Assembly (NCBI GenBank): GCA_015060205.1
Contig: SUYY01000001.1
Coordinates: 1-64,000, forward strand
Source: Bacteroidales bacterium
GTDB lineage: Bacteria; Bacteroidota; Bacteroidia; Bacteroidales; UBA932
DNA length: 64,000 nucleotides
Direction: 5' to 3'
The first letter of the stretch is position 1. Each line of letters opens with the position of its first letter. Of this stretch, positions 1 to 64,000 are shown one piece after another. The translations under genes were made by a program, and so were the position numbers. Under the pieces are notes generated by a model. The model saw nothing but the letters and a program-made list of their open reading frames with translations. It did no database searches and had not been told where the DNA came from.

Positions 1-127
1 TCACGACGCAGGAGTTTTGGCTTATACTCTTGCGTCGTGGCACGGATTCCGGAAAATGGCGCCGTTTTCCGTCACGACGCACGAGTTTAACATGAAAGTC
101 TTGCGTCGTGACAGAAAGCAGCAACTG
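1..127. repeat. 127-bp modular hairpin repeat, copy 1 (identical to 2093-2219)
   Basis: Base-for-base identical to 2093-2219. Contains CACGACGCA-N20-TGCGTCGTG at 2-39 and 73-110, plus near-palindrome GGAAAATGGCGCCGTTTTCC at 51-70. Confidence 0.9.
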
Positions 128-335
128 GTTCCGCCGCAAGGTGATCCACGAGGCTTCGTCCTCCATAGCAGACTTTATCGTGGCTTACCTTACCCCTAAG
201 CCGCAGGAAGAAGACCCGGAAGGGGTCATATAAGTGGCAAACATGATTTTTCTCCCTCTGTCGTGAGATACAGGGTGTTTTTACTATCTTTGTCGAAAAC
301 AACGCATTATATTCGCAGACGAATTCAAGCATGAA

Positions 336-665
336 GTGGGGAGGTACCTCGAAAGTCAGACGGAGAAACTCTTCGTCCGCCAGAGGGAGGCTGCAGCAGA
401 GGCGCCATACTACAAACGGACAGGCAGACTCAGGGATGCGCTCTGGAACCTTCCTTCTGCTTCCGGAACAAAGATTGAGATCACATACCCGCTGCACATC
501 CGTTTCCTTGACATGAAGAAAGGTCGCAAAGGCAAGAAGAAAAAACGTTATGCGCCGATCTACAACAAGTATGTATATGGCTATCTCAAGGCGGATGTCC
601 GCAGGACACTGAACCGAATGATACCTAACATCATGATCAACGCTATAGAAGACACTTTTGAATAA
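336..665 (+). CDS. phage-like hypothetical protein
   Basis: Open frame of 109 aa (GTG start, possibly starts further upstream), basic, in a cluster with a tape-measure-like fragment. Confidence 0.5.
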   Translation: MGRYLESQTEKLFVRQREAAAEAPYYKRTGRLRDALWNLPSASGTKIEITYPLHIRFLDMKKGRKGKKKKRYAPIYNKYVYGYLKADVRRTLNRMIPNIMINAIEDTFE

Positions 666-685
666 ACACTAAAACACTGATACTT

Positions 686-817
686 ATGAGCAGACGACCA
701 TCGGATGAACTTGTCGAATTGATTATGGGCCTACTTGGAGGTGCAGGCATCGGGATTGTCATAGGCGCAATTGTTGGCATTATCTTATTATTTGTCATCG
801 GTTTATTGATAAACTGA
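686..817 (+). CDS. small predicted membrane protein (43 aa) in phage-like cluster
   Basis: MSRRPSDELVELIMGLLGGAGIGIVIGAIVGIILLFVIGLLIN; one hydrophobic segment; below the ORF-track length cutoff. Confidence 0.45.
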   Translation: MSRRPSDELVELIMGLLGGAGIGIVIGAIVGIILLFVIGLLIN

Positions 818-844
818 CATATCCAGATTAAGACACTGATACTT

Positions 845-986
845 ATGAGCAGACGACCATCAGACAGACTTGCAGGAGTTATTTTTGGCTCTCCTCGAAG
901 GTTTACTAAAAGGAGGACTTATCTCCATTATTGTAATACCCATTATTCTTATCATTATTGTTTTGATAATGAACGCAATGCTATAA
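845..986 (+). pseudogene. frameshifted tandem paralogue of the 686-817 small membrane protein
   Basis: Same upstream sequence and start (gacactgatacttATGAGCAGACGACCATC). Reading shifts by one base near the TTATTTTTGG run, then continues ...LLEGLLKGGLISIIVIPIILIIIVLIMNAML*. Confidence 0.45.
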
Positions 987-1086
987 TCGAACACAATTAG
1001 AGAGATTTGCAAATCATAGGACAGCCTCGGCTGTCCTTTCGTGTTTTTATGGACTACTATAATTTTGTCGTAAAACAGATAAGGTT

Positions 1087-1497
1087 ATGGCCATAGAACA
1101 TGAAATAGTGAAATTTGTCGCCGAAATGGAACTGGATGCAAAGACTACTGCACAGTTCACACAAGGTCTGAAGGATTCAAATGACAAATGTGCCGAACTC
1201 CGCAAGACCATCGTTGATACGCAAAAGAAACTAATGGAGATGAAGGCTGCGGGCAAGGAAAACTCCGATGCGTATAATGAACTTGAAAAAGACTTGGGAA
1301 AGTACAACACCCAACTCCAGAATGCCTCTGCACATGCCAACAAGTTCGCTTCCGCCCTTGGTGTCAATCAGATGTCAATGAACCAACTGAAGGCATATAC
1401 CAAGAAGTTGCGTAATGAAATGAACTCGCTTCATAAGGAGACGAACCCGGAACTCTGGAACAAGTACAACAAAAAACTGAAAGAGGCTGAGTTGTGA
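1087..1497 (+). pseudogene. phage tail tape-measure-like protein, N-terminal fragment
   Basis: Coiled-coil N-terminus with ...MSMNQLKAYTKKLRNEMNSLHKETNPELWNKYNKKLKEAEL typical of Bacteroidetes phage tape-measure proteins. The stop codon is supplied by the adjacent 48-bp repeat. Confidence 0.55.
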
Positions 1498-1616
1498 ATT
1501 ACTTTCAAGAATCGTATCTTTGACCTACTGATAACAACTTGGCGAAAATCGTTTTTATTGGGATTTGGGTTGTGAATTGCTTTCAAGAATCGTATCTTTG
1601 ACCTACTGATAACAAC
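1491..1616. CRISPR. minimal type II-C-like CRISPR: two 48-bp repeats and one 30-bp spacer
   Basis: GTTGTGAATT(A/G)CTTTCAAGAATCGTATCTTTGACCTACTGATAACAAC at 1491-1538 and 1569-1616 (1 mismatch). Intervening 30 bp: TTGGCGAAAATCGTTTTTATTGGGATTTGG. The repeat resembles Bacteroidetes type II-C repeats (GTTGTG...TTGCTTTCAA...AGTATCTTTGA...). Confidence 0.75.
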
Positions 1617-1690
1617 CAATAAGGATTATTCCGTTGTGAAAACACTTAAAGAGGGACTCAAATGAGTCTCGCTTTCTTATTTCTTTTCCT
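1617..1690 (+). ncRNA. tracrRNA-like tail (nexus plus terminal hairpin)
   Basis: CAATAAGGATTATTCCGTTGTGAAAACAC follows repeat 2 directly, then hairpin GGGACTC-AAAT-GAGTCTC (1653-1670) and a pyrimidine-rich tail. Resembles the AAGGATTATTCCGTTGTG nexus of Bacteroidetes type II-C tracrRNAs as recalled. Confidence 0.5.
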
Positions 1691-2092
1691 AACTGCACAA
1701 CAGGACTAAAAGTAGTCGGAAATAACGGTCAGAGTGGCAGGTGGCGTCGTTTCTTGGCCTGGAACTGTCATACCGGTATGGATAATCGTTCAAAAAACCA
1801 GTTTTGGATGAGAAGTGTGCGGGTTTTTAGCCCAAAACTGTCACACCAGTCTCTATCAGGTTCGATTGCGAAAGAGTAACAGTCAAGAGCGAGGACGGCC
1901 TTCAGGTCGAGCCGCCCGGAGCGCTTGAACTGTAGTTGCCGGAGGGCGTATATTCCGGCAACGGTGCTCGTGATATGATTTTCCTAAGGCCACCTGTAAC
2001 GGTTTTGCAATGATAACGTTACCGGTACCATTCAATCTGAGGGTATCTGGGACGGTTTCGTGGCAGAAGCGTAGCAGGTGGAACTGTATGTG

Positions 2093-2219
2093 TCACGACG
2101 CAGGAGTTTTGGCTTATACTCTTGCGTCGTGGCACGGATTCCGGAAAATGGCGCCGTTTTCCGTCACGACGCACGAGTTTAACATGAAAGTCTTGCGTCG
2201 TGACAGAAAGCAGCAACTG
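2093..2219. repeat. 127-bp modular hairpin repeat, copy 2
   Basis: Perfect match to 1-127; flanks differ. Confidence 0.9.
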
Positions 2220-2307
2220 AAGTGTCCACTGTCATTGCGAGATGTCTACGACACTAACTTCATCGTGAACAACCGTCTTCCCACAGTCATTGCAAGGAAC
2301 ACTTTCT

Positions 2308-2396
2308 CTGTCATTGCGAGGCTTCATCGAAGCCGTGGCAATCTGAATACTATGTACGAAAGATTGCCACGTCGCTATCGCTTCTCGTAATGACAG
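2308..2396. repeat. dispersed 'TGTCATTGCGAG' intergenic element, nested inverted repeat
   Basis: CTGTCATTGCGAG...CTCGTAATGACAG outer arms; CGTGGCAATCT...AGATTGCCACG inner arms. Partial relatives at 2231, 2286 and 5248. Confidence 0.7.
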
Positions 2397-2428
2397 TCAG
2401 TGTAAACTGTATATCGTTCCCGATTATT

Positions 2429-3847
2429 TTACAACATGGTTATCCGGAGGATGGAACGGGTGGAGGGGGTGACTTTGTAGCGGTCGTCGATGCGGGTACC
2501 GAGGAGGGCGGCGACGTGCTGCTGCTCGGCAAGTTCCGGGGTCCGGGTGTCGACTGCGATTATAGCGGACTCTTTGTCGAGGGTGCCGTATTTAAGGTCA
2601 GTGAAGAGGTCGCTGATCTTCTTTTTCCCCTTCATTCCGAGTGGGACCAGCCAGTCACCCTGACGCCATCTGCGGCATACAAAAGGGAATCTGAGAGAAT
2701 CCGCATCGAAGATGAGGGTTCCCTGAGGCTGTCTTAGGGGCATATCAGGGGTCCTGTCAATGATTTCCACCTGAAATCTTCTGCCGTTGAAATTATATGT
2801 TCCCTTGCCGCGGACCACCATGACAGGATCTGCATCTACAGGTGGCATGCACTCTTTCGGAATGATCTGAAGATAGTCGCTACCGGTGAGCAATATGTAG
2901 TCCTGAGACTCGAAACGCTTGCCGGACATGGTGCGGTCTGAATCCAGAAGTTCTTCAAGCGACGAGAGTACCTGCGAACTGAATCCATATGGCTCGAGAA
3001 TATAATACAGAAGATAACGCCAATGTCGGGTCGCAAGAAGTTTCGTCGTAGAGATCACCACATCTGTATTCCCGACAAGAACATCCGGCAATTGAGTGCG
3101 ACACCAGTCCTCGACAATGGCACCGGCTTCCGAAAAATATCCGATCTCACGGTTAAGGGTACGGACGAATGAAGGATTTATCTTCTCGAAGATGGGAAAG
3201 ACTTCGTTACGGATGCGGTTGCGTTTGTAGTCTGATTCGAAATTGCTGCTGTCGTGGCGATATGGCACCCGATGAGCCAGAACATAGCCTTCAATCTGTT
3301 TTCTGGTAAACTCCAGCAATGGACGACACACTGCTACAGGCAAAGTGTCGGAGATATCGGACATGCCATGGAGACCTTTAAGACCGGTGCCACGGAGAAG
3401 ATTGAGAAGGAGGGTTTCAGCGTTGTCGTTGGCATTGTGTGCAACGGATAGGGCCGCAAAGCCTTGTTCCTTGCATAGTTCGAAAAACCAGCCGTAACGT
3501 AGGTCTCGTGCCGCCATTTCGATGCTTATTCCTTTTTCACGGGCATATGCAACTGTATCGAAACGTTTCACGAAAAGTTCAACGCCGTTCTGCTCCGACC
3601 AATGGCGGACCAGTAATTCGTCACCGTCGCTTTCCTCGCCGCGAAGGGAGAAATTGCAATGGGCAATGGAAAATGAGTCTGCACCGAATGACTGAAGAAA
3701 GAGGTCTGCCATGCACATGGAGTCCATGCCGCCGCTTACGGCCAGAAGGAAGCGGTGAGGAGGGAGATTTCTCGAAATGACAATGGAGGCTGACCCGTCG
3801 ATCAGCCTCCTCATATCTTCAATTTTCTGTGCAAACCTTCTAAGCAT
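2429..3847 (-). CDS. tilS: tRNA(Ile)-lysidine synthetase
   Basis: PP-loop motif AVSGGMDSMCMADL; TilS C-terminal domain; 472 aa. Confidence 0.93.
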   Translation of the reverse strand: MLRRFAQKIEDMRRLIDGSASIVISRNLPPHRFLLAVSGGMDSMCMADLFLQSFGADSFSIAHCNFSLRGEESDGDELLVRHWSEQNGVELFVKRFDTVAYAREKGISIEMAARDLRYGWFFELCKEQGFAALSVAHNANDNAETLLLNLLRGTGLKGLHGMSDISDTLPVAVCRPLLEFTRKQIEGYVLAHRVPYRHDSSNFESDYKRNRIRNEVFPIFEKINPSFVRTLNREIGYFSEAGAIVEDWCRTQLPDVLVGNTDVVISTTKLLATRHWRYLLYYILEPYGFSSQVLSSLEELLDSDRTMSGKRFESQDYILLTGSDYLQIIPKECMPPVDADPVMVVRGKGTYNFNGRRFQVEIIDRTPDMPLRQPQGTLIFDADSLRFPFVCRRWRQGDWLVPLGMKGKKKISDLFTDLKYGTLDKESAIIAVDTRTPELAEQQHVAALLGTRIDDRYKVTPSTRSILRITML

Positions 3848-5043
3848 TATTTCTTGTTTGCTATTGTATAGGTGAATCCGAATGCAAGAGACTCCTTGAA
3901 CTGCACACGAGCCTTGCCGTTAGGGTACTTGTCGATATCCTTGTCGTTCTTGATCATGATCGAATCATCATAGATCAGGTTGGTTGTAAGGGTGAGGGAG
4001 AAATACTTGGCAAGTTTCCAGTCGATACGGTTATCCCAGTTGACACGAGGAACATACCATTTCTGTCCCGGGGTCTTTCCTGCGAGATAATCGAAGAACA
4101 GAAGTACCTGCGTGCTGTATGAGAAGTTGTCGTTGATGTTAACCTTCACATCTGCCTTCAACTGGGCACCGAACTCGAACTTTGCAGAGCGGTATGCCAT
4201 ACCGTTTTCAAGAGACTTCTGATATGAAGCGAAAGCCTGCTTGTCTGCCTCGGAGGCTGTTGCCTCGTCGTATGAAGCGAACCTCTGCTCAAGTGACTTG
4301 GCCTCCTTGGTCATCTCCATCGAATAACTCTTTCTCAGAGAGGCATCCCTGACGATTACAAAACCTCCTGTGAGAGGTGCAAAGTTGAGCGAGAACCACT
4401 TGGTCGGCACGAAATCAATACCGAGCGCGAGATTTGTATACGCCGGAGCAAGAAAATCCGATTTCAGCACACGCGCATCCTTCCAGAGTGCTATCTGATC
4501 TTTCCTGCCAAGATTGTCGAGGTCAGGAAGATTTCCTTCAGAATCCTTGTATTTATCAGGAACAGCAGGAGTCTTGTAATCATATCCCGAAGTAAACTGA
4601 GACTTGAAGTCATAGTTTGCTGAAAAGTAGAGATACCTGGTAGATGGTGCCTTATATCCCCACTTGCTCTCGAGATATATACGGTCAGTACTCTTCTGAA
4701 GGATTGGCTTTGACGAAGCATAGAGGAAGCCGTAGTCCAACTGGAGACGGTTGTTCCAGAACATTTCATCCTTCTTCCAGTTAGCGTTTCCGTCGATGAA
4801 TGCAGCAAGGGAAACTGTATTGTCACCACCGGCAGCCCAGTTGGTGAGCGAAGTCTGACCCACATTGATCTGGGTCTTGAGGGATGTTGACCAATATTTA
4901 GGTTTCTCCACCTTCGGTGCAGCCTCCGGAACCGCTGTCACTGCTTTTGCAGCCTCTGCGGCAGCCTTCTGTGCGTCAGATGTCTGGGCGAAAGCGCCGT
5001 AACAGATCATTGCCGCGCTTATTGTTATAAAAAGTTTTTTCAT
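3847..5043 (-). CDS. DUF3078 domain-containing protein
   Basis: Signal peptide plus WKKDEMFWNNRLQLDYG...YLYFSANYDFKSQFTSGYDY pattern. Confidence 0.8.
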   Translation of the reverse strand: MKKLFITISAAMICYGAFAQTSDAQKAAAEAAKAVTAVPEAAPKVEKPKYWSTSLKTQINVGQTSLTNWAAGGDNTVSLAAFIDGNANWKKDEMFWNNRLQLDYGFLYASSKPILQKSTDRIYLESKWGYKAPSTRYLYFSANYDFKSQFTSGYDYKTPAVPDKYKDSEGNLPDLDNLGRKDQIALWKDARVLKSDFLAPAYTNLALGIDFVPTKWFSLNFAPLTGGFVIVRDASLRKSYSMEMTKEAKSLEQRFASYDEATASEADKQAFASYQKSLENGMAYRSAKFEFGAQLKADVKVNINDNFSYSTQVLLFFDYLAGKTPGQKWYVPRVNWDNRIDWKLAKYFSLTLTTNLIYDDSIMIKNDKDIDKYPNGKARVQFKESLAFGFTYTIANKK

Positions 5044-5091
5044 ATATGATGTTTTTTTTATTGTGTTTAGATCCTCACGTCGCTACGCTCC

Positions 5092-5283
5092 TCAGGATGA
5101 CAGGAACAAAGTCCCTTCTTTCCTTTTTCAGGATGACAGAATAATGCTACTTCGCTCCTCAGGATGACAGAACAATGCTACTTCTTTCCTCCTCTGGATG
5201 ATAGGGACAAAGTCACTTCGCTACTCATTGGGGGGGTGACTCTCACTGTCATTGCGAGGCTTCACAGAAGCCGTGGCAATCTC
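5092..5283. repeat. cluster of degenerate intergenic repeats (TCAGGATGACAG x4 plus GTCATTGCGAGG element)
   Basis: CTCAGGATGACAG-type units near 5092, 5129, 5159 and 5193, then GTCATTGCGAGGCTTCACAGAAGCCGTGGCAATCTC at 5248-5283. Confidence 0.7.
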
Positions 5284-5318
5284 CTCTGGATAACTAAGGA
5301 CAGGAGACGACATTCCGA

Positions 5319-6800
5319 TTAATAGGAAATCGCGAAAAGTACCCTACGGCTTGAAGGCTTGCCTGTGTAGATACACTTGCCTTCTTCCTCACAAACTGCA
5401 CTGTCCACAGGAATACACCTGATAGTCGCCTTTGTCTCCTCCTTTATCTTTTCCTCGGTCTCAGGGGTTCCGTCCCAGTGGCAGAGAAGGAATCCACCCT
5501 TGGTAATCTCCTCCTTGAATTCCTCCCAGGTATCCACCTTACGGATGCTCTCATCGCGGAACTTGAGGGCCTTGGCATATATATTTGCCTGAATATCATC
5601 AAGAAGTGCAGCGATGACATCTGCAACTCCCTCCTGCGGATGCGACGATTTCTCACAAGTGTCACGACGTGCAAGTTCCACAGTGCCGTTTTCAAGGTCG
5701 CGTCCACCCATGGCCAGACGCACAGGAACACCCTTGAGTTCCCATTCTGCGAACTTGAAGCCCGGACGGAGAGTGTCTCTGTTGTCGATCTTCACGCTGA
5801 TGCCCTTTGCCTCGAGTTCCTTCTTGAAGGACTCCATCTTGTCAAGAATGGCATTGTTCACAGCCTCATCCTTACCTGTGATAGGAACCATAACCACCTG
5901 AATCGGAGCAAGTTTCGGTGGAAGCACAAGACCGTTATCGTCTCCATGAGCCATGATGAGAGCACCCATAAGACGAGTCGAAACTCCCCATGAAGTGGCC
6001 CATACATATTCCTGCTTGCCTTCCTTGTTTGTGAACTGAACGTCGAAAGCCTTTGCAAAGTTCTGACCCAGGAAGTGTGATGTGCCGGCCTGAAGAGCCT
6101 TTCCATCCTGCATGAGAGCCTCGATGGTCATTGTGTCGAGAGCACCTGCAAAACGCTCGTTAGGACTCTTGTGACCCACGACTACAGGAACACCCATGTA
6201 GTTGCGTGCGAAATCCGCATACACATTCACCATCTTCATTGTCTCTTCTTCGGCCTCCTGACGTGTAGCATGTGCTGTATGTCCCTCCTGCCAAAGGAAT
6301 TCGGCGGTACGGAGGAACAGGCGGGTACGCATTTCCCAACGTACAACATTCGCCCACTGGTTGCAGAGAATAGGAAGGTCCCTCCATGAAGTGACCCAGT
6401 TCTTATATGTATTCCAGATGATTGTCTCCGAAGTAGGTCTCACGATGAGTTCCTCCTCCAGTCTTGCTGACGGATCCACAACGACTCCATTGCCATCCGG
6501 AGCAGCCATAAGCCTGTGATGAGTCACCACCGCACATTCCTTCGCAAATCCCTCAACATGTTCAGCCTCACGGCTAAGGAACGACTTAGGGATAAAAAGA
6601 GGGAAATAAGCATTCTGGTGACCTGTATCCTTGAACATCTTGTCGAGAACATCCTGCATCTTCTCCCAGATTGCATATCCGTATGGTTTGATGACCATAC
6701 ATCCCCTGACTGCAGAACGCTCTGCCAGATCTGCCTTTACTACAAGATTGTCATACCACTGAGAGTAGTTGTCTGACCTCTTGGTTACTTCTTTTGCCAT
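5319..6800 (-). CDS. proS: proline--tRNA ligase
   Basis: 493 aa, class II aaRS motifs ([39 protein letters not shown]), ends in ...[11 protein letters not shown]. Confidence 0.95.
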
Positions 6801-6981
6801 CTTATTGTTGTTTTTAAAAATTTATTCTTATAATTGTATTGTCGGTAAACCTTGCCGACCCGGAGTTGTCTCAATAATGGACCGTGTCGCTTCAGAAAGC
6901 CATTCTCACAGGTACATTTATTGCAGTTGACAACAGGTTGCGAAGATACGAAATTATTATAAATAAAATAGGAGAATTACT

Positions 6982-8205
6982 ATGAAAAAGACTTCGATGC
7001 TACTGTTTCTGGCTGTCCTCACGATTTCTTCATGCGGCACCGTCGCCCAATGGGGAGCCGCTAACAACGGCCAGAACTTCCAGGACGGAATCTACAGCAA
7101 CTCTCCATCCTTCAGATCGAAGGAAGAAAAGGAAAAATCCAAGTCAGAGACAGATGCACTCATAGCAAAGACCAAGGAATCCCCTATCTATCTCTTCGGA
7201 GACAAGAAAGACACCGTGATGATACCGGAAAACTTCTCCGCAAGAATACAGTATGACCAGAAGGTCGGCGGCACTGTCGTGACCGTAGGTGAAAATCCTT
7301 ATGACTGGAGATGGGACCTTGAAAACAGATACGGATACTATTACGGTCCGTACAGTCTGGGTTCCTCATGGTACTGGAGCAGACATTACGACCCGTTCTG
7401 GAATCCGTACTGGTACTCATGGGGATATAGTCCATGGAGATATTACAGTTACTATGACCCATGGTATTACGGAGGCTTCTACGACCCATGGTACTACGGA
7501 GGATGGTACGGAGGATATTACGGAGGATGGTATAATCCGTGGTATTATACGGGATATTGGGGATGGCACGACCCATGGCATCACCACCATCACCATCATG
7601 GCTGGTACGACCCTCACCATCATGGCCCGTCACACATCGGAGGTTCACCACACCACAGCGACCGCTACTACGGACTGAGAGCAAATACTGAAAGAAGAGG
7701 AGCGGTTTCCGAAGGCGGAAAGAGCGGTACAATAAGAACCGACGGAGGCACCATACGAGGAGGCATGAGCATAGGTAATACACGAAGCAGGTCGGCAAGT
7801 ACTGTCAGAAGGACAAACGGAACCGTTTCAAGGCCGGCTTCAGCGACCAGACCTTCATCAGCATCGAGCGTCTCCGCATCAAGAAGTGCAACGATGACCC
7901 GTTCTGCAACAGGAGCAAACTACCGCAGGCCTTCTTCATCCTCGAGCCAGAACACAGTAACCCGCGACCAGTCGGGCTACAGCAGAAGTTCTTCATACGG
8001 AAGCAGTTCTTCTTCGTACGAAAGAAGCAGTTCTTCTTCCGGTTATAACAGAAGTTCATCCTCCTACAGCAGAAGCGGAAGTTCATCCTCCTACAGCAGG
8101 AGTTCCGGCTATGGCGGAAGTTCATCCGGAAGTTCAGGTTACAGCAGAGGTTCATCCGGCAGTTCAAGTCACAGCAGAGGATCTTCAGGCGGTTACAGAC
8201 GATAA
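6982..8205 (+). CDS. low-complexity putative lipoprotein (YGGW/His-rich middle, Ser/Arg-rich C-terminus)
   Basis: Lipobox-like LAVLTISSCG; DPWYYGGFYDPWYYGGWYGGYYGG; HHHHHHH; SSS-rich tail. Confidence 0.75.
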   Translation: MKKTSMLLFLAVLTISSCGTVAQWGAANNGQNFQDGIYSNSPSFRSKEEKEKSKSETDALIAKTKESPIYLFGDKKDTVMIPENFSARIQYDQKVGGTVVTVGENPYDWRWDLENRYGYYYGPYSLGSSWYWSRHYDPFWNPYWYSWGYSPWRYYSYYDPWYYGGFYDPWYYGGWYGGYYGGWYNPWYYTGYWGWHDPWHHHHHHHGWYDPHHHGPSHIGGSPHHSDRYYGLRANTERRGAVSEGGKSGTIRTDGGTIRGGMSIGNTRSRSASTVRRTNGTVSRPASATRPSSASSVSASRSATMTRSATGANYRRPSSSSSQNTVTRDQSGYSRSSSYGSSSSSYERSSSSSGYNRSSSSYSRSGSSSSYSRSSGYGGSSSGSSGYSRGSSGSSSHSRGSSGGYRR

Positions 8206-8296
8206 TGTCTGCACACCCCAAAAGCAGCGGAGACAAGTCCCTCATCCGAACAGAGGCGACTCTCCTACAGTCAATAACGCATAAAAAACAAACGAT

Positions 8297-9994
8297 ATGA
8301 AAAGGACAGCATTAACCGTTATTCTGGCAGCAGCATCGATCATGGCCGCACATGCACAAAGTGCCTATGATGCATGGATGTTCAGCGAGAATAATTATGA
8401 GGGGACAGCACGATCTGTGGCGATGGGCAATGCCTTCACCGCTCTTGGAGGAGATCTTGGCGCTGTCAGCATCAACCCTGCAGGAAGCGCAGTAGCGGGA
8501 TATTCACAACTGACCCTTACTCCGTCACTGACTTTCTCAACAAACATCGCGACAGGATCCGGCTTCGACGGTAACGAACCGACATATTTTCAGGACCGGA
8601 TGAAGAGCAGGATGACCCAGGCCGGAATCCCGAACGTAGGCTTCACATTCAACTTCAAGACAGGAAGACAGTCCGGTCTGAAGAATTTCACAGTCGGTTT
8701 CATAGTGAACAGAACAAACAACTGGTGCGAAGACCTTTATGCAAGAGGCACAAACAGTCAGACCAGTTTCCTTGCCGCCGCTGCAGCAGATGCGCAGGCA
8801 GAAATCGCATGGATGAACGACCACAAGTCACCCGGAGAGGAAGACTTCACGAACCTTGACTATATGAACAAACAGGCATATGACTATATGAACTGGAAAG
8901 ACGTGGTAGGCTACAGAAGCGGTTTCTTCTCAGCCATCGACAGTGAAGGCAAGAAGTTCGCCGGGGCTACTGAAATAGTCTACAACGGTGGCAATCACAC
9001 ACTTGCAGGAGAGGTAAGCCAGGCCTACGGGAGAAGCGTGTCCGGAAACAAATACGAATACCTGTTCAATCTGGGAGCGAACATATCGGATTTTGTCTAT
9101 CTCGGATTCAACCTGGGAGTAAACACCCTGACTTACAACTATTCACACTATTTCAAGGAAGGAGCATATTCTGACGTACACGATTTTGAGAATGTATATG
9201 TCGACGACAAGGGAATAGAGCACACCACATATTTCAAGAACGCAAAATACAACTATCGTTACGAAGCGGACGGCACAGGAGTATTCGCAAAACTCGGTGT
9301 GATAGTGACCCCTGGCAACGGGCTTCGCTTCGGAGCAGCAATCCAGACCCCAACCTCAATGACCATCAAGGAGGAATGGCAGGAAAGCGGAGAGACACAC
9401 TTTACCGACAGCAGTTTTGACGGTAGCGAAAAAAGCGACCCGGGTGAAGGCGAATACAGGTTCAATGCTCCTTGGAGAGTCAATCTCGGAGCCGCATATA
9501 CATTAGGAAAAATCGCTGTGATAAGTGCCGACTATGAAGTTGCGTTTTACAACATGATGAAATACAAATTCAACAGGCATGATGCACCAGATGAGGAAAT
9601 TGAATATTTCCAGACAATCAATGAGGACATCAGGAACATGTACGGTCCCGCCCATTATCTCAGGCTGGGAGCGGAAGTGAAGCCGTTGAGTTACCTTTCC
9701 ATAAGAGGAGGATATAATCTGGCGACATCAGCACAGATAAAGGAATATGATTCAGACCAAGACGAATACTACGGAATAGGCAGGATATACAGGCACAATG
9801 TATCACTGGGACTCGGATTCAGTTCAAAGAAATCATTCTTTGCAGACATAGCATGCAGATACACTCTGCCTGAAAACGAGTACATAACACCATATTCCGA
9901 CTACCTCGCTGCAGAAAACGGAGCATTGCCTCCTGAAATCCATAGCAGACGTTCAGACTGGAAGGTACTTCTCACTCTTGGATGGAGATTCTAG
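8297..9994 (+). CDS. OmpP1/FadL-type outer membrane protein
   Basis: Signal peptide; GTARSVAMGNAFTALGGDLGAVSINPAGSA; C-terminal aromatic residue (GWRF). Confidence 0.8.
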   Translation: MKRTALTVILAAASIMAAHAQSAYDAWMFSENNYEGTARSVAMGNAFTALGGDLGAVSINPAGSAVAGYSQLTLTPSLTFSTNIATGSGFDGNEPTYFQDRMKSRMTQAGIPNVGFTFNFKTGRQSGLKNFTVGFIVNRTNNWCEDLYARGTNSQTSFLAAAAADAQAEIAWMNDHKSPGEEDFTNLDYMNKQAYDYMNWKDVVGYRSGFFSAIDSEGKKFAGATEIVYNGGNHTLAGEVSQAYGRSVSGNKYEYLFNLGANISDFVYLGFNLGVNTLTYNYSHYFKEGAYSDVHDFENVYVDDKGIEHTTYFKNAKYNYRYEADGTGVFAKLGVIVTPGNGLRFGAAIQTPTSMTIKEEWQESGETHFTDSSFDGSEKSDPGEGEYRFNAPWRVNLGAAYTLGKIAVISADYEVAFYNMMKYKFNRHDAPDEEIEYFQTINEDIRNMYGPAHYLRLGAEVKPLSYLSIRGGYNLATSAQIKEYDSDQDEYYGIGRIYRHNVSLGLGFSSKKSFFADIACRYTLPENEYITPYSDYLAAENGALPPEIHSRRSDWKVLLTLGWRF

Positions 9995-10698
9995 ATATTC
10001 TTCAGATACAGGATGCTGTCGGGACCTTCATTGAAAAGAAGGTCCATGACGGAAAGATCTGACTTGAAGCCGTATTTCGGGGCAAAGACCTGGAAATACG
10101 GCTTTTCCAATGCCAGGTCCGTAAGTATGGTATTGCTCCTTTTGGGATGTATGCACTCCCTCAGGTCCTCACACAGCAGGGCATGACCGTCCGGGCCTGC
10201 AACAATTCCTTCTGGAGAATACTCCTCCGTCAGATGCAGTTCCACCTTGAGTCCGGTCTTTTCAATGAAGAAACGCAGAAGGGCCATATTCAGGTCGAGA
10301 AGCCTCTCCGGTCTGCTGTCCAATATTTCGAAGAGTTCATCCTGATAGTATTCGAAATATGCCGAGGTCCTGTAGGCTGATACTATCGCTCTCTTATGCT
10401 GCAGAAGCCACGGAGTGGAATAGTCCACCTTGACCTCGCCGACCGGGTGCTTATAGGTGCCGTTTTCATGGACTACCGGAAAGGAGAGGGATTGAACGCC
10501 ATCGGCTGCATAGAATCTGCAGCGGTTGCGGTATGACTGTTTCTGATAATTTTCACAGGCTTCCACATATACGACAGACGGAGACAGTTCCAACGAACCG
10601 CCACCGTCTTTTCTGTCCGAAAGTCCCGACATGTCCTCAGCGATCGCTGCAAAATAGGACACGGGCGGGAAATATGCTGTAGAAAACAGTTTAGCCAC
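9991..10698 (-). CDS. WbqC family protein
   Basis: 235 aa with AYFPPVSYFAAIAE, YQKQSYRNRCRFYAADGVQSLSFPV, WLLQHKRAIVSAYRTSAYFEYYQDE. Confidence 0.8.
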   Translation of the reverse strand: MAKLFSTAYFPPVSYFAAIAEDMSGLSDRKDGGGSLELSPSVVYVEACENYQKQSYRNRCRFYAADGVQSLSFPVVHENGTYKHPVGEVKVDYSTPWLLQHKRAIVSAYRTSAYFEYYQDELFEILDSRPERLLDLNMALLRFFIEKTGLKVELHLTEEYSPEGIVAGPDGHALLCEDLRECIHPKRSNTILTDLALEKPYFQVFAPKYGFKSDLSVMDLLFNEGPDSILYLKNI

Positions 10699-11510
10699 TA
10701 TTCGACGTTGCCTTTTACTGTTGAATCCGCACCTCTGATGATACCTCTCTTGGAAGATCTGATGAAGTTGAGGATAGTGTCCCTTTCCTCTGACTGAGGG
10801 AAACCTGACTCGATCTTTGCAAGAGCATCCGAAACATTCATGCCGCTGTTGTAGATGATGTCATACATATCCTTGATGGCATATATCTGTTCAGATGTGA
10901 ATCCCCTTCTGCGAAGTCCTACAAGGTTGACACCTGCATATGAAAGCGGATCACGACCGCAGAGGACATATGGAGGAACGTCCTTGTTTATCTTCGAACC
11001 ACCACCGACAAAGGCATGCTTTCCGATTCTCGAGAACTGGTGAGCCACCGTACTTCCGCCGATGGTTGCCCAATCGTCCACATCAGTCTCTCCGGCGATT
11101 CCAACATAACTTACAAGGATACAGTTGTTTCCTACCGTACAGTCATGAGCGACATGTGCATACGACATGATCAGGACATTGCTGCCGATCTTTGTCACGC
11201 TTCTGCCGCTGGCCTTTGTACCACGGTTGATTGTAGCACATTCACGTATATTTACATTATCACCGATCTCCACATATGTGACCTCACCGTCAAACTTGAG
11301 GTCCTGAGGTACCGCACCGATTACCGCTCCAGGGAAGACGCAGCAGTTTTTGCCCATCTTCACATAATTGAATATGGTGGCATGAGGAAGAATCTTGCTT
11401 CCGTCACCTATTTCCACATGTTCCTCGATGTATGCGTAAGGTCCTACCTCCACATTCTCTCCGAGTTTTGCATTCGGATGTACTGTTGCCAATGGATGAA
11501 TATTTGCCAT
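10698..11510 (-). CDS. lpxA: acyl-ACP--UDP-N-acetylglucosamine O-acyltransferase
   Basis: Left-handed beta-helix hexapeptides, HPLATVHPNAKLGENVEVGPYAYIEEHVEIGDG. Confidence 0.93.
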   Translation of the reverse strand: MANIHPLATVHPNAKLGENVEVGPYAYIEEHVEIGDGSKILPHATIFNYVKMGKNCCVFPGAVIGAVPQDLKFDGEVTYVEIGDNVNIRECATINRGTKASGRSVTKIGSNVLIMSYAHVAHDCTVGNNCILVSYVGIAGETDVDDWATIGGSTVAHQFSRIGKHAFVGGGSKINKDVPPYVLCGRDPLSYAGVNLVGLRRRGFTSEQIYAIKDMYDIIYNSGMNVSDALAKIESGFPQSEERDTILNFIRSSKRGIIRGADSTVKGNVE

Positions 11511-11534
11511 ATTGTCTTTTGTTTGTTGATTCGA

Positions 11535-12437
11535 TTATTTCTGTTGGCGGATTCTGAGCGCTGCAGTCGTATTGATGCCGTGTCCCGCTTTTTCTGCAGT
11601 AACCTTGGCCTTCAGGAATCCACCTGCAAGTCTGAGGTCGCCGATAAGGTCGAGCAACTTATGTCGCGAACATTCGTTAGGGAAACGGAGTACAAGATTG
11701 CTCAGATAACCATCTTCACGCACTTCAAGTGCCGGAACATCAAAGAGTTGCGATATCTGCTGAACCTGCTCTGGCGTAACCGGATGCTCCACGATCACAA
11801 TGGCGTTGTCCACGTCACCACCCTTGACCAGATTGTTTGCAAACAGGAACTGCAGTTCGTGGAAGAACACGAAAGTCCTGCATATTCCTATTTCCTCTGC
11901 ATATTCGATGGAAGGATTCCAGTCAGCATACTGGACTCCGAGGACCTTCGAGTTGAAATCTGTCTTGATGTTGTAACTGAATTCCTCTGCCGGCTCTATG
12001 CGGACTATTGAACCTTTTTCGTTGGTCACTTCGATGGTCCGGTTTATCTCCACATATCTGCGCGGAGCGTCCTGGACATCCACACCATCCTTCCACATCG
12101 CATCGATGTATGGCTTGGCACTTCCGTCAAGGATAGGTACTTCCACATTGTCAATATCAACATATGCATTGTCAATACCAAGACCGGTGAGCGCCGACAT
12201 TATGTGCTCGATTGTCGAAACCGACGCCTCTCCTTTAGATATTGTGGTACTTCTCGCCGTATTTGAAACATTCTCCGCCAAGGCTTCCACTGAAGGCGCT
12301 CCGGCGATGTCCGTCCTTCTGAATACTATGCCGGAATCGACGGGTGCCGGTCCGACGTTCATCTTTGCCACCTTGCCCGTATGGAGTCCCTTGCCCTCGA
12401 AAGAATAACTTTTTTTAAGAGTCTGCTGAAACTGCAT
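11535..12437 (-). CDS. lpxC: UDP-3-O-acyl-N-acetylglucosamine deacetylase (LpxC only, no FabZ domain)
   Basis: SFEGKGLHTGK, STIEHIMSALTGLGIDN, KLLDLIGDLRLAGGFLKAKVTAEKAGHGIN; stops after 300 aa. Confidence 0.92.
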   Translation of the reverse strand: MQFQQTLKKSYSFEGKGLHTGKVAKMNVGPAPVDSGIVFRRTDIAGAPSVEALAENVSNTARSTTISKGEASVSTIEHIMSALTGLGIDNAYVDIDNVEVPILDGSAKPYIDAMWKDGVDVQDAPRRYVEINRTIEVTNEKGSIVRIEPAEEFSYNIKTDFNSKVLGVQYADWNPSIEYAEEIGICRTFVFFHELQFLFANNLVKGGDVDNAIVIVEHPVTPEQVQQISQLFDVPALEVREDGYLSNLVLRFPNECSRHKLLDLIGDLRLAGGFLKAKVTAEKAGHGINTTAALRIRQQK

Positions 12438-12497
12438 TACAAATAATTTTATCCTCAGGTTAAATTTTGACCCGCAAAGATAGTCATTTTTTTATAA

Positions 12498-13487
12498 TTA
12501 CTGCTTTCCTGCCTTTTTGAACATGGCATAACTTCTCATATACTCCATATAAGGAATCGCAGGGCTGCCGAAGAAAGCCTGTCCCGGTTTCTTCACACTT
12601 CCCAGAAGTCCGGACTGTGCTCCGAACGAAGTGTTGTCTGCAACCGTGATATGACCGGCAATACCCACCTGACCACCGAGGATACAATGCTCGCCTATCT
12701 TTGTGGAACCGGCAATTCCGCTCATTGCGGCCATCACCGTATTCTTTCCTACCTCCACATTATGGGCAATCTGACAATGATTATCAATCTTGCAACCCTT
12801 TCTGATGACAGTGGAACCCATCTGAGAACGGTCGATTCCCGCACATGATCCGATTTCCACATCATCCTCTATGATGACGTTGCCCGTATGCTCTATCTTC
12901 TTCCATGTACCGTCCTCAAGAGGTGCATATCCGAATCCGTCGCAACCTATCACGGCGTTTGCATGAATGATCACATTGTCTCCTATCTCCATTCCCGGAT
13001 AGATGCATGCTCCGGGATAGATCGTGCAGTATCTTCCTATCTTGACATCGTCGCCGATATATGCATTTTCATATATTTTGGTATAATCACCGATGACGGC
13101 GCGTTTTCCGACATATGCAAAATCACCTACATATACCTTCTTACCGAGTTTCGCGCTCCAGCGCACCCTGCTTCTGAGGCCGCGGTATCTCTTGTATGAG
13201 CGTTTCTTGGCCACCACATAATCCAGAAGGGCAGCCACCGCAGCATATGAATCCTCCACACGGACCATTGTGGCACTTACCGGATGTTTCGGCTCGAAGG
13301 TGTTGTTCACTATGATTATATCAGCCTTGCACTCATAGACGTAGTGCTCGTATTTGGGATTTGCGAAAAAACAGATTGCTCCCGGCTTTCCGCTCTCTAT
13401 CCTGGCGAAAGTAGTGACGACTGCTTCAGGGTTTCCATCCACAGTTCCGCCAAGGATTTGAGCAATCTCCTTTGCTTTGAATTCCAT
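12498..13487 (-). CDS. lpxD: UDP-3-O-(3-hydroxymyristoyl)glucosamine N-acyltransferase
   Basis: Hexapeptide repeats with VIIHANAVIGCDGFGYAPLEDGTWKKIEHTGNVIIEDDVEIGSCAGIDR. Confidence 0.93.
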   Translation of the reverse strand: MEFKAKEIAQILGGTVDGNPEAVVTTFARIESGKPGAICFFANPKYEHYVYECKADIIIVNNTFEPKHPVSATMVRVEDSYAAVAALLDYVVAKKRSYKRYRGLRSRVRWSAKLGKKVYVGDFAYVGKRAVIGDYTKIYENAYIGDDVKIGRYCTIYPGACIYPGMEIGDNVIIHANAVIGCDGFGYAPLEDGTWKKIEHTGNVIIEDDVEIGSCAGIDRSQMGSTVIRKGCKIDNHCQIAHNVEVGKNTVMAAMSGIAGSTKIGEHCILGGQVGIAGHITVADNTSFGAQSGLLGSVKKPGQAFFGSPAIPYMEYMRSYAMFKKAGKQ

Positions 13488-13512
13488 AATGTTACAGGTT
13501 TGGTTTCAATAT

Positions 13513-13543
13513 TTTGTTTATTCTGATTTTATTCGTACATTTG
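13513..13543 (+). promoter_or_regulatory. Bacteroidetes-type promoter TTTG-N19-TACATTTG upstream of rimP
   Basis: TTTG at 13513-13516, 19-bp spacing, TACATTTG at 13536-13543. Confidence 0.75.
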
Positions 13544-13555
13544 CACCGTGAGAAT

Positions 13556-13586
13556 GATTTCAGGGGGCCGGGTGCCCCCTGAAATC
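13556..13586 (+). promoter_or_regulatory. 12-bp perfect hairpin in the 5' leader of rimP-nusA-infB
   Basis: GATTTCAGGGGG-ccgggtg-CCCCCTGAAATC, about 13 nt downstream of the -7 box. Confidence 0.75.
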
Positions 13587-13618
13587 GTTTCTCGGATATC
13601 ATATCATCACAAAAGCCA

Positions 13619-14086
13619 ATGAACGTATCAGAAATCAAAGATGCAATCAGCAGCGAAATCGTTGCACGCAACTGCTACATTGTTGACATTACGGTCAGCA
13701 GGGAAAATGACATTGAAATCACCATCGAATCTGAAGAAGGAAGGGTGGAACTTGACGACTGTGTCGCGGTAAGCAGGCATTTCGAAGAGCAGTTTGACCG
13801 TGAGAAGGAAGACTACTCGCTCACAGTGACTTCTGCGGGGCTTGACCAGCCGTTCAAGGTCCTCAAGCAATATCAGAAGGCTGTGGGGTCGAAGGTGGAG
13901 GTCCAACTCAAGGGAGGACGCAAGATGATCGCCACCCTCATTGAAGCGGACGAGGAAAGCATCACTCTGAACTACAGTGCAAAAGAGACCGTTGAGGGAA
14001 AGAAGAAGAAAGAGATTGTAGAGCATAACGACAGATTCACTATGGATCAGGTGAATTCTGTACGTCCACACATTGAATTTAACTAA
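13619..14086 (+). CDS. rimP: ribosome maturation factor
   Basis: 155 aa, upstream of nusA; SVTSAGLDQPFKVLKQYQKAVGSKVEVQL. Confidence 0.9.
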   Translation: MNVSEIKDAISSEIVARNCYIVDITVSRENDIEITIESEEGRVELDDCVAVSRHFEEQFDREKEDYSLTVTSAGLDQPFKVLKQYQKAVGSKVEVQLKGGRKMIATLIEADEESITLNYSAKETVEGKKKKEIVEHNDRFTMDQVNSVRPHIEFN

Positions 14087-14104
14087 AAAAAACAACATAC
14101 TGAA

Positions 14105-15352
14105 ATGGAAAAGATTGAACTGAAAGACGCTTTTGCCGAGTTCAAGAACCAGAAGAACATCGACAGGCCTACCATGATGGGTGTTCTGGAGGATGTGTTC
14201 AGAACTCAGATCACAAAGACTTACGGATCAGCAGACAACTTCGACATCATCATCAACATCGACAAAGGAGACTGCGAGATCTATTGGAACAGAGAGGTTG
14301 TGGAAGAAGTTGAGGATCCGAACACAGAGATCGCAATCAACGACGAATCCCTTGATGACGACTACGAGATCGGCGAGACATTCGCAAAGAAGATCGAACT
14401 CAAGGATTTCGGCCGCAGAGGCATACTCAACATCCGTCAGAACCTTCAGGGACGTATCATGGATATCGAGAAGGCGAACCTCTATAACAAGTATGTGAAC
14501 AAGATCGGCGAAATCTTCACCGGTGAGGTATACCAGACATGGGCAAAGGAAGTCCTCATCCTTGACGAGGACGGAAACGAACTCAGACTTCCTAAGTCAG
14601 AGCAGATTCCTGGCGAGCACTTCAAGAAGAACGACACAGTAAGGGCCATCATCAAGAGCGTGGAGATGAAGAACAACACCACTCCATATATAGTTCTTTC
14701 AAGAATCACCCCTGACTTCCTCGAGAAACTTTTCGAGCAGGAGGTTCCTGAAATCTACGACGGTCTGATAACCATCAAGAAGGTTGTACGTGTACCTGGC
14801 GAACGTGCAAAGGTGGCAGTAGAGTCATATGACGAGAGAATCGACCCTATCGGAGCATGTATCGGTGTCAAGGGATCAAGAATCATCGGCATCGTGCGCG
14901 AACTCCGCAACGAAAATATCGACGTCCTCCAGTGGACAAACAACACCCAACTTCTTATCCAGAGGGCACTCAACCCTGCAAAGATCTCATCCATCATACT
15001 TGGTGGAGAAGAGGACAAGATCAAGGTATACATGCTTCCTGACGAAGTGAAGAAGGGTATCGGTAAGGGTGGATGCAACATCCGTCTCGCCGGAATGCTC
15101 GTAGGCAAGGAGATCGAAGTCTGGAGAGATCTTCCAAAGGACGAGGTAGAGGATGATGAAGAAGACGTACTGCTCAGTGCATTCGATGATGACATCGAGC
15201 CATGGATCATTGAGAAACTCCAGAGCATCGGATGTGACACAGCGAAGAGCGTACTTGCACTTTCTGCTGCTGACATCGCAAACAGAGCAGACCTTGAGGA
15301 CGAAACAGTAGAGGAAGTCCTTGAAATCCTCCGCGCCGAGTTTGAAGACTAA
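14105..15352 (+). CDS. nusA: transcription termination/antitermination protein NusA
   Basis: [32 protein letters not shown]. Confidence 0.95.
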
Positions 15353-15366
15353 ACAAGATTACATTT

Positions 15367-18129
15367 ATGGCAGAAATAAGATTAAGCAAACTTACAAAAC
15401 AATTCAGCATCGGACTTGCGCGTCTCGTTGAGTTTCTCAATGAGAAGGGAGCAAATGTGGAGATGAATCCGAACGCCAAGATTTCGGACGAATATCTTCC
15501 TGCTATCGAAGCCAAGTTCGGTGAAGACCAGAAACTTAAGAAAGACTCGGAAAAGGTGACCATCAAACTTAAGGAAATCATCGAGATGGGATCCAAGAAG
15601 AAGTCAAGCCATGATGACGAAATCCCTGAAAAAGAGGTTGTCATCAAGAGCAATACGCTCAAGGTCGAGACTCCGAAACCTGTGGAAGAACCGGTAAAAG
15701 AAGAACCTGTTCAGACAGTTTCCGAGACTCCTGTCACTGCAGGACCGAAGATTGTGGACAAGATCGACCTTTCAAAATTTGAAAAGAAGCCTGTCAGAAA
15801 AGAGGAGAAGCAGGAGGAGGAACCTGTTGTCAAGGAACCGGTACAGGTAGTTGAACCTGCTCCGGCAGAGCCTGTGGAGCCGGAAGTTGAACAGAAACCT
15901 GCAGAAGATGTCAAGCCGCAGCCTCGCGAAATGAAGGTTCAGGTGGAAAAACTGGCAGGTCCGAAGGTTGTGGACAAGATCGACCTTTCACAGTTCGACA
16001 CCAAGAAGAAAAAGAAGAAGAGAGAGCGCATCGACAAAAATGCAAGCCAGAAGGTGGACGTGACCAAGGTCGAGGCTACAAACGGAGGCAAGAAGGACAA
16101 GAACAAGGGCAACAATGCCCAGCAGCAGAACCTGGGCAAGAAAGATAACAAGAAGAGCCGTCGCGACAGAGGCGGTGACAAGTTCAAGCCTGCAATGACC
16201 GAGGCCGAGCAGGAAGAGATGCAGAGGGAAATCCAGAAGCAGATCAAGGAGACTTATGCCCGCATGAATGAAGGCAAGAAGAACAACTTCGGAGCAAAGC
16301 ACAGAAAGGACAAGAGAGAGGCTGTATCTCAGAGGATGCAGGAGGAGATGGAAATGCAGCAACTCGAGCAGAAGGTTCTCAAGGTTACTGAGTTCGTGAC
16401 TGTAAACGACCTCGCAACCCTTATGAACAACACCCCTGTGACAAAAGTCATCGGAGCATGCATGAGCCTTGGTATGATGGTATCCATCAACCAGCGTCTT
16501 GACGCAGAGACACTCGTTCTCGTTGCAGAGGAGTTCGGATATGAAGTGGAATTCGTTACAGCAAACCTTACTGATGCAATCGCACAGGGAGAAGCGGAGG
16601 ACACAGAGGAAGATCTCCTTCCACGTCCACCGGTAATCACCGTGATGGGTCACGTAGACCACGGTAAGACTTCCCTTCTCGACCATATCCGTAATGCCAA
16701 TGTGATTGCTGGTGAGGCCGGTGGTATCACACAGCACATCGGTGCATACAACGTAAAACTTCCTGACGGACAGAGGATAACATTCCTTGACACTCCTGGT
16801 CACGAAGCGTTTACGGCGATGCGTGCGCGTGGTGCAAAGATGACCGACGTCGCAATCATCATCGTTGCAGCCGACGACTGCATAATGCCTCAGACTGTGG
16901 AGGCCATCAACCATGCACAGGCGGCAGGCGTCCCTATGGTATTCGCGATCAACAAGATAGACAAGGCAGGAGCGAACCCTGAGAAGATACGTGAGCAACT
17001 TTCCAACATGAACATCCTCGTGGAGGACTGGGGTGGAAAATTCCAGTGCCAGGAGATTTCGGCAAAGAAAGGAATCAACGTAGACCAACTTCTCGAGAAA
17101 GTCCTTCTTGAGGCAGAGATGCTCGAACTCAAGGCCAATCCTAACAAGAGGGCTTCCGGAGCGGTGATCGAGTCGTCACTCGACAAGGGTCGCGGCTACC
17201 TCGCCACAATTCTCGTGCAGAACGGAACCCTCCGAGTTGGAGATGTGATGCTTTCAGGATGCTACACCGGTAAGGTAAAGGCAATGTTCAACGAACGTGG
17301 ACAAAAGGTGGAAGAGGCAGGTCCATCGACACCTGTATCTGTTCTCGGTCTTAACGGAGCACCGACAGCAGGTGAGACATTCGTTGTGATGGCTGACGAA
17401 AAGGAGGCCAAGGATATCGCCAACAAGCGTGAGCAACTTATACGTATCCAGGGCATCAAGACCCAGAAGCATATGACTCTCGAGGAGATCGGACGTCGTA
17501 TCGCAATCGGAAACTTCAAGGAACTCAATGTAATCGTCAAGGGAGACGTTGACGGTTCTGTGGAAGCGCTTTCGGACTCTATCATAAAACTCTCTACAGA
17601 GGAAGTAAGGGTGAACGTTATCCACAAGGCTGTCGGAGCAATCTCCGAGTCGGATATCCTCCTTGCGGCAGCATCAGATGCCATCATCATCGGATTCCAG
17701 GTACGTCCTATGCCGTCTGCCCGCAAACTTGCAGAGAAGGAGGAAATCGAAATCCGTCTCTACTCTGTCATCTACGACTGTATCAACGAACTCAAGAGCG
17801 GTATCGAAGGTATGCTCGAGCCTGAGCAGAAGGAGGTTGTCACCGCTACTGCAGAGGTTCAGGAGACCTTCAAGATTTCCAAGGTCGGAACAATCGCAGG
17901 ATGTATTGTCCGTGAAGGAAAACTCCAGAGAACTGCGAAGGTGCGCGTGATCCGCGACGGTATCGTAGTCTACACCGGAGAACTCGGTTCACTCAAGAGG
18001 TTCAAGGATGATGTCAAGGAAGTTCACATGGGTATGGACTGCGGTCTGAATATCCAGGGATACAACGACATCAAGATAGGCGACGTTGTCGAGGCATATA
18101 CCATTGAAGAGATAAAGAGAACGCTTTAG
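15367..18129 (+). CDS. infB: translation initiation factor IF-2
   Basis: [23 protein letters not shown]...[10 protein letters not shown]; basic linker; 920 aa. Confidence 0.97.
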
Positions 18130-18152
18130 TTCCCTATTCTCTTTACACATAG

Positions 18153-18209
18153 AGGCTGAGCCTCCGGAGACACTTCCGTTTCGGAAGAAATTCTCCGGAG
18201 GCTCAGCCT
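18153..18209. terminator. 18-bp perfect inverted repeat between convergent infB and LptF/G gene
   Basis: AGGCTGAGCCTCCGGAGA / TCTCCGGAGGCTCAGCCT with nested CTTCCGTTTCGGAAG. Confidence 0.8.
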
Positions 18210-18230
18210 TATATATAATAGGTATAAGTC

Positions 18231-19328
18231 CTACTTCGGTGCTATGCGATATAGGAAGATCGCGATGATGGCAAAGACCACATTAGGCAGCCACAGGGCA
18301 ATGGCCGGAGGCAAGGCACCTGTATGGACGAACATCTGGCTGAATCTGAGGAACAATATATAGGTAAAGGCCAGAGCGATACCAATACCGATATTCCATC
18401 CTATTCCTCCCCTGCGCTTCTTGGATGAAAGCGCCACTCCCATTATGGTCAGGATAAATGCCGAGAACGGTAGTGCGAATCTCGTATTCTTTTCGATAAG
18501 GGCAAACTTCACATTGGCGTCGCCTCTCATCTGCTGGATATCGATAAGTTCATTCAGTTCTCTATATGTCAATGTTTCAACTGTATTTTCCGTCAGATAG
18601 AAGTCCTTCACGGTCAGAGGGATAATTGTATCTATCTGTCTTCCGCTGCGGACACGGTCGGTAAGGTCATCGTTATATTCCCTGATGAAATATTTCTTCA
18701 GTCTCCAACTTCCTGACGCTGTGTCATATACTGCTGATTCGGCAGAGATCTTGGATACAAGACGGTCATTTTCTATTCTTTCAAGCGTAAAGCGGTAGGC
18801 CGTATTGTTCCACGAACTGAAAGACTCCGCAAACACATATTCACCCGGAGATATCTGGTAATGCACATTCCTTCCCACGCCCTTGAACCTCTGCTTTATA
18901 TACTGGTTCTCAAATTCAAGACGCGTCTTGTTGGCTTCCGGTATGACGAACAGGTTCAGACAAAGTGAAAATATCGCAATCAACGTGGCTGAAAATATAT
19001 AGGGCACCATCATCCTGTGGAAACTGATGCCGCAGGAGAGTATGGCCACGATTTCAGTATCCGCCGCCATCTTCGAGGTGAAGAATATGACGGTGATGAA
19101 CACAAAGAGCGGACTGAACATATTCATGAAATATGGTACGAAATTGACGTAGTAGTCAAAGACGACCGCCCTTAAAGGTGCCTCCTTGCTAACAAAGTCG
19201 TCAATCTTCTCACTGATATCGAAGATGATCACGATACCGATGATAAGAAGCAGAGCCACAAAGAATGTGGTTATGAATTTCTTGACTATGTATACGTCAA
19301 GTCTTCTTGGTCTGAGGTCGAACTCCAT
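18231..19328 (-). CDS. LptF/LptG family permease
   Basis: YjgP/YjgQ-type membrane protein, 365 aa; LDVYIVKKFITTFFVALLLIIGIVIIFDISEKIDDF. Confidence 0.88.
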   Translation of the reverse strand: MEFDLRPRRLDVYIVKKFITTFFVALLLIIGIVIIFDISEKIDDFVSKEAPLRAVVFDYYVNFVPYFMNMFSPLFVFITVIFFTSKMAADTEIVAILSCGISFHRMMVPYIFSATLIAIFSLCLNLFVIPEANKTRLEFENQYIKQRFKGVGRNVHYQISPGEYVFAESFSSWNNTAYRFTLERIENDRLVSKISAESAVYDTASGSWRLKKYFIREYNDDLTDRVRSGRQIDTIIPLTVKDFYLTENTVETLTYRELNELIDIQQMRGDANVKFALIEKNTRFALPFSAFILTIMGVALSSKKRRGGIGWNIGIGIALAFTYILFLRFSQMFVHTGALPPAIALWLPNVVFAIIAIFLYRIAPK

Positions 19329-19333
19329 TGCGT

Positions 19334-20485
19334 CTAAAGTCTTGTTGTTATCCTGCGTACTGTCTCATCCTTCCATGCCTTGAAGTCACCTGCCTTGATA
19401 TGACGTCTGGCCTCACGTACCAGATCGAGATAGAAGGCGAGGTTATGTTCACTGGCAATCTGTCCGGCAAAGATTTCTCCAGCCACAAAAAGATGACGCA
19501 GATATGCCTTGGTATATGTATGGTCGACAAATGAAGTTCCCTTCGGATCGAGAGGAGAAAAATCATCCGCCCATTTCTTGTTCTTCATGTTCATTATGCC
19601 GTCCCACGTGAAGAGCATGCCGTTGCGTCCGTTGCGGGTAGGCATCACGCAGTCGAACATATCCACACCCCTTGCAATACCTTCAAGAAGGTTTGCCGGA
19701 GTGCCTACTCCCATGAGGTAACGCGGCTTGTCTTCCGGAAGAAAAGGGCATACGACCTCAAGCATCTCGTACATCTTCTCGGTAGGCTCACCCACTGCAA
19801 GACCTCCGATGGCATAACCTTCACGGTCAAGTGCCGCCGCATGCTCGACCGCTTCACGACGAAGGTCCGGATATACACATCCCTGGATTATAGGGAACAG
19901 GGCCTGAGAATAGCCGTACAGAGGTTCCGTCGCATCGAAATGCCTTACGCAACGCTCCAGCCACCTTTGTGTAAGCCTGAGGGACTTCCTGGCATATTCA
20001 TATGTGGCATCTCCCGGACAACATTCATCCAGAGCCATCACTATGTCGGCTCCGATGATGCGCTGTGTGTCCATATTGTTTTCCGGAGTGAACATATGCT
20101 TTGAGCCGTCTATATGCGAACGGAAAATGCATCCGTCTTCGGTAAGTTTCCTGATTGGACTGAGGGAAAACACCTGAAATCCGCCGCTGTCTGTAAGTAT
20201 CGGACGGTCCCATGATTCGAATTTATGAAGTCCTCCCGCTGCCTTCAGCACATCCAGTCCCGGACGCAGATACAGATGATATGTATTGCCGAGTATTATC
20301 TCTGCCTTTATGTCTTCCTTGAGGTCCCTGTGATAGATTCCTTTCACAGACCCGACAGTACCGACAGGCATGAATATAGGCGTCTCTATCTGACCGTGGT
20401 CAGTGGTGATGACACCGCAACGTGCTGCGGAATTTGGGTCATTATGTGTCTTTACAAACTTCATCCGAAATATTTTAACCGTCAA
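19334..20485 (-). CDS. tgt: queuine tRNA-ribosyltransferase
   Basis: ILTDSGGFQVFSL, RYLMGVGTPANLLEGIARGVDMFDCVMPTRNGRNG. Confidence 0.95.
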   Translation of the reverse strand: MTVKIFRMKFVKTHNDPNSAARCGVITTDHGQIETPIFMPVGTVGSVKGIYHRDLKEDIKAEIILGNTYHLYLRPGLDVLKAAGGLHKFESWDRPILTDSGGFQVFSLSPIRKLTEDGCIFRSHIDGSKHMFTPENNMDTQRIIGADIVMALDECCPGDATYEYARKSLRLTQRWLERCVRHFDATEPLYGYSQALFPIIQGCVYPDLRREAVEHAAALDREGYAIGGLAVGEPTEKMYEMLEVVCPFLPEDKPRYLMGVGTPANLLEGIARGVDMFDCVMPTRNGRNGMLFTWDGIMNMKNKKWADDFSPLDPKGTSFVDHTYTKAYLRHLFVAGEIFAGQIASEHNLAFYLDLVREARRHIKAGDFKAWKDETVRRITTRL

Positions 20486-20556
20486 AGATACGAACTTTTA
20501 GTCAAAAACCGCTATCTTTGTCTGATACATTATAAGCAGATTGCCGGTCAGGCCGG

Positions 20557-20651
20557 CAATGACGGCATGAAACAAACTGTCAATGACTGATGAAACAAAT
20601 TGTCAATGACGGCATGAAACAAATTGTCAATGACGGCATGAAAGAAACTGT
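20557..20651. repeat. four tandem 23-24-bp repeats (CAATGACGGCATGAAACAAAYTGT)
   Basis: Units at 20557, 20581, 20604 and 20628, followed directly by CATCCCCGACCTGATCGGGGATCT. Confidence 0.85.
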
Positions 20652-20702
20652 CATCCCCGACCTGATCGGGGATCTGAATATGAAAACAAATTAAATAACA
20701 CT

Positions 20703-21986
20703 ATGAATAAATCCATCAGATTCAGACTAATAGTCATGAATATCATCCAGTGGGCCGTTTGGGGATCTTATCTCACATCTATGGGAAGTTACCTCGCCTC
20801 TGTCGGACTGGCAACCAAAATCGGTATTTTTTATGCAATGCAGGGAATAGTCTCCATCTTCATGCCGACCATCATGGGAATCGTGGCGGACAAGTTCATC
20901 CCGGCACAGAAACTTCTCGGTCTTTGCCATGGAATAGCGGGAGCGGCGATGCTTGGCGCCGGTTTCTACGGTATGACAGCAGGCAGCGACGTCTCATTCG
21001 GAGCATTGTTCGGAATGTATGCATTGAGCGTGGCATTCTATATGCCGACCATAGCCCTTTCCAATTCTGTAGCATACAAGATTCTTGAGAGTGAAGGATA
21101 TGACCCTGTAAAGGCATTCCCTCCGATCCGCGTCTTCGGCACCATAGGTTTCATTGCGGCTATGCTTTTTGTGAATTTCATGACAGACGGCAACGGCGTG
21201 CAGTATCAGCATTCATATAACCAGTATATAGTGTCCGGAGTCCTCGGACTTGTCATGCTGCTTTACTGCTTCACCCTTCCATCGTGTCCGTGCAGCACCG
21301 ACAACGCGCAGGGACAGAGCATCGCAGAGAGATTCGGTCTCAAGGCGTTCTCCCTTTTCAAAGACCGTCAGATGGCTATCTTCTTCCTTTTCTCCATGCT
21401 CCTGGGAGTGGCCCTGCAGATTACCAACGGATTTGCAAATCCTTTCATTTCGCATTTCAAGGACATCCCGGAATTTGCACAGACATGGGGTGCACGCAAC
21501 GCAAATGCTCTGATATCCATATCACAGGTATCTGAGACACTCGGCATCCTGCTCATCCCTATAGCGATGAAACTTTTCGGAATAAAGAGAGTCATGCTGA
21601 TAGCGATGTTCGCATGGGTACTCCGTTTCGGACTGTTCGGTGCAGGAGATCCCGGTTCTGGAGTATGGATGCTCATCCTGTCAATGTTAGTATATGGAGT
21701 CGCCTTTGACTTCTTCAACATCTCCGGCTCGCTATATGTGAACATGAGGACCACATCAAAGATCCAGAACAGCGCACAGGGACTGTTCATGCTTATGACA
21801 AACGGTATCGGAGCGACCGTAGGAACCCTGAGCGCACAGGCTGTAGTCAACCATTTCGTATACAAGGCTGCGGAACCTGACTGGAGCGCTGCATGGTATG
21901 TCTTTGCGGGCTATGCCCTTGTGGTCGCGATCCTGTTCATGATTCTCTTCAAGGAACCCAAGGACCTTAATGAAAAGGTAGCATAA
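20703..21986 (+). CDS. MFS nucleoside permease (NupG-like)
   Basis: MNIIQWAVWGSYLTSMGSYL...GIVADKFIPAQKLLG, 12 TM profile. Confidence 0.82.
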   Translation: MNKSIRFRLIVMNIIQWAVWGSYLTSMGSYLASVGLATKIGIFYAMQGIVSIFMPTIMGIVADKFIPAQKLLGLCHGIAGAAMLGAGFYGMTAGSDVSFGALFGMYALSVAFYMPTIALSNSVAYKILESEGYDPVKAFPPIRVFGTIGFIAAMLFVNFMTDGNGVQYQHSYNQYIVSGVLGLVMLLYCFTLPSCPCSTDNAQGQSIAERFGLKAFSLFKDRQMAIFFLFSMLLGVALQITNGFANPFISHFKDIPEFAQTWGARNANALISISQVSETLGILLIPIAMKLFGIKRVMLIAMFAWVLRFGLFGAGDPGSGVWMLILSMLVYGVAFDFFNISGSLYVNMRTTSKIQNSAQGLFMLMTNGIGATVGTLSAQAVVNHFVYKAAEPDWSAAWYVFAGYALVVAILFMILFKEPKDLNEKVA

Positions 21987-22014
21987 AAAAAAGAGGCCTG
22001 AGCCTCTTTTTTTT
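21985..22014. terminator. bidirectional intrinsic terminator
   Basis: AAAAAAAAGAGGC-CTGA-GCCTCTTTTTTTT between convergent genes. Confidence 0.9.
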
Positions 22015-24100
22015 ATTTCACAAGTCCGAGTTTTTCCATGAGGGCTTCCGGCTGAGGATCATGACCGCGGAAGTTGCGGTAGATCACATCCTCGTCCTCC
22101 ACACCACCTTTCTCAAGAATCTCCTTGCGGAATGCTCCGGAGACCTCTGTATTGAAGATTCCCTTTTCCTTGAAGAGGGAGAATGCATCGGCCTCGAGAA
22201 CCTCTGCCCATTTGTAAGAATAATATCCGGCAGAATATCCACCATTGAAAATATGTGAGAATGATGGCGAGAATCCGGTTCCGTCTACTATAGGAAGCAC
22301 CGCATATGGAGCAAGCATCTTGTGTTCAAACTCGATTGTGCTTTCTGACGGTACCTCTTTCAATGTATGCCAAGCCATATCGACATATCCGAAATGAAGT
22401 TGGCGCACCTGAGCATATCCTGCCTGGAAGTTCTTTGCTGCCACGATCTTCTCGATGAGTTCCATCGGGATAGGCTCTCCTGTCTGGTAATGCTTCGCAA
22501 AAGTATTGAGATATTCAGGCTCATATGCCCAGTTCTCCATGATCTGCGATGGAAGTTCTACAAAGTCGCGCGAAACGCCTGTTCCTGTCATTGACGGATA
22601 ACGTCCCTGAGCAAGAATGCCATGAAGAGCATGACCGAACTCATGCAGGAAAGTCGTGAGTTCACTATGGGTGATGAGTGATGGTGCATCGGCAGTAGGC
22701 TTGGTGAAATTCATCACGATATTGATGAACGGCCTGTACTCTACTCCGTCACGTATGCTCTGGCCACGGAACTCCGTCATCCATGCTCCGCCCCTCTTGC
22801 TTGCACGCGGGAAGAAGTCGGCATAAAGGAGCGCAAGGTGGCTGCCGTCAGCATCCTTCACCTCATATACCTTCACTTCTTCGTGGTATACCGGAAGGTC
22901 AGTAAGTTCGTGGAAAGTAATGCCGTAAAGACGTGTTGCAAGACCATATACAGCGTCGATGCAGTTTTCAAGTTGGAAGTACGGCTTGAGAAGTTCCTCA
23001 TTGAGCGAGTACTGTTCCTTCTGAAGACGCTCAGACCAGTAGGAGAAATCCCAAGGCATGAGTTTCTCAGTAAATCCGTTCGCCTCGGCATACTGCTGCA
23101 CTGCTTCCACATCCTTCTTTGCGAAAGGAAGTGAAGGCTCGAGAAGATTGCTGATGAATTCAGTGACAGTTTCTCTGTCCTTAGCCATCCTCACCTCAAG
23201 GGCATAGTCTGCAAATGTCTCATATCCAAGGAGATTCGCCTTCTTGATCCTGAGATCGACGATCTTCTTGACTATCTCGTTATTGTCAAAGTCTCCACCG
23301 ATTGCCTTTGTGTTATGTGCGGTCCACATCTGCCTGCGGAGTTCGCGGTTCTCACTATACTTCATGAAAGGACCGAAACTAGGATAAGCAAGGGTGAATG
23401 CCCATCCTTCGAGTCCCTTCTCCTTTGCAGTCTCCGCTCCCATTGCCTTCACATATTCAGGAAGACCCGCAAGGTCAGCAGGATCTGTCACATTGAGCGT
23501 GTAAGCGTTTGTTGCATCAAGTACGTTCTTGCTGAACTGAAGGCTTGCAAGAGAAAGTTCCTCCTCTATCTTGCTGAACACGGCCTTATCCTCATCAGAA
23601 AGATTCGCTCCGCCACGTACAAAGCCCTTGTAGGTATCTTCCAGAAGTTTCATCTGATCCTGTTCCAGTCCCAGTTCGTTCCTTTTCTCATATACAGCCT
23701 TAACCTTCTTGAACAAAGGCTCGTTAAGAGAAGTGTACATCGAGAACTCAGTAAGCATAGGAGATACCTTCTCAGCAATCTCCTGCATCTGGTCATTGGT
23801 GTGGGCCTCCATGAGATTGTAGAAAATTCCGGCCACATTGTTGAGTGTCTGTCCGGCAAACTCCATAGCCTCGATTGTATTTTCGAAGGTCGGTTCCTCT
23901 TCATTAGCCACGATGGCATCGATTTCTGCCTTTCCTTCCGCTATACCCTTCTCAAAAGCAGGAAGATAGTGTTCATTCCTGATCTTGTCAAACTCAGGAG
24001 CGCCAAAAGGGAGTGACGACTCCGTAAGAAACGGATTTTTCATGTTACAACCTGTAATAAGTGCAAGCGCTGCGCCTGCAATGATGATTTCTTTTCTCAT
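22013..24100 (-). CDS. M3 family metallopeptidase (peptidyl-dipeptidase Dcp-like), lipoprotein
   Basis: HEFGHALHG zinc motif; lipobox LALITGCN; 695 aa. Confidence 0.9.
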   Translation of the reverse strand: MRKEIIIAGAALALITGCNMKNPFLTESSLPFGAPEFDKIRNEHYLPAFEKGIAEGKAEIDAIVANEEEPTFENTIEAMEFAGQTLNNVAGIFYNLMEAHTNDQMQEIAEKVSPMLTEFSMYTSLNEPLFKKVKAVYEKRNELGLEQDQMKLLEDTYKGFVRGGANLSDEDKAVFSKIEEELSLASLQFSKNVLDATNAYTLNVTDPADLAGLPEYVKAMGAETAKEKGLEGWAFTLAYPSFGPFMKYSENRELRRQMWTAHNTKAIGGDFDNNEIVKKIVDLRIKKANLLGYETFADYALEVRMAKDRETVTEFISNLLEPSLPFAKKDVEAVQQYAEANGFTEKLMPWDFSYWSERLQKEQYSLNEELLKPYFQLENCIDAVYGLATRLYGITFHELTDLPVYHEEVKVYEVKDADGSHLALLYADFFPRASKRGGAWMTEFRGQSIRDGVEYRPFINIVMNFTKPTADAPSLITHSELTTFLHEFGHALHGILAQGRYPSMTGTGVSRDFVELPSQIMENWAYEPEYLNTFAKHYQTGEPIPMELIEKIVAAKNFQAGYAQVRQLHFGYVDMAWHTLKEVPSESTIEFEHKMLAPYAVLPIVDGTGFSPSFSHIFNGGYSAGYYSYKWAEVLEADAFSLFKEKGIFNTEVSGAFRKEILEKGGVEDEDVIYRNFRGHDPQPEALMEKLGLVK

Positions 24101-24114
24101 ATATTATAAATGTA

Positions 24115-24543
24115 TTACTGTTCGTCCGACCGACCTTCCTTATCGGCAACTTGCAAAGGTAAGGAAAGATTTTGGATTTTTGATATGGAAGTCATCCTGT
24201 TGTCCGTCGTGACATAACATATGTCATAGCAGTGGCACATGGACCTTTTTCCATGCTTCCTATATGATGTCACATAGGCAGGATTGTATCCCAATGCAAT
24301 GGCATCCGCCACCCATATGGCATCTATACCGGACCGGACCAGTTCGTCCAGAATATCATAATTCCTGTCCAGAATGGTAGTGACCATCCTCTTATATTGC
24401 CGGCAGGCGCGGTGATGGTGGTTGTGATGACGGTTTCTGCATTCGTCGCTGCAGAATTTCTTGTCACTTCTGCCATATACTATTTCATCGCCGCATTCAA
24501 GACATCTGGGCGCTTCCTCGAGATTAGCATTTCTATAATCCAT
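24115..24543 (-). CDS. zinc-ribbon hypothetical protein
   Basis: CLECGDEIVYGRSDKKFCSDECRNRHHNHHHRAC; likely start at the internal Met (MDYRNANLEEAP). Confidence 0.7.
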   Translation of the reverse strand: MDYRNANLEEAPRCLECGDEIVYGRSDKKFCSDECRNRHHNHHHRACRQYKRMVTTILDRNYDILDELVRSGIDAIWVADAIALGYNPAYVTSYRKHGKRSMCHCYDICYVTTDNRMTSISKIQNLSLPLQVADKEGRSDEQ

Positions 24544-24836
24544 AATACCACTTTTATCACACAAATTTCCCGATATGCATCCTTCCCTGCAATAGGTAGG
24601 AAAGGATTTTTTCTTTTTCTGATGAAAATAATTTCTCTTTCTTATGTTCCGGAAAAGCAAAAAAAATCTTCACCTGCATAAAATAAATCTTGTGTCCGTC
24701 CGCGGGGATATCTGAAAGACCCAAGAAAAAGAAAAAAGCATAAGAAAAAGAAATAAAGTTTACCGAGGCGTCCGGAACAGGTTTCTGTATCATTTCTATT
24801 GTCTTCCTTTGCCGCAAACCAATTAAACTGTTTTTT

Positions 24837-25175
24837 ATGGAACACATCGAACACATCAACAGGATTGAACTGCAGGGCATTGTAGGAACAGTCCGGACAA
24901 ACGAACACAACGGGAGCAAGGTAGCCAACTTCACCATGATCACCGACTTCCTTTACAAGACACGCGAGGGAAACGCTGTGAACGAAAGCATGTGGCACAA
25001 CATTGTAGCATGGAGTGGAAGAGATATCCGGAATCTCGAAAAAATCGAGAAGGGCGTACCGGTGCGTGTACTCGGCCGTCTGAGGACAAGCAGGTACACT
25101 TCGGCTGACGGGACGGAGAAGCAGTTCTACGAAGTCATGGCCAGCAAGGTGGAGGTCCTGACCGGGGAAAATTAG
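24837..25175 (+). CDS. ssb: single-stranded DNA-binding protein
   Basis: NRIELQGIVGTVR...ESMWHNIVAWSGRD...VRVLGRLRTSRYTSADGTEKQFYEV. Confidence 0.88.
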   Translation: MEHIEHINRIELQGIVGTVRTNEHNGSKVANFTMITDFLYKTREGNAVNESMWHNIVAWSGRDIRNLEKIEKGVPVRVLGRLRTSRYTSADGTEKQFYEVMASKVEVLTGEN

Positions 25176-25342
25176 AAGCAGGAGACTCTGACAAGCGTGC
25201 GAAGGGGCTGTCATGACAGGCAGCCTCTATTTCATTAAGTGACAATATATTCCCAAATAATGACATTGTAACATAATATTAGTACAAGTTAGTTGATTTT
25301 TGTAAATTTTGCTTGTACCTTTGCAGCAAAATTGTAAGGAAC

Positions 25343-27565
25343 ATGACACAGAAATTCAACGACGGCAGATGGAGCCACAAGATTGATGTTGCGGATTTCG
25401 TATACAGCAACATCACTCCTTATGACGGAGACGCAAGTTTCCTCGCAGGTGCAACTGAGCGCACCAAGAAACTTTGGAACAAATGTCTCGAGGCTATCGA
25501 GGAGGAAAGACAGAACGGAGGAGTACGTTCGATAGATGCAAAGACAATCTCTACTATCACCTCGCATGCGGCAGGTTATATAGACAAGGAGAACGAACTT
25601 ATCGTCGGACTTCAGACAGATGAACTTCTCAAGAGAGCAATCAAGCCTTTCGGAGGCTGGAAGGTTGTGGAGAAGGCCTGCATCGAAAACGGCGTTGAAC
25701 TTGACCCTGAGGTGAAGAAGATATTCACTCATTACAGAAAGACTCATAATGACGGAGTATTCGATGTATACACAGAGGAGATCAGGAAGTTCAGGTCACT
25801 CGGCTTCCTTACCGGTCTTCCTGACAACTATTCAAGAGGACGTATCATCGGCGACTACAGAAGACTTGCGCTTTATGGTGTAGACAGACTCATCGAGGCC
25901 AAGAAGGAAGACCTGAAGAACCTCACAGGTGCAATGACCCGTTCACGCATCACCCTCAGAGAGGAGGTTGCTGACCAGATCAAGGCTCTGGGCGAAATGA
26001 AGGTGCTCGGTTCATTCTACGGACTCGACCTGAGCAGACCTGCAAGAAACGCACAGGAGGCTGTACAGTGGGTTTACATGGCTTACCTTGCTGCAGTAAA
26101 GGAGCAGGATGGAGCCGCGATGTCACTCGGTAACGTATCTTCATTCCTCGACATCTACATCCAGTACGATCTTGACCATAACCTTATCGACGAGACATTC
26201 GCACAGGAACTCATCGACCAGTTCGTAATGAAACTGCGTATGGTGCGTCACCTCAGAATGCAGTCATACAACGATATCTTCGCAGGAGACCCTACATGGA
26301 TCACCGAGTCCATCGGAGGACGCTTCACAGGTGGTAAGAGCAAGGTGACAAAGACTTCGTTCCGTTTCCTCCAGACTCTTTACAACCTCGGACCTGCACC
26401 GGAGCCAAACATGACAGTTCTCTGGCATCCGCAACTCCCTGAGGGATTCAAGAAGTTCTGCGCACAGGTATCCATCGACACAAGTTCTGTTCAGTACGAG
26501 AACGACTCGCTCATGAGAATGGTAAGAGGTTGCGATGACTACGGTATCGCATGCTGCGTGTCATATCAGGCAATCGGAAAGGCCATCCAGTTCTTCGGAG
26601 CAAGAGCAAACCTCGCAAAGGCACTCCTGCTTGCAATCAACGGCGGACGTTGCGAGAACACCGGCACTCTGATGGTAGACGGAATCAAACCGCTCAGCAG
26701 CAACGTGCTCGACTTCGACGAGGTAATGGAGAACTACAAGAAGGTACTCCACCAGATTGCGCGCGTGTACAACGATACCATGAACATCATCCACTACATG
26801 CACGACAAGTATGACTACGAGAAGTCACAGATGGCCCTCATCGACACAAACCCTACAATCAACCTCGCATACGGTGTTGCAGGTCTGTCCATCGTAGCGG
26901 ACTCGCTTTCAGCAATCAAGCATGCAAAGGTGACTGCACGCAGAAATGCAGACGGTCTTACCGAGGGATTCGACATCGAGGGAGACTTCCCTAAGTTCGG
27001 TAACGACGATGACAGAGTTGACGTGATCGCACGTGATGTTGTAGGTTTCTTCAACACAGAACTCTGCTCACGCAAGGTATACAAGGATGCTCAGCCTACC
27101 CTCTCACTCCTCACCATCACATCAAACGTGATGTACGGTAAGAAGACAGGTGCTACTCCTGACGGAAGGGCAAAGGGCGTAGCATTCGCACCTGGAGCAA
27201 ACCCTATGCACGGACGTGACACCCACGGAGCAATCGCTTCCCTCTCATCTGTAGCAAAACTTGACTACCGCGAATCACAGGACGGTGTATCAAACACCTT
27301 CTCTATCGTACCTAAGTCACTCGGTCCTACAGATGAAGACAAGATAGACAACCTCATCACAATGATGGACGGCTACTTCACAAAGGGCGCACATCACCTC
27401 AACGTGAACGTACTCAACAGGGAAATGCTTGAGGACGCAATGGAGCATCCTGAGAAGTATCCTCAACTCACAATCCGTGTATCAGGCTACGCTGTGAACT
27501 TCACTAAACTCAGCCGTGAGCACCAACTTGAGGTTATCGCACGTACATTCCACGAATCACTTTAA
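25343..27565 (+). CDS. pflB: formate C-acetyltransferase
   Basis: Catalytic CC in [10 protein letters not shown]-terminal glycyl-radical loop [10 protein letters not shown]; start [10 protein letters not shown]. Confidence 0.95.
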
Positions 27566-27566
27566 T

Positions 27567-27592
27567 GTCATCCCCGACAAGTTCGGGGATCT
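27567..27592. repeat. dispersed GTCATCCCCGA...TCGGGGATCT hairpin between pflB and pflA
   Basis: TGTCATCCCCGACAAGTTCGGGGATCT; same family as 20650-20675. Confidence 0.75.
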
Positions 27593-27596
27593 CACT

Positions 27597-28322
27597 ATGA
27601 TAAAAGTACACTCATACGAATCTATGGGAACATACGACGGGCCAGGTCTGAGGCTCGTCGTATTTCTTCAAGGCTGCCCGTTCCGCTGCCTTTACTGCGC
27701 CAACCCCGACACAATCGCCTTTGAAGGAGGTACTCCGACAGAAACCGAGGAGGTTGTCAGGATGGCTGTCAACCAGAAGCCTTTCTTCGGGAAAAGAGGT
27801 GGAGTCACATTCTCCGGAGGTGAACCCACCAGTCAGGCACAAGGACTGATTCCTCTTGTGGACAGTCTGCATGCAGAAGGTATAAACGTATGCATAGACA
27901 CCAACGGAGGCGTATGGAATCCGGCAGTGGAGGAACTTCTGAACAAGGTGGACCTGGTCCTTCTTGACGTGAAGCAGTTCAACAACGACCGCCACGAAAA
28001 TCTGACCGGAAGGAGCAACACCAGGACACTGGAAACAGCCAGGTGGCTTGAGGACAACGGGAAACCGTTCTGGCTCAGATATGTCCTTGTTCCCGGAATC
28101 AGCGACTTTGAAGAAGACATAAGGTCCTTGGGAGAGCATTTCAAGGGCTATGAAATGATCAAGAGGGTCGAAATACTCCCATACCATACCCTTGGAATCC
28201 ACAAGTACGAATCAATGGGACAGGAATATCCTCTGAAAGACACAAAGACCAACACACCGGAGCAGATAGAAAAGGCAAAGGCTCTTTTCGACGAATACTT
28301 CGATTGCGTCATGGTAAACTGA
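27597..28322 (+). CDS. pflA: pyruvate formate-lyase activating enzyme
   Basis: Radical SAM CX3CX2C: GCPFRCLYCANPD; GGVTFSGGEP. Confidence 0.94.
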   Translation: MIKVHSYESMGTYDGPGLRLVVFLQGCPFRCLYCANPDTIAFEGGTPTETEEVVRMAVNQKPFFGKRGGVTFSGGEPTSQAQGLIPLVDSLHAEGINVCIDTNGGVWNPAVEELLNKVDLVLLDVKQFNNDRHENLTGRSNTRTLETARWLEDNGKPFWLRYVLVPGISDFEEDIRSLGEHFKGYEMIKRVEILPYHTLGIHKYESMGQEYPLKDTKTNTPEQIEKAKALFDEYFDCVMVN

Positions 28323-28328
28323 TGACTT

Positions 28329-29840
28329 ATGCTTAGAAAAACACGTATTACGATTGCCGTCATATTCTTCCTGGGCATCACACTTATGTTTCTGGACTTC
28401 ACAGGAGGAGTGCATGCATTTTTAGGATGGATGGCAAAGATACAGTTCCTGCCCGCTGTTCTCGCAGCGAACACACTCGTGGTAGCAGGACTTGTTCTTG
28501 TAACCGCCCTTTTCGGAAGAGTTTACTGCTCGGTGATATGTCCTCTGGGCATATTGCAGGATATCATATCCTGGACAAGAGGCAGGCTTAAGAAAAAGAA
28601 CAGATTCCGTTTCAGATATACTCCGGAGAAGAAATGGCTCCGATACGTAATTCTGGCAGCGTTTGTCCCGACCCTTGCCTTGGGTGCTCACTCCATCGCA
28701 ATCCTCATTGCACCATACAGCGCATACGGCAGGATAGCAGGCAATCTGTTTGCACCTGTATACCAATGGGGCAACAATCTTCTGGCATATATTGCGGAAA
28801 GAGCGGACAGTTATGCTTTCTACAGCACTGAGGTATGGCTCAAGTCGCTGCCTTCGCTGATTGTGGCTTCGGTGACACTTGTGGTCATATTCCTGTTCGC
28901 ATGGTTTGGAGGCAGAAACTACTGCAACACCGTATGTCCGGTGGGCACCATTCTCGGATTCTTTTCAAGACGGAGCATCTTTGCCCCAGTGATCGACACA
29001 GAAAAATGCAGGAACTGCGGATTATGCGGCCGCCAGTGCAAGTCTTCATGCATAGATATGGAGAATCACGCGATAGACTACAGCAGATGTGTAGTCTGCA
29101 TGGATTGCCTCGACAACTGCAAGGAGGGAGCGATAAAATATGCATTACGTACAAGACGGCATGGAGAGTCCGGGAAAAACGCGAAGGCATCAGACGGTCA
29201 TGCTTCACCTGATGGGAAGGATTCCGGCAGACGAGCATTCATAGCGACAGCACTGCTGACGGGAGGAGCACTTGTATCTGAGGCCCGCAGAAAAAAGATA
29301 CCGGCTCTGGTGAGGACACCGCAGAAACATGAAAGACAGACTCCTGTGGTTCCTGCCGGCGCACTCAGTCTGAAAAATTTCGCAGACCGCTGCACAGGCT
29401 GCCAGTTATGCGTAAGTGCCTGCCCGAACAAGGTACTCAGGCCATCGTCTTCGCTTGAGACCCTCCTGCAGCCGGAAATGTCATATGAAAAGGGATATTG
29501 CCGTCCTGAATGTACTGCGTGCTCTGACGTATGCCCTGCAGGTGCCATAAGACCTGTAAGCATTGAGGAGAAATCATCGATACAGATAGGTCACGCAGTG
29601 GTCAATCTCGATATCTGCGTAGTGAATACCGATGGTGTGGACTGCGGAAACTGCGCGAGACATTGCCCGGCCGGGGCGATAAGCATGGTCAGGAAGAATC
29701 CTCAGGACATGCTGTCTGCACTGATTCCCGCAGTCGACGAAGAAAGGTGCATAGGATGTGGAGCATGTGAAAATCTGTGCCCTGCGAGACCATTGTCGGC
29801 AATACATGTAGAAGGACATGAGGTACACAAAATGATCTGA
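28329..29840 (+). CDS. membrane polyferredoxin (NapH/NapG-like fusion), 4Fe-4S binding protein
   Basis: TM segments with GRVYCSVICPLG and GRNYCNTVCPVG, then several CX2CX2CX3C ferredoxin motifs and an internal Tat-like RRAFIATALLTGG. Confidence 0.85.
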   Translation: MLRKTRITIAVIFFLGITLMFLDFTGGVHAFLGWMAKIQFLPAVLAANTLVVAGLVLVTALFGRVYCSVICPLGILQDIISWTRGRLKKKNRFRFRYTPEKKWLRYVILAAFVPTLALGAHSIAILIAPYSAYGRIAGNLFAPVYQWGNNLLAYIAERADSYAFYSTEVWLKSLPSLIVASVTLVVIFLFAWFGGRNYCNTVCPVGTILGFFSRRSIFAPVIDTEKCRNCGLCGRQCKSSCIDMENHAIDYSRCVVCMDCLDNCKEGAIKYALRTRRHGESGKNAKASDGHASPDGKDSGRRAFIATALLTGGALVSEARRKKIPALVRTPQKHERQTPVVPAGALSLKNFADRCTGCQLCVSACPNKVLRPSSSLETLLQPEMSYEKGYCRPECTACSDVCPAGAIRPVSIEEKSSIQIGHAVVNLDICVVNTDGVDCGNCARHCPAGAISMVRKNPQDMLSALIPAVDEERCIGCGACENLCPARPLSAIHVEGHEVHKMI

Positions 29841-29841
29841 T

Positions 29842-31158
29842 ATGGACAGAAGGGATTTTCTCAAGATAGCAGGAGTCTCTGCGGCGGCAGGATTCGCTCC
29901 CGGATGCAACCGGTCGGAAAAGGCCGGAAAAGGCGACATGACATACCGCATCAATCCCGGCAATGGAGACAAGATAAGCATTCTGGGATACGGATGCATG
30001 AGATGGCCGGTGACTAAAGATGAAAACGGAAAGGAAATCGTGGATCAGGAAGGTGCGAACCGCCTGGTAGATTATGCGCTGGAACATGGTGTGAACTATT
30101 TCGACGCCGCCCCGATGTACCACAACGGAGATTGCGAACGGGTTACCGGCATCGCACTGAGCAGACATCCTCGTGAGAGTTATTATATCGCGACCAAACT
30201 GTCAAACTTCAGGGACTGTTCGAAAGAAGCGTCAATGAAGATGTATCACGACTCGTTCAAGGACCTGCAGACGGACTACATCGACTACTACCTCCTTCAT
30301 TCTCTGGGTAGAATCGAGGATTTCAACAGACGTTACCTGGATAACGGCATGATCGATTTCCTTCTCGAGGAGCGCAAGGCAGGACGCATCCGCAATCTGG
30401 GATTCTCGTTCCACGGAAGCAAGGAAGGATTCGACCAGTTGATCGCACTGCATGATAAATACCATTGGGATTTCGTGCAGATACAACTTAACTATGTAGA
30501 CTGGACACATGCCTCATCCAGAAATACAGATGCAAAATACCTTCAGAGTGAACTTGACAGCAGAGGCATTCCTTCAATCATCATGGAGCCGCTTCTGGGT
30601 GGAAGACTTGCAAGACTGCCGAAACATCTTGCCGACAGGCTGAAGGAGCGCGAGCCGCAGAAAAGCATCGCATCCTGGGCATTCCGGTTTGCCGGCACTC
30701 CGGAAGGGGTGATATGCGTTCTGAGCGGGATGACATATATGGAACATCTTCAGGACAATCTGAGTACTTTCTCTCCTTTAAGGCCCATGTCGGAGAGCGA
30801 AATCGCCTTCATGGATGAGACTGCGGAACTGATGGAAAAATACCCGGTGATAGGATGTACCGCCTGCCAGTACTGCATGCCTTGTCCATACGGAATAGAT
30901 ATTCCCGGAATATTCACTCATTACAACAAATGCGTCAATGAAGGATTTATCGCAGGAAGTCCCGAATCAGAGAATTACAGGAAGGCCCGAAGAGCATATC
31001 TGGTCAGTTATGGCAGGGCTATAGAGGAATTCAGTCAGGCAGACAGATGCATCGGCTGCAACAGATGCATGAGCAAATGTCCGCAAGGACTGAACATTCC
31101 TTCTGAAATCCGTCGTATAGACAAGTATATCGAAGATTTACGAAGAAATAAATTTTAA
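29842..31158 (+). CDS. aldo/keto reductase with Tat/lipobox-like N-terminus and C-terminal ferredoxin motifs
   Basis: MDRRDFLKIAGVSAAAGFAPGC; YFDAAPMYHNGDCE; C-terminal CIGCNRCMSKCPQG. Confidence 0.85.
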   Translation: MDRRDFLKIAGVSAAAGFAPGCNRSEKAGKGDMTYRINPGNGDKISILGYGCMRWPVTKDENGKEIVDQEGANRLVDYALEHGVNYFDAAPMYHNGDCERVTGIALSRHPRESYYIATKLSNFRDCSKEASMKMYHDSFKDLQTDYIDYYLLHSLGRIEDFNRRYLDNGMIDFLLEERKAGRIRNLGFSFHGSKEGFDQLIALHDKYHWDFVQIQLNYVDWTHASSRNTDAKYLQSELDSRGIPSIIMEPLLGGRLARLPKHLADRLKEREPQKSIASWAFRFAGTPEGVICVLSGMTYMEHLQDNLSTFSPLRPMSESEIAFMDETAELMEKYPVIGCTACQYCMPCPYGIDIPGIFTHYNKCVNEGFIAGSPESENYRKARRAYLVSYGRAIEEFSQADRCIGCNRCMSKCPQGLNIPSEIRRIDKYIEDLRRNKF

Positions 31159-31177
31159 ATTTAGGTAATAATTTCGT

Positions 31178-31232
31178 AAATTTGCGGGTTAGCGATTTCT
31201 CTCTCTAAAAGAGAACGCCAACCCGCAAATTT
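31178..31232. promoter_or_regulatory. 13-bp perfect inverted repeat overlapping the predicted promoter of the susC operon
   Basis: AAATTTGCGGGTT (31178-31190) / AACCCGCAAATTT (31220-31232); left arm overlaps -7-like TAAATTTG (31177-31184). Confidence 0.7.
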
Positions 31233-31259
31233 CATTGAAAACAACATCTAAACAACCGA

Positions 31260-34200
31260 ATGAAATATTTCAGACTAACACTTGCCGTCATGGCAATGCT
31301 TGTGCTGTCGGTCAGTGCATTAGCACAGAATCTCACAGTGACAGGAGTCGTGACGGATTCATCCACCGGTCTGGGAGTACCTTTTGCCGGAGTGATGGTA
31401 AAGGGAACGACCACCGGTACAGTCACCGACATGGACGGTTTATACTCAATCTCCGTTCCATCCGACGGTATTCTGGTCTTCTCCTCAATCGGATACAAGG
31501 AACAGGAAGTATCTGTGGCAGGCAAGGACAAGCATGACATCCTGCTCGTCCCTGACACGGAGACCATCGAAGAGACAATCGTCGTAGCCTTCGGTACCGC
31601 GACCAAGGAATCCTTTACAGGATCCGCAACCGTGGTGAAGTCGTCGGATATCGCCAAGACCCAGTCATCAGACGTGACCCGCGCCCTTGAAGGAGTTGTG
31701 GCAGGCGTTCAGATGACCACTTCATCAGGTTCTCTCGGACAGTCTCCTAGCATCATGGTCCGCGGTATCAGTTCCATGTCGGCAGGTACAGCGCCTTTGT
31801 ACGTGGTGGACGGAATCCCTTACAGCGGAGACATGAACAACATCAACTCCGCCGACATCGAATCGATGACAGTGCTCAAGGATGCCGCATCAAATGCCCT
31901 TTACGGAGCACGTGGAGCAAACGGTGTCATCATGATCACCACAAAGAAGGCAAAGAGGGGGGACGCTGTGATAAACGTGGATGCAAAATGGGGACTCAAC
32001 ACAAAGGCCCTCAAGGACTATGATGTAATCACTGATCCAGGTCAGTACTACGAAGTATACTACTCTGCACTCCGCAACTATTATGAACGCCCTGACCCGA
32101 CTGTAGACGAGGACGGAAACATACACTACACCCCCGGACTCACTCCTTCACAGGCACATATCAAGGCAAACCAGACCATAGCAGGAAGCACAAGTGCCGG
32201 CGGTCTGGGATATATCGTATATGACGTCCCTGCAGGTCAGTCCCTGATCGGAAGCAACGGAAGGCTCAACCCTAATGCCACTCTGGGCCGCGTAGTAGGA
32301 TATGGTGACGACATGTACCTCCTCACCCCTGACAGTTGGCTTGACGAGGCATATCACAACTCCCTCCGTCAGGAATACAATGTGAGCATATCGGGAAGCG
32401 GTGAGAAGATTTCGGTACTCGCATCATTCGGATATCTGAACAACAAGGGTATCATCGATGGCGCAGACATGTACAGATACACCGCACGACTCAGGGCGGA
32501 CTATCAGGCAAAGAACTGGCTCAAGATCGGTGCAAACATCTCATACACCAACTACAACTGGAACAACGGAAACACCGACGAGGGAGCAGGCAATTCGACC
32601 GGCAACATATTCGCGATCGCAACCAACATCGCTCCTATATACCCTATCTACCTCAGGAATGCCGACGGTACCATCAAGACCGACAAATACGGTTATAGAA
32701 GATATGACTATGGAGAAGGCTCCAACGGTGGAATGATCCGTCCGTATCTGGGCAACTCCAATGCCCTTCAGGGGGCCATCCTCGACAAGAACAACGCCGA
32801 AGGCAACGCAGTCAACGGTACTGCATATGCCGAAGTCAGGTTCCTCAAGGACTTCACGTTCACGTTCAATGCCGGTCTCGGAGTCGATGAAACCAGAAGT
32901 ACGTCGATAATGAACAAGTACTACGGCATGGCTGCGTCCGTGGGAGGTATGATAAGCAAGTCACACGCAAGGTCATTCTACATGAACCTCCAGCAGTTGC
33001 TGAACTGGAAGAAGACGTTTGGCGGAGTCCACAACGTGAGCGTCCTTCTGGGACACGAGAACTACTCATCGAAATCATTCGGTCTGAGTGCAGCAAAGAG
33101 CCAGATGTTCTCAATGGACAATGACGAACTCAACGGTGCGGTGGTGGACAGCAAGAACGCATCTTCCACTGCCGGTGAGTACAACAACGAAGGATATTTC
33201 ATCCGCGCACAATATGACTATGCCAACAGGATATTCGGTAGCGTGTCATATCGCCGCGACGCATCATCCAGATTCCATCCTGACCACAGATGGGGTAACT
33301 TCTGGTCACTCGGCGGAGGATGGCTCATAAACCAGGAGCAGTGGTTCCCTCAACTTCCTTGGCTTGACATGCTGAAGATCAAGGCTTCCATCGGTTCTCA
33401 AGGTAACGACAACATCGGAAACTATCTCTACACTGACACCTATACCCTGAGCAACAACCAGGACAGCCCTGCAATCAGTTTCGGAGTAAAGGGTAACAAG
33501 GAAATCACCTGGGAGACGAACACCAACTTCAACGCAGGTATCGACTTCGAAGTCCTGACAGGAAGGATATCCGGTACAGTGGAGTATTTCTACAGAAAGA
33601 CATCCGACATGCTTTTCTGGTTCACCACTCCGGTATCTCTCGGTTACAGCGGATACTATGACAATATCGGCGACATGCGAAACTCCGGTGTCGAGATGTC
33701 CGCAAACATAGGCCTCTACAGGAATCAGAACATCAACTGGAACTTCTATTTCAACCTGACTCACTACACCAACAAGATCACCATGCTTCCTGACGACAAG
33801 AAGACAAAGACTGTCGAGGGATATGAGGGATATGCAAACGGCACGCGCTATGTCGGAGAAGGTCTTCCGTTGAACACATTCTACATCCCTAAATATGCAG
33901 GGGTTGACAAGGAGACAGGAAAGTCCATGTGGTACTATGACAAGACAGCCAAGGACGGAACTGTGACAAGGGAAACTACAACCGAATACTCGAAAGCCAC
34001 ACAATATCTCTGCGGAGCGCCTACTCCGGACCTGTATGGCGGTTTCGGAACATCCATAGACTTCTACGGCTTCGACTTCTCGGCTTCGTTCACCTACTCG
34101 ATAGGTGGTCTGTCCTATGATTCCGGATATGCAGGTTTCATGGGTTCTCCAACATCCGCCGGAGTCGGCACCAACTTCCACAAGGACGTTCTCAAGGCAT

Positions 34201-34517
34201 GGACACCAGGAAACAACGGTTCTGACATCCCACGTTTCCAGTATCAGGACCAGTACAGTGCAAGCGAATCAGACCGTTTCCTTACTGACGCAAGTTACCT
34301 GAACTTCCAGAATGCTCAACTGGGCTACACCCTTCCTGAAAGAGTTGTCAGAAAACTGTTCATATCGAGACTGAGAATATATGTGGCATGTGACAATATC
34401 GTCTACTGGTCGCGCAGACAGGGCTTCGACCCTCGATTCAGTTTCTCCGGAAGCACGAACTCAGCGGTCAACTCTCCTGTAAGGACAGTTTCCGGAGGTA
34501 TCAACCTGACATTCTAA
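31260..34517 (+). CDS. SusC/RagA family TonB-linked outer membrane protein
   Basis: Carboxypeptidase-regulatory-like N-domain; VRGISSMSAGTAPLYVVDGIPYSGDMNNINSADIESMTVLKDAASNALYGARGANGVIMITTKK. Confidence 0.95.
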   Translation: MKYFRLTLAVMAMLVLSVSALAQNLTVTGVVTDSSTGLGVPFAGVMVKGTTTGTVTDMDGLYSISVPSDGILVFSSIGYKEQEVSVAGKDKHDILLVPDTETIEETIVVAFGTATKESFTGSATVVKSSDIAKTQSSDVTRALEGVVAGVQMTTSSGSLGQSPSIMVRGISSMSAGTAPLYVVDGIPYSGDMNNINSADIESMTVLKDAASNALYGARGANGVIMITTKKAKRGDAVINVDAKWGLNTKALKDYDVITDPGQYYEVYYSALRNYYERPDPTVDEDGNIHYTPGLTPSQAHIKANQTIAGSTSAGGLGYIVYDVPAGQSLIGSNGRLNPNATLGRVVGYGDDMYLLTPDSWLDEAYHNSLRQEYNVSISGSGEKISVLASFGYLNNKGIIDGADMYRYTARLRADYQAKNWLKIGANISYTNYNWNNGNTDEGAGNSTGNIFAIATNIAPIYPIYLRNADGTIKTDKYGYRRYDYGEGSNGGMIRPYLGNSNALQGAILDKNNAEGNAVNGTAYAEVRFLKDFTFTFNAGLGVDETRSTSIMNKYYGMAASVGGMISKSHARSFYMNLQQLLNWKKTFGGVHNVSVLLGHENYSSKSFGLSAAKSQMFSMDNDELNGAVVDSKNASSTAGEYNNEGYFIRAQYDYANRIFGSVSYRRDASSRFHPDHRWGNFWSLGGGWLINQEQWFPQLPWLDMLKIKASIGSQGNDNIGNYLYTDTYTLSNNQDSPAISFGVKGNKEITWETNTNFNAGIDFEVLTGRISGTVEYFYRKTSDMLFWFTTPVSLGYSGYYDNIGDMRNSGVEMSANIGLYRNQNINWNFYFNLTHYTNKITMLPDDKKTKTVEGYEGYANGTRYVGEGLPLNTFYIPKYAGVDKETGKSMWYYDKTAKDGTVTRETTTEYSKATQYLCGAPTPDLYGGFGTSIDFYGFDFSASFTYSIGGLSYDSGYAGFMGSPTSAGVGTNFHKDVLKAWTPGNNGSDIPRFQYQDQYSASESDRFLTDASYLNFQNAQLGYTLPERVVRKLFISRLRIYVACDNIVYWSRRQGFDPRFSFSGSTNSAVNSPVRTVSGGINLTF

Positions 34518-34535
34518 ACAAGAAAAACAGACATA

Positions 34536-36230
34536 ATGAAGAACATATTCAAAATATCGTTAATTCTGACAGGTTCAATCCTGCTCTGCGGCTGTATCAA
34601 GGAGACCTTCCCGAAAGGAAGCACCGTCACCAAGGAACAGTTGGAGAGTTCCGATGAAGCACTGAACTACATGATGTCGGGTATTCCGGCTGCAATGATG
34701 AATTCCGGAACGGCAGGTTTTGCAAGCACATACGGATATCATGGTGACTTCGGTATTTCTGCAATCCATATGGCGACAGAATCCATGCTGGAAGATATTG
34801 CGGTTCTCGGAGAAATGGGCTACTACTGGTTCGGTTCATACTATCAGAACTCCTCTCAGGGAAGCGACTACATCTGGTGCGCCTTCTTCTGGAATCAGTA
34901 CTACAAATGGATAAAACTCGTCAATGAGATAATAAACGTCGTTGGAGAAGTAGACAAGGACACAAGCAAGGAAGCAAGAAACATAGCGGGACAGGCCTAT
35001 GCATACAGGGCATTGTACTATCTCGACCTTGCAAGACTATATGAGCCGAAACCAAACAAGATCCTGCCTGCAGACAATGTCCTCGGCAAGACCGTTCCCA
35101 TCATAAAGGAGAACACGACAGAGGAAGAGGCAAAGAACAATCCAAGGGCGCCAAGAGAGGAAATGTACCAGTTTATACTCTCAGACCTGAAGAAGGCTGA
35201 AGAATATCTTAAAGACGGTCTGAACTCATATACGGCTCCCGGACTTACCGCAGTATATGGTCTATACGCAAGAGCATATCTTGAACTTGGAGCGACATAT
35301 GCCGAACTCGGCAACCCGTCCACATGGGACATGACAAGCGAGGAAGCATATGGCCAGGCCGCAAGATATGCCCGCAAGGCAATCGACATGAAACTTCACA
35401 CACCTCTGACACAGGCTCAGTGGGAAGACCCTAAGAGCGGATTCAACGACGGTTCCGCCAACAAGTCGTGGATTTGGGGACTTACAGTCTCGTCAGAGAA
35501 TCTCTCGAATCTGATTGCCAACATAGCACACCGCTCATGCGAGGCCATATACGGATATGCAGTCTGGACACAACTCGGTGTCAATCAAGCACTGTACAAT
35601 CAGATTAACGACGAGGACTTCAGAAAGCACTCATGGTATGACCCTGAATCGGACTATGCCTACCGGTTTGCAGGATCAGCGGACGAACAGTTCGGATTTG
35701 TGTACGGATCCATGTACAACTACCCTGCTGTGAAGTATGAAAGCCTCAAGTTCCGCCCGGCAGACGGAAATGTGATGGACTATACGGTAGGAAACTGTGC
35801 AGACTGGCCTCTGATGCGAATCGAAGAGATGTACTTCATCGAGATGGAGGCTGAACTCAATCTTGACGGCGGTCTGGAAAAGGCAAGGGAACTGCTCAAC
35901 GACTTCATGCAGGAATACAGATATTCAAGTTATGACTGCACCGTATTGACCATGACAGAGGCTGCATTCATCAAGGAGATGATGCTCCAGAAGAGAATCG
36001 AATTCTGGGGTGAAGGTGTCCTGTTCTTCGACTACAAGAGACTTGACCAGGGCATTACGAGAGGATATTCAGGAACAAACGTGCCTGCTACCGCCACATT
36101 CAACACAGAAGGCCGCTCCCCACAATGGAACATAGTCATTACAAGAGGAGAATACCAGTCAAACTCCGGCATCAAGCATCCGGACGACAATAATCCTGAC
36201 CCTACGGAGAAACTTACCCTCTGGAAATAA
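34536..36230 (+). CDS. SusD/RagB family lipoprotein
   Basis: Lipobox LLCGC; AYRALYYLDLARLYEPKPN; RIEEMYFIEMEAELN. Confidence 0.93.
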   Translation: MKNIFKISLILTGSILLCGCIKETFPKGSTVTKEQLESSDEALNYMMSGIPAAMMNSGTAGFASTYGYHGDFGISAIHMATESMLEDIAVLGEMGYYWFGSYYQNSSQGSDYIWCAFFWNQYYKWIKLVNEIINVVGEVDKDTSKEARNIAGQAYAYRALYYLDLARLYEPKPNKILPADNVLGKTVPIIKENTTEEEAKNNPRAPREEMYQFILSDLKKAEEYLKDGLNSYTAPGLTAVYGLYARAYLELGATYAELGNPSTWDMTSEEAYGQAARYARKAIDMKLHTPLTQAQWEDPKSGFNDGSANKSWIWGLTVSSENLSNLIANIAHRSCEAIYGYAVWTQLGVNQALYNQINDEDFRKHSWYDPESDYAYRFAGSADEQFGFVYGSMYNYPAVKYESLKFRPADGNVMDYTVGNCADWPLMRIEEMYFIEMEAELNLDGGLEKARELLNDFMQEYRYSSYDCTVLTMTEAAFIKEMMLQKRIEFWGEGVLFFDYKRLDQGITRGYSGTNVPATATFNTEGRSPQWNIVITRGEYQSNSGIKHPDDNNPDPTEKLTLWK

Positions 36231-36244
36231 AAAAAGAAAAATTT

Positions 36245-38770
36245 ATGCAGATGAAAGCAATACATATAAGACATCTTTTGACTGCTTCGCTTGTGCTCCT
36301 CATGAACTCATGTGTCGAGGAACAGATCGAAAAGGGCCCATATGACCTTGACGACTGCATGGGAGTATATTTCGTAGAGGAGCAGGAGAATGCAAAAACC
36401 CATACCCTTGAAAAAGGCAAGGACGAGACCTTCCTCGAATTCAAGGTAAGAAGGGTAAATTCCGACGCTGCCGCAGAGATTCCTTATGAGTATTCCGTCT
36501 ACAGACTCATACAGACTGAAGCGAGCGATACTTCATACATGGAAATACCTGTCCAGGATGCCGACAAGTTCAAGTTCGACAGAAGCATCAACTTCTCCAA
36601 AGGTCAGAAGGAGACCACAGTGAAGGTGTCATTCGAGGGTATCAAGACGGGAGAGACCTTCAGATGCTCCATGAGCATAACCGACCCGAGGTACGTACCT
36701 ATATATGCATCCAACATATCTTCAATCAGTTTCAATATCCAGATGTTCGAATGGGAGAAGATGGATGGCTATGCCACCTATCGTGACGCATTCTTTTCGG
36801 ACATGTTCGACTGGGAAGGAAGGTACCTGGAAAATACTGAAGTCGAGATATACAGGAGAAAGGACAAGGAACGCTACTTCCGTCTGAAGAAAGTCTATAC
36901 TCCGGCATATCTTGCACGTCTGGTGGAAGGTGAGGAAGAATACGAAAAGAACAAGGCAAAACTTGAAGACACCTACTCTCCGTATCTCGACCCGAACGCT
37001 TCCATATATGTGGATGCCACAGATAAGGAAAAAGTGTATATCCCGGCACAGAAGACCGGATTCAGCGACGGCTCGCTCGGAGATATATCCATCGCTTCGG
37101 ACGTCCCTGAGGTGTTCGGCTCGTCGAGCAACCTCCTCTACGGAACGCTTTCCGAGGATGGAGTCATAACATTCCCTAAGAACGGAGTACTGTTCGGAAT
37201 GGGAGGATATTACTATTTCAGCAACTCATCCGGTAAATTCCGTATCGTGCTTCCTGACGGAAAGGCAGAGGACTATGCCATCGAACTCAAGGCTGACGAA
37301 GTGAAGGAGGACGGAAACACAAAAGTGACGTTCACAGTAGCCAAAGATGTAAGAAAAATCAGATATCACATCTTCGAAGGTAAGATCAGCGAGTCTGTGA
37401 TGTCCACTAAACTCGGAACGGTGGAGGACTCCACACATGAGATAAATCCTGCCGAGGGCGAACTTGAGATAGAAATGGACCTCAAGCCGTTTGAAACAGA
37501 TGCAAAGACCGGAATATATACTCTGGTCGCATGTACCTATGGAGCAGGAGACTCTAAATTCCGTGAGTACAGTTCGGTGGAATTCGGATATGTCAAGCCT
37601 GGAGATGACCGAAAGGTGCAGTTGTTCTTCGGAATCCATACAGATGACCGTCTTGCTTCGGATAAAGAAGAGACAAACTACTCTTCACAGAACTCCTTCC
37701 AATATTGGGTAAGAGGCAAGGATATCACCCATGCCCAGATAAGTTATTACCCTACAGCATATTACAAGACCTACGAAGAGCAGATCAAGGAGCAGATGGA
37801 GCAATACGGTTCAGTTGACAACCTCACGCTCAAGGTGCTGAACAAGGACGGTCTCTCCGGTGTGGTAGGAAACAATCTGAAGGCCGGAACCGGCTATACA
37901 TTCGTGATATACGCAGGAAACGGATATTACAGCGAGTTCTTCACAGACACTTTGAATACCAGAGGTGTACAGGACCTTATGCAGAGGACCTATTATGCAA
38001 CCGACCTGAAGGAATATGAACAGCCTGATGCGGATGCATACAACGGAACATGGATTCCTGTATCGGTAGATATCTTCGACTCGGAAGCGGAAGGAAGAAC
38101 CATCAGGGGCAACTGGAGGGCATCGGAAGTAACACTTTCCGCCAATGGTGACAAGGTGACTGCAAAGGGTCTCTTCCCTGCCCTGAAGAACAATCCTGAC
38201 ATCAGTTTTGAAATGAAGGACGGATACCTTTACAGCATGGAGAACAGATGCGCCAAAGTGATGGTCAAGGACTCCACCAACATGGTTCCAAGCCTGAGGT
38301 TCGAGTACCAGTACATACCTAAAACCGGAGCATTGAGCGGTACGGGATATTTCTACGAGACATTCGAAGACAAGGAAGTGAAGGAAAGAAGGGATATGAT
38401 CATGGGAGGATTCGTGCATGAGGATATCATAGCCTTCGTGGACAACACCACGGAACTCCAGTTCTGGGCAATCGTCATGGGAGGTTACCAGAAGAACAGG
38501 ATGGGAGAAGAGGATCTGTCGACAATCATCGGTGATGCCCATGGAGAACTGATCCTCGTGAGAAAAGGTTCCGAACTTCTCAAGAATCTTACGGCATCTG
38601 AATCACAGGCCAGACAAAGCGGACAGACCTTAAGTTCACTTACTGAGGCGCACAGAGTGGAGATGCCTCAGATCAACAGCATAATACGGGATCTTGACAA
38701 AGCGGACATCGCTCAGGAACTGCTCGAAATCAGGTCTGAAGTCAAAGTAAGATCAGTCATGGAATACTAA
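36245..38770 (+). CDS. large hypothetical surface lipoprotein of the SusCD operon
   Basis: Lipobox LLMNSC; 841 aa; same operon. Confidence 0.75.
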   Translation: MQMKAIHIRHLLTASLVLLMNSCVEEQIEKGPYDLDDCMGVYFVEEQENAKTHTLEKGKDETFLEFKVRRVNSDAAAEIPYEYSVYRLIQTEASDTSYMEIPVQDADKFKFDRSINFSKGQKETTVKVSFEGIKTGETFRCSMSITDPRYVPIYASNISSISFNIQMFEWEKMDGYATYRDAFFSDMFDWEGRYLENTEVEIYRRKDKERYFRLKKVYTPAYLARLVEGEEEYEKNKAKLEDTYSPYLDPNASIYVDATDKEKVYIPAQKTGFSDGSLGDISIASDVPEVFGSSSNLLYGTLSEDGVITFPKNGVLFGMGGYYYFSNSSGKFRIVLPDGKAEDYAIELKADEVKEDGNTKVTFTVAKDVRKIRYHIFEGKISESVMSTKLGTVEDSTHEINPAEGELEIEMDLKPFETDAKTGIYTLVACTYGAGDSKFREYSSVEFGYVKPGDDRKVQLFFGIHTDDRLASDKEETNYSSQNSFQYWVRGKDITHAQISYYPTAYYKTYEEQIKEQMEQYGSVDNLTLKVLNKDGLSGVVGNNLKAGTGYTFVIYAGNGYYSEFFTDTLNTRGVQDLMQRTYYATDLKEYEQPDADAYNGTWIPVSVDIFDSEAEGRTIRGNWRASEVTLSANGDKVTAKGLFPALKNNPDISFEMKDGYLYSMENRCAKVMVKDSTNMVPSLRFEYQYIPKTGALSGTGYFYETFEDKEVKERRDMIMGGFVHEDIIAFVDNTTELQFWAIVMGGYQKNRMGEEDLSTIIGDAHGELILVRKGSELLKNLTASESQARQSGQTLSSLTEAHRVEMPQINSIIRDLDKADIAQELLEIRSEVKVRSVMEY

Positions 38771-38791
38771 CAAAATCAAATAACAGATAAC

Positions 38792-40909
38792 ATGTCTATT
38801 ATTTCAAGAATAAGCGTACCATTCGTATCCGCAGTGATGCTGGTCACCCTGTCAGGCTGCATTGACGAAAGTCATGTGGGAAAGGGAGGGTCGACCTCAG
38901 ATGCAGGATCCGTGATGGACAAGATAATCAACACACCGTCACAGGCCGTACCGGGAGAACTCCTTGTGTGCCTTTCGGCAGATGCGGCAGAAAAAGCGTG
39001 CAAAGGTGAAGGACTCGATATGCTCAAGTGCGAAGGCATTGCGGTCACCGGGTTCAGTCCGGTATTCCATGTGACCGAACACAACAGGAAATACCTCAGA
39101 AAGCATCAACTCGACAGATGGTACAAGGTAAGTTTCGACGGCATCGGTGTGGACTGCGCCGCCGCTGCACTTGCAGAACTCGGGACCGTATCAAAGGTTC
39201 AGTACAATACCATGACATCATGCGGATCTGATGCCAAGGCGGTCCGCTCCGAAGCGTCGGTAACCAAAGGTAACCTGCCGTTCAACGATGAGAAACTCTC
39301 TGACCAATGGCACTATATCAACACAGGAGACAAGACAGTGGCCACAGAAGCACTTGAGGGAGCGGATATAAGCGTAAAGGATGTATGGAGCAGGCTTAAC
39401 GTCGGTGGTGACAAAGAGATAGTCGTTGCAATTCTTGACGGTCCTGTCAAATACACGCATGAAGACCTGAAAGACAATATGTGGACAAACATATTCGAAA
39501 TCAGCAATGACGGCATTGACAACGACGGCAACGGCTATGTCGATGACATCCATGGATGGAACTTTGAAAGAGACACATCGAAGATAGATTGGACCAAACG
39601 GAACGAATCCGGCCATGGAACACATGTGGCGGGTATTGTAGGTGCAGTGAACAACAACGGAACCGGTGTGTGCGGAGTAGCAGGAGGTACTGGTAATGGC
39701 GACGGTGTAAGGATCATGAGTTGCCAGATAATGGAAGGCGGAATATCAAGCAACATCAATTCTGCTGCACATGCATTTGTATATGCCGCCGACAATGGAG
39801 CACATATAGCACAATGTTCATTCGGTTATCAGAATGCAGTCTATAAATCAGACTATGAATACTTCTCCTCATACGGCATAGAATATTTCGCAATACAGTA
39901 TTTCCTCGATAAGGAAAGGTTTGCAGAAATGGAGGAAAGACTCAACAAGAAACTCATAGAGTCCGGAAAACTTGCAAGGACCAGGATAATCGACGGTCCT
40001 CTGGTCATCTTTGCAGCCGGCAATGACGGACTGCCCTACTCAAGTTATCCGGGAGCACTTATGGACTGCATATGCGTGACAGGAACAGGCCCTGACGGAC
40101 TGCCGGCATATTACACAAACTTCGGTCCCGGCTGCAACATCTCGGCACCTGGAGGAGACTATTATCTTAACACCGAGACTGGTAAAAGTCAGATTCTCTC
40201 GACCTTCGTAAGCGAAGCCACCGAGGCAGGTGGAAGTGACTATGCGTATATGGGAGGTACATCAATGGCATGTCCTCATGTCAGCGGTGTGGCTGCGCTC
40301 GGACTTGCCTATGCAAAACGCCTTGGCAAGACATTCACAAGAGAGGAATTCATTGCCATGCTTCTTTCATCAGTCAACGATATCGACAGCAGGCTTAATT
40401 CCGGATACAAATATCTCGGCCTTGACCCTTCAACGGGAGCGGAACTTCCTTCCAGACCTTACAGTTCATACCAGTACAACATGGGTACAGGATCCATCGA
40501 CGCCTGGAAACTCATGATGAACATCGAGGGCACACCTACGCTCTGCGTCAAGGTGGGATCAGAGAGGAGGTACAGCCTTGACAGATATTTCGGAGAAGCA
40601 TCTGAATACATGACATATGAATCCGTCGAAATGGACAGAGAAACCATGCAGGCACTCGGCATCAAGAGAATGCCTAAGGTAGAGAACGGAATGCTGGTGA
40701 TAAATCCGGGAAAGACCGGTTCCGGTAAACTTACCATCAAAGCCATTGCCGGAGGAAACTCGGTAGCAGGAAGCATGCAGGGAGACTTCAGCGGCAACGG
40801 AGACATCGTCACAGTACCTTCATACGACGGCATGGGAGGAATGTACATAACCCGCGAAATCTCCATAATATCAAGAGGTATCGCAAGCAATAACGGAGGA
40901 TGGCTCTAA
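38792..40909 (+). CDS. S8 family subtilisin-like serine protease, lipoprotein
   Basis: Catalytic Asp (VVAILDGPV), His (GHGTHVAGIVGA), Asn (FAAGNDG), Ser (GGTSMACPHVSGVAAL); lipobox TLSGC. Confidence 0.92.
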   Translation: MSIISRISVPFVSAVMLVTLSGCIDESHVGKGGSTSDAGSVMDKIINTPSQAVPGELLVCLSADAAEKACKGEGLDMLKCEGIAVTGFSPVFHVTEHNRKYLRKHQLDRWYKVSFDGIGVDCAAAALAELGTVSKVQYNTMTSCGSDAKAVRSEASVTKGNLPFNDEKLSDQWHYINTGDKTVATEALEGADISVKDVWSRLNVGGDKEIVVAILDGPVKYTHEDLKDNMWTNIFEISNDGIDNDGNGYVDDIHGWNFERDTSKIDWTKRNESGHGTHVAGIVGAVNNNGTGVCGVAGGTGNGDGVRIMSCQIMEGGISSNINSAAHAFVYAADNGAHIAQCSFGYQNAVYKSDYEYFSSYGIEYFAIQYFLDKERFAEMEERLNKKLIESGKLARTRIIDGPLVIFAAGNDGLPYSSYPGALMDCICVTGTGPDGLPAYYTNFGPGCNISAPGGDYYLNTETGKSQILSTFVSEATEAGGSDYAYMGGTSMACPHVSGVAALGLAYAKRLGKTFTREEFIAMLLSSVNDIDSRLNSGYKYLGLDPSTGAELPSRPYSSYQYNMGTGSIDAWKLMMNIEGTPTLCVKVGSERRYSLDRYFGEASEYMTYESVEMDRETMQALGIKRMPKVENGMLVINPGKTGSGKLTIKAIAGGNSVAGSMQGDFSGNGDIVTVPSYDGMGGMYITREISIISRGIASNNGGWL

Positions 40910-40920
40910 TCACAAAGGAC

Positions 40921-41400
40921 ATGAAAAGACTCTTATATATCATATTGACCGCATCTGCTGCTCTCATGGCGGCATCTTGCGAAAAGGCAGGCGAGAGCAT
41001 CAGCACACCTGCGGCACTGGATCCTTCGGTCATAGGCGAATGGCATCTGAGCAGAATGCTTGCTGAAGGCAACCTCATTGAAGACATGCCTGACGTATAT
41101 CTTGCCATCAACCCGGACGGCACATTCGAACTCTATCAGAAAAGCGGGACCCAGTCTCTGCGACATGACCGTTTCACAGGCACCTGCTACACTCAGGACG
41201 GTATTCTTTCCGGCGTATACAGCAACGGAGATGCATGGGGAAGCAAATGGGAATACGTCATGACATTGGACGGACTTCTTCTCAAGTCATTCAACATGCT
41301 CGAAGAGAATCTGTATGTAAAGACTGAGATACCTCGGGAAGTCAGGATCAATGCAAATGACGTAGTTGTCAAGTCTTACAGTACTGCTCCAATCCTTTAA
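40921..41400 (+). CDS. hypothetical lipoprotein
   Basis: MKRLLYIILTASAALMAASCEKAG; lipocalin-like small size. Confidence 0.7.
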   Translation: MKRLLYIILTASAALMAASCEKAGESISTPAALDPSVIGEWHLSRMLAEGNLIEDMPDVYLAINPDGTFELYQKSGTQSLRHDRFTGTCYTQDGILSGVYSNGDAWGSKWEYVMTLDGLLLKSFNMLEENLYVKTEIPREVRINANDVVVKSYSTAPIL

Positions 41401-41412
41401 AGCACACAGACC

Positions 41413-43011
41413 ATGAAAATGAAAAAAATCATATACGGCGTCCTTTCTGCAGCGATGCTTGTACTTGCCGGATGCGAGGAAAAGGCAGATTCTTCCAAGA
41501 ACGGGCAGGTGACCTTTACCGTAAGATACAGCGACCTGTCTTACAACTATGCCGTCATCAATGTAAAGCATGACGGTCCCGAAGACATCACATGGTACGG
41601 ATTCCTCACAGAGGATATAACAAAGAATGACTTCGAACTGTTCTATACCGAGTATACCAGACTCATGACCGAAGGTGAAATCTCCGGGCTGAAAAAGGAG
41701 ACTGAACGCAGCGTACTGCTTGAAGACCTGAAGGAAGACACCGAATACAAATATGTGGTGTTCGGATTGACAGAAAATGGAGAACTTTATGATAACGTAG
41801 GCATAAGCAGCATCGAATTCTCCACTCAGGTGAATGCTTACAGGATGACCCGTACAGAAGACTGGACCATCACTCATCTTGGACGAAATGAAGACAAGAG
41901 CAAGGAACTCATCGAAGTCAAGGCAAACAAAGGCGGACGCTTCGCATGGCAATATATAAAGAAGGAATCTGTAGAAGAGTTTGACAAAGAATATCCTGAC
42001 GGTTATGAACTCTGGGAAGATGGAACTTATATGGCTACTGTGAATGCAATAGAACTGTTTGCACTCGAACAGATATCCACGATACAGTACTACATCTCCA
42101 ACGGATACAAACTGGTAGACCTGACATATACCTACGAAGAGGATAAACCATTTGAACTCAGCAGACTCGGAAGCGGAGACTATTACATAATAGCATACGG
42201 ATTCAAGGGTGACGGTTCACATACCCAGACATACTCTGTCCAGGAAATCACGATAGAAGAGGAGCCTTCGACTCCAGAATATGAAAAATGGATAGGAACT
42301 TACACTTTCTCAGGTGAAGCGCTTGTGACTCTGGACAACGGAGAGGAAGTCCTTCAGACAAGAAACTACAATATAAGGATCGAGCATTTCGACAACAACT
42401 ACATGTACCGCGTGCACGGATGGGAATGTGGAGAGGATGTGAAGTATGACTGGGAAGAGGACATCATGCAGTTAAACAAGGAAGATGGAGAGTTTCTGGC
42501 ATTTCCGGCATACTACAAGGATGGAGATCTTGAAGTGCGCGAAAGCCCGATGACCTATATAACATTTGACGGCTACCAGACACTTGTGCTCGGAATCTAC
42601 GGATATGCCTACAACGAGGAAATGGATGAGGAGATCCCTGTAATTCTTGACGAAACTCCGATGGCCAGGGCAACCCCGGTTGCTGAAGGAGAGACCAGCA
42701 CCACACTTAACGGACTGCCTGCGGAATATACAGATGCAAACAATAAAAAGACAGAATGGGAATACTGCAAGATGGGCTATATAGCATGGAGCGAGACCAA
42801 TGGAGCATGGCAGACGATCAACCCGCCTATGAGGTTCCCTATCACCATCACAAAGGTATCTGACGAGGTTCCTGCGGGAGGTTCGCTTGAAATGAATCAG
42901 AACGGCGGAATGAAACTGTTCGGAACCAGGAAGATTTCGACTGACTTCCTGCAGAAGGATTTCAGCAGACTCGAAAAGATGAAGCCTGAAATATTCGAAA
43001 GACAACTATAA
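41413..43011 (+). CDS. hypothetical lipoprotein
   Basis: MKKIIYGVLSAAMLVLAGCEEK; 532 aa, end of the operon. Confidence 0.7.
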   Translation: MKMKKIIYGVLSAAMLVLAGCEEKADSSKNGQVTFTVRYSDLSYNYAVINVKHDGPEDITWYGFLTEDITKNDFELFYTEYTRLMTEGEISGLKKETERSVLLEDLKEDTEYKYVVFGLTENGELYDNVGISSIEFSTQVNAYRMTRTEDWTITHLGRNEDKSKELIEVKANKGGRFAWQYIKKESVEEFDKEYPDGYELWEDGTYMATVNAIELFALEQISTIQYYISNGYKLVDLTYTYEEDKPFELSRLGSGDYYIIAYGFKGDGSHTQTYSVQEITIEEEPSTPEYEKWIGTYTFSGEALVTLDNGEEVLQTRNYNIRIEHFDNNYMYRVHGWECGEDVKYDWEEDIMQLNKEDGEFLAFPAYYKDGDLEVRESPMTYITFDGYQTLVLGIYGYAYNEEMDEEIPVILDETPMARATPVAEGETSTTLNGLPAEYTDANNKKTEWEYCKMGYIAWSETNGAWQTINPPMRFPITITKVSDEVPAGGSLEMNQNGGMKLFGTRKISTDFLQKDFSRLEKMKPEIFERQL

Positions 43012-43106
43012 CATACATCTTACAGCAAAAGGGGGGTGACTAAAAAGTCTTTTATGACTCATAGAAGTCTATCTCTTCATACCTGTTCGCAGTTGCATTT
43101 AGGAAG

Positions 43107-43149
43107 CGTTTTCTGCAATCTCCTCATAATCAAGTGGTTGCAGAAAACG
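43107..43149. terminator. 12-bp inverted repeat downstream of the SusCD-protease operon
   Basis: CGTTTTCTGCAA / TTGCAGAAAACG followed by ATTCTTTT. Confidence 0.6.
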
Positions 43150-43271
43150 ATTCTTTTGGGTGTTATTCCATGTTCTTAATTTTCATAGTTTTAAATGTAT
43201 ACTTATTTTGGTAATTTGTAAAATTTTTACGAAATTTGCAAAATTATTTCTAAAAATATTAATAATATATC

Positions 43272-43394
43272 ATGGCCTGTATGCAACTTTATATTTATGA
43301 GTCTCCGGAAATACAGATTTTGGAGATAAATACGGAAGGTATTCTTTGTGGCAGTAACGAAATCGTTAATGAAAACGAGGGATATTGGGAGTAA
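43272..43394 (+). CDS. micro-ORF, 40 aa (family ...EGILCGSNEIVNENEGYWE)
   Basis: MACMQLYIYESPEIQILEINTEGILCGSNEIVNENEGYWE*; near-duplicate at 45230; below the ORF-track cutoff. Confidence 0.65.
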   Translation: MACMQLYIYESPEIQILEINTEGILCGSNEIVNENEGYWE

Positions 43395-43411
43395 TCTATT
43401 ATTTGGTCGAC

Positions 43412-45202
43412 ATGAAAAAGATAGTATTCGCACTTTTTGCTGCAGTATTCTTCTGCACCGCGTGTTTTGAGATCGAGCAGCCTTATGTATCTGATGAACA
43501 TACCGGACCTATACTCTCTGCTACAATAGAGCAGGAAGACTTGACAAAAACCATGTTGGATAATGGGAAAGTACTATGGTCTGCAAATGACAAGATTGCT
43601 GTTTTCCTGAAGTCAGCCACACCGAGCCAGTATGGAGTTCAGTCCTCATTCGTCGGCAAGCCTTATGCAGACTTTTCGAGCATGTCAAGTATTGTTTCTG
43701 GAAATGAGTGGGAACATGTTGTGGCTTTCTATCCGTTAAGCAGTTCTGTGACCGCTGAGCGAAATAATACTTACTACAAACTGAACATTACTTTACCTGC
43801 TGAACAACAGTATGTTGAAGGTAGTTTCGGAAACGGAGCATTTCCAATGGTGGCGTTAAGCGATGACTATAACCTGGAATTCAAGAATATATGTGGCGGT
43901 ATAAAACTTCAGTTGAAGGGTACCATGAAAGTAGCCTCTATAACTGTTACCGGTAACCGTAATGAGAAACTTTCAGGTAAGGCTGTATTGATCGCTTTTA
44001 TAAATGGTACGAATCCTTCTCTTACCATGGACGGTACCACTGCGTCTAACTCTGTAAGTCTGAATTGTGGTGCGGGTGTACAACTCAATGAAACCTCTGC
44101 GACAGAGTTCATCGTTGCCATACCTCCTATTACATTCTCGAATGGTTTTAGAGTGACCATAAAGGATACTGATGGAGCTGCTTATATCCTCAAAGCAACC
44201 AAGTCAAACACTATCAAGAGGTCTAGCATTCTCGTCATGCCGGAGAAGACGCTTGAGATATCAAGTATTGAAGACAACCTCAGCGGCTGGACAAATGTTT
44301 CGGGAAACTACGGTACTCTTCCTAATCATATCAAGATATTCAAATCGCCATCGACTCTTCAGGGAAGGAGTGCAAATGCATATATAGCAGTATCTGATCT
44401 CAGAAAAGGCGGAAGATGGGATGTATGGAGCGTAGAAGTTGACAGATCTGAAAACAACGGTGCTAACGGATGGCTTACATACAAGACAAACTTCAGTTTC
44501 TGCACACCAAGAACAATATACGACAGCGACTACTGGCAGAACCCTCCTGTAATCGTGAACGGCGGTTTCTTCTACTATGGCGATGACGGATATCGTTATT
44601 CGCAAAGTCTGGCCATCCGAAACGGAGATACTCAGAACCCACTGTCATACAACATCAATTACGAGAACAACGGTTCCACCCTTTGTTATCCGACACGCGG
44701 TGCATTCCTGGAGAAAGCAGACGGCACCTTTGACGCTTGCTGGACATACGTGAACTTCACATGGTATGAGCACTTCGTATATCCGGATCCAGCACCTGCA
44801 AACAACACCAAACAGCCAACTCTTAATTATCCTGCAGGCGGCAACTATTTCGCTGCAAAGACCGGTATCGGCGGAGGTCCGGTGCTGATCCGTAACGGCG
44901 AGGTCAAGAACACTTGGTCAGCCGAAATGCTATCAGGAATCAATCCTACAGGAACTGAGCCAAGAACTGCAGTTGGTGTAACCGCAAACAGAGAGGTTGT
45001 ACTCTTCGTATGTCAGGGTCGCGGTACTTACGATGGTTACACAACTGGAGAGGTGGCAAACATCCTCCGTAACATAGGTTGCGTCGAGGCGATCAACCTT
45101 GACGGTGGAGGATCGACATGCATGCTCGTGAACGGCTATCCGGTATTCACCCCATCAGACGGTTCGCAGAGAGCCGTTGCAAGTACTGTGATGGTTTATT
45201 AA
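43412..45202 (+). CDS. lipoprotein with N-terminal TKT-type module and C-terminal phosphodiester glycosidase domain
   Basis: ALFAAVFFCTACFEIEQ; EQEDLTKTMLDNGKVLW; RTAVGVTANREVVLFVCQGRG...INLDGGGSTCMLVNG (NAGPA/DUF2233-like). Confidence 0.8.
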   Translation: MKKIVFALFAAVFFCTACFEIEQPYVSDEHTGPILSATIEQEDLTKTMLDNGKVLWSANDKIAVFLKSATPSQYGVQSSFVGKPYADFSSMSSIVSGNEWEHVVAFYPLSSSVTAERNNTYYKLNITLPAEQQYVEGSFGNGAFPMVALSDDYNLEFKNICGGIKLQLKGTMKVASITVTGNRNEKLSGKAVLIAFINGTNPSLTMDGTTASNSVSLNCGAGVQLNETSATEFIVAIPPITFSNGFRVTIKDTDGAAYILKATKSNTIKRSSILVMPEKTLEISSIEDNLSGWTNVSGNYGTLPNHIKIFKSPSTLQGRSANAYIAVSDLRKGGRWDVWSVEVDRSENNGANGWLTYKTNFSFCTPRTIYDSDYWQNPPVIVNGGFFYYGDDGYRYSQSLAIRNGDTQNPLSYNINYENNGSTLCYPTRGAFLEKADGTFDACWTYVNFTWYEHFVYPDPAPANNTKQPTLNYPAGGNYFAAKTGIGGGPVLIRNGEVKNTWSAEMLSGINPTGTEPRTAVGVTANREVVLFVCQGRGTYDGYTTGEVANILRNIGCVEAINLDGGGSTCMLVNGYPVFTPSDGSQRAVASTVMVY

Positions 45203-45229
45203 ACATATATATCTAAATCTATTTCTATA

Positions 45230-45346
45230 ATGGGAACTATTCATTGTTATGAGACTCCGGAGACGACAATTCTGGAGATAGAGCCAGAAGGAATTTTTTG
45301 TGGCAGTAATGAAATCGTTGATGAAAACGAGGGATATTGGGAGTAA
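45230..45346 (+). CDS. micro-ORF, 38 aa (family ...EGIFCGSNEIVDENEGYWE)
   Basis: MGTIHCYETPETTILEIEPEGIFCGSNEIVDENEGYWE*; near-duplicate of 43272-43394. Confidence 0.65.
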   Translation: MGTIHCYETPETTILEIEPEGIFCGSNEIVDENEGYWE

Positions 45347-45364
45347 TGTATTAATTTGAAAGTT

Positions 45365-46954
45365 ATGAAGAAGATTATATTCTCATCTTTACTTGCAGCA
45401 TTGACATTTGCAGCATGTCAGGAGATAGAACAGGCGGCTCCTGAAACATCGAAAACACCTGCTCCTGAGTATCTCATTCTTAAAGGTACTGTCGAGCAGA
45501 GCGATTTGACCAAGACTACACTGAGTGAGGATAACGAAGTACTCTGGTATGCCGGGGACTGTATCGCTACCTTCCTGAAGTCAGCGACCTTGAATATGTA
45601 TCAGACAACAGACAGGGATGCCGGCAAAAGTTACTCGGAGTTTGAGTATATCCTCTCAGGCGACAAGGTCCTCGGAGAGGATTGGGACCACATCGTGGCC
45701 TACTATCCATACAGCAAGGATGTAGAATGTGCCAAGGCTGACGGCTCATACGCCCTTGATGTCGAACTTCCCGCAACTCAATACCACCGCTCTAACAGTT
45801 TCGGATTAGGCGCATTCCCGATGGTAGCAGTCGGTGAGGATACTGACCTCAGATTCAGAAATGTATGCGGTGCCATCAAACTTGAGTTCAAGGGTGATGT
45901 GTCTATCAAGGATGTTACGATAATAGGTAACAAGAACGAAAAACTCTCAGGTCCGGCTGTTGTGACTGCACTTCCTGACTATGGCATCCCTACCATCAAG
46001 ATGGCGGAGAATGCATCAACATCCGTTACCATGACATGCGACGAAGGCTGGGGAGAATTGCAGAGTGGCGATCTCGTTCTCAGCAATCAGAACATCTTCA
46101 TCATCACTGTCCCTCCTGTAGAGTTCAAGGAAGGCTTCACTGTTACAGTGACCGATTCACAGGGCAAGACCTACACCATCACTACGAAAAGATCAAATAC
46201 AGTATTAAGATCGAGTATACTTGTAATGCCTGCTATCGAATTGCCAGAGAAATGTGATTATGTTGATGAGTGGGGAAACAACCTTGGCCAGGGAATCGAA
46301 ATTGACGGAACCATCTGGGCTCCGGTCAACTGCGGCTATCACCCTACAGACTTCAAATACGGCAAACTCTATCAGTGGGGTAGAAAATATGGTCAGGGAT
46401 ATTCTTCCGATGGTGTGACTCCTTCTTTCCAGAATGGACCGGTATCATTGGCTCAAGGCCAGTCAACTGAGAATGAAAACTGCTTCTTTATAGTATCTTC
46501 GCCAACAACAGCCACTAAATACAGCTGGTTGAATGTAGATAACAGAACAGTATGGAACAGCGGTACAGATGCTGCACCTGTAAAGACACAATATGATCCT
46601 TGTCCTAAAGGATGGCGAGTTCCGACTAATGCAGAACTTACTTCATTGAACAGCAATAAGTCATCATGGTCAGAAGACAATACAGGTCTGTCCGGAATCT
46701 GGTTTAGTGGCAAAACTGCTTATTCTGAAGAAGCCAACAGGATTTTCCTGCCTGCCGGAGGACGTCGAACCAGTCTTAAAGGAGATGCTGAAGAAAGGGA
46801 AGACAGAGGATATTACTGGTCTTCTCAGGCATATGACAGCAAATATGTTATCGACGGCATGATGCTCCTTCTCGTAAATAGGGAAACCAACATTGCAGCA
46901 ATCTCTCATGCCGGTCGTAGTGCTGCACACTCTGTCCGTTGTGTTCAGGAGTAG
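45365..46954 (+). CDS. lipoprotein with the same N-terminal TKT-type module and a C-terminal FISUMP-like domain
   Basis: SLLAALTFAACQEIEQ; EQSDLTKTTLSEDNEVLW; IDGTIWAPVNCGY...YGKLYQWGRKYGQGY...DPCPKGWRVPTNAELTSL...YYWSSQAY...SVRCVQE. Confidence 0.82.
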   Translation: MKKIIFSSLLAALTFAACQEIEQAAPETSKTPAPEYLILKGTVEQSDLTKTTLSEDNEVLWYAGDCIATFLKSATLNMYQTTDRDAGKSYSEFEYILSGDKVLGEDWDHIVAYYPYSKDVECAKADGSYALDVELPATQYHRSNSFGLGAFPMVAVGEDTDLRFRNVCGAIKLEFKGDVSIKDVTIIGNKNEKLSGPAVVTALPDYGIPTIKMAENASTSVTMTCDEGWGELQSGDLVLSNQNIFIITVPPVEFKEGFTVTVTDSQGKTYTITTKRSNTVLRSSILVMPAIELPEKCDYVDEWGNNLGQGIEIDGTIWAPVNCGYHPTDFKYGKLYQWGRKYGQGYSSDGVTPSFQNGPVSLAQGQSTENENCFFIVSSPTTATKYSWLNVDNRTVWNSGTDAAPVKTQYDPCPKGWRVPTNAELTSLNSNKSSWSEDNTGLSGIWFSGKTAYSEEANRIFLPAGGRRTSLKGDAEEREDRGYYWSSQAYDSKYVIDGMMLLLVNRETNIAAISHAGRSAAHSVRCVQE

Positions 46955-47121
46955 ATTATTATTCGACCTATGACAGTGAAATTGTTTTCTATCCGTCACA
47001 GGAAGTGCAACTGATTTTAAAGGCTTTCAGGAAATTTGACCTGAGAGCCTTTAATTTTTATTATATTCTCCTTGAAAATGGGACCACATTGGACGGTTTA
47101 GTTACCTTGCCAGGGTAAACA

Positions 47122-47193
47122 CCACTACAGAGTGGATGAAGACGGCCTCCGCGACGAAGTCGTGGGAGGGATGGAGTCGGAACTTGTTCCGAC
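47122..47193. repeat. three consecutive short hairpins in the intergenic region
   Basis: CCACT-acag-AGTGG; CCTCCGCGAC-gaa-GTCGTGGGAGG; GTCGGAACTTGTTCCGAC. Confidence 0.6.
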
Positions 47194-47240
47194 GAACCAA
47201 GCCAAACTTATCCCACCGTCACTGTCGTCATATATAAATG

Positions 47241-47276
47241 AAAAAGGAGATGACCAAGTAGTCACCCCCTTTTATT
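47241..47276. terminator. terminator-like inverted repeat downstream of the ROK gene
   Basis: AAAAAGGAGATGAC...GTCACCCCCTTTTATT (imperfect stem). Confidence 0.6.
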
Positions 47277-47293
47277 ATGGTATCCGGTAACGG

Positions 47294-48250
47294 TTAGAGT
47301 TCCCAGGCAAGGGCAGATGCGCCGAGGATGGCAGCATCAGACTCCTTGAGTTGTGAGAACACGATCTTCACCTTATCCTTCCACAATGAGAGGACATTCT
47401 CGTTCATGGCCTCTTCCATAGGTGCAAGGAGGAATTCCTTAGCCCTTGCAAGACCACCGAAGAGTACGATTGCCTCAGGGGCGCTGAATGCGATGAAGTC
47501 AGCGAATGAACGACCGAGGATTCTACCTGTGAAGTCAAATATCTTGAGAGCAAGTTTATCTCCATCCTTGGCAGCGTCATAGACGTCCTTGGAAGCGATT
47601 GAATCAAGGTTTCTGAGTACAGAAGGTTCATCTGAAAGTTCAAGCCATTCACGTGCCGTACGCGCTACACCCATTGCCGAGCAGTATGCCTCGAGACATC
47701 CTGTCTTTCCGCAGTTGCAGTAGCGTCCGTTGTTGCGCACAGCAGCAGTATGACCAAGTTCACCTGCGAAGCCGTCGTGACCGTAAACCACTTCACCGTT
47801 GATTACAATACCGGAACCTACTCCTGTACCGAGAGTGATCATGATGAAGTTCTTCATGCCTCTTGCAGCACCATAGGTCATTTCACCTACTGCAGCAGCA
47901 TTAGCATCGTTTGTAAGTGCGACAGGAAGACCTTCCATAGCCTCTGAAAGAAGTTTTGCAAACTCCACCTTGCAACGGCCCCAACGAAGATTCGGAGCGT
48001 TCTCGATTGTACCCGTATAGTAGTTACCGTTAGGAGCACCTACTCCGATTCCTCTTACAAGTCCTTCTACGCCAGCCTCCTTGATGACCTTGCGTACAGC
48101 CTCAGCGAGTTCTGCGATGAACAGAGCGATATCCTCATATGTATCCGTACGGATAACTGTCTGCGCCAGAACTGTTCCTCTGGCATCAACTACACCGATT
48201 TTCGAGGTCTGACCTCCTACGTCTATACCGACTACGTATGTTGAATCCAT
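47294..48250 (-). CDS. ROK family protein (glucokinase-like)
   Basis: GIDVGGQTSKIGVVD; ITLGTGVGSGIVINGEVVYG...GELGHTAAVRNNGRYCNCGKTGCLEAYCS. Confidence 0.92.
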   Translation of the reverse strand: MDSTYVVGIDVGGQTSKIGVVDARGTVLAQTVIRTDTYEDIALFIAELAEAVRKVIKEAGVEGLVRGIGVGAPNGNYYTGTIENAPNLRWGRCKVEFAKLLSEAMEGLPVALTNDANAAAVGEMTYGAARGMKNFIMITLGTGVGSGIVINGEVVYGHDGFAGELGHTAAVRNNGRYCNCGKTGCLEAYCSAMGVARTAREWLELSDEPSVLRNLDSIASKDVYDAAKDGDKLALKIFDFTGRILGRSFADFIAFSAPEAIVLFGGLARAKEFLLAPMEEAMNENVLSLWKDKVKIVFSQLKESDAAILGASALAWEL

Positions 48251-48262
48251 GATATATAAAGA

Positions 48263-49513
48263 TTATTTGTTAGTTTTTGAACCGATAAGTGCAAACCAGA
48301 GGATGTATGCAAGGGCAGCGATGAGCACCCAGTAACTGTTGATATAACCGGCAGCGTCAGCGACAGCACCCTGTACAAGCGGAACGATACCGCCACCCAT
48401 CACCATCACCATGAACAGGCCTGAAGCGATTGAAGTATATTTTCCGAGACCCTCTACTGCAAGATTGAAGATAGCGCCCCACATTACAGAAGTACAGAGA
48501 CCGCAGACCACGAAGAAGAGGATCGCTACAGGAACTTCTGTTCCAAGAAGAGCGACCTTCCATGCTGAAGGGAGGAACATTCCAAGAAGAAGGAATATAA
48601 TACCCGCTGAACTTACGCTCACCATCATCGTACGGCTTGAAACCTTACCTCCGATAGCACCTGCTACCAGACGTCCGCAGAGCATGAGGAACCAGTAGGC
48701 ACCTACGAGTGTACCTGCAACTCCGGCAGCGATTCCAAGACCGTCAGCAGATGTCATGTAAAGGTTTGCCACGTTAGGAATACCTACCTCGATACCCACA
48801 TAAAGGAAGATTGCGATTACACCGAACACGAGATTCTTGTGCGAAATAGCACCCTTGATGCTTTCCATCGTGCTTTCCTTCTTTACATTTCCTTCTGCTG
48901 CTGCAGCCTCAAGTTCAGGCTCCGGAATATGAGAGAAGAAAATGATGATGAAAGCAAGTGCAAAGATAGCCATTGCTATGAAGAGAGCAGGGTTTACGTC
49001 AGCAACCTGAGTCTTCTCTGTAACCTCACCGATAAGATAACCTGCAAGAACAGGAACGATTGTAGCGGCGAGAGAGTTGAGGGAGCCGCCAAGTTGGATA
49101 AGTTGGTTACCCTTGTTTCCACCACCACCGAGGGTGTTAAGCATAGGGTTCACGACTGTATTGAGCATACACATTGAGAATCCTGAAACGAATGCTCCGA
49201 GAAGGTAGATTGCAAAACTGCTGAATACACCTGAAAGGTAAGAGATTCCGACACCTATGAATCCTACAGTCACCGCTGCAAGAGAAGTGAATTTGTAACC
49301 CTTGCCCTTGAGAAGGAATCCTGCAGGAAGTCCCATGAAGGCATATGCGATGAAGTTCGCTGCATTACCGAGTTGGGACATGAGGTTTGTGGCTCCGAAC
49401 TGAGCCTTTGCGATAATACCCATTGGGTTCTGAAGTCCTGTCACGAACGAAATCATTGCAAAAAGGAAGAACATGATTCCGATTGCCAGAACATTGCCTT
49501 TGTTTTTGTTCAT
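48263..49513 (-). CDS. MFS sugar transporter (FucP / glucose-galactose type)
   Basis: 416 aa, 12 TM; FLFAMISFVTGLQNPMGIIAKAQFG. Confidence 0.85.
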   Translation of the reverse strand: MNKNKGNVLAIGIMFFLFAMISFVTGLQNPMGIIAKAQFGATNLMSQLGNAANFIAYAFMGLPAGFLLKGKGYKFTSLAAVTVGFIGVGISYLSGVFSSFAIYLLGAFVSGFSMCMLNTVVNPMLNTLGGGGNKGNQLIQLGGSLNSLAATIVPVLAGYLIGEVTEKTQVADVNPALFIAMAIFALAFIIIFFSHIPEPELEAAAAEGNVKKESTMESIKGAISHKNLVFGVIAIFLYVGIEVGIPNVANLYMTSADGLGIAAGVAGTLVGAYWFLMLCGRLVAGAIGGKVSSRTMMVSVSSAGIIFLLLGMFLPSAWKVALLGTEVPVAILFFVVCGLCTSVMWGAIFNLAVEGLGKYTSIASGLFMVMVMGGGIVPLVQGAVADAAGYINSYWVLIAALAYILWFALIGSKTNK

Positions 49514-49604
49514 TGCTTTTGTGTTTTATGTGTTAATAATTTCTGAAGTCAGTTCAAAAACGGGTCTAATATACGAATAATTTTCCATTCAGAGACCATA
49601 TGAC

Positions 49605-49642
49605 AAAAAAATAGCATGGTCCCCTCCCCAAGGGACCATGCT
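49605..49642 (-). terminator. minus-strand intrinsic terminator in the leader of the MFS-ROK operon
   Basis: On the minus strand: AGCATGGTCCC-ttggggagg-GGACCATGCT then ATTTTTTT. Plus-strand arms 49613-49623 / 49632-49642 next to A-run 49605-49611. Confidence 0.8.
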
Positions 49643-49694
49643 GTATATAAAACGAACTTAACAAATAGACACGAAAAAATTCTGATGTCTGGTA

Positions 49695-49725
49695 CAAAGG
49701 TAATGATTTAAAATTAACTTCCAAA
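49695..49725 (-). promoter_or_regulatory. Bacteroidetes-type promoter TTTG-N19-TACCTTTG driving the MFS leader
   Basis: Plus-strand CAAAGGTA 49695-49702, 19-bp spacer, CAAA 49722-49725. Confidence 0.75.
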
Positions 49726-49843
49726 TTTTTGCTAAAGATTTTAAAACATTTTCTACAAATCCGTACAATTTGACGCCAAACACGCGAATAATGATTTCAA
49801 GTGACATTCGACTATATAAATATATTGTATATCTTTGCAGCCT

Positions 49844-50452
49844 ATGAACTTACGAAGGATATTTTTGAGTCTGACCGCGATTTTTGCATGCACTGCGGCT
49901 ATGGCATCGGATGGCGACAAGGTCATCAAGGGATTTTCAGGAGGAATGATGGTACACACAGGATACCAGTTCGGAGGAGACAACCCATACGGATTGAATT
50001 TCAGCAATGCGACTTTCGGAATAGGAGGATGCGCGAAACTTCGGTTCACGGAGCACTTCCGGACAGGTTTTGAAGGATATTTCTCAATAGCCCCTACCAA
50101 AAGAGGCGTGGAGAGCGGCAGTCACAACAAATTGTTCTGGACAGGCGCTCTGGCTGACTGGATCTGGCAGACAGGAAAATTCTACCCCTATGTGGGTGCT
50201 ACTGTCGGAGGAGGAATGGAAACGGCTCTTTACATGTTCGAGGGAGACAAGCACGACTGGATTCCTGAAGGCAATGCAGTGCTCAACAAGAAACCGTTCT
50301 TCGCTTTCGATCCGTTCGTTGGAGTGGAATATGCCGTCGGAAAGGCCCTGCGACTCACACTCAAGGCCGACTGGATGATTGCAATCAACTCAGACGGACT
50401 CAACAGACCACAAGGTCCGCGTATCTATTTCGGATTCATTTTCGCCCACTGA
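49844..50452 (+). CDS. outer-membrane beta-barrel protein
   Basis: Signal peptide MNLRRIFLSLTAIFACTAAMA; Gly/aromatic-rich barrel pattern. Confidence 0.72.
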   Translation: MNLRRIFLSLTAIFACTAAMASDGDKVIKGFSGGMMVHTGYQFGGDNPYGLNFSNATFGIGGCAKLRFTEHFRTGFEGYFSIAPTKRGVESGSHNKLFWTGALADWIWQTGKFYPYVGATVGGGMETALYMFEGDKHDWIPEGNAVLNKKPFFAFDPFVGVEYAVGKALRLTLKADWMIAINSDGLNRPQGPRIYFGFIFAH

Positions 50453-50457
50453 CGGGA

Positions 50458-51372
50458 CTAGGAATTTCTGTACTCACTTGGAGTCATGCCGGTTCTGGCC
50501 TTGAAGAACTTATAGAATACCGACTGGTTAGGGAAATTCAGCCTATAGACTATCTCCTTGATGGCAAGACCGGAATATTTCAAAAGGTTCTTGGCCTCGA
50601 GGATTACGTATGCATCAATCCACTCCGGAGCGGAACGTCCTGTGACACTCTTGATCACGCGTGAAAGATATTTAGGTGTAAGACACAGTTTGTCAGCATA
50701 AAAACCGACATTCCTGTACTCGGTATGATACTGTGAGACAAGTTTGAGGAACTGGTCTGCCAGCATCCTGCTTCTGCTTGATACCTTTTCTTCAATGCCA
50801 TCGCCATTCTGAAGTCTTTCTGACCAGACTCCGGCCATGAAGTAGAATAAAGACGACAGGATAGACCTGATACATTCCATCTTGAATGGCGTCTCCTGCT
50901 GGATCACCTTTGCCATCAACGATATATGCTCACGAAGCATGTTCTTCTGGTTCTCGTCCAGTTCAATGCTCGGTTTATCCACAAAGGAAAGATTCTTGGT
51001 GAATATCTTGTTGACATCAAGCATGAGGTTGGCTACGAAATCCTTCGACATCATTACGCATACGTAGCGAAGATCTGTCTTCACCGAATCCACAAGTTCG
51101 TTGACTCTGACTATGTTTCCGGGAGGATTCAGAAAGAGCATGCCGCTCTTCAACTCATGCTCTTCAAGATTGACATTGAGAGTTATATGACCGCTGATAC
51201 AATATATCACCATGAAACCGTCAAAACGACATGGATGCGCCAGAGGCTGATGTGACTCGGAAATATTCACGTCCATTATGAAGAAATCGTCACCCATCCC
51301 AATACATGGAGAATCGGCAAAAATCTTCTTGAAACGGCTTATCGAGATGTCATGCATAGAGGTTGCTTCCAT
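50458..51372 (-). CDS. AraC family transcriptional regulator
   Basis: C-terminal HTH: VGFYADKLCLTPKYLSRVIKSVTGRSAPEWI...LNFPNQSVFYKFFKARTGMTPSEYR. Confidence 0.9.
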   Translation of the reverse strand: MEATSMHDISISRFKKIFADSPCIGMGDDFFIMDVNISESHQPLAHPCRFDGFMVIYCISGHITLNVNLEEHELKSGMLFLNPPGNIVRVNELVDSVKTDLRYVCVMMSKDFVANLMLDVNKIFTKNLSFVDKPSIELDENQKNMLREHISLMAKVIQQETPFKMECIRSILSSLFYFMAGVWSERLQNGDGIEEKVSSRSRMLADQFLKLVSQYHTEYRNVGFYADKLCLTPKYLSRVIKSVTGRSAPEWIDAYVILEAKNLLKYSGLAIKEIVYRLNFPNQSVFYKFFKARTGMTPSEYRNS

Positions 51373-51499
51373 TATCTGTGTATAAAATTTAATCCTTAAT
51401 ATAACCAAAAAACACTCAGATTGGTAAAAGTACTATTCTTTTTCTACCTTTTGATATCATCTCTACCAATCGACAATAATTTCACCCTAACGACAAAAC

Positions 51500-51532
51500 G
51501 AAAGCGAAGTGACGGCCCGCCACTTCGCTTTC
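51500..51532. terminator. 12-bp inverted repeat (GAAAGCGAAGTG / CACTTCGCTTTC)
   Basis: Perfect arms between the AMP-ligase gene end and the AraC gene start. Confidence 0.65.
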
Positions 51533-51564
51533 ATCTTATATTTAAATATGAATCAATGCATGTA

Positions 51565-53475
51565 CTACAATGAGGCCAGATTCATCTCATTGATAACATT
51601 CTTACCTTCAGGAGTATAGGCAAAAGCCATATGTTCCTTATAAGCCTCCTCTACCCTTCCGCGCACAACCTTCATCGAACTGTTCAGGAAATGGTTCTGC
51701 TCGGTCCAAGGCTCAGGAAGGACACAGATTGCTGCAGGAAGCCATCTTTCAGGGAACTCTCCGTAAAGTCGACCACCCTTGCGGTATGCATTCACCTCAT
51801 CCTGAATCTTCTCAAGCATCTTCTCCTTCGCCTCCTGAGACTTAGGGTCAAGTCCAAGTTCCTTTGCATATGCCTTGAGAGCCTCCTTGTTCGGTGTCAC
51901 AAGCGCTATGGTATAAGGATCCTGACTGTTGTGAAGAATAGCACCGTCGATATACTTCGAATTTTCCACAAGATTCTCCTCGATTCCCTCCGGTGAATAC
52001 TTTTCTCCGTCAGCGGCGATCAGAAGTGATTTGAATCTTCCCACGACGTAGAGCATCTCCTCATCACGCATATATCCCATATCTCCTGTATGAAGCCAGC
52101 CGTCAACCACCGTATCCGCAGTAGACTTAGGATTCTTCCAATAGCCCGCCATCACGTTCTCTCCCTTGATGCAGATCTCACCCTTCACTCCGAAAGGCTG
52201 CTCCACTCCGTCTGCATCCAGAATCTTTATCTCCATAGGAGAAACCACCTTTCCGGACGAACCGAAGATATGCTTCGCAGGTGAATTGGCCGAGATGATA
52301 GGTGTAGCCTCTGAAAGACCGTAACCCTGATACATAGGGATTCCGATGGCATAATAATACCTCTGGAGGTCAATATCCAGAAGCGCGCCTCCTCCTACAA
52401 AGAACTTCATGTTTCCGCCAAGTCCTTCACGGACCTTCTTGAATATGATCTTGTCGAAAAGTAGCATCAGAGGCTTGCGGAAGATATCCACGAAGTCGGT
52501 ACCCTTATTATAGCCTTCCTTATTATATGCTATTGCATTTTTCAAAGCGAAATTGTAAAGTCTTTCGACTGTCTTTCCGCTCTTTTTTATGGTAGTCTCG
52601 ATGTTTTTCTTGAAACTCTTTGCCAGAGTAGGGACGGAGAGCATCACAGAAGGCTTGAATTCCTTGATGCTCGAAGGAATGTTGCGCAAGGCTTCCTTTC
52701 CGGACCTGCCTGACGGCACGGTACCGATGGACGCGCCATATGACATCATCGTATAGAATCCAGCGACATGCGCAAAGCAATGGTCTAGAGGAAGGATGAT
52801 AAGCATCTTGTCCTGAGGCTCCACGCCTATGACTGAATGAGCCTGCTCTACATTTGCCGTATAGTTCCTGTGGGTAAGAAGGATTCCCTTAGGGTCCGCA
52901 GTCGTACCTGAAGTGTAACTTATGTTTGCATAGTCATCCGGACCTATCGACTCATATCTCTTGACGAACATCTCTTCGTTTTCGGCAATGAACCTGTCAC
53001 CTGCCTCCATGATGTCGTTGATATGGATTTCATTCTCCTGCATATCCTCAACATCATCAAAAAGGATGATTTTCTCGACAAGAGGACATTCAGGCAATAT
53101 CTTTCTTATCTTCGGAAGTTGAAACTTCGAGGTCATCACGTACTTCGCATCCGAATGTCTGATACGGAAGACCAGGTCATTGGATTCCTCCAGTTTGATG
53201 GAAAGAGGAACATTCACCGCTCCTGCATACAGGACGCCGAGTTCTCCTATTACCCACATATTGCGTCCCTCGCAGAGATAAGCCACCTTCTCTCCCTTCT
53301 GGACTCCGAGGTGCATCAGACCGGCAGCAATACGTTTCGCCTGTCTGAGAGTCTCATTATACGACGTCGGTTCCCACTCGTTCGTATCCAGATTCTTTTC
53401 CCAGAGGAAAGGACTTTCAGAATAGAGTCTCACATACTTCTCGACGAAGTCAATGATAGTTGTTCTTTCAGTCAT
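51565..53475 (-). CDS. AMP-dependent long-chain fatty acid--CoA ligase
   Basis: ISYTSGTTADPKGILLTHRN; YQGYGLSEATPIIS; GWLHTGDMGY. Confidence 0.92.
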   Translation of the reverse strand: MTERTTIIDFVEKYVRLYSESPFLWEKNLDTNEWEPTSYNETLRQAKRIAAGLMHLGVQKGEKVAYLCEGRNMWVIGELGVLYAGAVNVPLSIKLEESNDLVFRIRHSDAKYVMTSKFQLPKIRKILPECPLVEKIILFDDVEDMQENEIHINDIMEAGDRFIAENEEMFVKRYESIGPDDYANISYTSGTTADPKGILLTHRNYTANVEQAHSVIGVEPQDKMLIILPLDHCFAHVAGFYTMMSYGASIGTVPSGRSGKEALRNIPSSIKEFKPSVMLSVPTLAKSFKKNIETTIKKSGKTVERLYNFALKNAIAYNKEGYNKGTDFVDIFRKPLMLLFDKIIFKKVREGLGGNMKFFVGGGALLDIDLQRYYYAIGIPMYQGYGLSEATPIISANSPAKHIFGSSGKVVSPMEIKILDADGVEQPFGVKGEICIKGENVMAGYWKNPKSTADTVVDGWLHTGDMGYMRDEEMLYVVGRFKSLLIAADGEKYSPEGIEENLVENSKYIDGAILHNSQDPYTIALVTPNKEALKAYAKELGLDPKSQEAKEKMLEKIQDEVNAYRKGGRLYGEFPERWLPAAICVLPEPWTEQNHFLNSSMKVVRGRVEEAYKEHMAFAYTPEGKNVINEMNLASL

Positions 53476-53491
53476 AAATACAAGGTTTAGA

Positions 53492-54112
53492 TTAGTCGTT
53501 CTTGAAAAGACCGAACAGTTCTGCGTCAATCTTGTCAATCACTTCCTGAAAATCTTCAGGACGGTTTTCAAATTTTATTCTGTCCACATCAAGGATGAGA
53601 AGACGGTGCTTGTAATCCTTGATCCAGTTCTCATATCTCTCGTTCAGTCCGGTGATATAATCGATACGGATGCTCTTCTCATATTCGCGTCCCCTCTTCT
53701 GGATCTGACCGATGAGATTCGGGATCGAACTTCTGAGATAAATCAGAAGGTCAGGCGGATTCACCAGTGACATCATCAGGTCAAAAAGGTCCGAATAGTT
53801 CTCGAAGTCTCTGGTGGTCATCAGACCCATGCCATGAAGGTTCGGAGCAAAGATACGGGCATCCTCGTATATGGTACGGTCCTGGATGATGACTTCGTCA
53901 AGTTTGGATATATCCACCACATCCTTGAATCTCTTGTTCAGGAAATATACCTGAAGATTGAAGGACCACCTCTCCATATCTTCATAAAAATCAGCAAGAT
54001 AAGGGTTATAGTCCACCGATTCGAACTTTGGAGTCCATCCATAGTGGGCAGCGAGCATCTTTGTCAAAGTTGTCTTTCCGCTGCCGATGTTACCTGCAAT
54101 CGCTATATGCAT
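53492..54112 (-). CDS. deoxynucleoside kinase
   Basis: IAGNIGSGKTTLTKML; IIQDRTIYEDARIFAPNL. Confidence 0.9.
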   Translation of the reverse strand: MHIAIAGNIGSGKTTLTKMLAAHYGWTPKFESVDYNPYLADFYEDMERWSFNLQVYFLNKRFKDVVDISKLDEVIIQDRTIYEDARIFAPNLHGMGLMTTRDFENYSDLFDLMMSLVNPPDLLIYLRSSIPNLIGQIQKRGREYEKSIRIDYITGLNERYENWIKDYKHRLLILDVDRIKFENRPEDFQEVIDKIDAELFGLFKND

Positions 54113-54202
54113 ACCGTTTAAGTTTTAACACATTTTCATTCTTATAATTTGGCAAAATTAACAACTTCTTTTGTATTTTTGTCAAAATAAAGAACCAAAA
54201 GG

Positions 54203-54871
54203 ATGACACACACAGAAAACTTCATATTCAACGCTCTGCAGACCCGATGTTCTCTGGTATGGGATGACAAGGGTGAATGCGCCATCATCGATCCAAGTTA
54301 CAAAGATGCCGAAAGGGAGCAGATCGTTGCATTCATAAATTCAAAAAAACTCACCCCTGTCTGCATTCTGCTCACACACGGACATTTCGACCATATCTAC
54401 GGTCTTTCTGACTTTGTCAGAACATACGATGTTCCGGTATATATGGACCTGAAGGAAACCTACTCTTTCGAGAAGACCAACCCATATGTCTGCGGCAACT
54501 TTGGCCTTGAGATTCCGGAACTGCCGCATGAGAGTGTATTCAAGGGCATATCGGACGGCGACATCATCAAGGTCGGAGACATCAGTCTCGAAGTACTTGA
54601 AACTCCGGGACATTCGGTGGGCGGTGTGTGCTTTTTTGACAAGGATTCCGGAACATTGTTCAGCGGTGACACGCTTTTTGCGGGAGCGATAGGGCGCACA
54701 GACCATCCCGGAGGAGACTATGACCTGCTGATGAAAAGCATATGGGAGAAAATCATGTGCCTGGACGGAGACATCAGGGTGATTCCGGGCCACGGTCCGG
54801 AGACTGACATTGCTACAGAGCGTATGACCAACCCGTTCCTCATGCCATTCAACGAGCCGTATGAAGAATAA
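54203..54871 (+). CDS. MBL-fold metallohydrolase (glyoxalase II-like)
   Basis: LTHGHFDHIYGL; TPGHSVGGVCFF; SGDTLFAGAIGRTDHPGGD. Confidence 0.92.
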   Translation: MTHTENFIFNALQTRCSLVWDDKGECAIIDPSYKDAEREQIVAFINSKKLTPVCILLTHGHFDHIYGLSDFVRTYDVPVYMDLKETYSFEKTNPYVCGNFGLEIPELPHESVFKGISDGDIIKVGDISLEVLETPGHSVGGVCFFDKDSGTLFSGDTLFAGAIGRTDHPGGDYDLLMKSIWEKIMCLDGDIRVIPGHGPETDIATERMTNPFLMPFNEPYEE

Positions 54872-57611
54872 TGACAAGATAGAAATAACAGGCGCAAAGG
54901 CGCACAACCTGAAGGATGTTTCACTGACGATACCGCGAGGGAAGTTCGTCGTCCTGACAGGATTGAGCGGAAGCGGCAAGTCATCCCTGGCCTTCGACAC
55001 CATCTATGCTGAAGGTCAGAGACGTTATATGGACACTCTGTCCACCTATGCCAAGCACTTCATGGGCATATTGGAAAAACCTGAGGTAGAGTCGATTACA
55101 GGATTGAGTCCCATCATAGCCATCGAACAGAAGACCACCGGCAACAACCCTCGTTCGACCGTCGGTACGATCACCGAGATATATGATTTCCTGCGTCTGC
55201 TGTATGCCCGCGCGTCCATAGCATACTCCCCCGAGACCGGAAAGGAGATGGTAAGATACACCGACGAGCAGATAGTATCCCTGATAATGGAGAATTATCA
55301 CGGACGCAAATGCTACCTTCTGGCACCTCTGGTCAGGGGAAGAAAAGGTCATTACAAGGAACTCCTGGAGCAGATGCGCAAGAGGGGGTATACCCAGATC
55401 CGCATCGACGGAGAACTGAAGGAACTTCATGAGATAACGGCACTTGACCGCTACAAGGCCCACTTCATAGAACTTGTGATAGACCGTCTGAAACCATCTG
55501 AAAAGGACGGGAAAAGAATACGTGATTCAGTACTGTCCGCATTGAATTTCGGCAAGGGTTCCATAGCGGTGATGGATATGGAGACAGGCGACCTGAACCA
55601 CTATTCAAAACATCTGGTATGCCCGGACACAGGCATCTCGCTGGCTGAACCGGCACCGCACTCGTTCTCATTCAACTCCCCTCAGGGATACTGTCCTCAT
55701 TGCAAGGGACTTGGACAGATTGTGGACATCAACATGGACACCATCATTCCTGACCGGTCCGTATCTGTTGCAGACGGCGGAATCATACCTCTCGGAAAGA
55801 TAAGGGAGACAAAAAAATTCGACATAATAAGGTCGATAGCAAGAAAATACTCATTCTCGCTCTATGACCCGATAGACGAACTGCCTGAAGACATGATAGA
55901 CCTGATGGTCTACGGTTCAGATGAACTTTTCAGGGTCGGCGAAGGCACTTCTTCCGAAATGGTCTCATATTCAGGACTTTCCGGAGATATAAGTGACAAG
56001 GTGATCTGCCCGGTCTGTCATGGCACAAGGCTCAACAGGGAGACCACATATTTCAAGATCGACGGCAAGACCATATCGGAGGTGGCGGCAATGGAGATAT
56101 CCCACCTGAGCAAATGGCTCGAGTCGATCGAAAAGTCTTTCGGCAAAAGGGAAAGCCTCATCGCAAGGGATATTCTCAAGGAACTCAAGGACAGGGTCGG
56201 ATTCCTTCTCGACGTAGGTCTGGACTATCTTTCACTTGACCGCGCAACAGCCTCATTATCAGGAGGAGAGAGTCAAAGAATCAGACTTGCCACACAGATA
56301 GGTTCCAAACTGGTGAACGTACTCTATATATTGGACGAGCCTTCCATCGGACTGCATCAGAGGGACAACAGGAAACTTATCGCCTCACTGAAGAAATTGC
56401 GCGACGAAGGCAACTCCGTGATGGTGGTCGAGCATGATGCAGAGACAATGACCGCAGCCGACTGGCTTGTCGATGTGGGACCGGGAGCAGGCGAAGAAGG
56501 CGGAGAAATCTGTTTCAACGGCCCTCTGAGCGAGATATCGCGAACCAGAACCGCGACCCTCGACTACCTCACAGGACTTCGCTCGATCGAAGTTCCGAAG
56601 ACGAGAAGACAGGGAAATTCCCTGACCTTGGGAATCCGTGGCGCAAGGGGAAACAATCTAAGGAATGTGGACGTGGACTTCCCTCTGGGCATGCTTATCG
56701 GAGTAAGCGGCGTGAGCGGAAGCGGAAAATCCTCTCTGGTGAACGAGACCCTCATGCCCGTGCTGAAGAACAAGTTCTACAATGCCAAGATGCAGCCTCT
56801 GCCATATGACGAGATAATCGGAGTAGAGAATATCGACAAACTTATCGAGATAGACCAAAGTCCGATAGGACGCACCCCTCGCAGCAATCCGGCCACATTC
56901 ACAGGCGTATTCAACGACATAAGGAACCTGTTTGAAGCGACGCCTGATGCCAAGGTCCGCGGATTCAAGGCCGGAAGATTCTCTTTCAATGTTCCCGGAG
57001 GACGCTGCGAAGAGTGCAAGGGAGCAGGAATAAAGGTGATAGAGATGAATTTTCTCCCTTCTGTAAACGTGGTGTGCGGTGAATGCAGAGGCAGACGATA
57101 TAAGGATGACACCCTCGCGGTGAAATATAAAGGAAAGAACATAAACGATGTTCTCGAGATGCAGATCAGCGAGGCGTATGAGTTCTTCAGGAACATTCCT
57201 ACCATCGCACTGAAACTCAAGGCGATGGTGGATGTCGGCCTGGGATATGTGCGTCTGGGTCAATCCGCCGTCACGCTCTCGGGAGGCGAAAGCCAGAGAA
57301 TGAAACTTGCCGCCGAACTTGCAAGGAAAAGCACCGGAAACACACTGTATATATTGGACGAGCCTACCACCGGACTTCATTTCGAAGACATAAAGGTGCT
57401 TATGGGAGTACTCCAGAGACTTGTGGATCAAGGGAATACGGTGATAGTGATAGAGCATAACCTCGATGTGCTCAAATCGGTGGACTACCTGTTCGACATG
57501 GGTCCGGAAGGAGGAAAGGCAGGAGGAATGATTGTTGCTCAGGGGACGCCGGAACAGTTGGCGGACAATCCGGATTCGGTGACAGGTCCGTTCCTGAAGG
57601 AAGTATTGTAG
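54861..57611 (+). CDS. uvrA: excinuclease ABC subunit UvrA
   Basis: GLSGSGKSSLAFDT; LSGGESQRIRLATQIG; ILDEPTTGLHFEDI; zinc finger CEECKGAG...CGECRGRRY; 916 aa. Confidence 0.95.
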   Translation: MKNNDKIEITGAKAHNLKDVSLTIPRGKFVVLTGLSGSGKSSLAFDTIYAEGQRRYMDTLSTYAKHFMGILEKPEVESITGLSPIIAIEQKTTGNNPRSTVGTITEIYDFLRLLYARASIAYSPETGKEMVRYTDEQIVSLIMENYHGRKCYLLAPLVRGRKGHYKELLEQMRKRGYTQIRIDGELKELHEITALDRYKAHFIELVIDRLKPSEKDGKRIRDSVLSALNFGKGSIAVMDMETGDLNHYSKHLVCPDTGISLAEPAPHSFSFNSPQGYCPHCKGLGQIVDINMDTIIPDRSVSVADGGIIPLGKIRETKKFDIIRSIARKYSFSLYDPIDELPEDMIDLMVYGSDELFRVGEGTSSEMVSYSGLSGDISDKVICPVCHGTRLNRETTYFKIDGKTISEVAAMEISHLSKWLESIEKSFGKRESLIARDILKELKDRVGFLLDVGLDYLSLDRATASLSGGESQRIRLATQIGSKLVNVLYILDEPSIGLHQRDNRKLIASLKKLRDEGNSVMVVEHDAETMTAADWLVDVGPGAGEEGGEICFNGPLSEISRTRTATLDYLTGLRSIEVPKTRRQGNSLTLGIRGARGNNLRNVDVDFPLGMLIGVSGVSGSGKSSLVNETLMPVLKNKFYNAKMQPLPYDEIIGVENIDKLIEIDQSPIGRTPRSNPATFTGVFNDIRNLFEATPDAKVRGFKAGRFSFNVPGGRCEECKGAGIKVIEMNFLPSVNVVCGECRGRRYKDDTLAVKYKGKNINDVLEMQISEAYEFFRNIPTIALKLKAMVDVGLGYVRLGQSAVTLSGGESQRMKLAAELARKSTGNTLYILDEPTTGLHFEDIKVLMGVLQRLVDQGNTVIVIEHNLDVLKSVDYLFDMGPEGGKAGGMIVAQGTPEQLADNPDSVTGPFLKEVL

Positions 57612-57629
57612 CCAAAGACATATCAGACT

Positions 57630-59336
57630 ATGGAAGAAATCAGAATCTATTGTGAAAACACAGAAAGTTATGTAAAGGTTGCCATGGGCTGCACATTGAA
57701 GGAACTGTCATCCGAAATATGCCCTGAGGCGGGTTCCGGATGCAGTCTTCCGGTTTTGGCAGCACTTGTGGACAACAAACTCAAATCCCTTGACTATAAG
57801 ATAATCAATCCGCACAACGTCAGGTTCATCGGCTATGACCACCCTGACGGCAGGAGGACATATATCCGTTCCCTCTGCTTCGTGCTGCAGCATGTGGTGC
57901 GCGAGACATATCCCGACAAGGTACTTTCCATAGATTATTCCCTTCCGAGCGGACTATACTGCGACATACGTGAAACAGAGCATTCCGAAGATGGAAGGCC
58001 CAGGCGTATATTCCTTACGGACAGTGAAATAGAAGCGATAGAAAACAAGATGCGCCGACTCGTGGAAGCGGACCTTCCTTTCGGGAAAAAGATGCTCTCC
58101 ATGGAGGAGTGCTGCACCCTCTTCGAAAGAAATGGTCAGAAGGAGAAGGTGAACCTGCTCAAGAGTATCGGAAGATTCAACTACAACGTCTATTTCCTCG
58201 ACGGCCAGGCAGACACTTTCTACGGCCCGCTTGTTCCGTCCACGGGTCTTCTGACGACCTTCAACCTGATGGGATTCAATGACGGTTTCTGCCTCCAGTA
58301 TCCGATGGACGGCGAGCCGGGAAAGGTTCTTCCGATGAAGAGGCAGTCCAAGATAGCAAGCGCGCTGAACGAGTACTCCGACTGGTGTGCCGTAATGGGA
58401 GTCCGCGGAGTCGGCACTCTCAACGATTATGTAAGATCGGGAAAGATTGTGGACCTGATCAATATTTCAGAAGCGCTTCATGAGAGGAAATATGCGGAAA
58501 TCGCAAACCAGATATACGAAAGGCGAGGTTCCGTAAAGATTGTCTTCATAGCGGGACCGTCAAGCAGCGGCAAGACTTCCACATCCAAAAGACTCGCCCT
58601 CCAGTGCCGTATCCTGGGTCTGAACCCGAAAGTAATAGAACTTGACAACTACTTTGTAGACAGGCACCTCACACCTCTCGACAGCAATGGGGAATATGAC
58701 TTTGAAGCACTTGGAGCCATGGACCTTGAGTTCCTCGGAAAGCAACTCAACGAACTTCTTGACGGAAAGGAAGTGGAGATTCCCCGTTTCGACTTCAAGG
58801 AAGGCAAGAGGTATTTCAACGGAAGCATGATGCAACTTCACGAGAAGGACATCCTGATAATGGAAGGCATTCATGCGCTCAATCCGGCCATGATTCCAGG
58901 CGTCGACAGCACAAAGGTGTTCCGCGTATATGCGTCCGCACTGACTTCCCTGTCAATTGACGAGAACAACAACATCTCCACGTCAGACAACCGCATGCTC
59001 AGACGAATGATACGTGACAACAGAACACGTGGCGTGATTCCGGAAGAAACCATCATGAGATGGCAGAGCGTGCGCAGAGGTGAGAACAGGAACATATTTC
59101 CTTACCAGGAATATGCGGACGCCGTCTTCAATTCCGCCCATATCTTTGAACTCCCTGTGCTGAAATATTATGCAGAGCCGCTTCTAAGGCGCATTTCACC
59201 GTCATCACCTGCATACAGCGAGGCTTCCAGAATGCTTAAATTCCTGGACTACATAGTCGCATTGTCGCCGGCGGAGATAGCGGCAATCCCTCCGACATCG
59301 ATTCTTCGCGAGTTCATAGCGGGGCAGACCTTATAG
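57630..59336 (+). CDS. nucleoside (uridine-type) kinase with N-terminal TGS-like domain
   Basis: IVFIAGPSSSGKTSTSKRLALQ; 568 aa. Confidence 0.85.
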   Translation: MEEIRIYCENTESYVKVAMGCTLKELSSEICPEAGSGCSLPVLAALVDNKLKSLDYKIINPHNVRFIGYDHPDGRRTYIRSLCFVLQHVVRETYPDKVLSIDYSLPSGLYCDIRETEHSEDGRPRRIFLTDSEIEAIENKMRRLVEADLPFGKKMLSMEECCTLFERNGQKEKVNLLKSIGRFNYNVYFLDGQADTFYGPLVPSTGLLTTFNLMGFNDGFCLQYPMDGEPGKVLPMKRQSKIASALNEYSDWCAVMGVRGVGTLNDYVRSGKIVDLINISEALHERKYAEIANQIYERRGSVKIVFIAGPSSSGKTSTSKRLALQCRILGLNPKVIELDNYFVDRHLTPLDSNGEYDFEALGAMDLEFLGKQLNELLDGKEVEIPRFDFKEGKRYFNGSMMQLHEKDILIMEGIHALNPAMIPGVDSTKVFRVYASALTSLSIDENNNISTSDNRMLRRMIRDNRTRGVIPEETIMRWQSVRRGENRNIFPYQEYADAVFNSAHIFELPVLKYYAEPLLRRISPSSPAYSEASRMLKFLDYIVALSPAEIAAIPPTSILREFIAGQTL

Positions 59337-59404
59337 GATTTCCCGAAGTTTTTTTATACCTTTGCGTGATTTTTTGCGCTTGACAACAAAAACTACACAA
59401 TACA

Positions 59405-60100
59405 ATGCTTTTCAATCTTTTACAGGCAGTCGCAGATACTGCAGCAATAGCACAGGTTCCTGTGCAGCAGGAGATGAAACTCTCGCTAATCGACATGGCA
59501 TCAAAGGGAGGATGGCTCATGATAGTCCTCCTGATTCTTTCGGTCATGGCCATCTATATCTTCGGTAACAAATGGTGGCTCATCCGCAAGGCCGGTCAGA
59601 TAGACAGGAACTTCATGAAGGATATACGCGATTATATCCATGACGGAAAGATCAAGTCTGCAATCGAACTGTGCCAGAGGTACGACTCTCCGGTCGCACG
59701 TCTTGTCGAGAAAGGCATTGAAAGAATCGGAAGACCTCTCCAGGACATACAGACAGCGGTGGAAAACACCGGCAGTGTGGAAGTGGCAAGGCTCGAAAAG
59801 GGACTTCCTATGCTTGCCACAATCGCAGGTGGAGCACCTATGATCGGATTCCTCGGTACAGTGACAGGTATGATCGAGGCATTCTTCAGAATGTCCACTG
59901 CAGGCAACAACATCGACATCACACTTCTTTCAGGAGGTATATATGAGGCGATGGTGACGACCGTAGGCGGTCTTTTCGTAGGTATCATCGCATATTTCGG
60001 ATACAACTTCCTCACATCACAGATATCGAATCTCGTGTTCAAGATGGAAAGGACCACCATCGAGTTCATAGACATGCTTCACGAACCATCAGACAAATAG
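59405..60100 (+). CDS. exbB: MotA/TolQ/ExbB proton channel family protein
   Basis: LPMLATIAGGAPMIGFLGTVTGMIEAF; followed by exbD and tonB genes. Confidence 0.9.
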   Translation: MLFNLLQAVADTAAIAQVPVQQEMKLSLIDMASKGGWLMIVLLILSVMAIYIFGNKWWLIRKAGQIDRNFMKDIRDYIHDGKIKSAIELCQRYDSPVARLVEKGIERIGRPLQDIQTAVENTGSVEVARLEKGLPMLATIAGGAPMIGFLGTVTGMIEAFFRMSTAGNNIDITLLSGGIYEAMVTTVGGLFVGIIAYFGYNFLTSQISNLVFKMERTTIEFIDMLHEPSDK

Positions 60101-60103
60101 GAA

Positions 60104-60517
60104 ATGGCAATCAAGAGAACAACGAAGGTAGACTCAAGTTTCTCGATGTCGTCAATGACCGACATCGTGTTCCTGCTGCTCATCTTCTTTCTGGTGACAT
60201 CGACACTCATCAATCCCAACGCCCTGAAACTCCTGCTTCCAAAAAGTACAGGTCAGGTGTCGGCCAAGGCTACAGTGAGCGTATCCATAAAGCATTGGCA
60301 GAAGACTGACGACTTCTCCTTCCATATCAACGGTGACGAGACTCCGGTCAGATTCGACCAGGTGGAAGACGAACTCATCAATCTGCTCCAGACTGAAGAA
60401 GACCCGACATTCTCGATCTATGCTGACGAGACTGTTCCCATCAGGGAAGTGGTGAAGGTGATGAACATTGCAAAACGCAATCATTACAAGGTTATTATGG
60501 CGACTTCTCCGGAATAG
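60104..60517 (+). CDS. exbD: biopolymer transporter ExbD/TolR
   Basis: SSMTDIVFLLLIFFLVTSTL. Confidence 0.9.
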   Translation: MAIKRTTKVDSSFSMSSMTDIVFLLLIFFLVTSTLINPNALKLLLPKSTGQVSAKATVSVSIKHWQKTDDFSFHINGDETPVRFDQVEDELINLLQTEEDPTFSIYADETVPIREVVKVMNIAKRNHYKVIMATSPE

Positions 60518-60535
60518 GATGACCGGATTCTGAAT

Positions 60536-61321
60536 ATGGCAGACGACAGATACATATTTGAAAGGGAAAGACAGGAAAAGCGTTCCGTAATGACGGGAGG
60601 CTTTTTGACCGTATTTGTCCATGCTGCACTGATAGGCTGCTTCTTTGTAAGCGGCTTCACATATCTCGACCCTCCTCCACCTGAAAAGGAACAGATTCTG
60701 ATAGAATTCGAGGATGTGGAGATCCAGAAGCCAAAGCAGAGAAGAGACGGCACAAGACCTCGCGCAGAGACTCCGAGCAAGGAGATAAATCTGGTACAGC
60801 AATCGGAGGCGCAGCATATAGGTTCCAAGACCAATGAAGCACCTGAGTCCACGGTTGGAGACCAGGGAGACGTAGAGGTTCCGGAACCTCCACGCAAGAA
60901 GGAGATAAACCGCAGGGCGCTTTTTTCGGCAGCGGACAACAAGACCCAGAAGGACACCCTCGCAGCACAGACTGCCAGAGAGGTGACGGACGCACTTAAG
61001 GCCGGACATGCACTGGGCAACACAAAGACAGGAGAGACAAGCGGAGAGCCGAAGGCACTGCTTGCAGGCAGGACCCAGAACGGTTCACTTCCAAGACCTT
61101 CATACTCGGTACAGAAGGACGGAAAGGTAGTAGTGGAGATATGGGTCGACAACTATGGCACTGTTCAGAAGGCCGTACCTGGAGCAGAAGGTACCACCGT
61201 GACTGACAGGGATCTTTGGAACGAGGCCAGAAAGGCTGCAATGAAGGCAAGTTTCAACATGAGTGCAGATGCCCCCGCAATGCAGCATGGAACTATAACC
61301 TATATATTCAAACTGAAATAA
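60536..61321 (+). CDS. tonB: energy transducer TonB
   Basis: N-terminal TM, C-terminal TonB-like domain GKVVVEIWVDNYGTVQKAVPGAEGTTV. Confidence 0.8.
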   Translation: MADDRYIFERERQEKRSVMTGGFLTVFVHAALIGCFFVSGFTYLDPPPPEKEQILIEFEDVEIQKPKQRRDGTRPRAETPSKEINLVQQSEAQHIGSKTNEAPESTVGDQGDVEVPEPPRKKEINRRALFSAADNKTQKDTLAAQTAREVTDALKAGHALGNTKTGETSGEPKALLAGRTQNGSLPRPSYSVQKDGKVVVEIWVDNYGTVQKAVPGAEGTTVTDRDLWNEARKAAMKASFNMSADAPAMQHGTITYIFKLK

Positions 61322-61391
61322 TCGGCGTGAGCCGTAACAATATTGACTTATGCCGTGAGGCACATCTGATAAAATTTAAACAGTTTCATAA

Positions 61392-62747
61392 ATGGAAAAC
61401 AACAAGAAAGGCGGTTTCGGCCGCAGAACAGAAGGCCGTAGAGAGTACGGCAGCAACACAGGAAAACGACCAAGAATATCCAGAACAGGCACAAGAGGTG
61501 CAGAAAGGGTATCCGGATCTGATTTTTCGGAAAGAAGGTCATTTGGCGAAGGCAGACCATCAGGTGAAAGAAGGACTTTCGGAAACGACAGACCACGCAG
61601 GTCATTCGGAGAAGGTTCGGACAGACCACGCAGGTCGTTCGGAGAGAGCAGCGAGCGTTCAGGAAGACCATTCTCAGGCAATTCGGAAAGACGTTCGTTC
61701 GGTGAGGGCAGGTCATTCGGAAGCGACAGACCACGCAGACAGTTCGGAGAAGGCTCGGACAGACCTCGCAGATCGTTCGGAGAGAACGGAGAGCGTTCAG
61801 GAAGGTCTTTCTCAGGCAATTCGGAAAGACGCCCATTCGGTGAAGGCAGGTCATTCGGAGGCGAAAGGAAAAGCGGAGGTTTCCGTAATTCTGCCAAGAA
61901 GAGTTTCAACAAGAAGGACTTCAACTATTTCCGCGACGAGAACGAGAGCGGAATCAACAAGATGATAAGCAGACGCCCTCAACTTGACGGAGACTACTCT
62001 GACAACGACATGGTGATGGTACCTGTAAAGGAAGAGATCAGACTCAACAAGTTCATAGCAAATTCCGGAGTATGTTCAAGAAGAGAGGCTGACAACTTCA
62101 TCCTCGCAGGTGTTGTTACCGTCAACGGAGAGGTGGTGACGGAACTCGGAACAAAGGTAAACATCAACACTGACGACATCCGTTTCAACGGAGAAAGACT
62201 CAAGGGAGAAAACAAGGTATATATCGTAATGAACAAGCCTAAGGGCTATGTCACGACAGCAAGCGATCCTCACGCAGACAAGACCGTGATGGACCTTCTG
62301 AAGACCTGCCCGACAAGAGTTTTCCCTGTAGGACGTCTCGACAAGAACACCACAGGAGTGCTCATGTTCACCAACGACGGTGAGATTGCTGAGAAACTCA
62401 CTCACCCTTCATATGACAAGAAGAAGATATATCAGGTATCTCTTGACGCAAAGTTGAGACAGGAGGATTTCGAGAGGATCCTCAGCGGTGTGGAACTTAA
62501 CGACGGAGTGATCGCTGCCGACGAACTTGAATATATCGAGGCTGACGACCATCGCAAACTCGGCATCGAGATCCATTCAGGAAAGAACCGTATCGTCAGA
62601 AGGATATTCGAATCTCTCGGATACGAGGTGAAGGCTCTTGACAGGGTTTACTTCGCAGGACTCACAAAGAAGGGCATCAAGAGAGGAGACTGGAGATATC
62701 TTACAGAAGGTGAAATCAACCTGCTCAGAATGGGAGCATATCTATAG
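61392..62747 (+). CDS. RsuA/RluB family pseudouridine synthase with repetitive Arg/Ser/Gly-rich N-terminal extension
   Basis: IRLNKFIANSGVCSRREADNFI; VMNKPKGYVTTASDPHADKTVMDLL; VGRLDKNTTGVLMFTNDG. Confidence 0.92.
   Translation: MENNKKGGFGRRTEGRREYGSNTGKRPRISRTGTRGAERVSGSDFSERRSFGEGRPSGERRTFGNDRPRRSFGEGSDRPRRSFGESSERSGRPFSGNSERRSFGEGRSFGSDRPRRQFGEGSDRPRRSFGENGERSGRSFSGNSERRPFGEGRSFGGERKSGGFRNSAKKSFNKKDFNYFRDENESGINKMISRRPQLDGDYSDNDMVMVPVKEEIRLNKFIANSGVCSRREADNFILAGVVTVNGEVVTELGTKVNINTDDIRFNGERLKGENKVYIVMNKPKGYVTTASDPHADKTVMDLLKTCPTRVFPVGRLDKNTTGVLMFTNDGEIAEKLTHPSYDKKKIYQVSLDAKLRQEDFERILSGVELNDGVIAADELEYIEADDHRKLGIEIHSGKNRIVRRIFESLGYEVKALDRVYFAGLTKKGIKRGDWRYLTEGEINLLRMGAYL
61581..61856 (+). 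repeat. two tandem 138-bp in-frame repeats (46 aa each) in the pseudouridine synthase N-terminus
   Basis: GNDRPRRSFGEGSDRPRRSFGESSERSGRPFSGNSERRSFGEGRSF then GSDRPRRQFGEGSDRPRRSFGENGERSGRSFSGNSERRPFGEGRSF. Confidence 0.85.
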
Positions 62748-62766
62748 TATTTTCGCATAGGCTCAA

Positions 62767-63666
62767 ATGGCAAAAGAGACAACCAAAAGACATCGCGCAG
62801 GATTTGTCAACATCATCGGTAATCCGAATGTGGGCAAATCCACGCTTATGAATGCCCTTGTGGGTGAGAAACTGTCCATCGTGACTGCAAAGGCCCAGAC
62901 CACCCGGCACAGGATCATGGGTATTGTGAACGGAGAGGACTACCAGATAGTCTATTCCGACACACCGGGAATACTGAAGCCGAACTACCGCCTTCAGCAG
63001 AGCATGATGAACTTCGTTGATACCGCCATCGGTGACGCAGACATCATACTCTACGTGACCGATACGGTGGAAAAGGGTGACAAGAACGATGAATATATCG
63101 CCAAACTCAAGAACATTCACTGTCCGGTAGTGCTGGTAATCAACAAGATAGACATCAGCAGCCAGGAGCAGGTGATGGAACTCATGGCATGGTGGAAGGA
63201 GCAGATTCCCAACGCCCTGATATTCCCGGCATCGGCACAGGAAAAGTTCAACCTCGACAATATCTTCGATGCAATCGTGTCAAACCTTCCGGAAGCACCG
63301 GCATGGTACGACAAGGATGTGTTTACAGACAAGAATCTTCGTTTCTTCGCATCGGAGATAGTACGCGAGAAGATATTCCTTAATTATAAGGAAGAGATTC
63401 CATACAGTTGCGAGGTCGTGGTGGAAGAGTTCAAGGAAGGTGCGGAAAGATATGACATAAGTGCTGTGATATATGTCATGAGGGACTCTCAGAAAGGCAT
63501 AATCATAGGAAAAGGCGGTCAGTCACTGAAGAAGACCGGAACCCAGGCCAGGATAGAGATGGAGGATTTCTTCCAGAAAAAGGTCTTCCTGAGTCTTTTT
63601 GTAAAAGTAGACCCGGACTGGAGGGAAAGCAAGAAGGAACTCCGCAAATTCGGATATGAATATTAA
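62767..63666 (+). CDS. era: GTPase Era
   Basis: IIGNPNVGKSTLMNALVGEKLSIVTAKAQTTRHRIMGI; C-terminal KH domain. Confidence 0.96.
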   Translation: MAKETTKRHRAGFVNIIGNPNVGKSTLMNALVGEKLSIVTAKAQTTRHRIMGIVNGEDYQIVYSDTPGILKPNYRLQQSMMNFVDTAIGDADIILYVTDTVEKGDKNDEYIAKLKNIHCPVVLVINKIDISSQEQVMELMAWWKEQIPNALIFPASAQEKFNLDNIFDAIVSNLPEAPAWYDKDVFTDKNLRFFASEIVREKIFLNYKEEIPYSCEVVVEEFKEGAERYDISAVIYVMRDSQKGIIIGKGGQSLKKTGTQARIEMEDFFQKKVFLSLFVKVDPDWRESKKELRKFGYEY

Positions 63667-63688
63667 ACAATAAAACTGATAAGGCATA

Positions 63689-64000
63689 ATGAGTATTGAT
63701 GAGATCGAACTCCCTGAGGAAGGCATGATCGAGGAAGAGGAAAATCAGGATTTGTCGGAAGATGGTCAGGCAACTGCGCCGACAGGCAAGTTTGACAAAC
63801 TGCTGGGAGACAACAGCAAGAAATACAGGTTGTCAGGGATGTTCAAGGAGTGGTTCCTTGACTATTCCTCATACACCATCCTGTACAGAGCCGTTCCGCA
63901 TATAGTGGACGGAATGAAGCCTGTGCAGAGGCGTGTGCTGCACGCGATGTGGCGTATGGATGACGGCAGGTATACAAAGGTTGCAAACATCGTAGGACAG
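63689..64000 (+). CDS. parC: DNA topoisomerase IV/gyrase subunit A, N-terminal part (runs off the window)
   Basis: FKEWFLDYSSYTILYRAVPHIVDGMKPVQRRVLHAMWRMDDGRYTKVANIVGQ. Confidence 0.85.
   Translation, partial: MSIDEIELPEEGMIEEEENQDLSEDGQATAPTGKFDKLLGDNSKKYRLSGMFKEWFLDYSSYTILYRAVPHIVDGMKPVQRRVLHAMWRMDDGRYTKVANIVGQ

Follow-up and report, generated by a model that had tools for sequence, protein, structure and literature searches.

The window, a stretch of 64,000 nucleotides from a Bacteroidales bacterium, carries near its first base a short unit made of two repeats, one spacer and a tracrRNA tail, all on the + strand. The 48-bp repeats lie at 1491-1538 and 1569-1616, differ only at repeat position 11 (A1501 versus G1579) and enclose a single spacer of exactly 30 bp (1539-1568), which bears out the arrangement described in the initial annotation. 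Two 48-mers so alike, set at the spacing of a CRISPR array, would not arise by chance. Comparison with repeat databases, as that annotation had proposed, shows that both repeats match the Rfam model CRISPR-DR49 over its full length on the + strand, with scores (31.0 and 29.9 bits) that are below the gathering score of 41. No other copy of the 48-mer was found in the 2.45-Mb genome in a search that allowed up to three mismatches, and it is therefore not a dispersed repeat of non-CRISPR origin. The repeat and spacer sizes had been taken as those of type II-C arrays, and close relatives of this repeat do occur in intact type II-C loci of the genus.

No protospacer turned up for the spacer. Within its own genome it matches only itself at up to three mismatches, no exact 18- or 19-base part of it was matched in IMG/VR, and among the phage matches listed all had E values of at least 2, with no target identified. 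Among type II-C arrays, 60% carry mutations in their oldest repeat, chiefly within its first 15 nucleotides, and new spacers are added at the opposite end (PMC12080349). Because the position-11 mutation of repeat 1 fits this pattern, we regard repeat 1 as the "extra", oldest repeat, at the array's old end. Repeat 2 is retained to its last base.

The tail (1617-1675) consists of CAAT, the nexus region AAGGATTATTCCGTTGTGAAAACAC and a foldable terminator hairpin, and is followed by a pyrimidine-rich tract (1676-1690). A tracrRNA-like tail had been proposed here, and the region shares 90% identity with its counterpart in G209, the tracrRNA of a relative with an intact locus. Two details of that description need revision. 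AAGGATT does not follow the repeat at once, in that CAAT (1617-1620), the last four nucleotides before the nexus, separates it from repeat 2. Also, pairing in the hairpin goes beyond 7 bp: the stem GGGACTC/GAGTCTC (1653-1659/1664-1670) is extended by an outer AAAG/CTTT. One A-G mismatch interrupts this stem, whereas the stems of G209 and of a second relative, G024, have none. Of the parts of a tracrRNA, the nexus region and the terminator are thus in place, and the anti-repeat is missing.

To the left of the unit lies a phage-derived fragment (128-1490, + strand) with a tail-completion-like gene (336-665), small ORFs and the start of a gene that matches a PHROG tape-measure family (1087-1497). 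The fragment is colinear with prophages of G258, G233 and other genomes. Its similarity to the viral contig L094 (78% identity) ends at base 1490, just before repeat 1, and the L094 gene runs on past that point without a repeat. Oddly, the phage gene fragment is cut off exactly at repeat 1. To the right lies tilS (2429-3847, - strand; Pfam ATP_bind_3).

Intact loci and the chromosomal site

Matches to the repeat or the tail were found in 27 of 300 same-genus genomes, counting the window's own. Nine of the fetched loci hold array, cas2, cas1, cas9 and tail in one DNA piece (L026, L056, L057, L058, L059, L060, L065, L066 and L067); all have the components in this order, with repeats and tail on the same strand, and the repeat-to-tail distance in intact loci of the genus is 5.6-7.1 kb. 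The array of a tenth locus, L068, sits on the other side of the tail. The proteins of L026, the G024 locus, were recognized by profile as Cas9, Cas1 and Cas2. Two loci hold additional genes in cas operons that are otherwise of standard make-up: a 282-aa protein is encoded between cas9 and cas1 in the G209 operon (L056:10846-11694), and G024 has, between tracrRNA and cas9, a gene whose product matches PDC-S05, a PADLOC candidate family (L026:5163-6170).

The tail core AAGGATTATTCCGTTGTGAAAACA is strongly conserved. Leaving aside the window, G168 (see below) and a Riemerella phage, every one of the 29 distinct tails has an anti-repeat 5' of this core. One example is GAAGCAATTCACAAT, which matches the 5' end of the repeat in reverse complement, and in each tail the bases upstream of AAGG pair with the repeat at its GTTGTGAATTGC end. 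Because of this pairing, crRNA and tracrRNA are both assigned to the + strand of the window. Each repeat contains on the + strand a promoter-like motif, TTG-N18-20-TAnnTTTG, of which we take TAnnTTTG to be the Bacteroides -7 element; repeat 2 has it as TTG-N20-TATCTTTG at 1570-1600. Across 14 arrays, the middle bases of the motif differ between species (TATCTTTG, TAACTTTG, TACCTTTG and TAAATTTG) and the remainder is constant. We therefore reject transcription of crRNAs from the opposite strand, which the initial annotation had suggested as part of a compact design with the terminal repeat as anti-repeat: the repeat-internal motifs run along the + strand, and all 29 anti-repeats pair with the opposite end of the repeat.

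The tracrRNA of G209 ends beside tilS and is followed by tilS, DUF3078, proS and a homologue of the window gene at 6982-8205, which are the window's own neighbors (63%, 73%, 96% and 59% identity, respectively). On the other side of the G209 locus, sppA adjoins the array. The window's genome has sppA on contig C25, in the orientation that matches G209 and with 292 bp between the gene and the contig end; this contig end overlaps a 127-bp repeat at window positions 1-80. The overlap is consistent with adjacency of C25 and the window, which would place sppA beside the unit, but it is no proof, since the 127-bp repeat has a second copy. This palindrome-rich repeat flanks the unit in direct orientation (1-127, at the contig start, and 2093-2219, + strand), and about 80 bp of it occur at the C25 end beside sppA (L102:1-103), with shared flanks. 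It is probably the cause of the contig break here. On the evidence of these neighbors, the unit appears to occupy the same chromosomal gap, between sppA and tilS, that holds a complete locus in G209.

Neither cas9 nor cas1 was found in a search of the window's draft genome (81% complete, 89 contigs), a search that the initial annotation had recommended. At the site itself, nothing is left at 1616/1617 of the stretch between array and tracrRNA in which relatives have cas9-cas1-cas2. Of the two options left open earlier, an orphaned unit agrees with these results; a cas9 lying off-window does not, because the cas interval is deleted between flanks orthologous to those of an intact locus. To judge from the sequence, the native copy of cas9 is gone, and a Cas9 provided in trans would be possible, given the 81% completeness.

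We conclude that the unit is very probably the relic of a type II-C CRISPR-Cas9 locus, in keeping with the earlier suggestion of a decayed array end, since a complete locus of the same type stands at the orthologous site in G209. It resembles Bacteroidota II-C loci (G024, G209 and CRISPR1 of Riemerella anatipestifer, PMC5006608) in its 47-48-bp repeat that starts with GTTGTGA and has an ACAAC-like end, its spacer of about 30 bp, its repeat-internal promoter motif and its tracrRNA tail, and it shares its site with G209. Unlike those loci, it has one spacer, a repeat joined straight to the tail, and no cas9, cas1, cas2, leader, tracrRNA promoter or anti-repeat in the window.

Comparison with L026 and L056 shows that the junction at 1616/1617 lacks the leader, cas2, cas1, cas9 and the promoter and anti-repeat of the tracrRNA. 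A deletion with one breakpoint at the 3' end of a repeat and the other at the 3' end of the anti-repeat would have removed them all. The last bases of the repeat (...ACAAC) and of the anti-repeat (...ACAAT) share the four-base word ACAA, and a single end-joining event between them would account for the junction; the array would also have been reduced to one spacer. Two other routes were rejected: deletion through the common promoter word TATCTTTG would leave the anti-repeat, and deletion through inverted-repeat pairing of repeat and anti-repeat would put a spacer in front of the tail, where a repeat is found.

Related fusions and foreign DNA in arrays

A gapped repeat-to-tail pattern applied to 400 genomes of the genus retrieved one fusion beyond the window, in G168 (L055:9159), where GATAACAG is joined to TATTCCGTTGTGAGAACA. 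As in the window, a complete repeat lies within about 1 nucleotide of a tracrRNA tail, and no Cas9 was found by the search used for the window's genome. Unlike the window, the G168 tail lacks CAATAAGGAT, part of the nexus, has no adjacent spacer and stands in other chromosomal surroundings. The same gapped pattern gave no further fusion in 393 genomes of the order; one extra match, in G543, is a normal tracrRNA with an anti-repeat. A stricter pattern run over the genome collection found no true fusion. Two matches in that collection are chance occurrences inside ABC transporter genes, and two matches in a looser scan of viral contigs are also due to chance.

Under a uniform distribution of deletion ends along the 77-bp period of the array, both junctions would lie no more than one base from a repeat end with a probability of about 0.0015, a value calculated post hoc, after both fusions were known. 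This placement is suggestive of the repeat end and the anti-repeat end as favored sites of joining during the loss of II-C loci, and the ACAA microhomology may bias the joining. Solitary II-C repeats occur in three genomes of the genus in which no Cas9 was found, G190 (L063:3616), G076 (L064:8365 and 9225) and G168 (L055:7411), and G022, where Cas9 was likewise not found, has a tail fragment without repeat or anti-repeat (L028:2225). Given these solitary pieces, relics of the II-C system seem to be common in the genus.

As a separate observation, the II-C arrays of several relatives have 0.4-2.3 kb of phage-like or foreign DNA directly between two repeats or against one, and its genes are truncated where the repeat starts. 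The arrays of G278, G266 and G059 contain 0.9-2.3 kb exactly between complete repeats, and the product of the G278 piece matches a phage tail-completion/neck family. G024 has the window's phage gene between a degenerate repeat and its array. Next to the G209 array there is a short stretch similar to window positions 152-203. Such pieces lie at L059:2585-3456, in L061 between the repeats at 3235 and 1956, at 1481-3762 of the reverse complement of L027, at about 13380-12943 of L026 and at 128-1490 of the window. Among complete plasmid-collection records, those of Phocaeicola and Prevotella nigrescens have arrays with regular spacing, and in Persicobacter only a single repeat-like word stands apart, 1.36 kb beyond a regular array. 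The long pieces may be insertions of unusual size, or they may be joins made in assembly through spacers that have the same sequence as phage DNA.

Residual function and alternative explanations

The promoter motif of repeat 2 is placed 20 nucleotides 5' of the tail, and it is therefore plausible that the relic yields some transcript. Such an RNA may be a tail without anti-repeat, or a spacer-repeat-tail RNA. In the predicted fold of the latter, the repeat ends form a 6-bp stem. The stretch between the promoter motif and the tail pairs with the repeat over only 5 bp (-4.7 kcal/mol), compared with -22.7 and -23.8 kcal/mol for the anti-repeats of G209 and G024, so that the repeat:anti-repeat duplex of a natural single guide would not be formed. 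We see no way for a relic transcript to arm a Cas9. Because the anti-repeat is absent and no Cas9 was found, no immunity is expected from the relic, and the unit is most likely inert and decaying. The decay is not far advanced, as repeat 2 has kept all its bases and the tail core carries no mutation.

The promoter motif, the undamaged tail core and the stem formed by the repeat ends are also what might be expected of a functional compact guide that works with a Cas9 in trans, either as a natural single-guide RNA or with the repeat as anti-repeat for crRNAs from the opposite strand. We consider this highly unlikely. Besides the absent anti-repeat and the failure to find cas9 in the 81%-complete genome, the repeat promoter has the wrong direction for opposite-strand crRNAs, the G168 fusion has lost part of its nexus, and the 393-genome scan of the order gave no fusion of the same pattern. 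A known counterpart is tracr-L, the natural single-guide RNA of the type II-A system of Streptococcus pyogenes, a long tracrRNA form that retains the anti-repeat and represses cas genes. There, too, guide-like sequence, repeat and tail can be part of one transcript; unlike tracr-L, the unit in the window has neither an anti-repeat nor a cas gene to repress.

Misassembly of an array repeat with a tracrRNA tail is a very improbable account as well, even though the assembly is a draft in 89 contigs and the contig starts with a 127-bp repeated word. The repeat and anti-repeat ends have only ACAA in common, which is too short for a graph join; if the 127-bp end repeat reflects the word length of the assembler, as we infer, long words span the junction; and the separate assembly of G168 has a similar fusion.

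The phage genes immediately upstream invite the reading that the unit belongs to a phage, the one with the tape-measure gene beside repeat 1, and serves it as a mini-array or RNA anti-CRISPR; mini-arrays and solitary repeats, with one or two repeats beside phage genes, are known from viruses (PMC11656645; PMC10651486). This reading is already largely refuted, and we give it minimal credence. The unit differs from virus-borne elements in its position on the chromosome, at a CRISPR site bounded by sppA and tilS where G209 has a complete locus, in bearing a tracrRNA tail and in standing beside a phage gene truncated at the repeat, and the homologous gene of L094 carries no such unit at that point. 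The word tracrRNA does not occur in the paper on RNA anti-CRISPRs (PMC10651486). Independently of the window, four Riemerella phages (RAP44, L031:2013; L103; L104; L105) conserve, between two genes of unknown function, a tracrRNA-tail-like core, AAGGAGTATTCCGTCGCGAAAACA, which follows a diverged anti-repeat-like stretch. Pairing with the host repeat is weak, at -7.0 kcal/mol, compared with -22.8 for the host anti-repeat, and the element is possibly a phage-borne tracrRNA mimic.

Finally, it is extremely doubtful that the fused unit has been kept as a decoy, transcribed from the repeat promoter, that occupies or diverts any Cas9 brought in by mobile elements; if true, loss of cas9 would have left a resident Cas9 decoy in the form of an anti-repeat-less tracrRNA or a crude natural single guide.

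Significance for CRISPR-Cas9 loss

As the relic of a type II-C locus, the unit is ordinary in kind and a well-resolved case of CRISPR-Cas9 loss. The loss is clean and an intact orthologue is at hand, which makes visible the parts that were lost and those that were retained. The unit also serves as a caution that a repeat beside a tracrRNA tail is no evidence for a compact guide.
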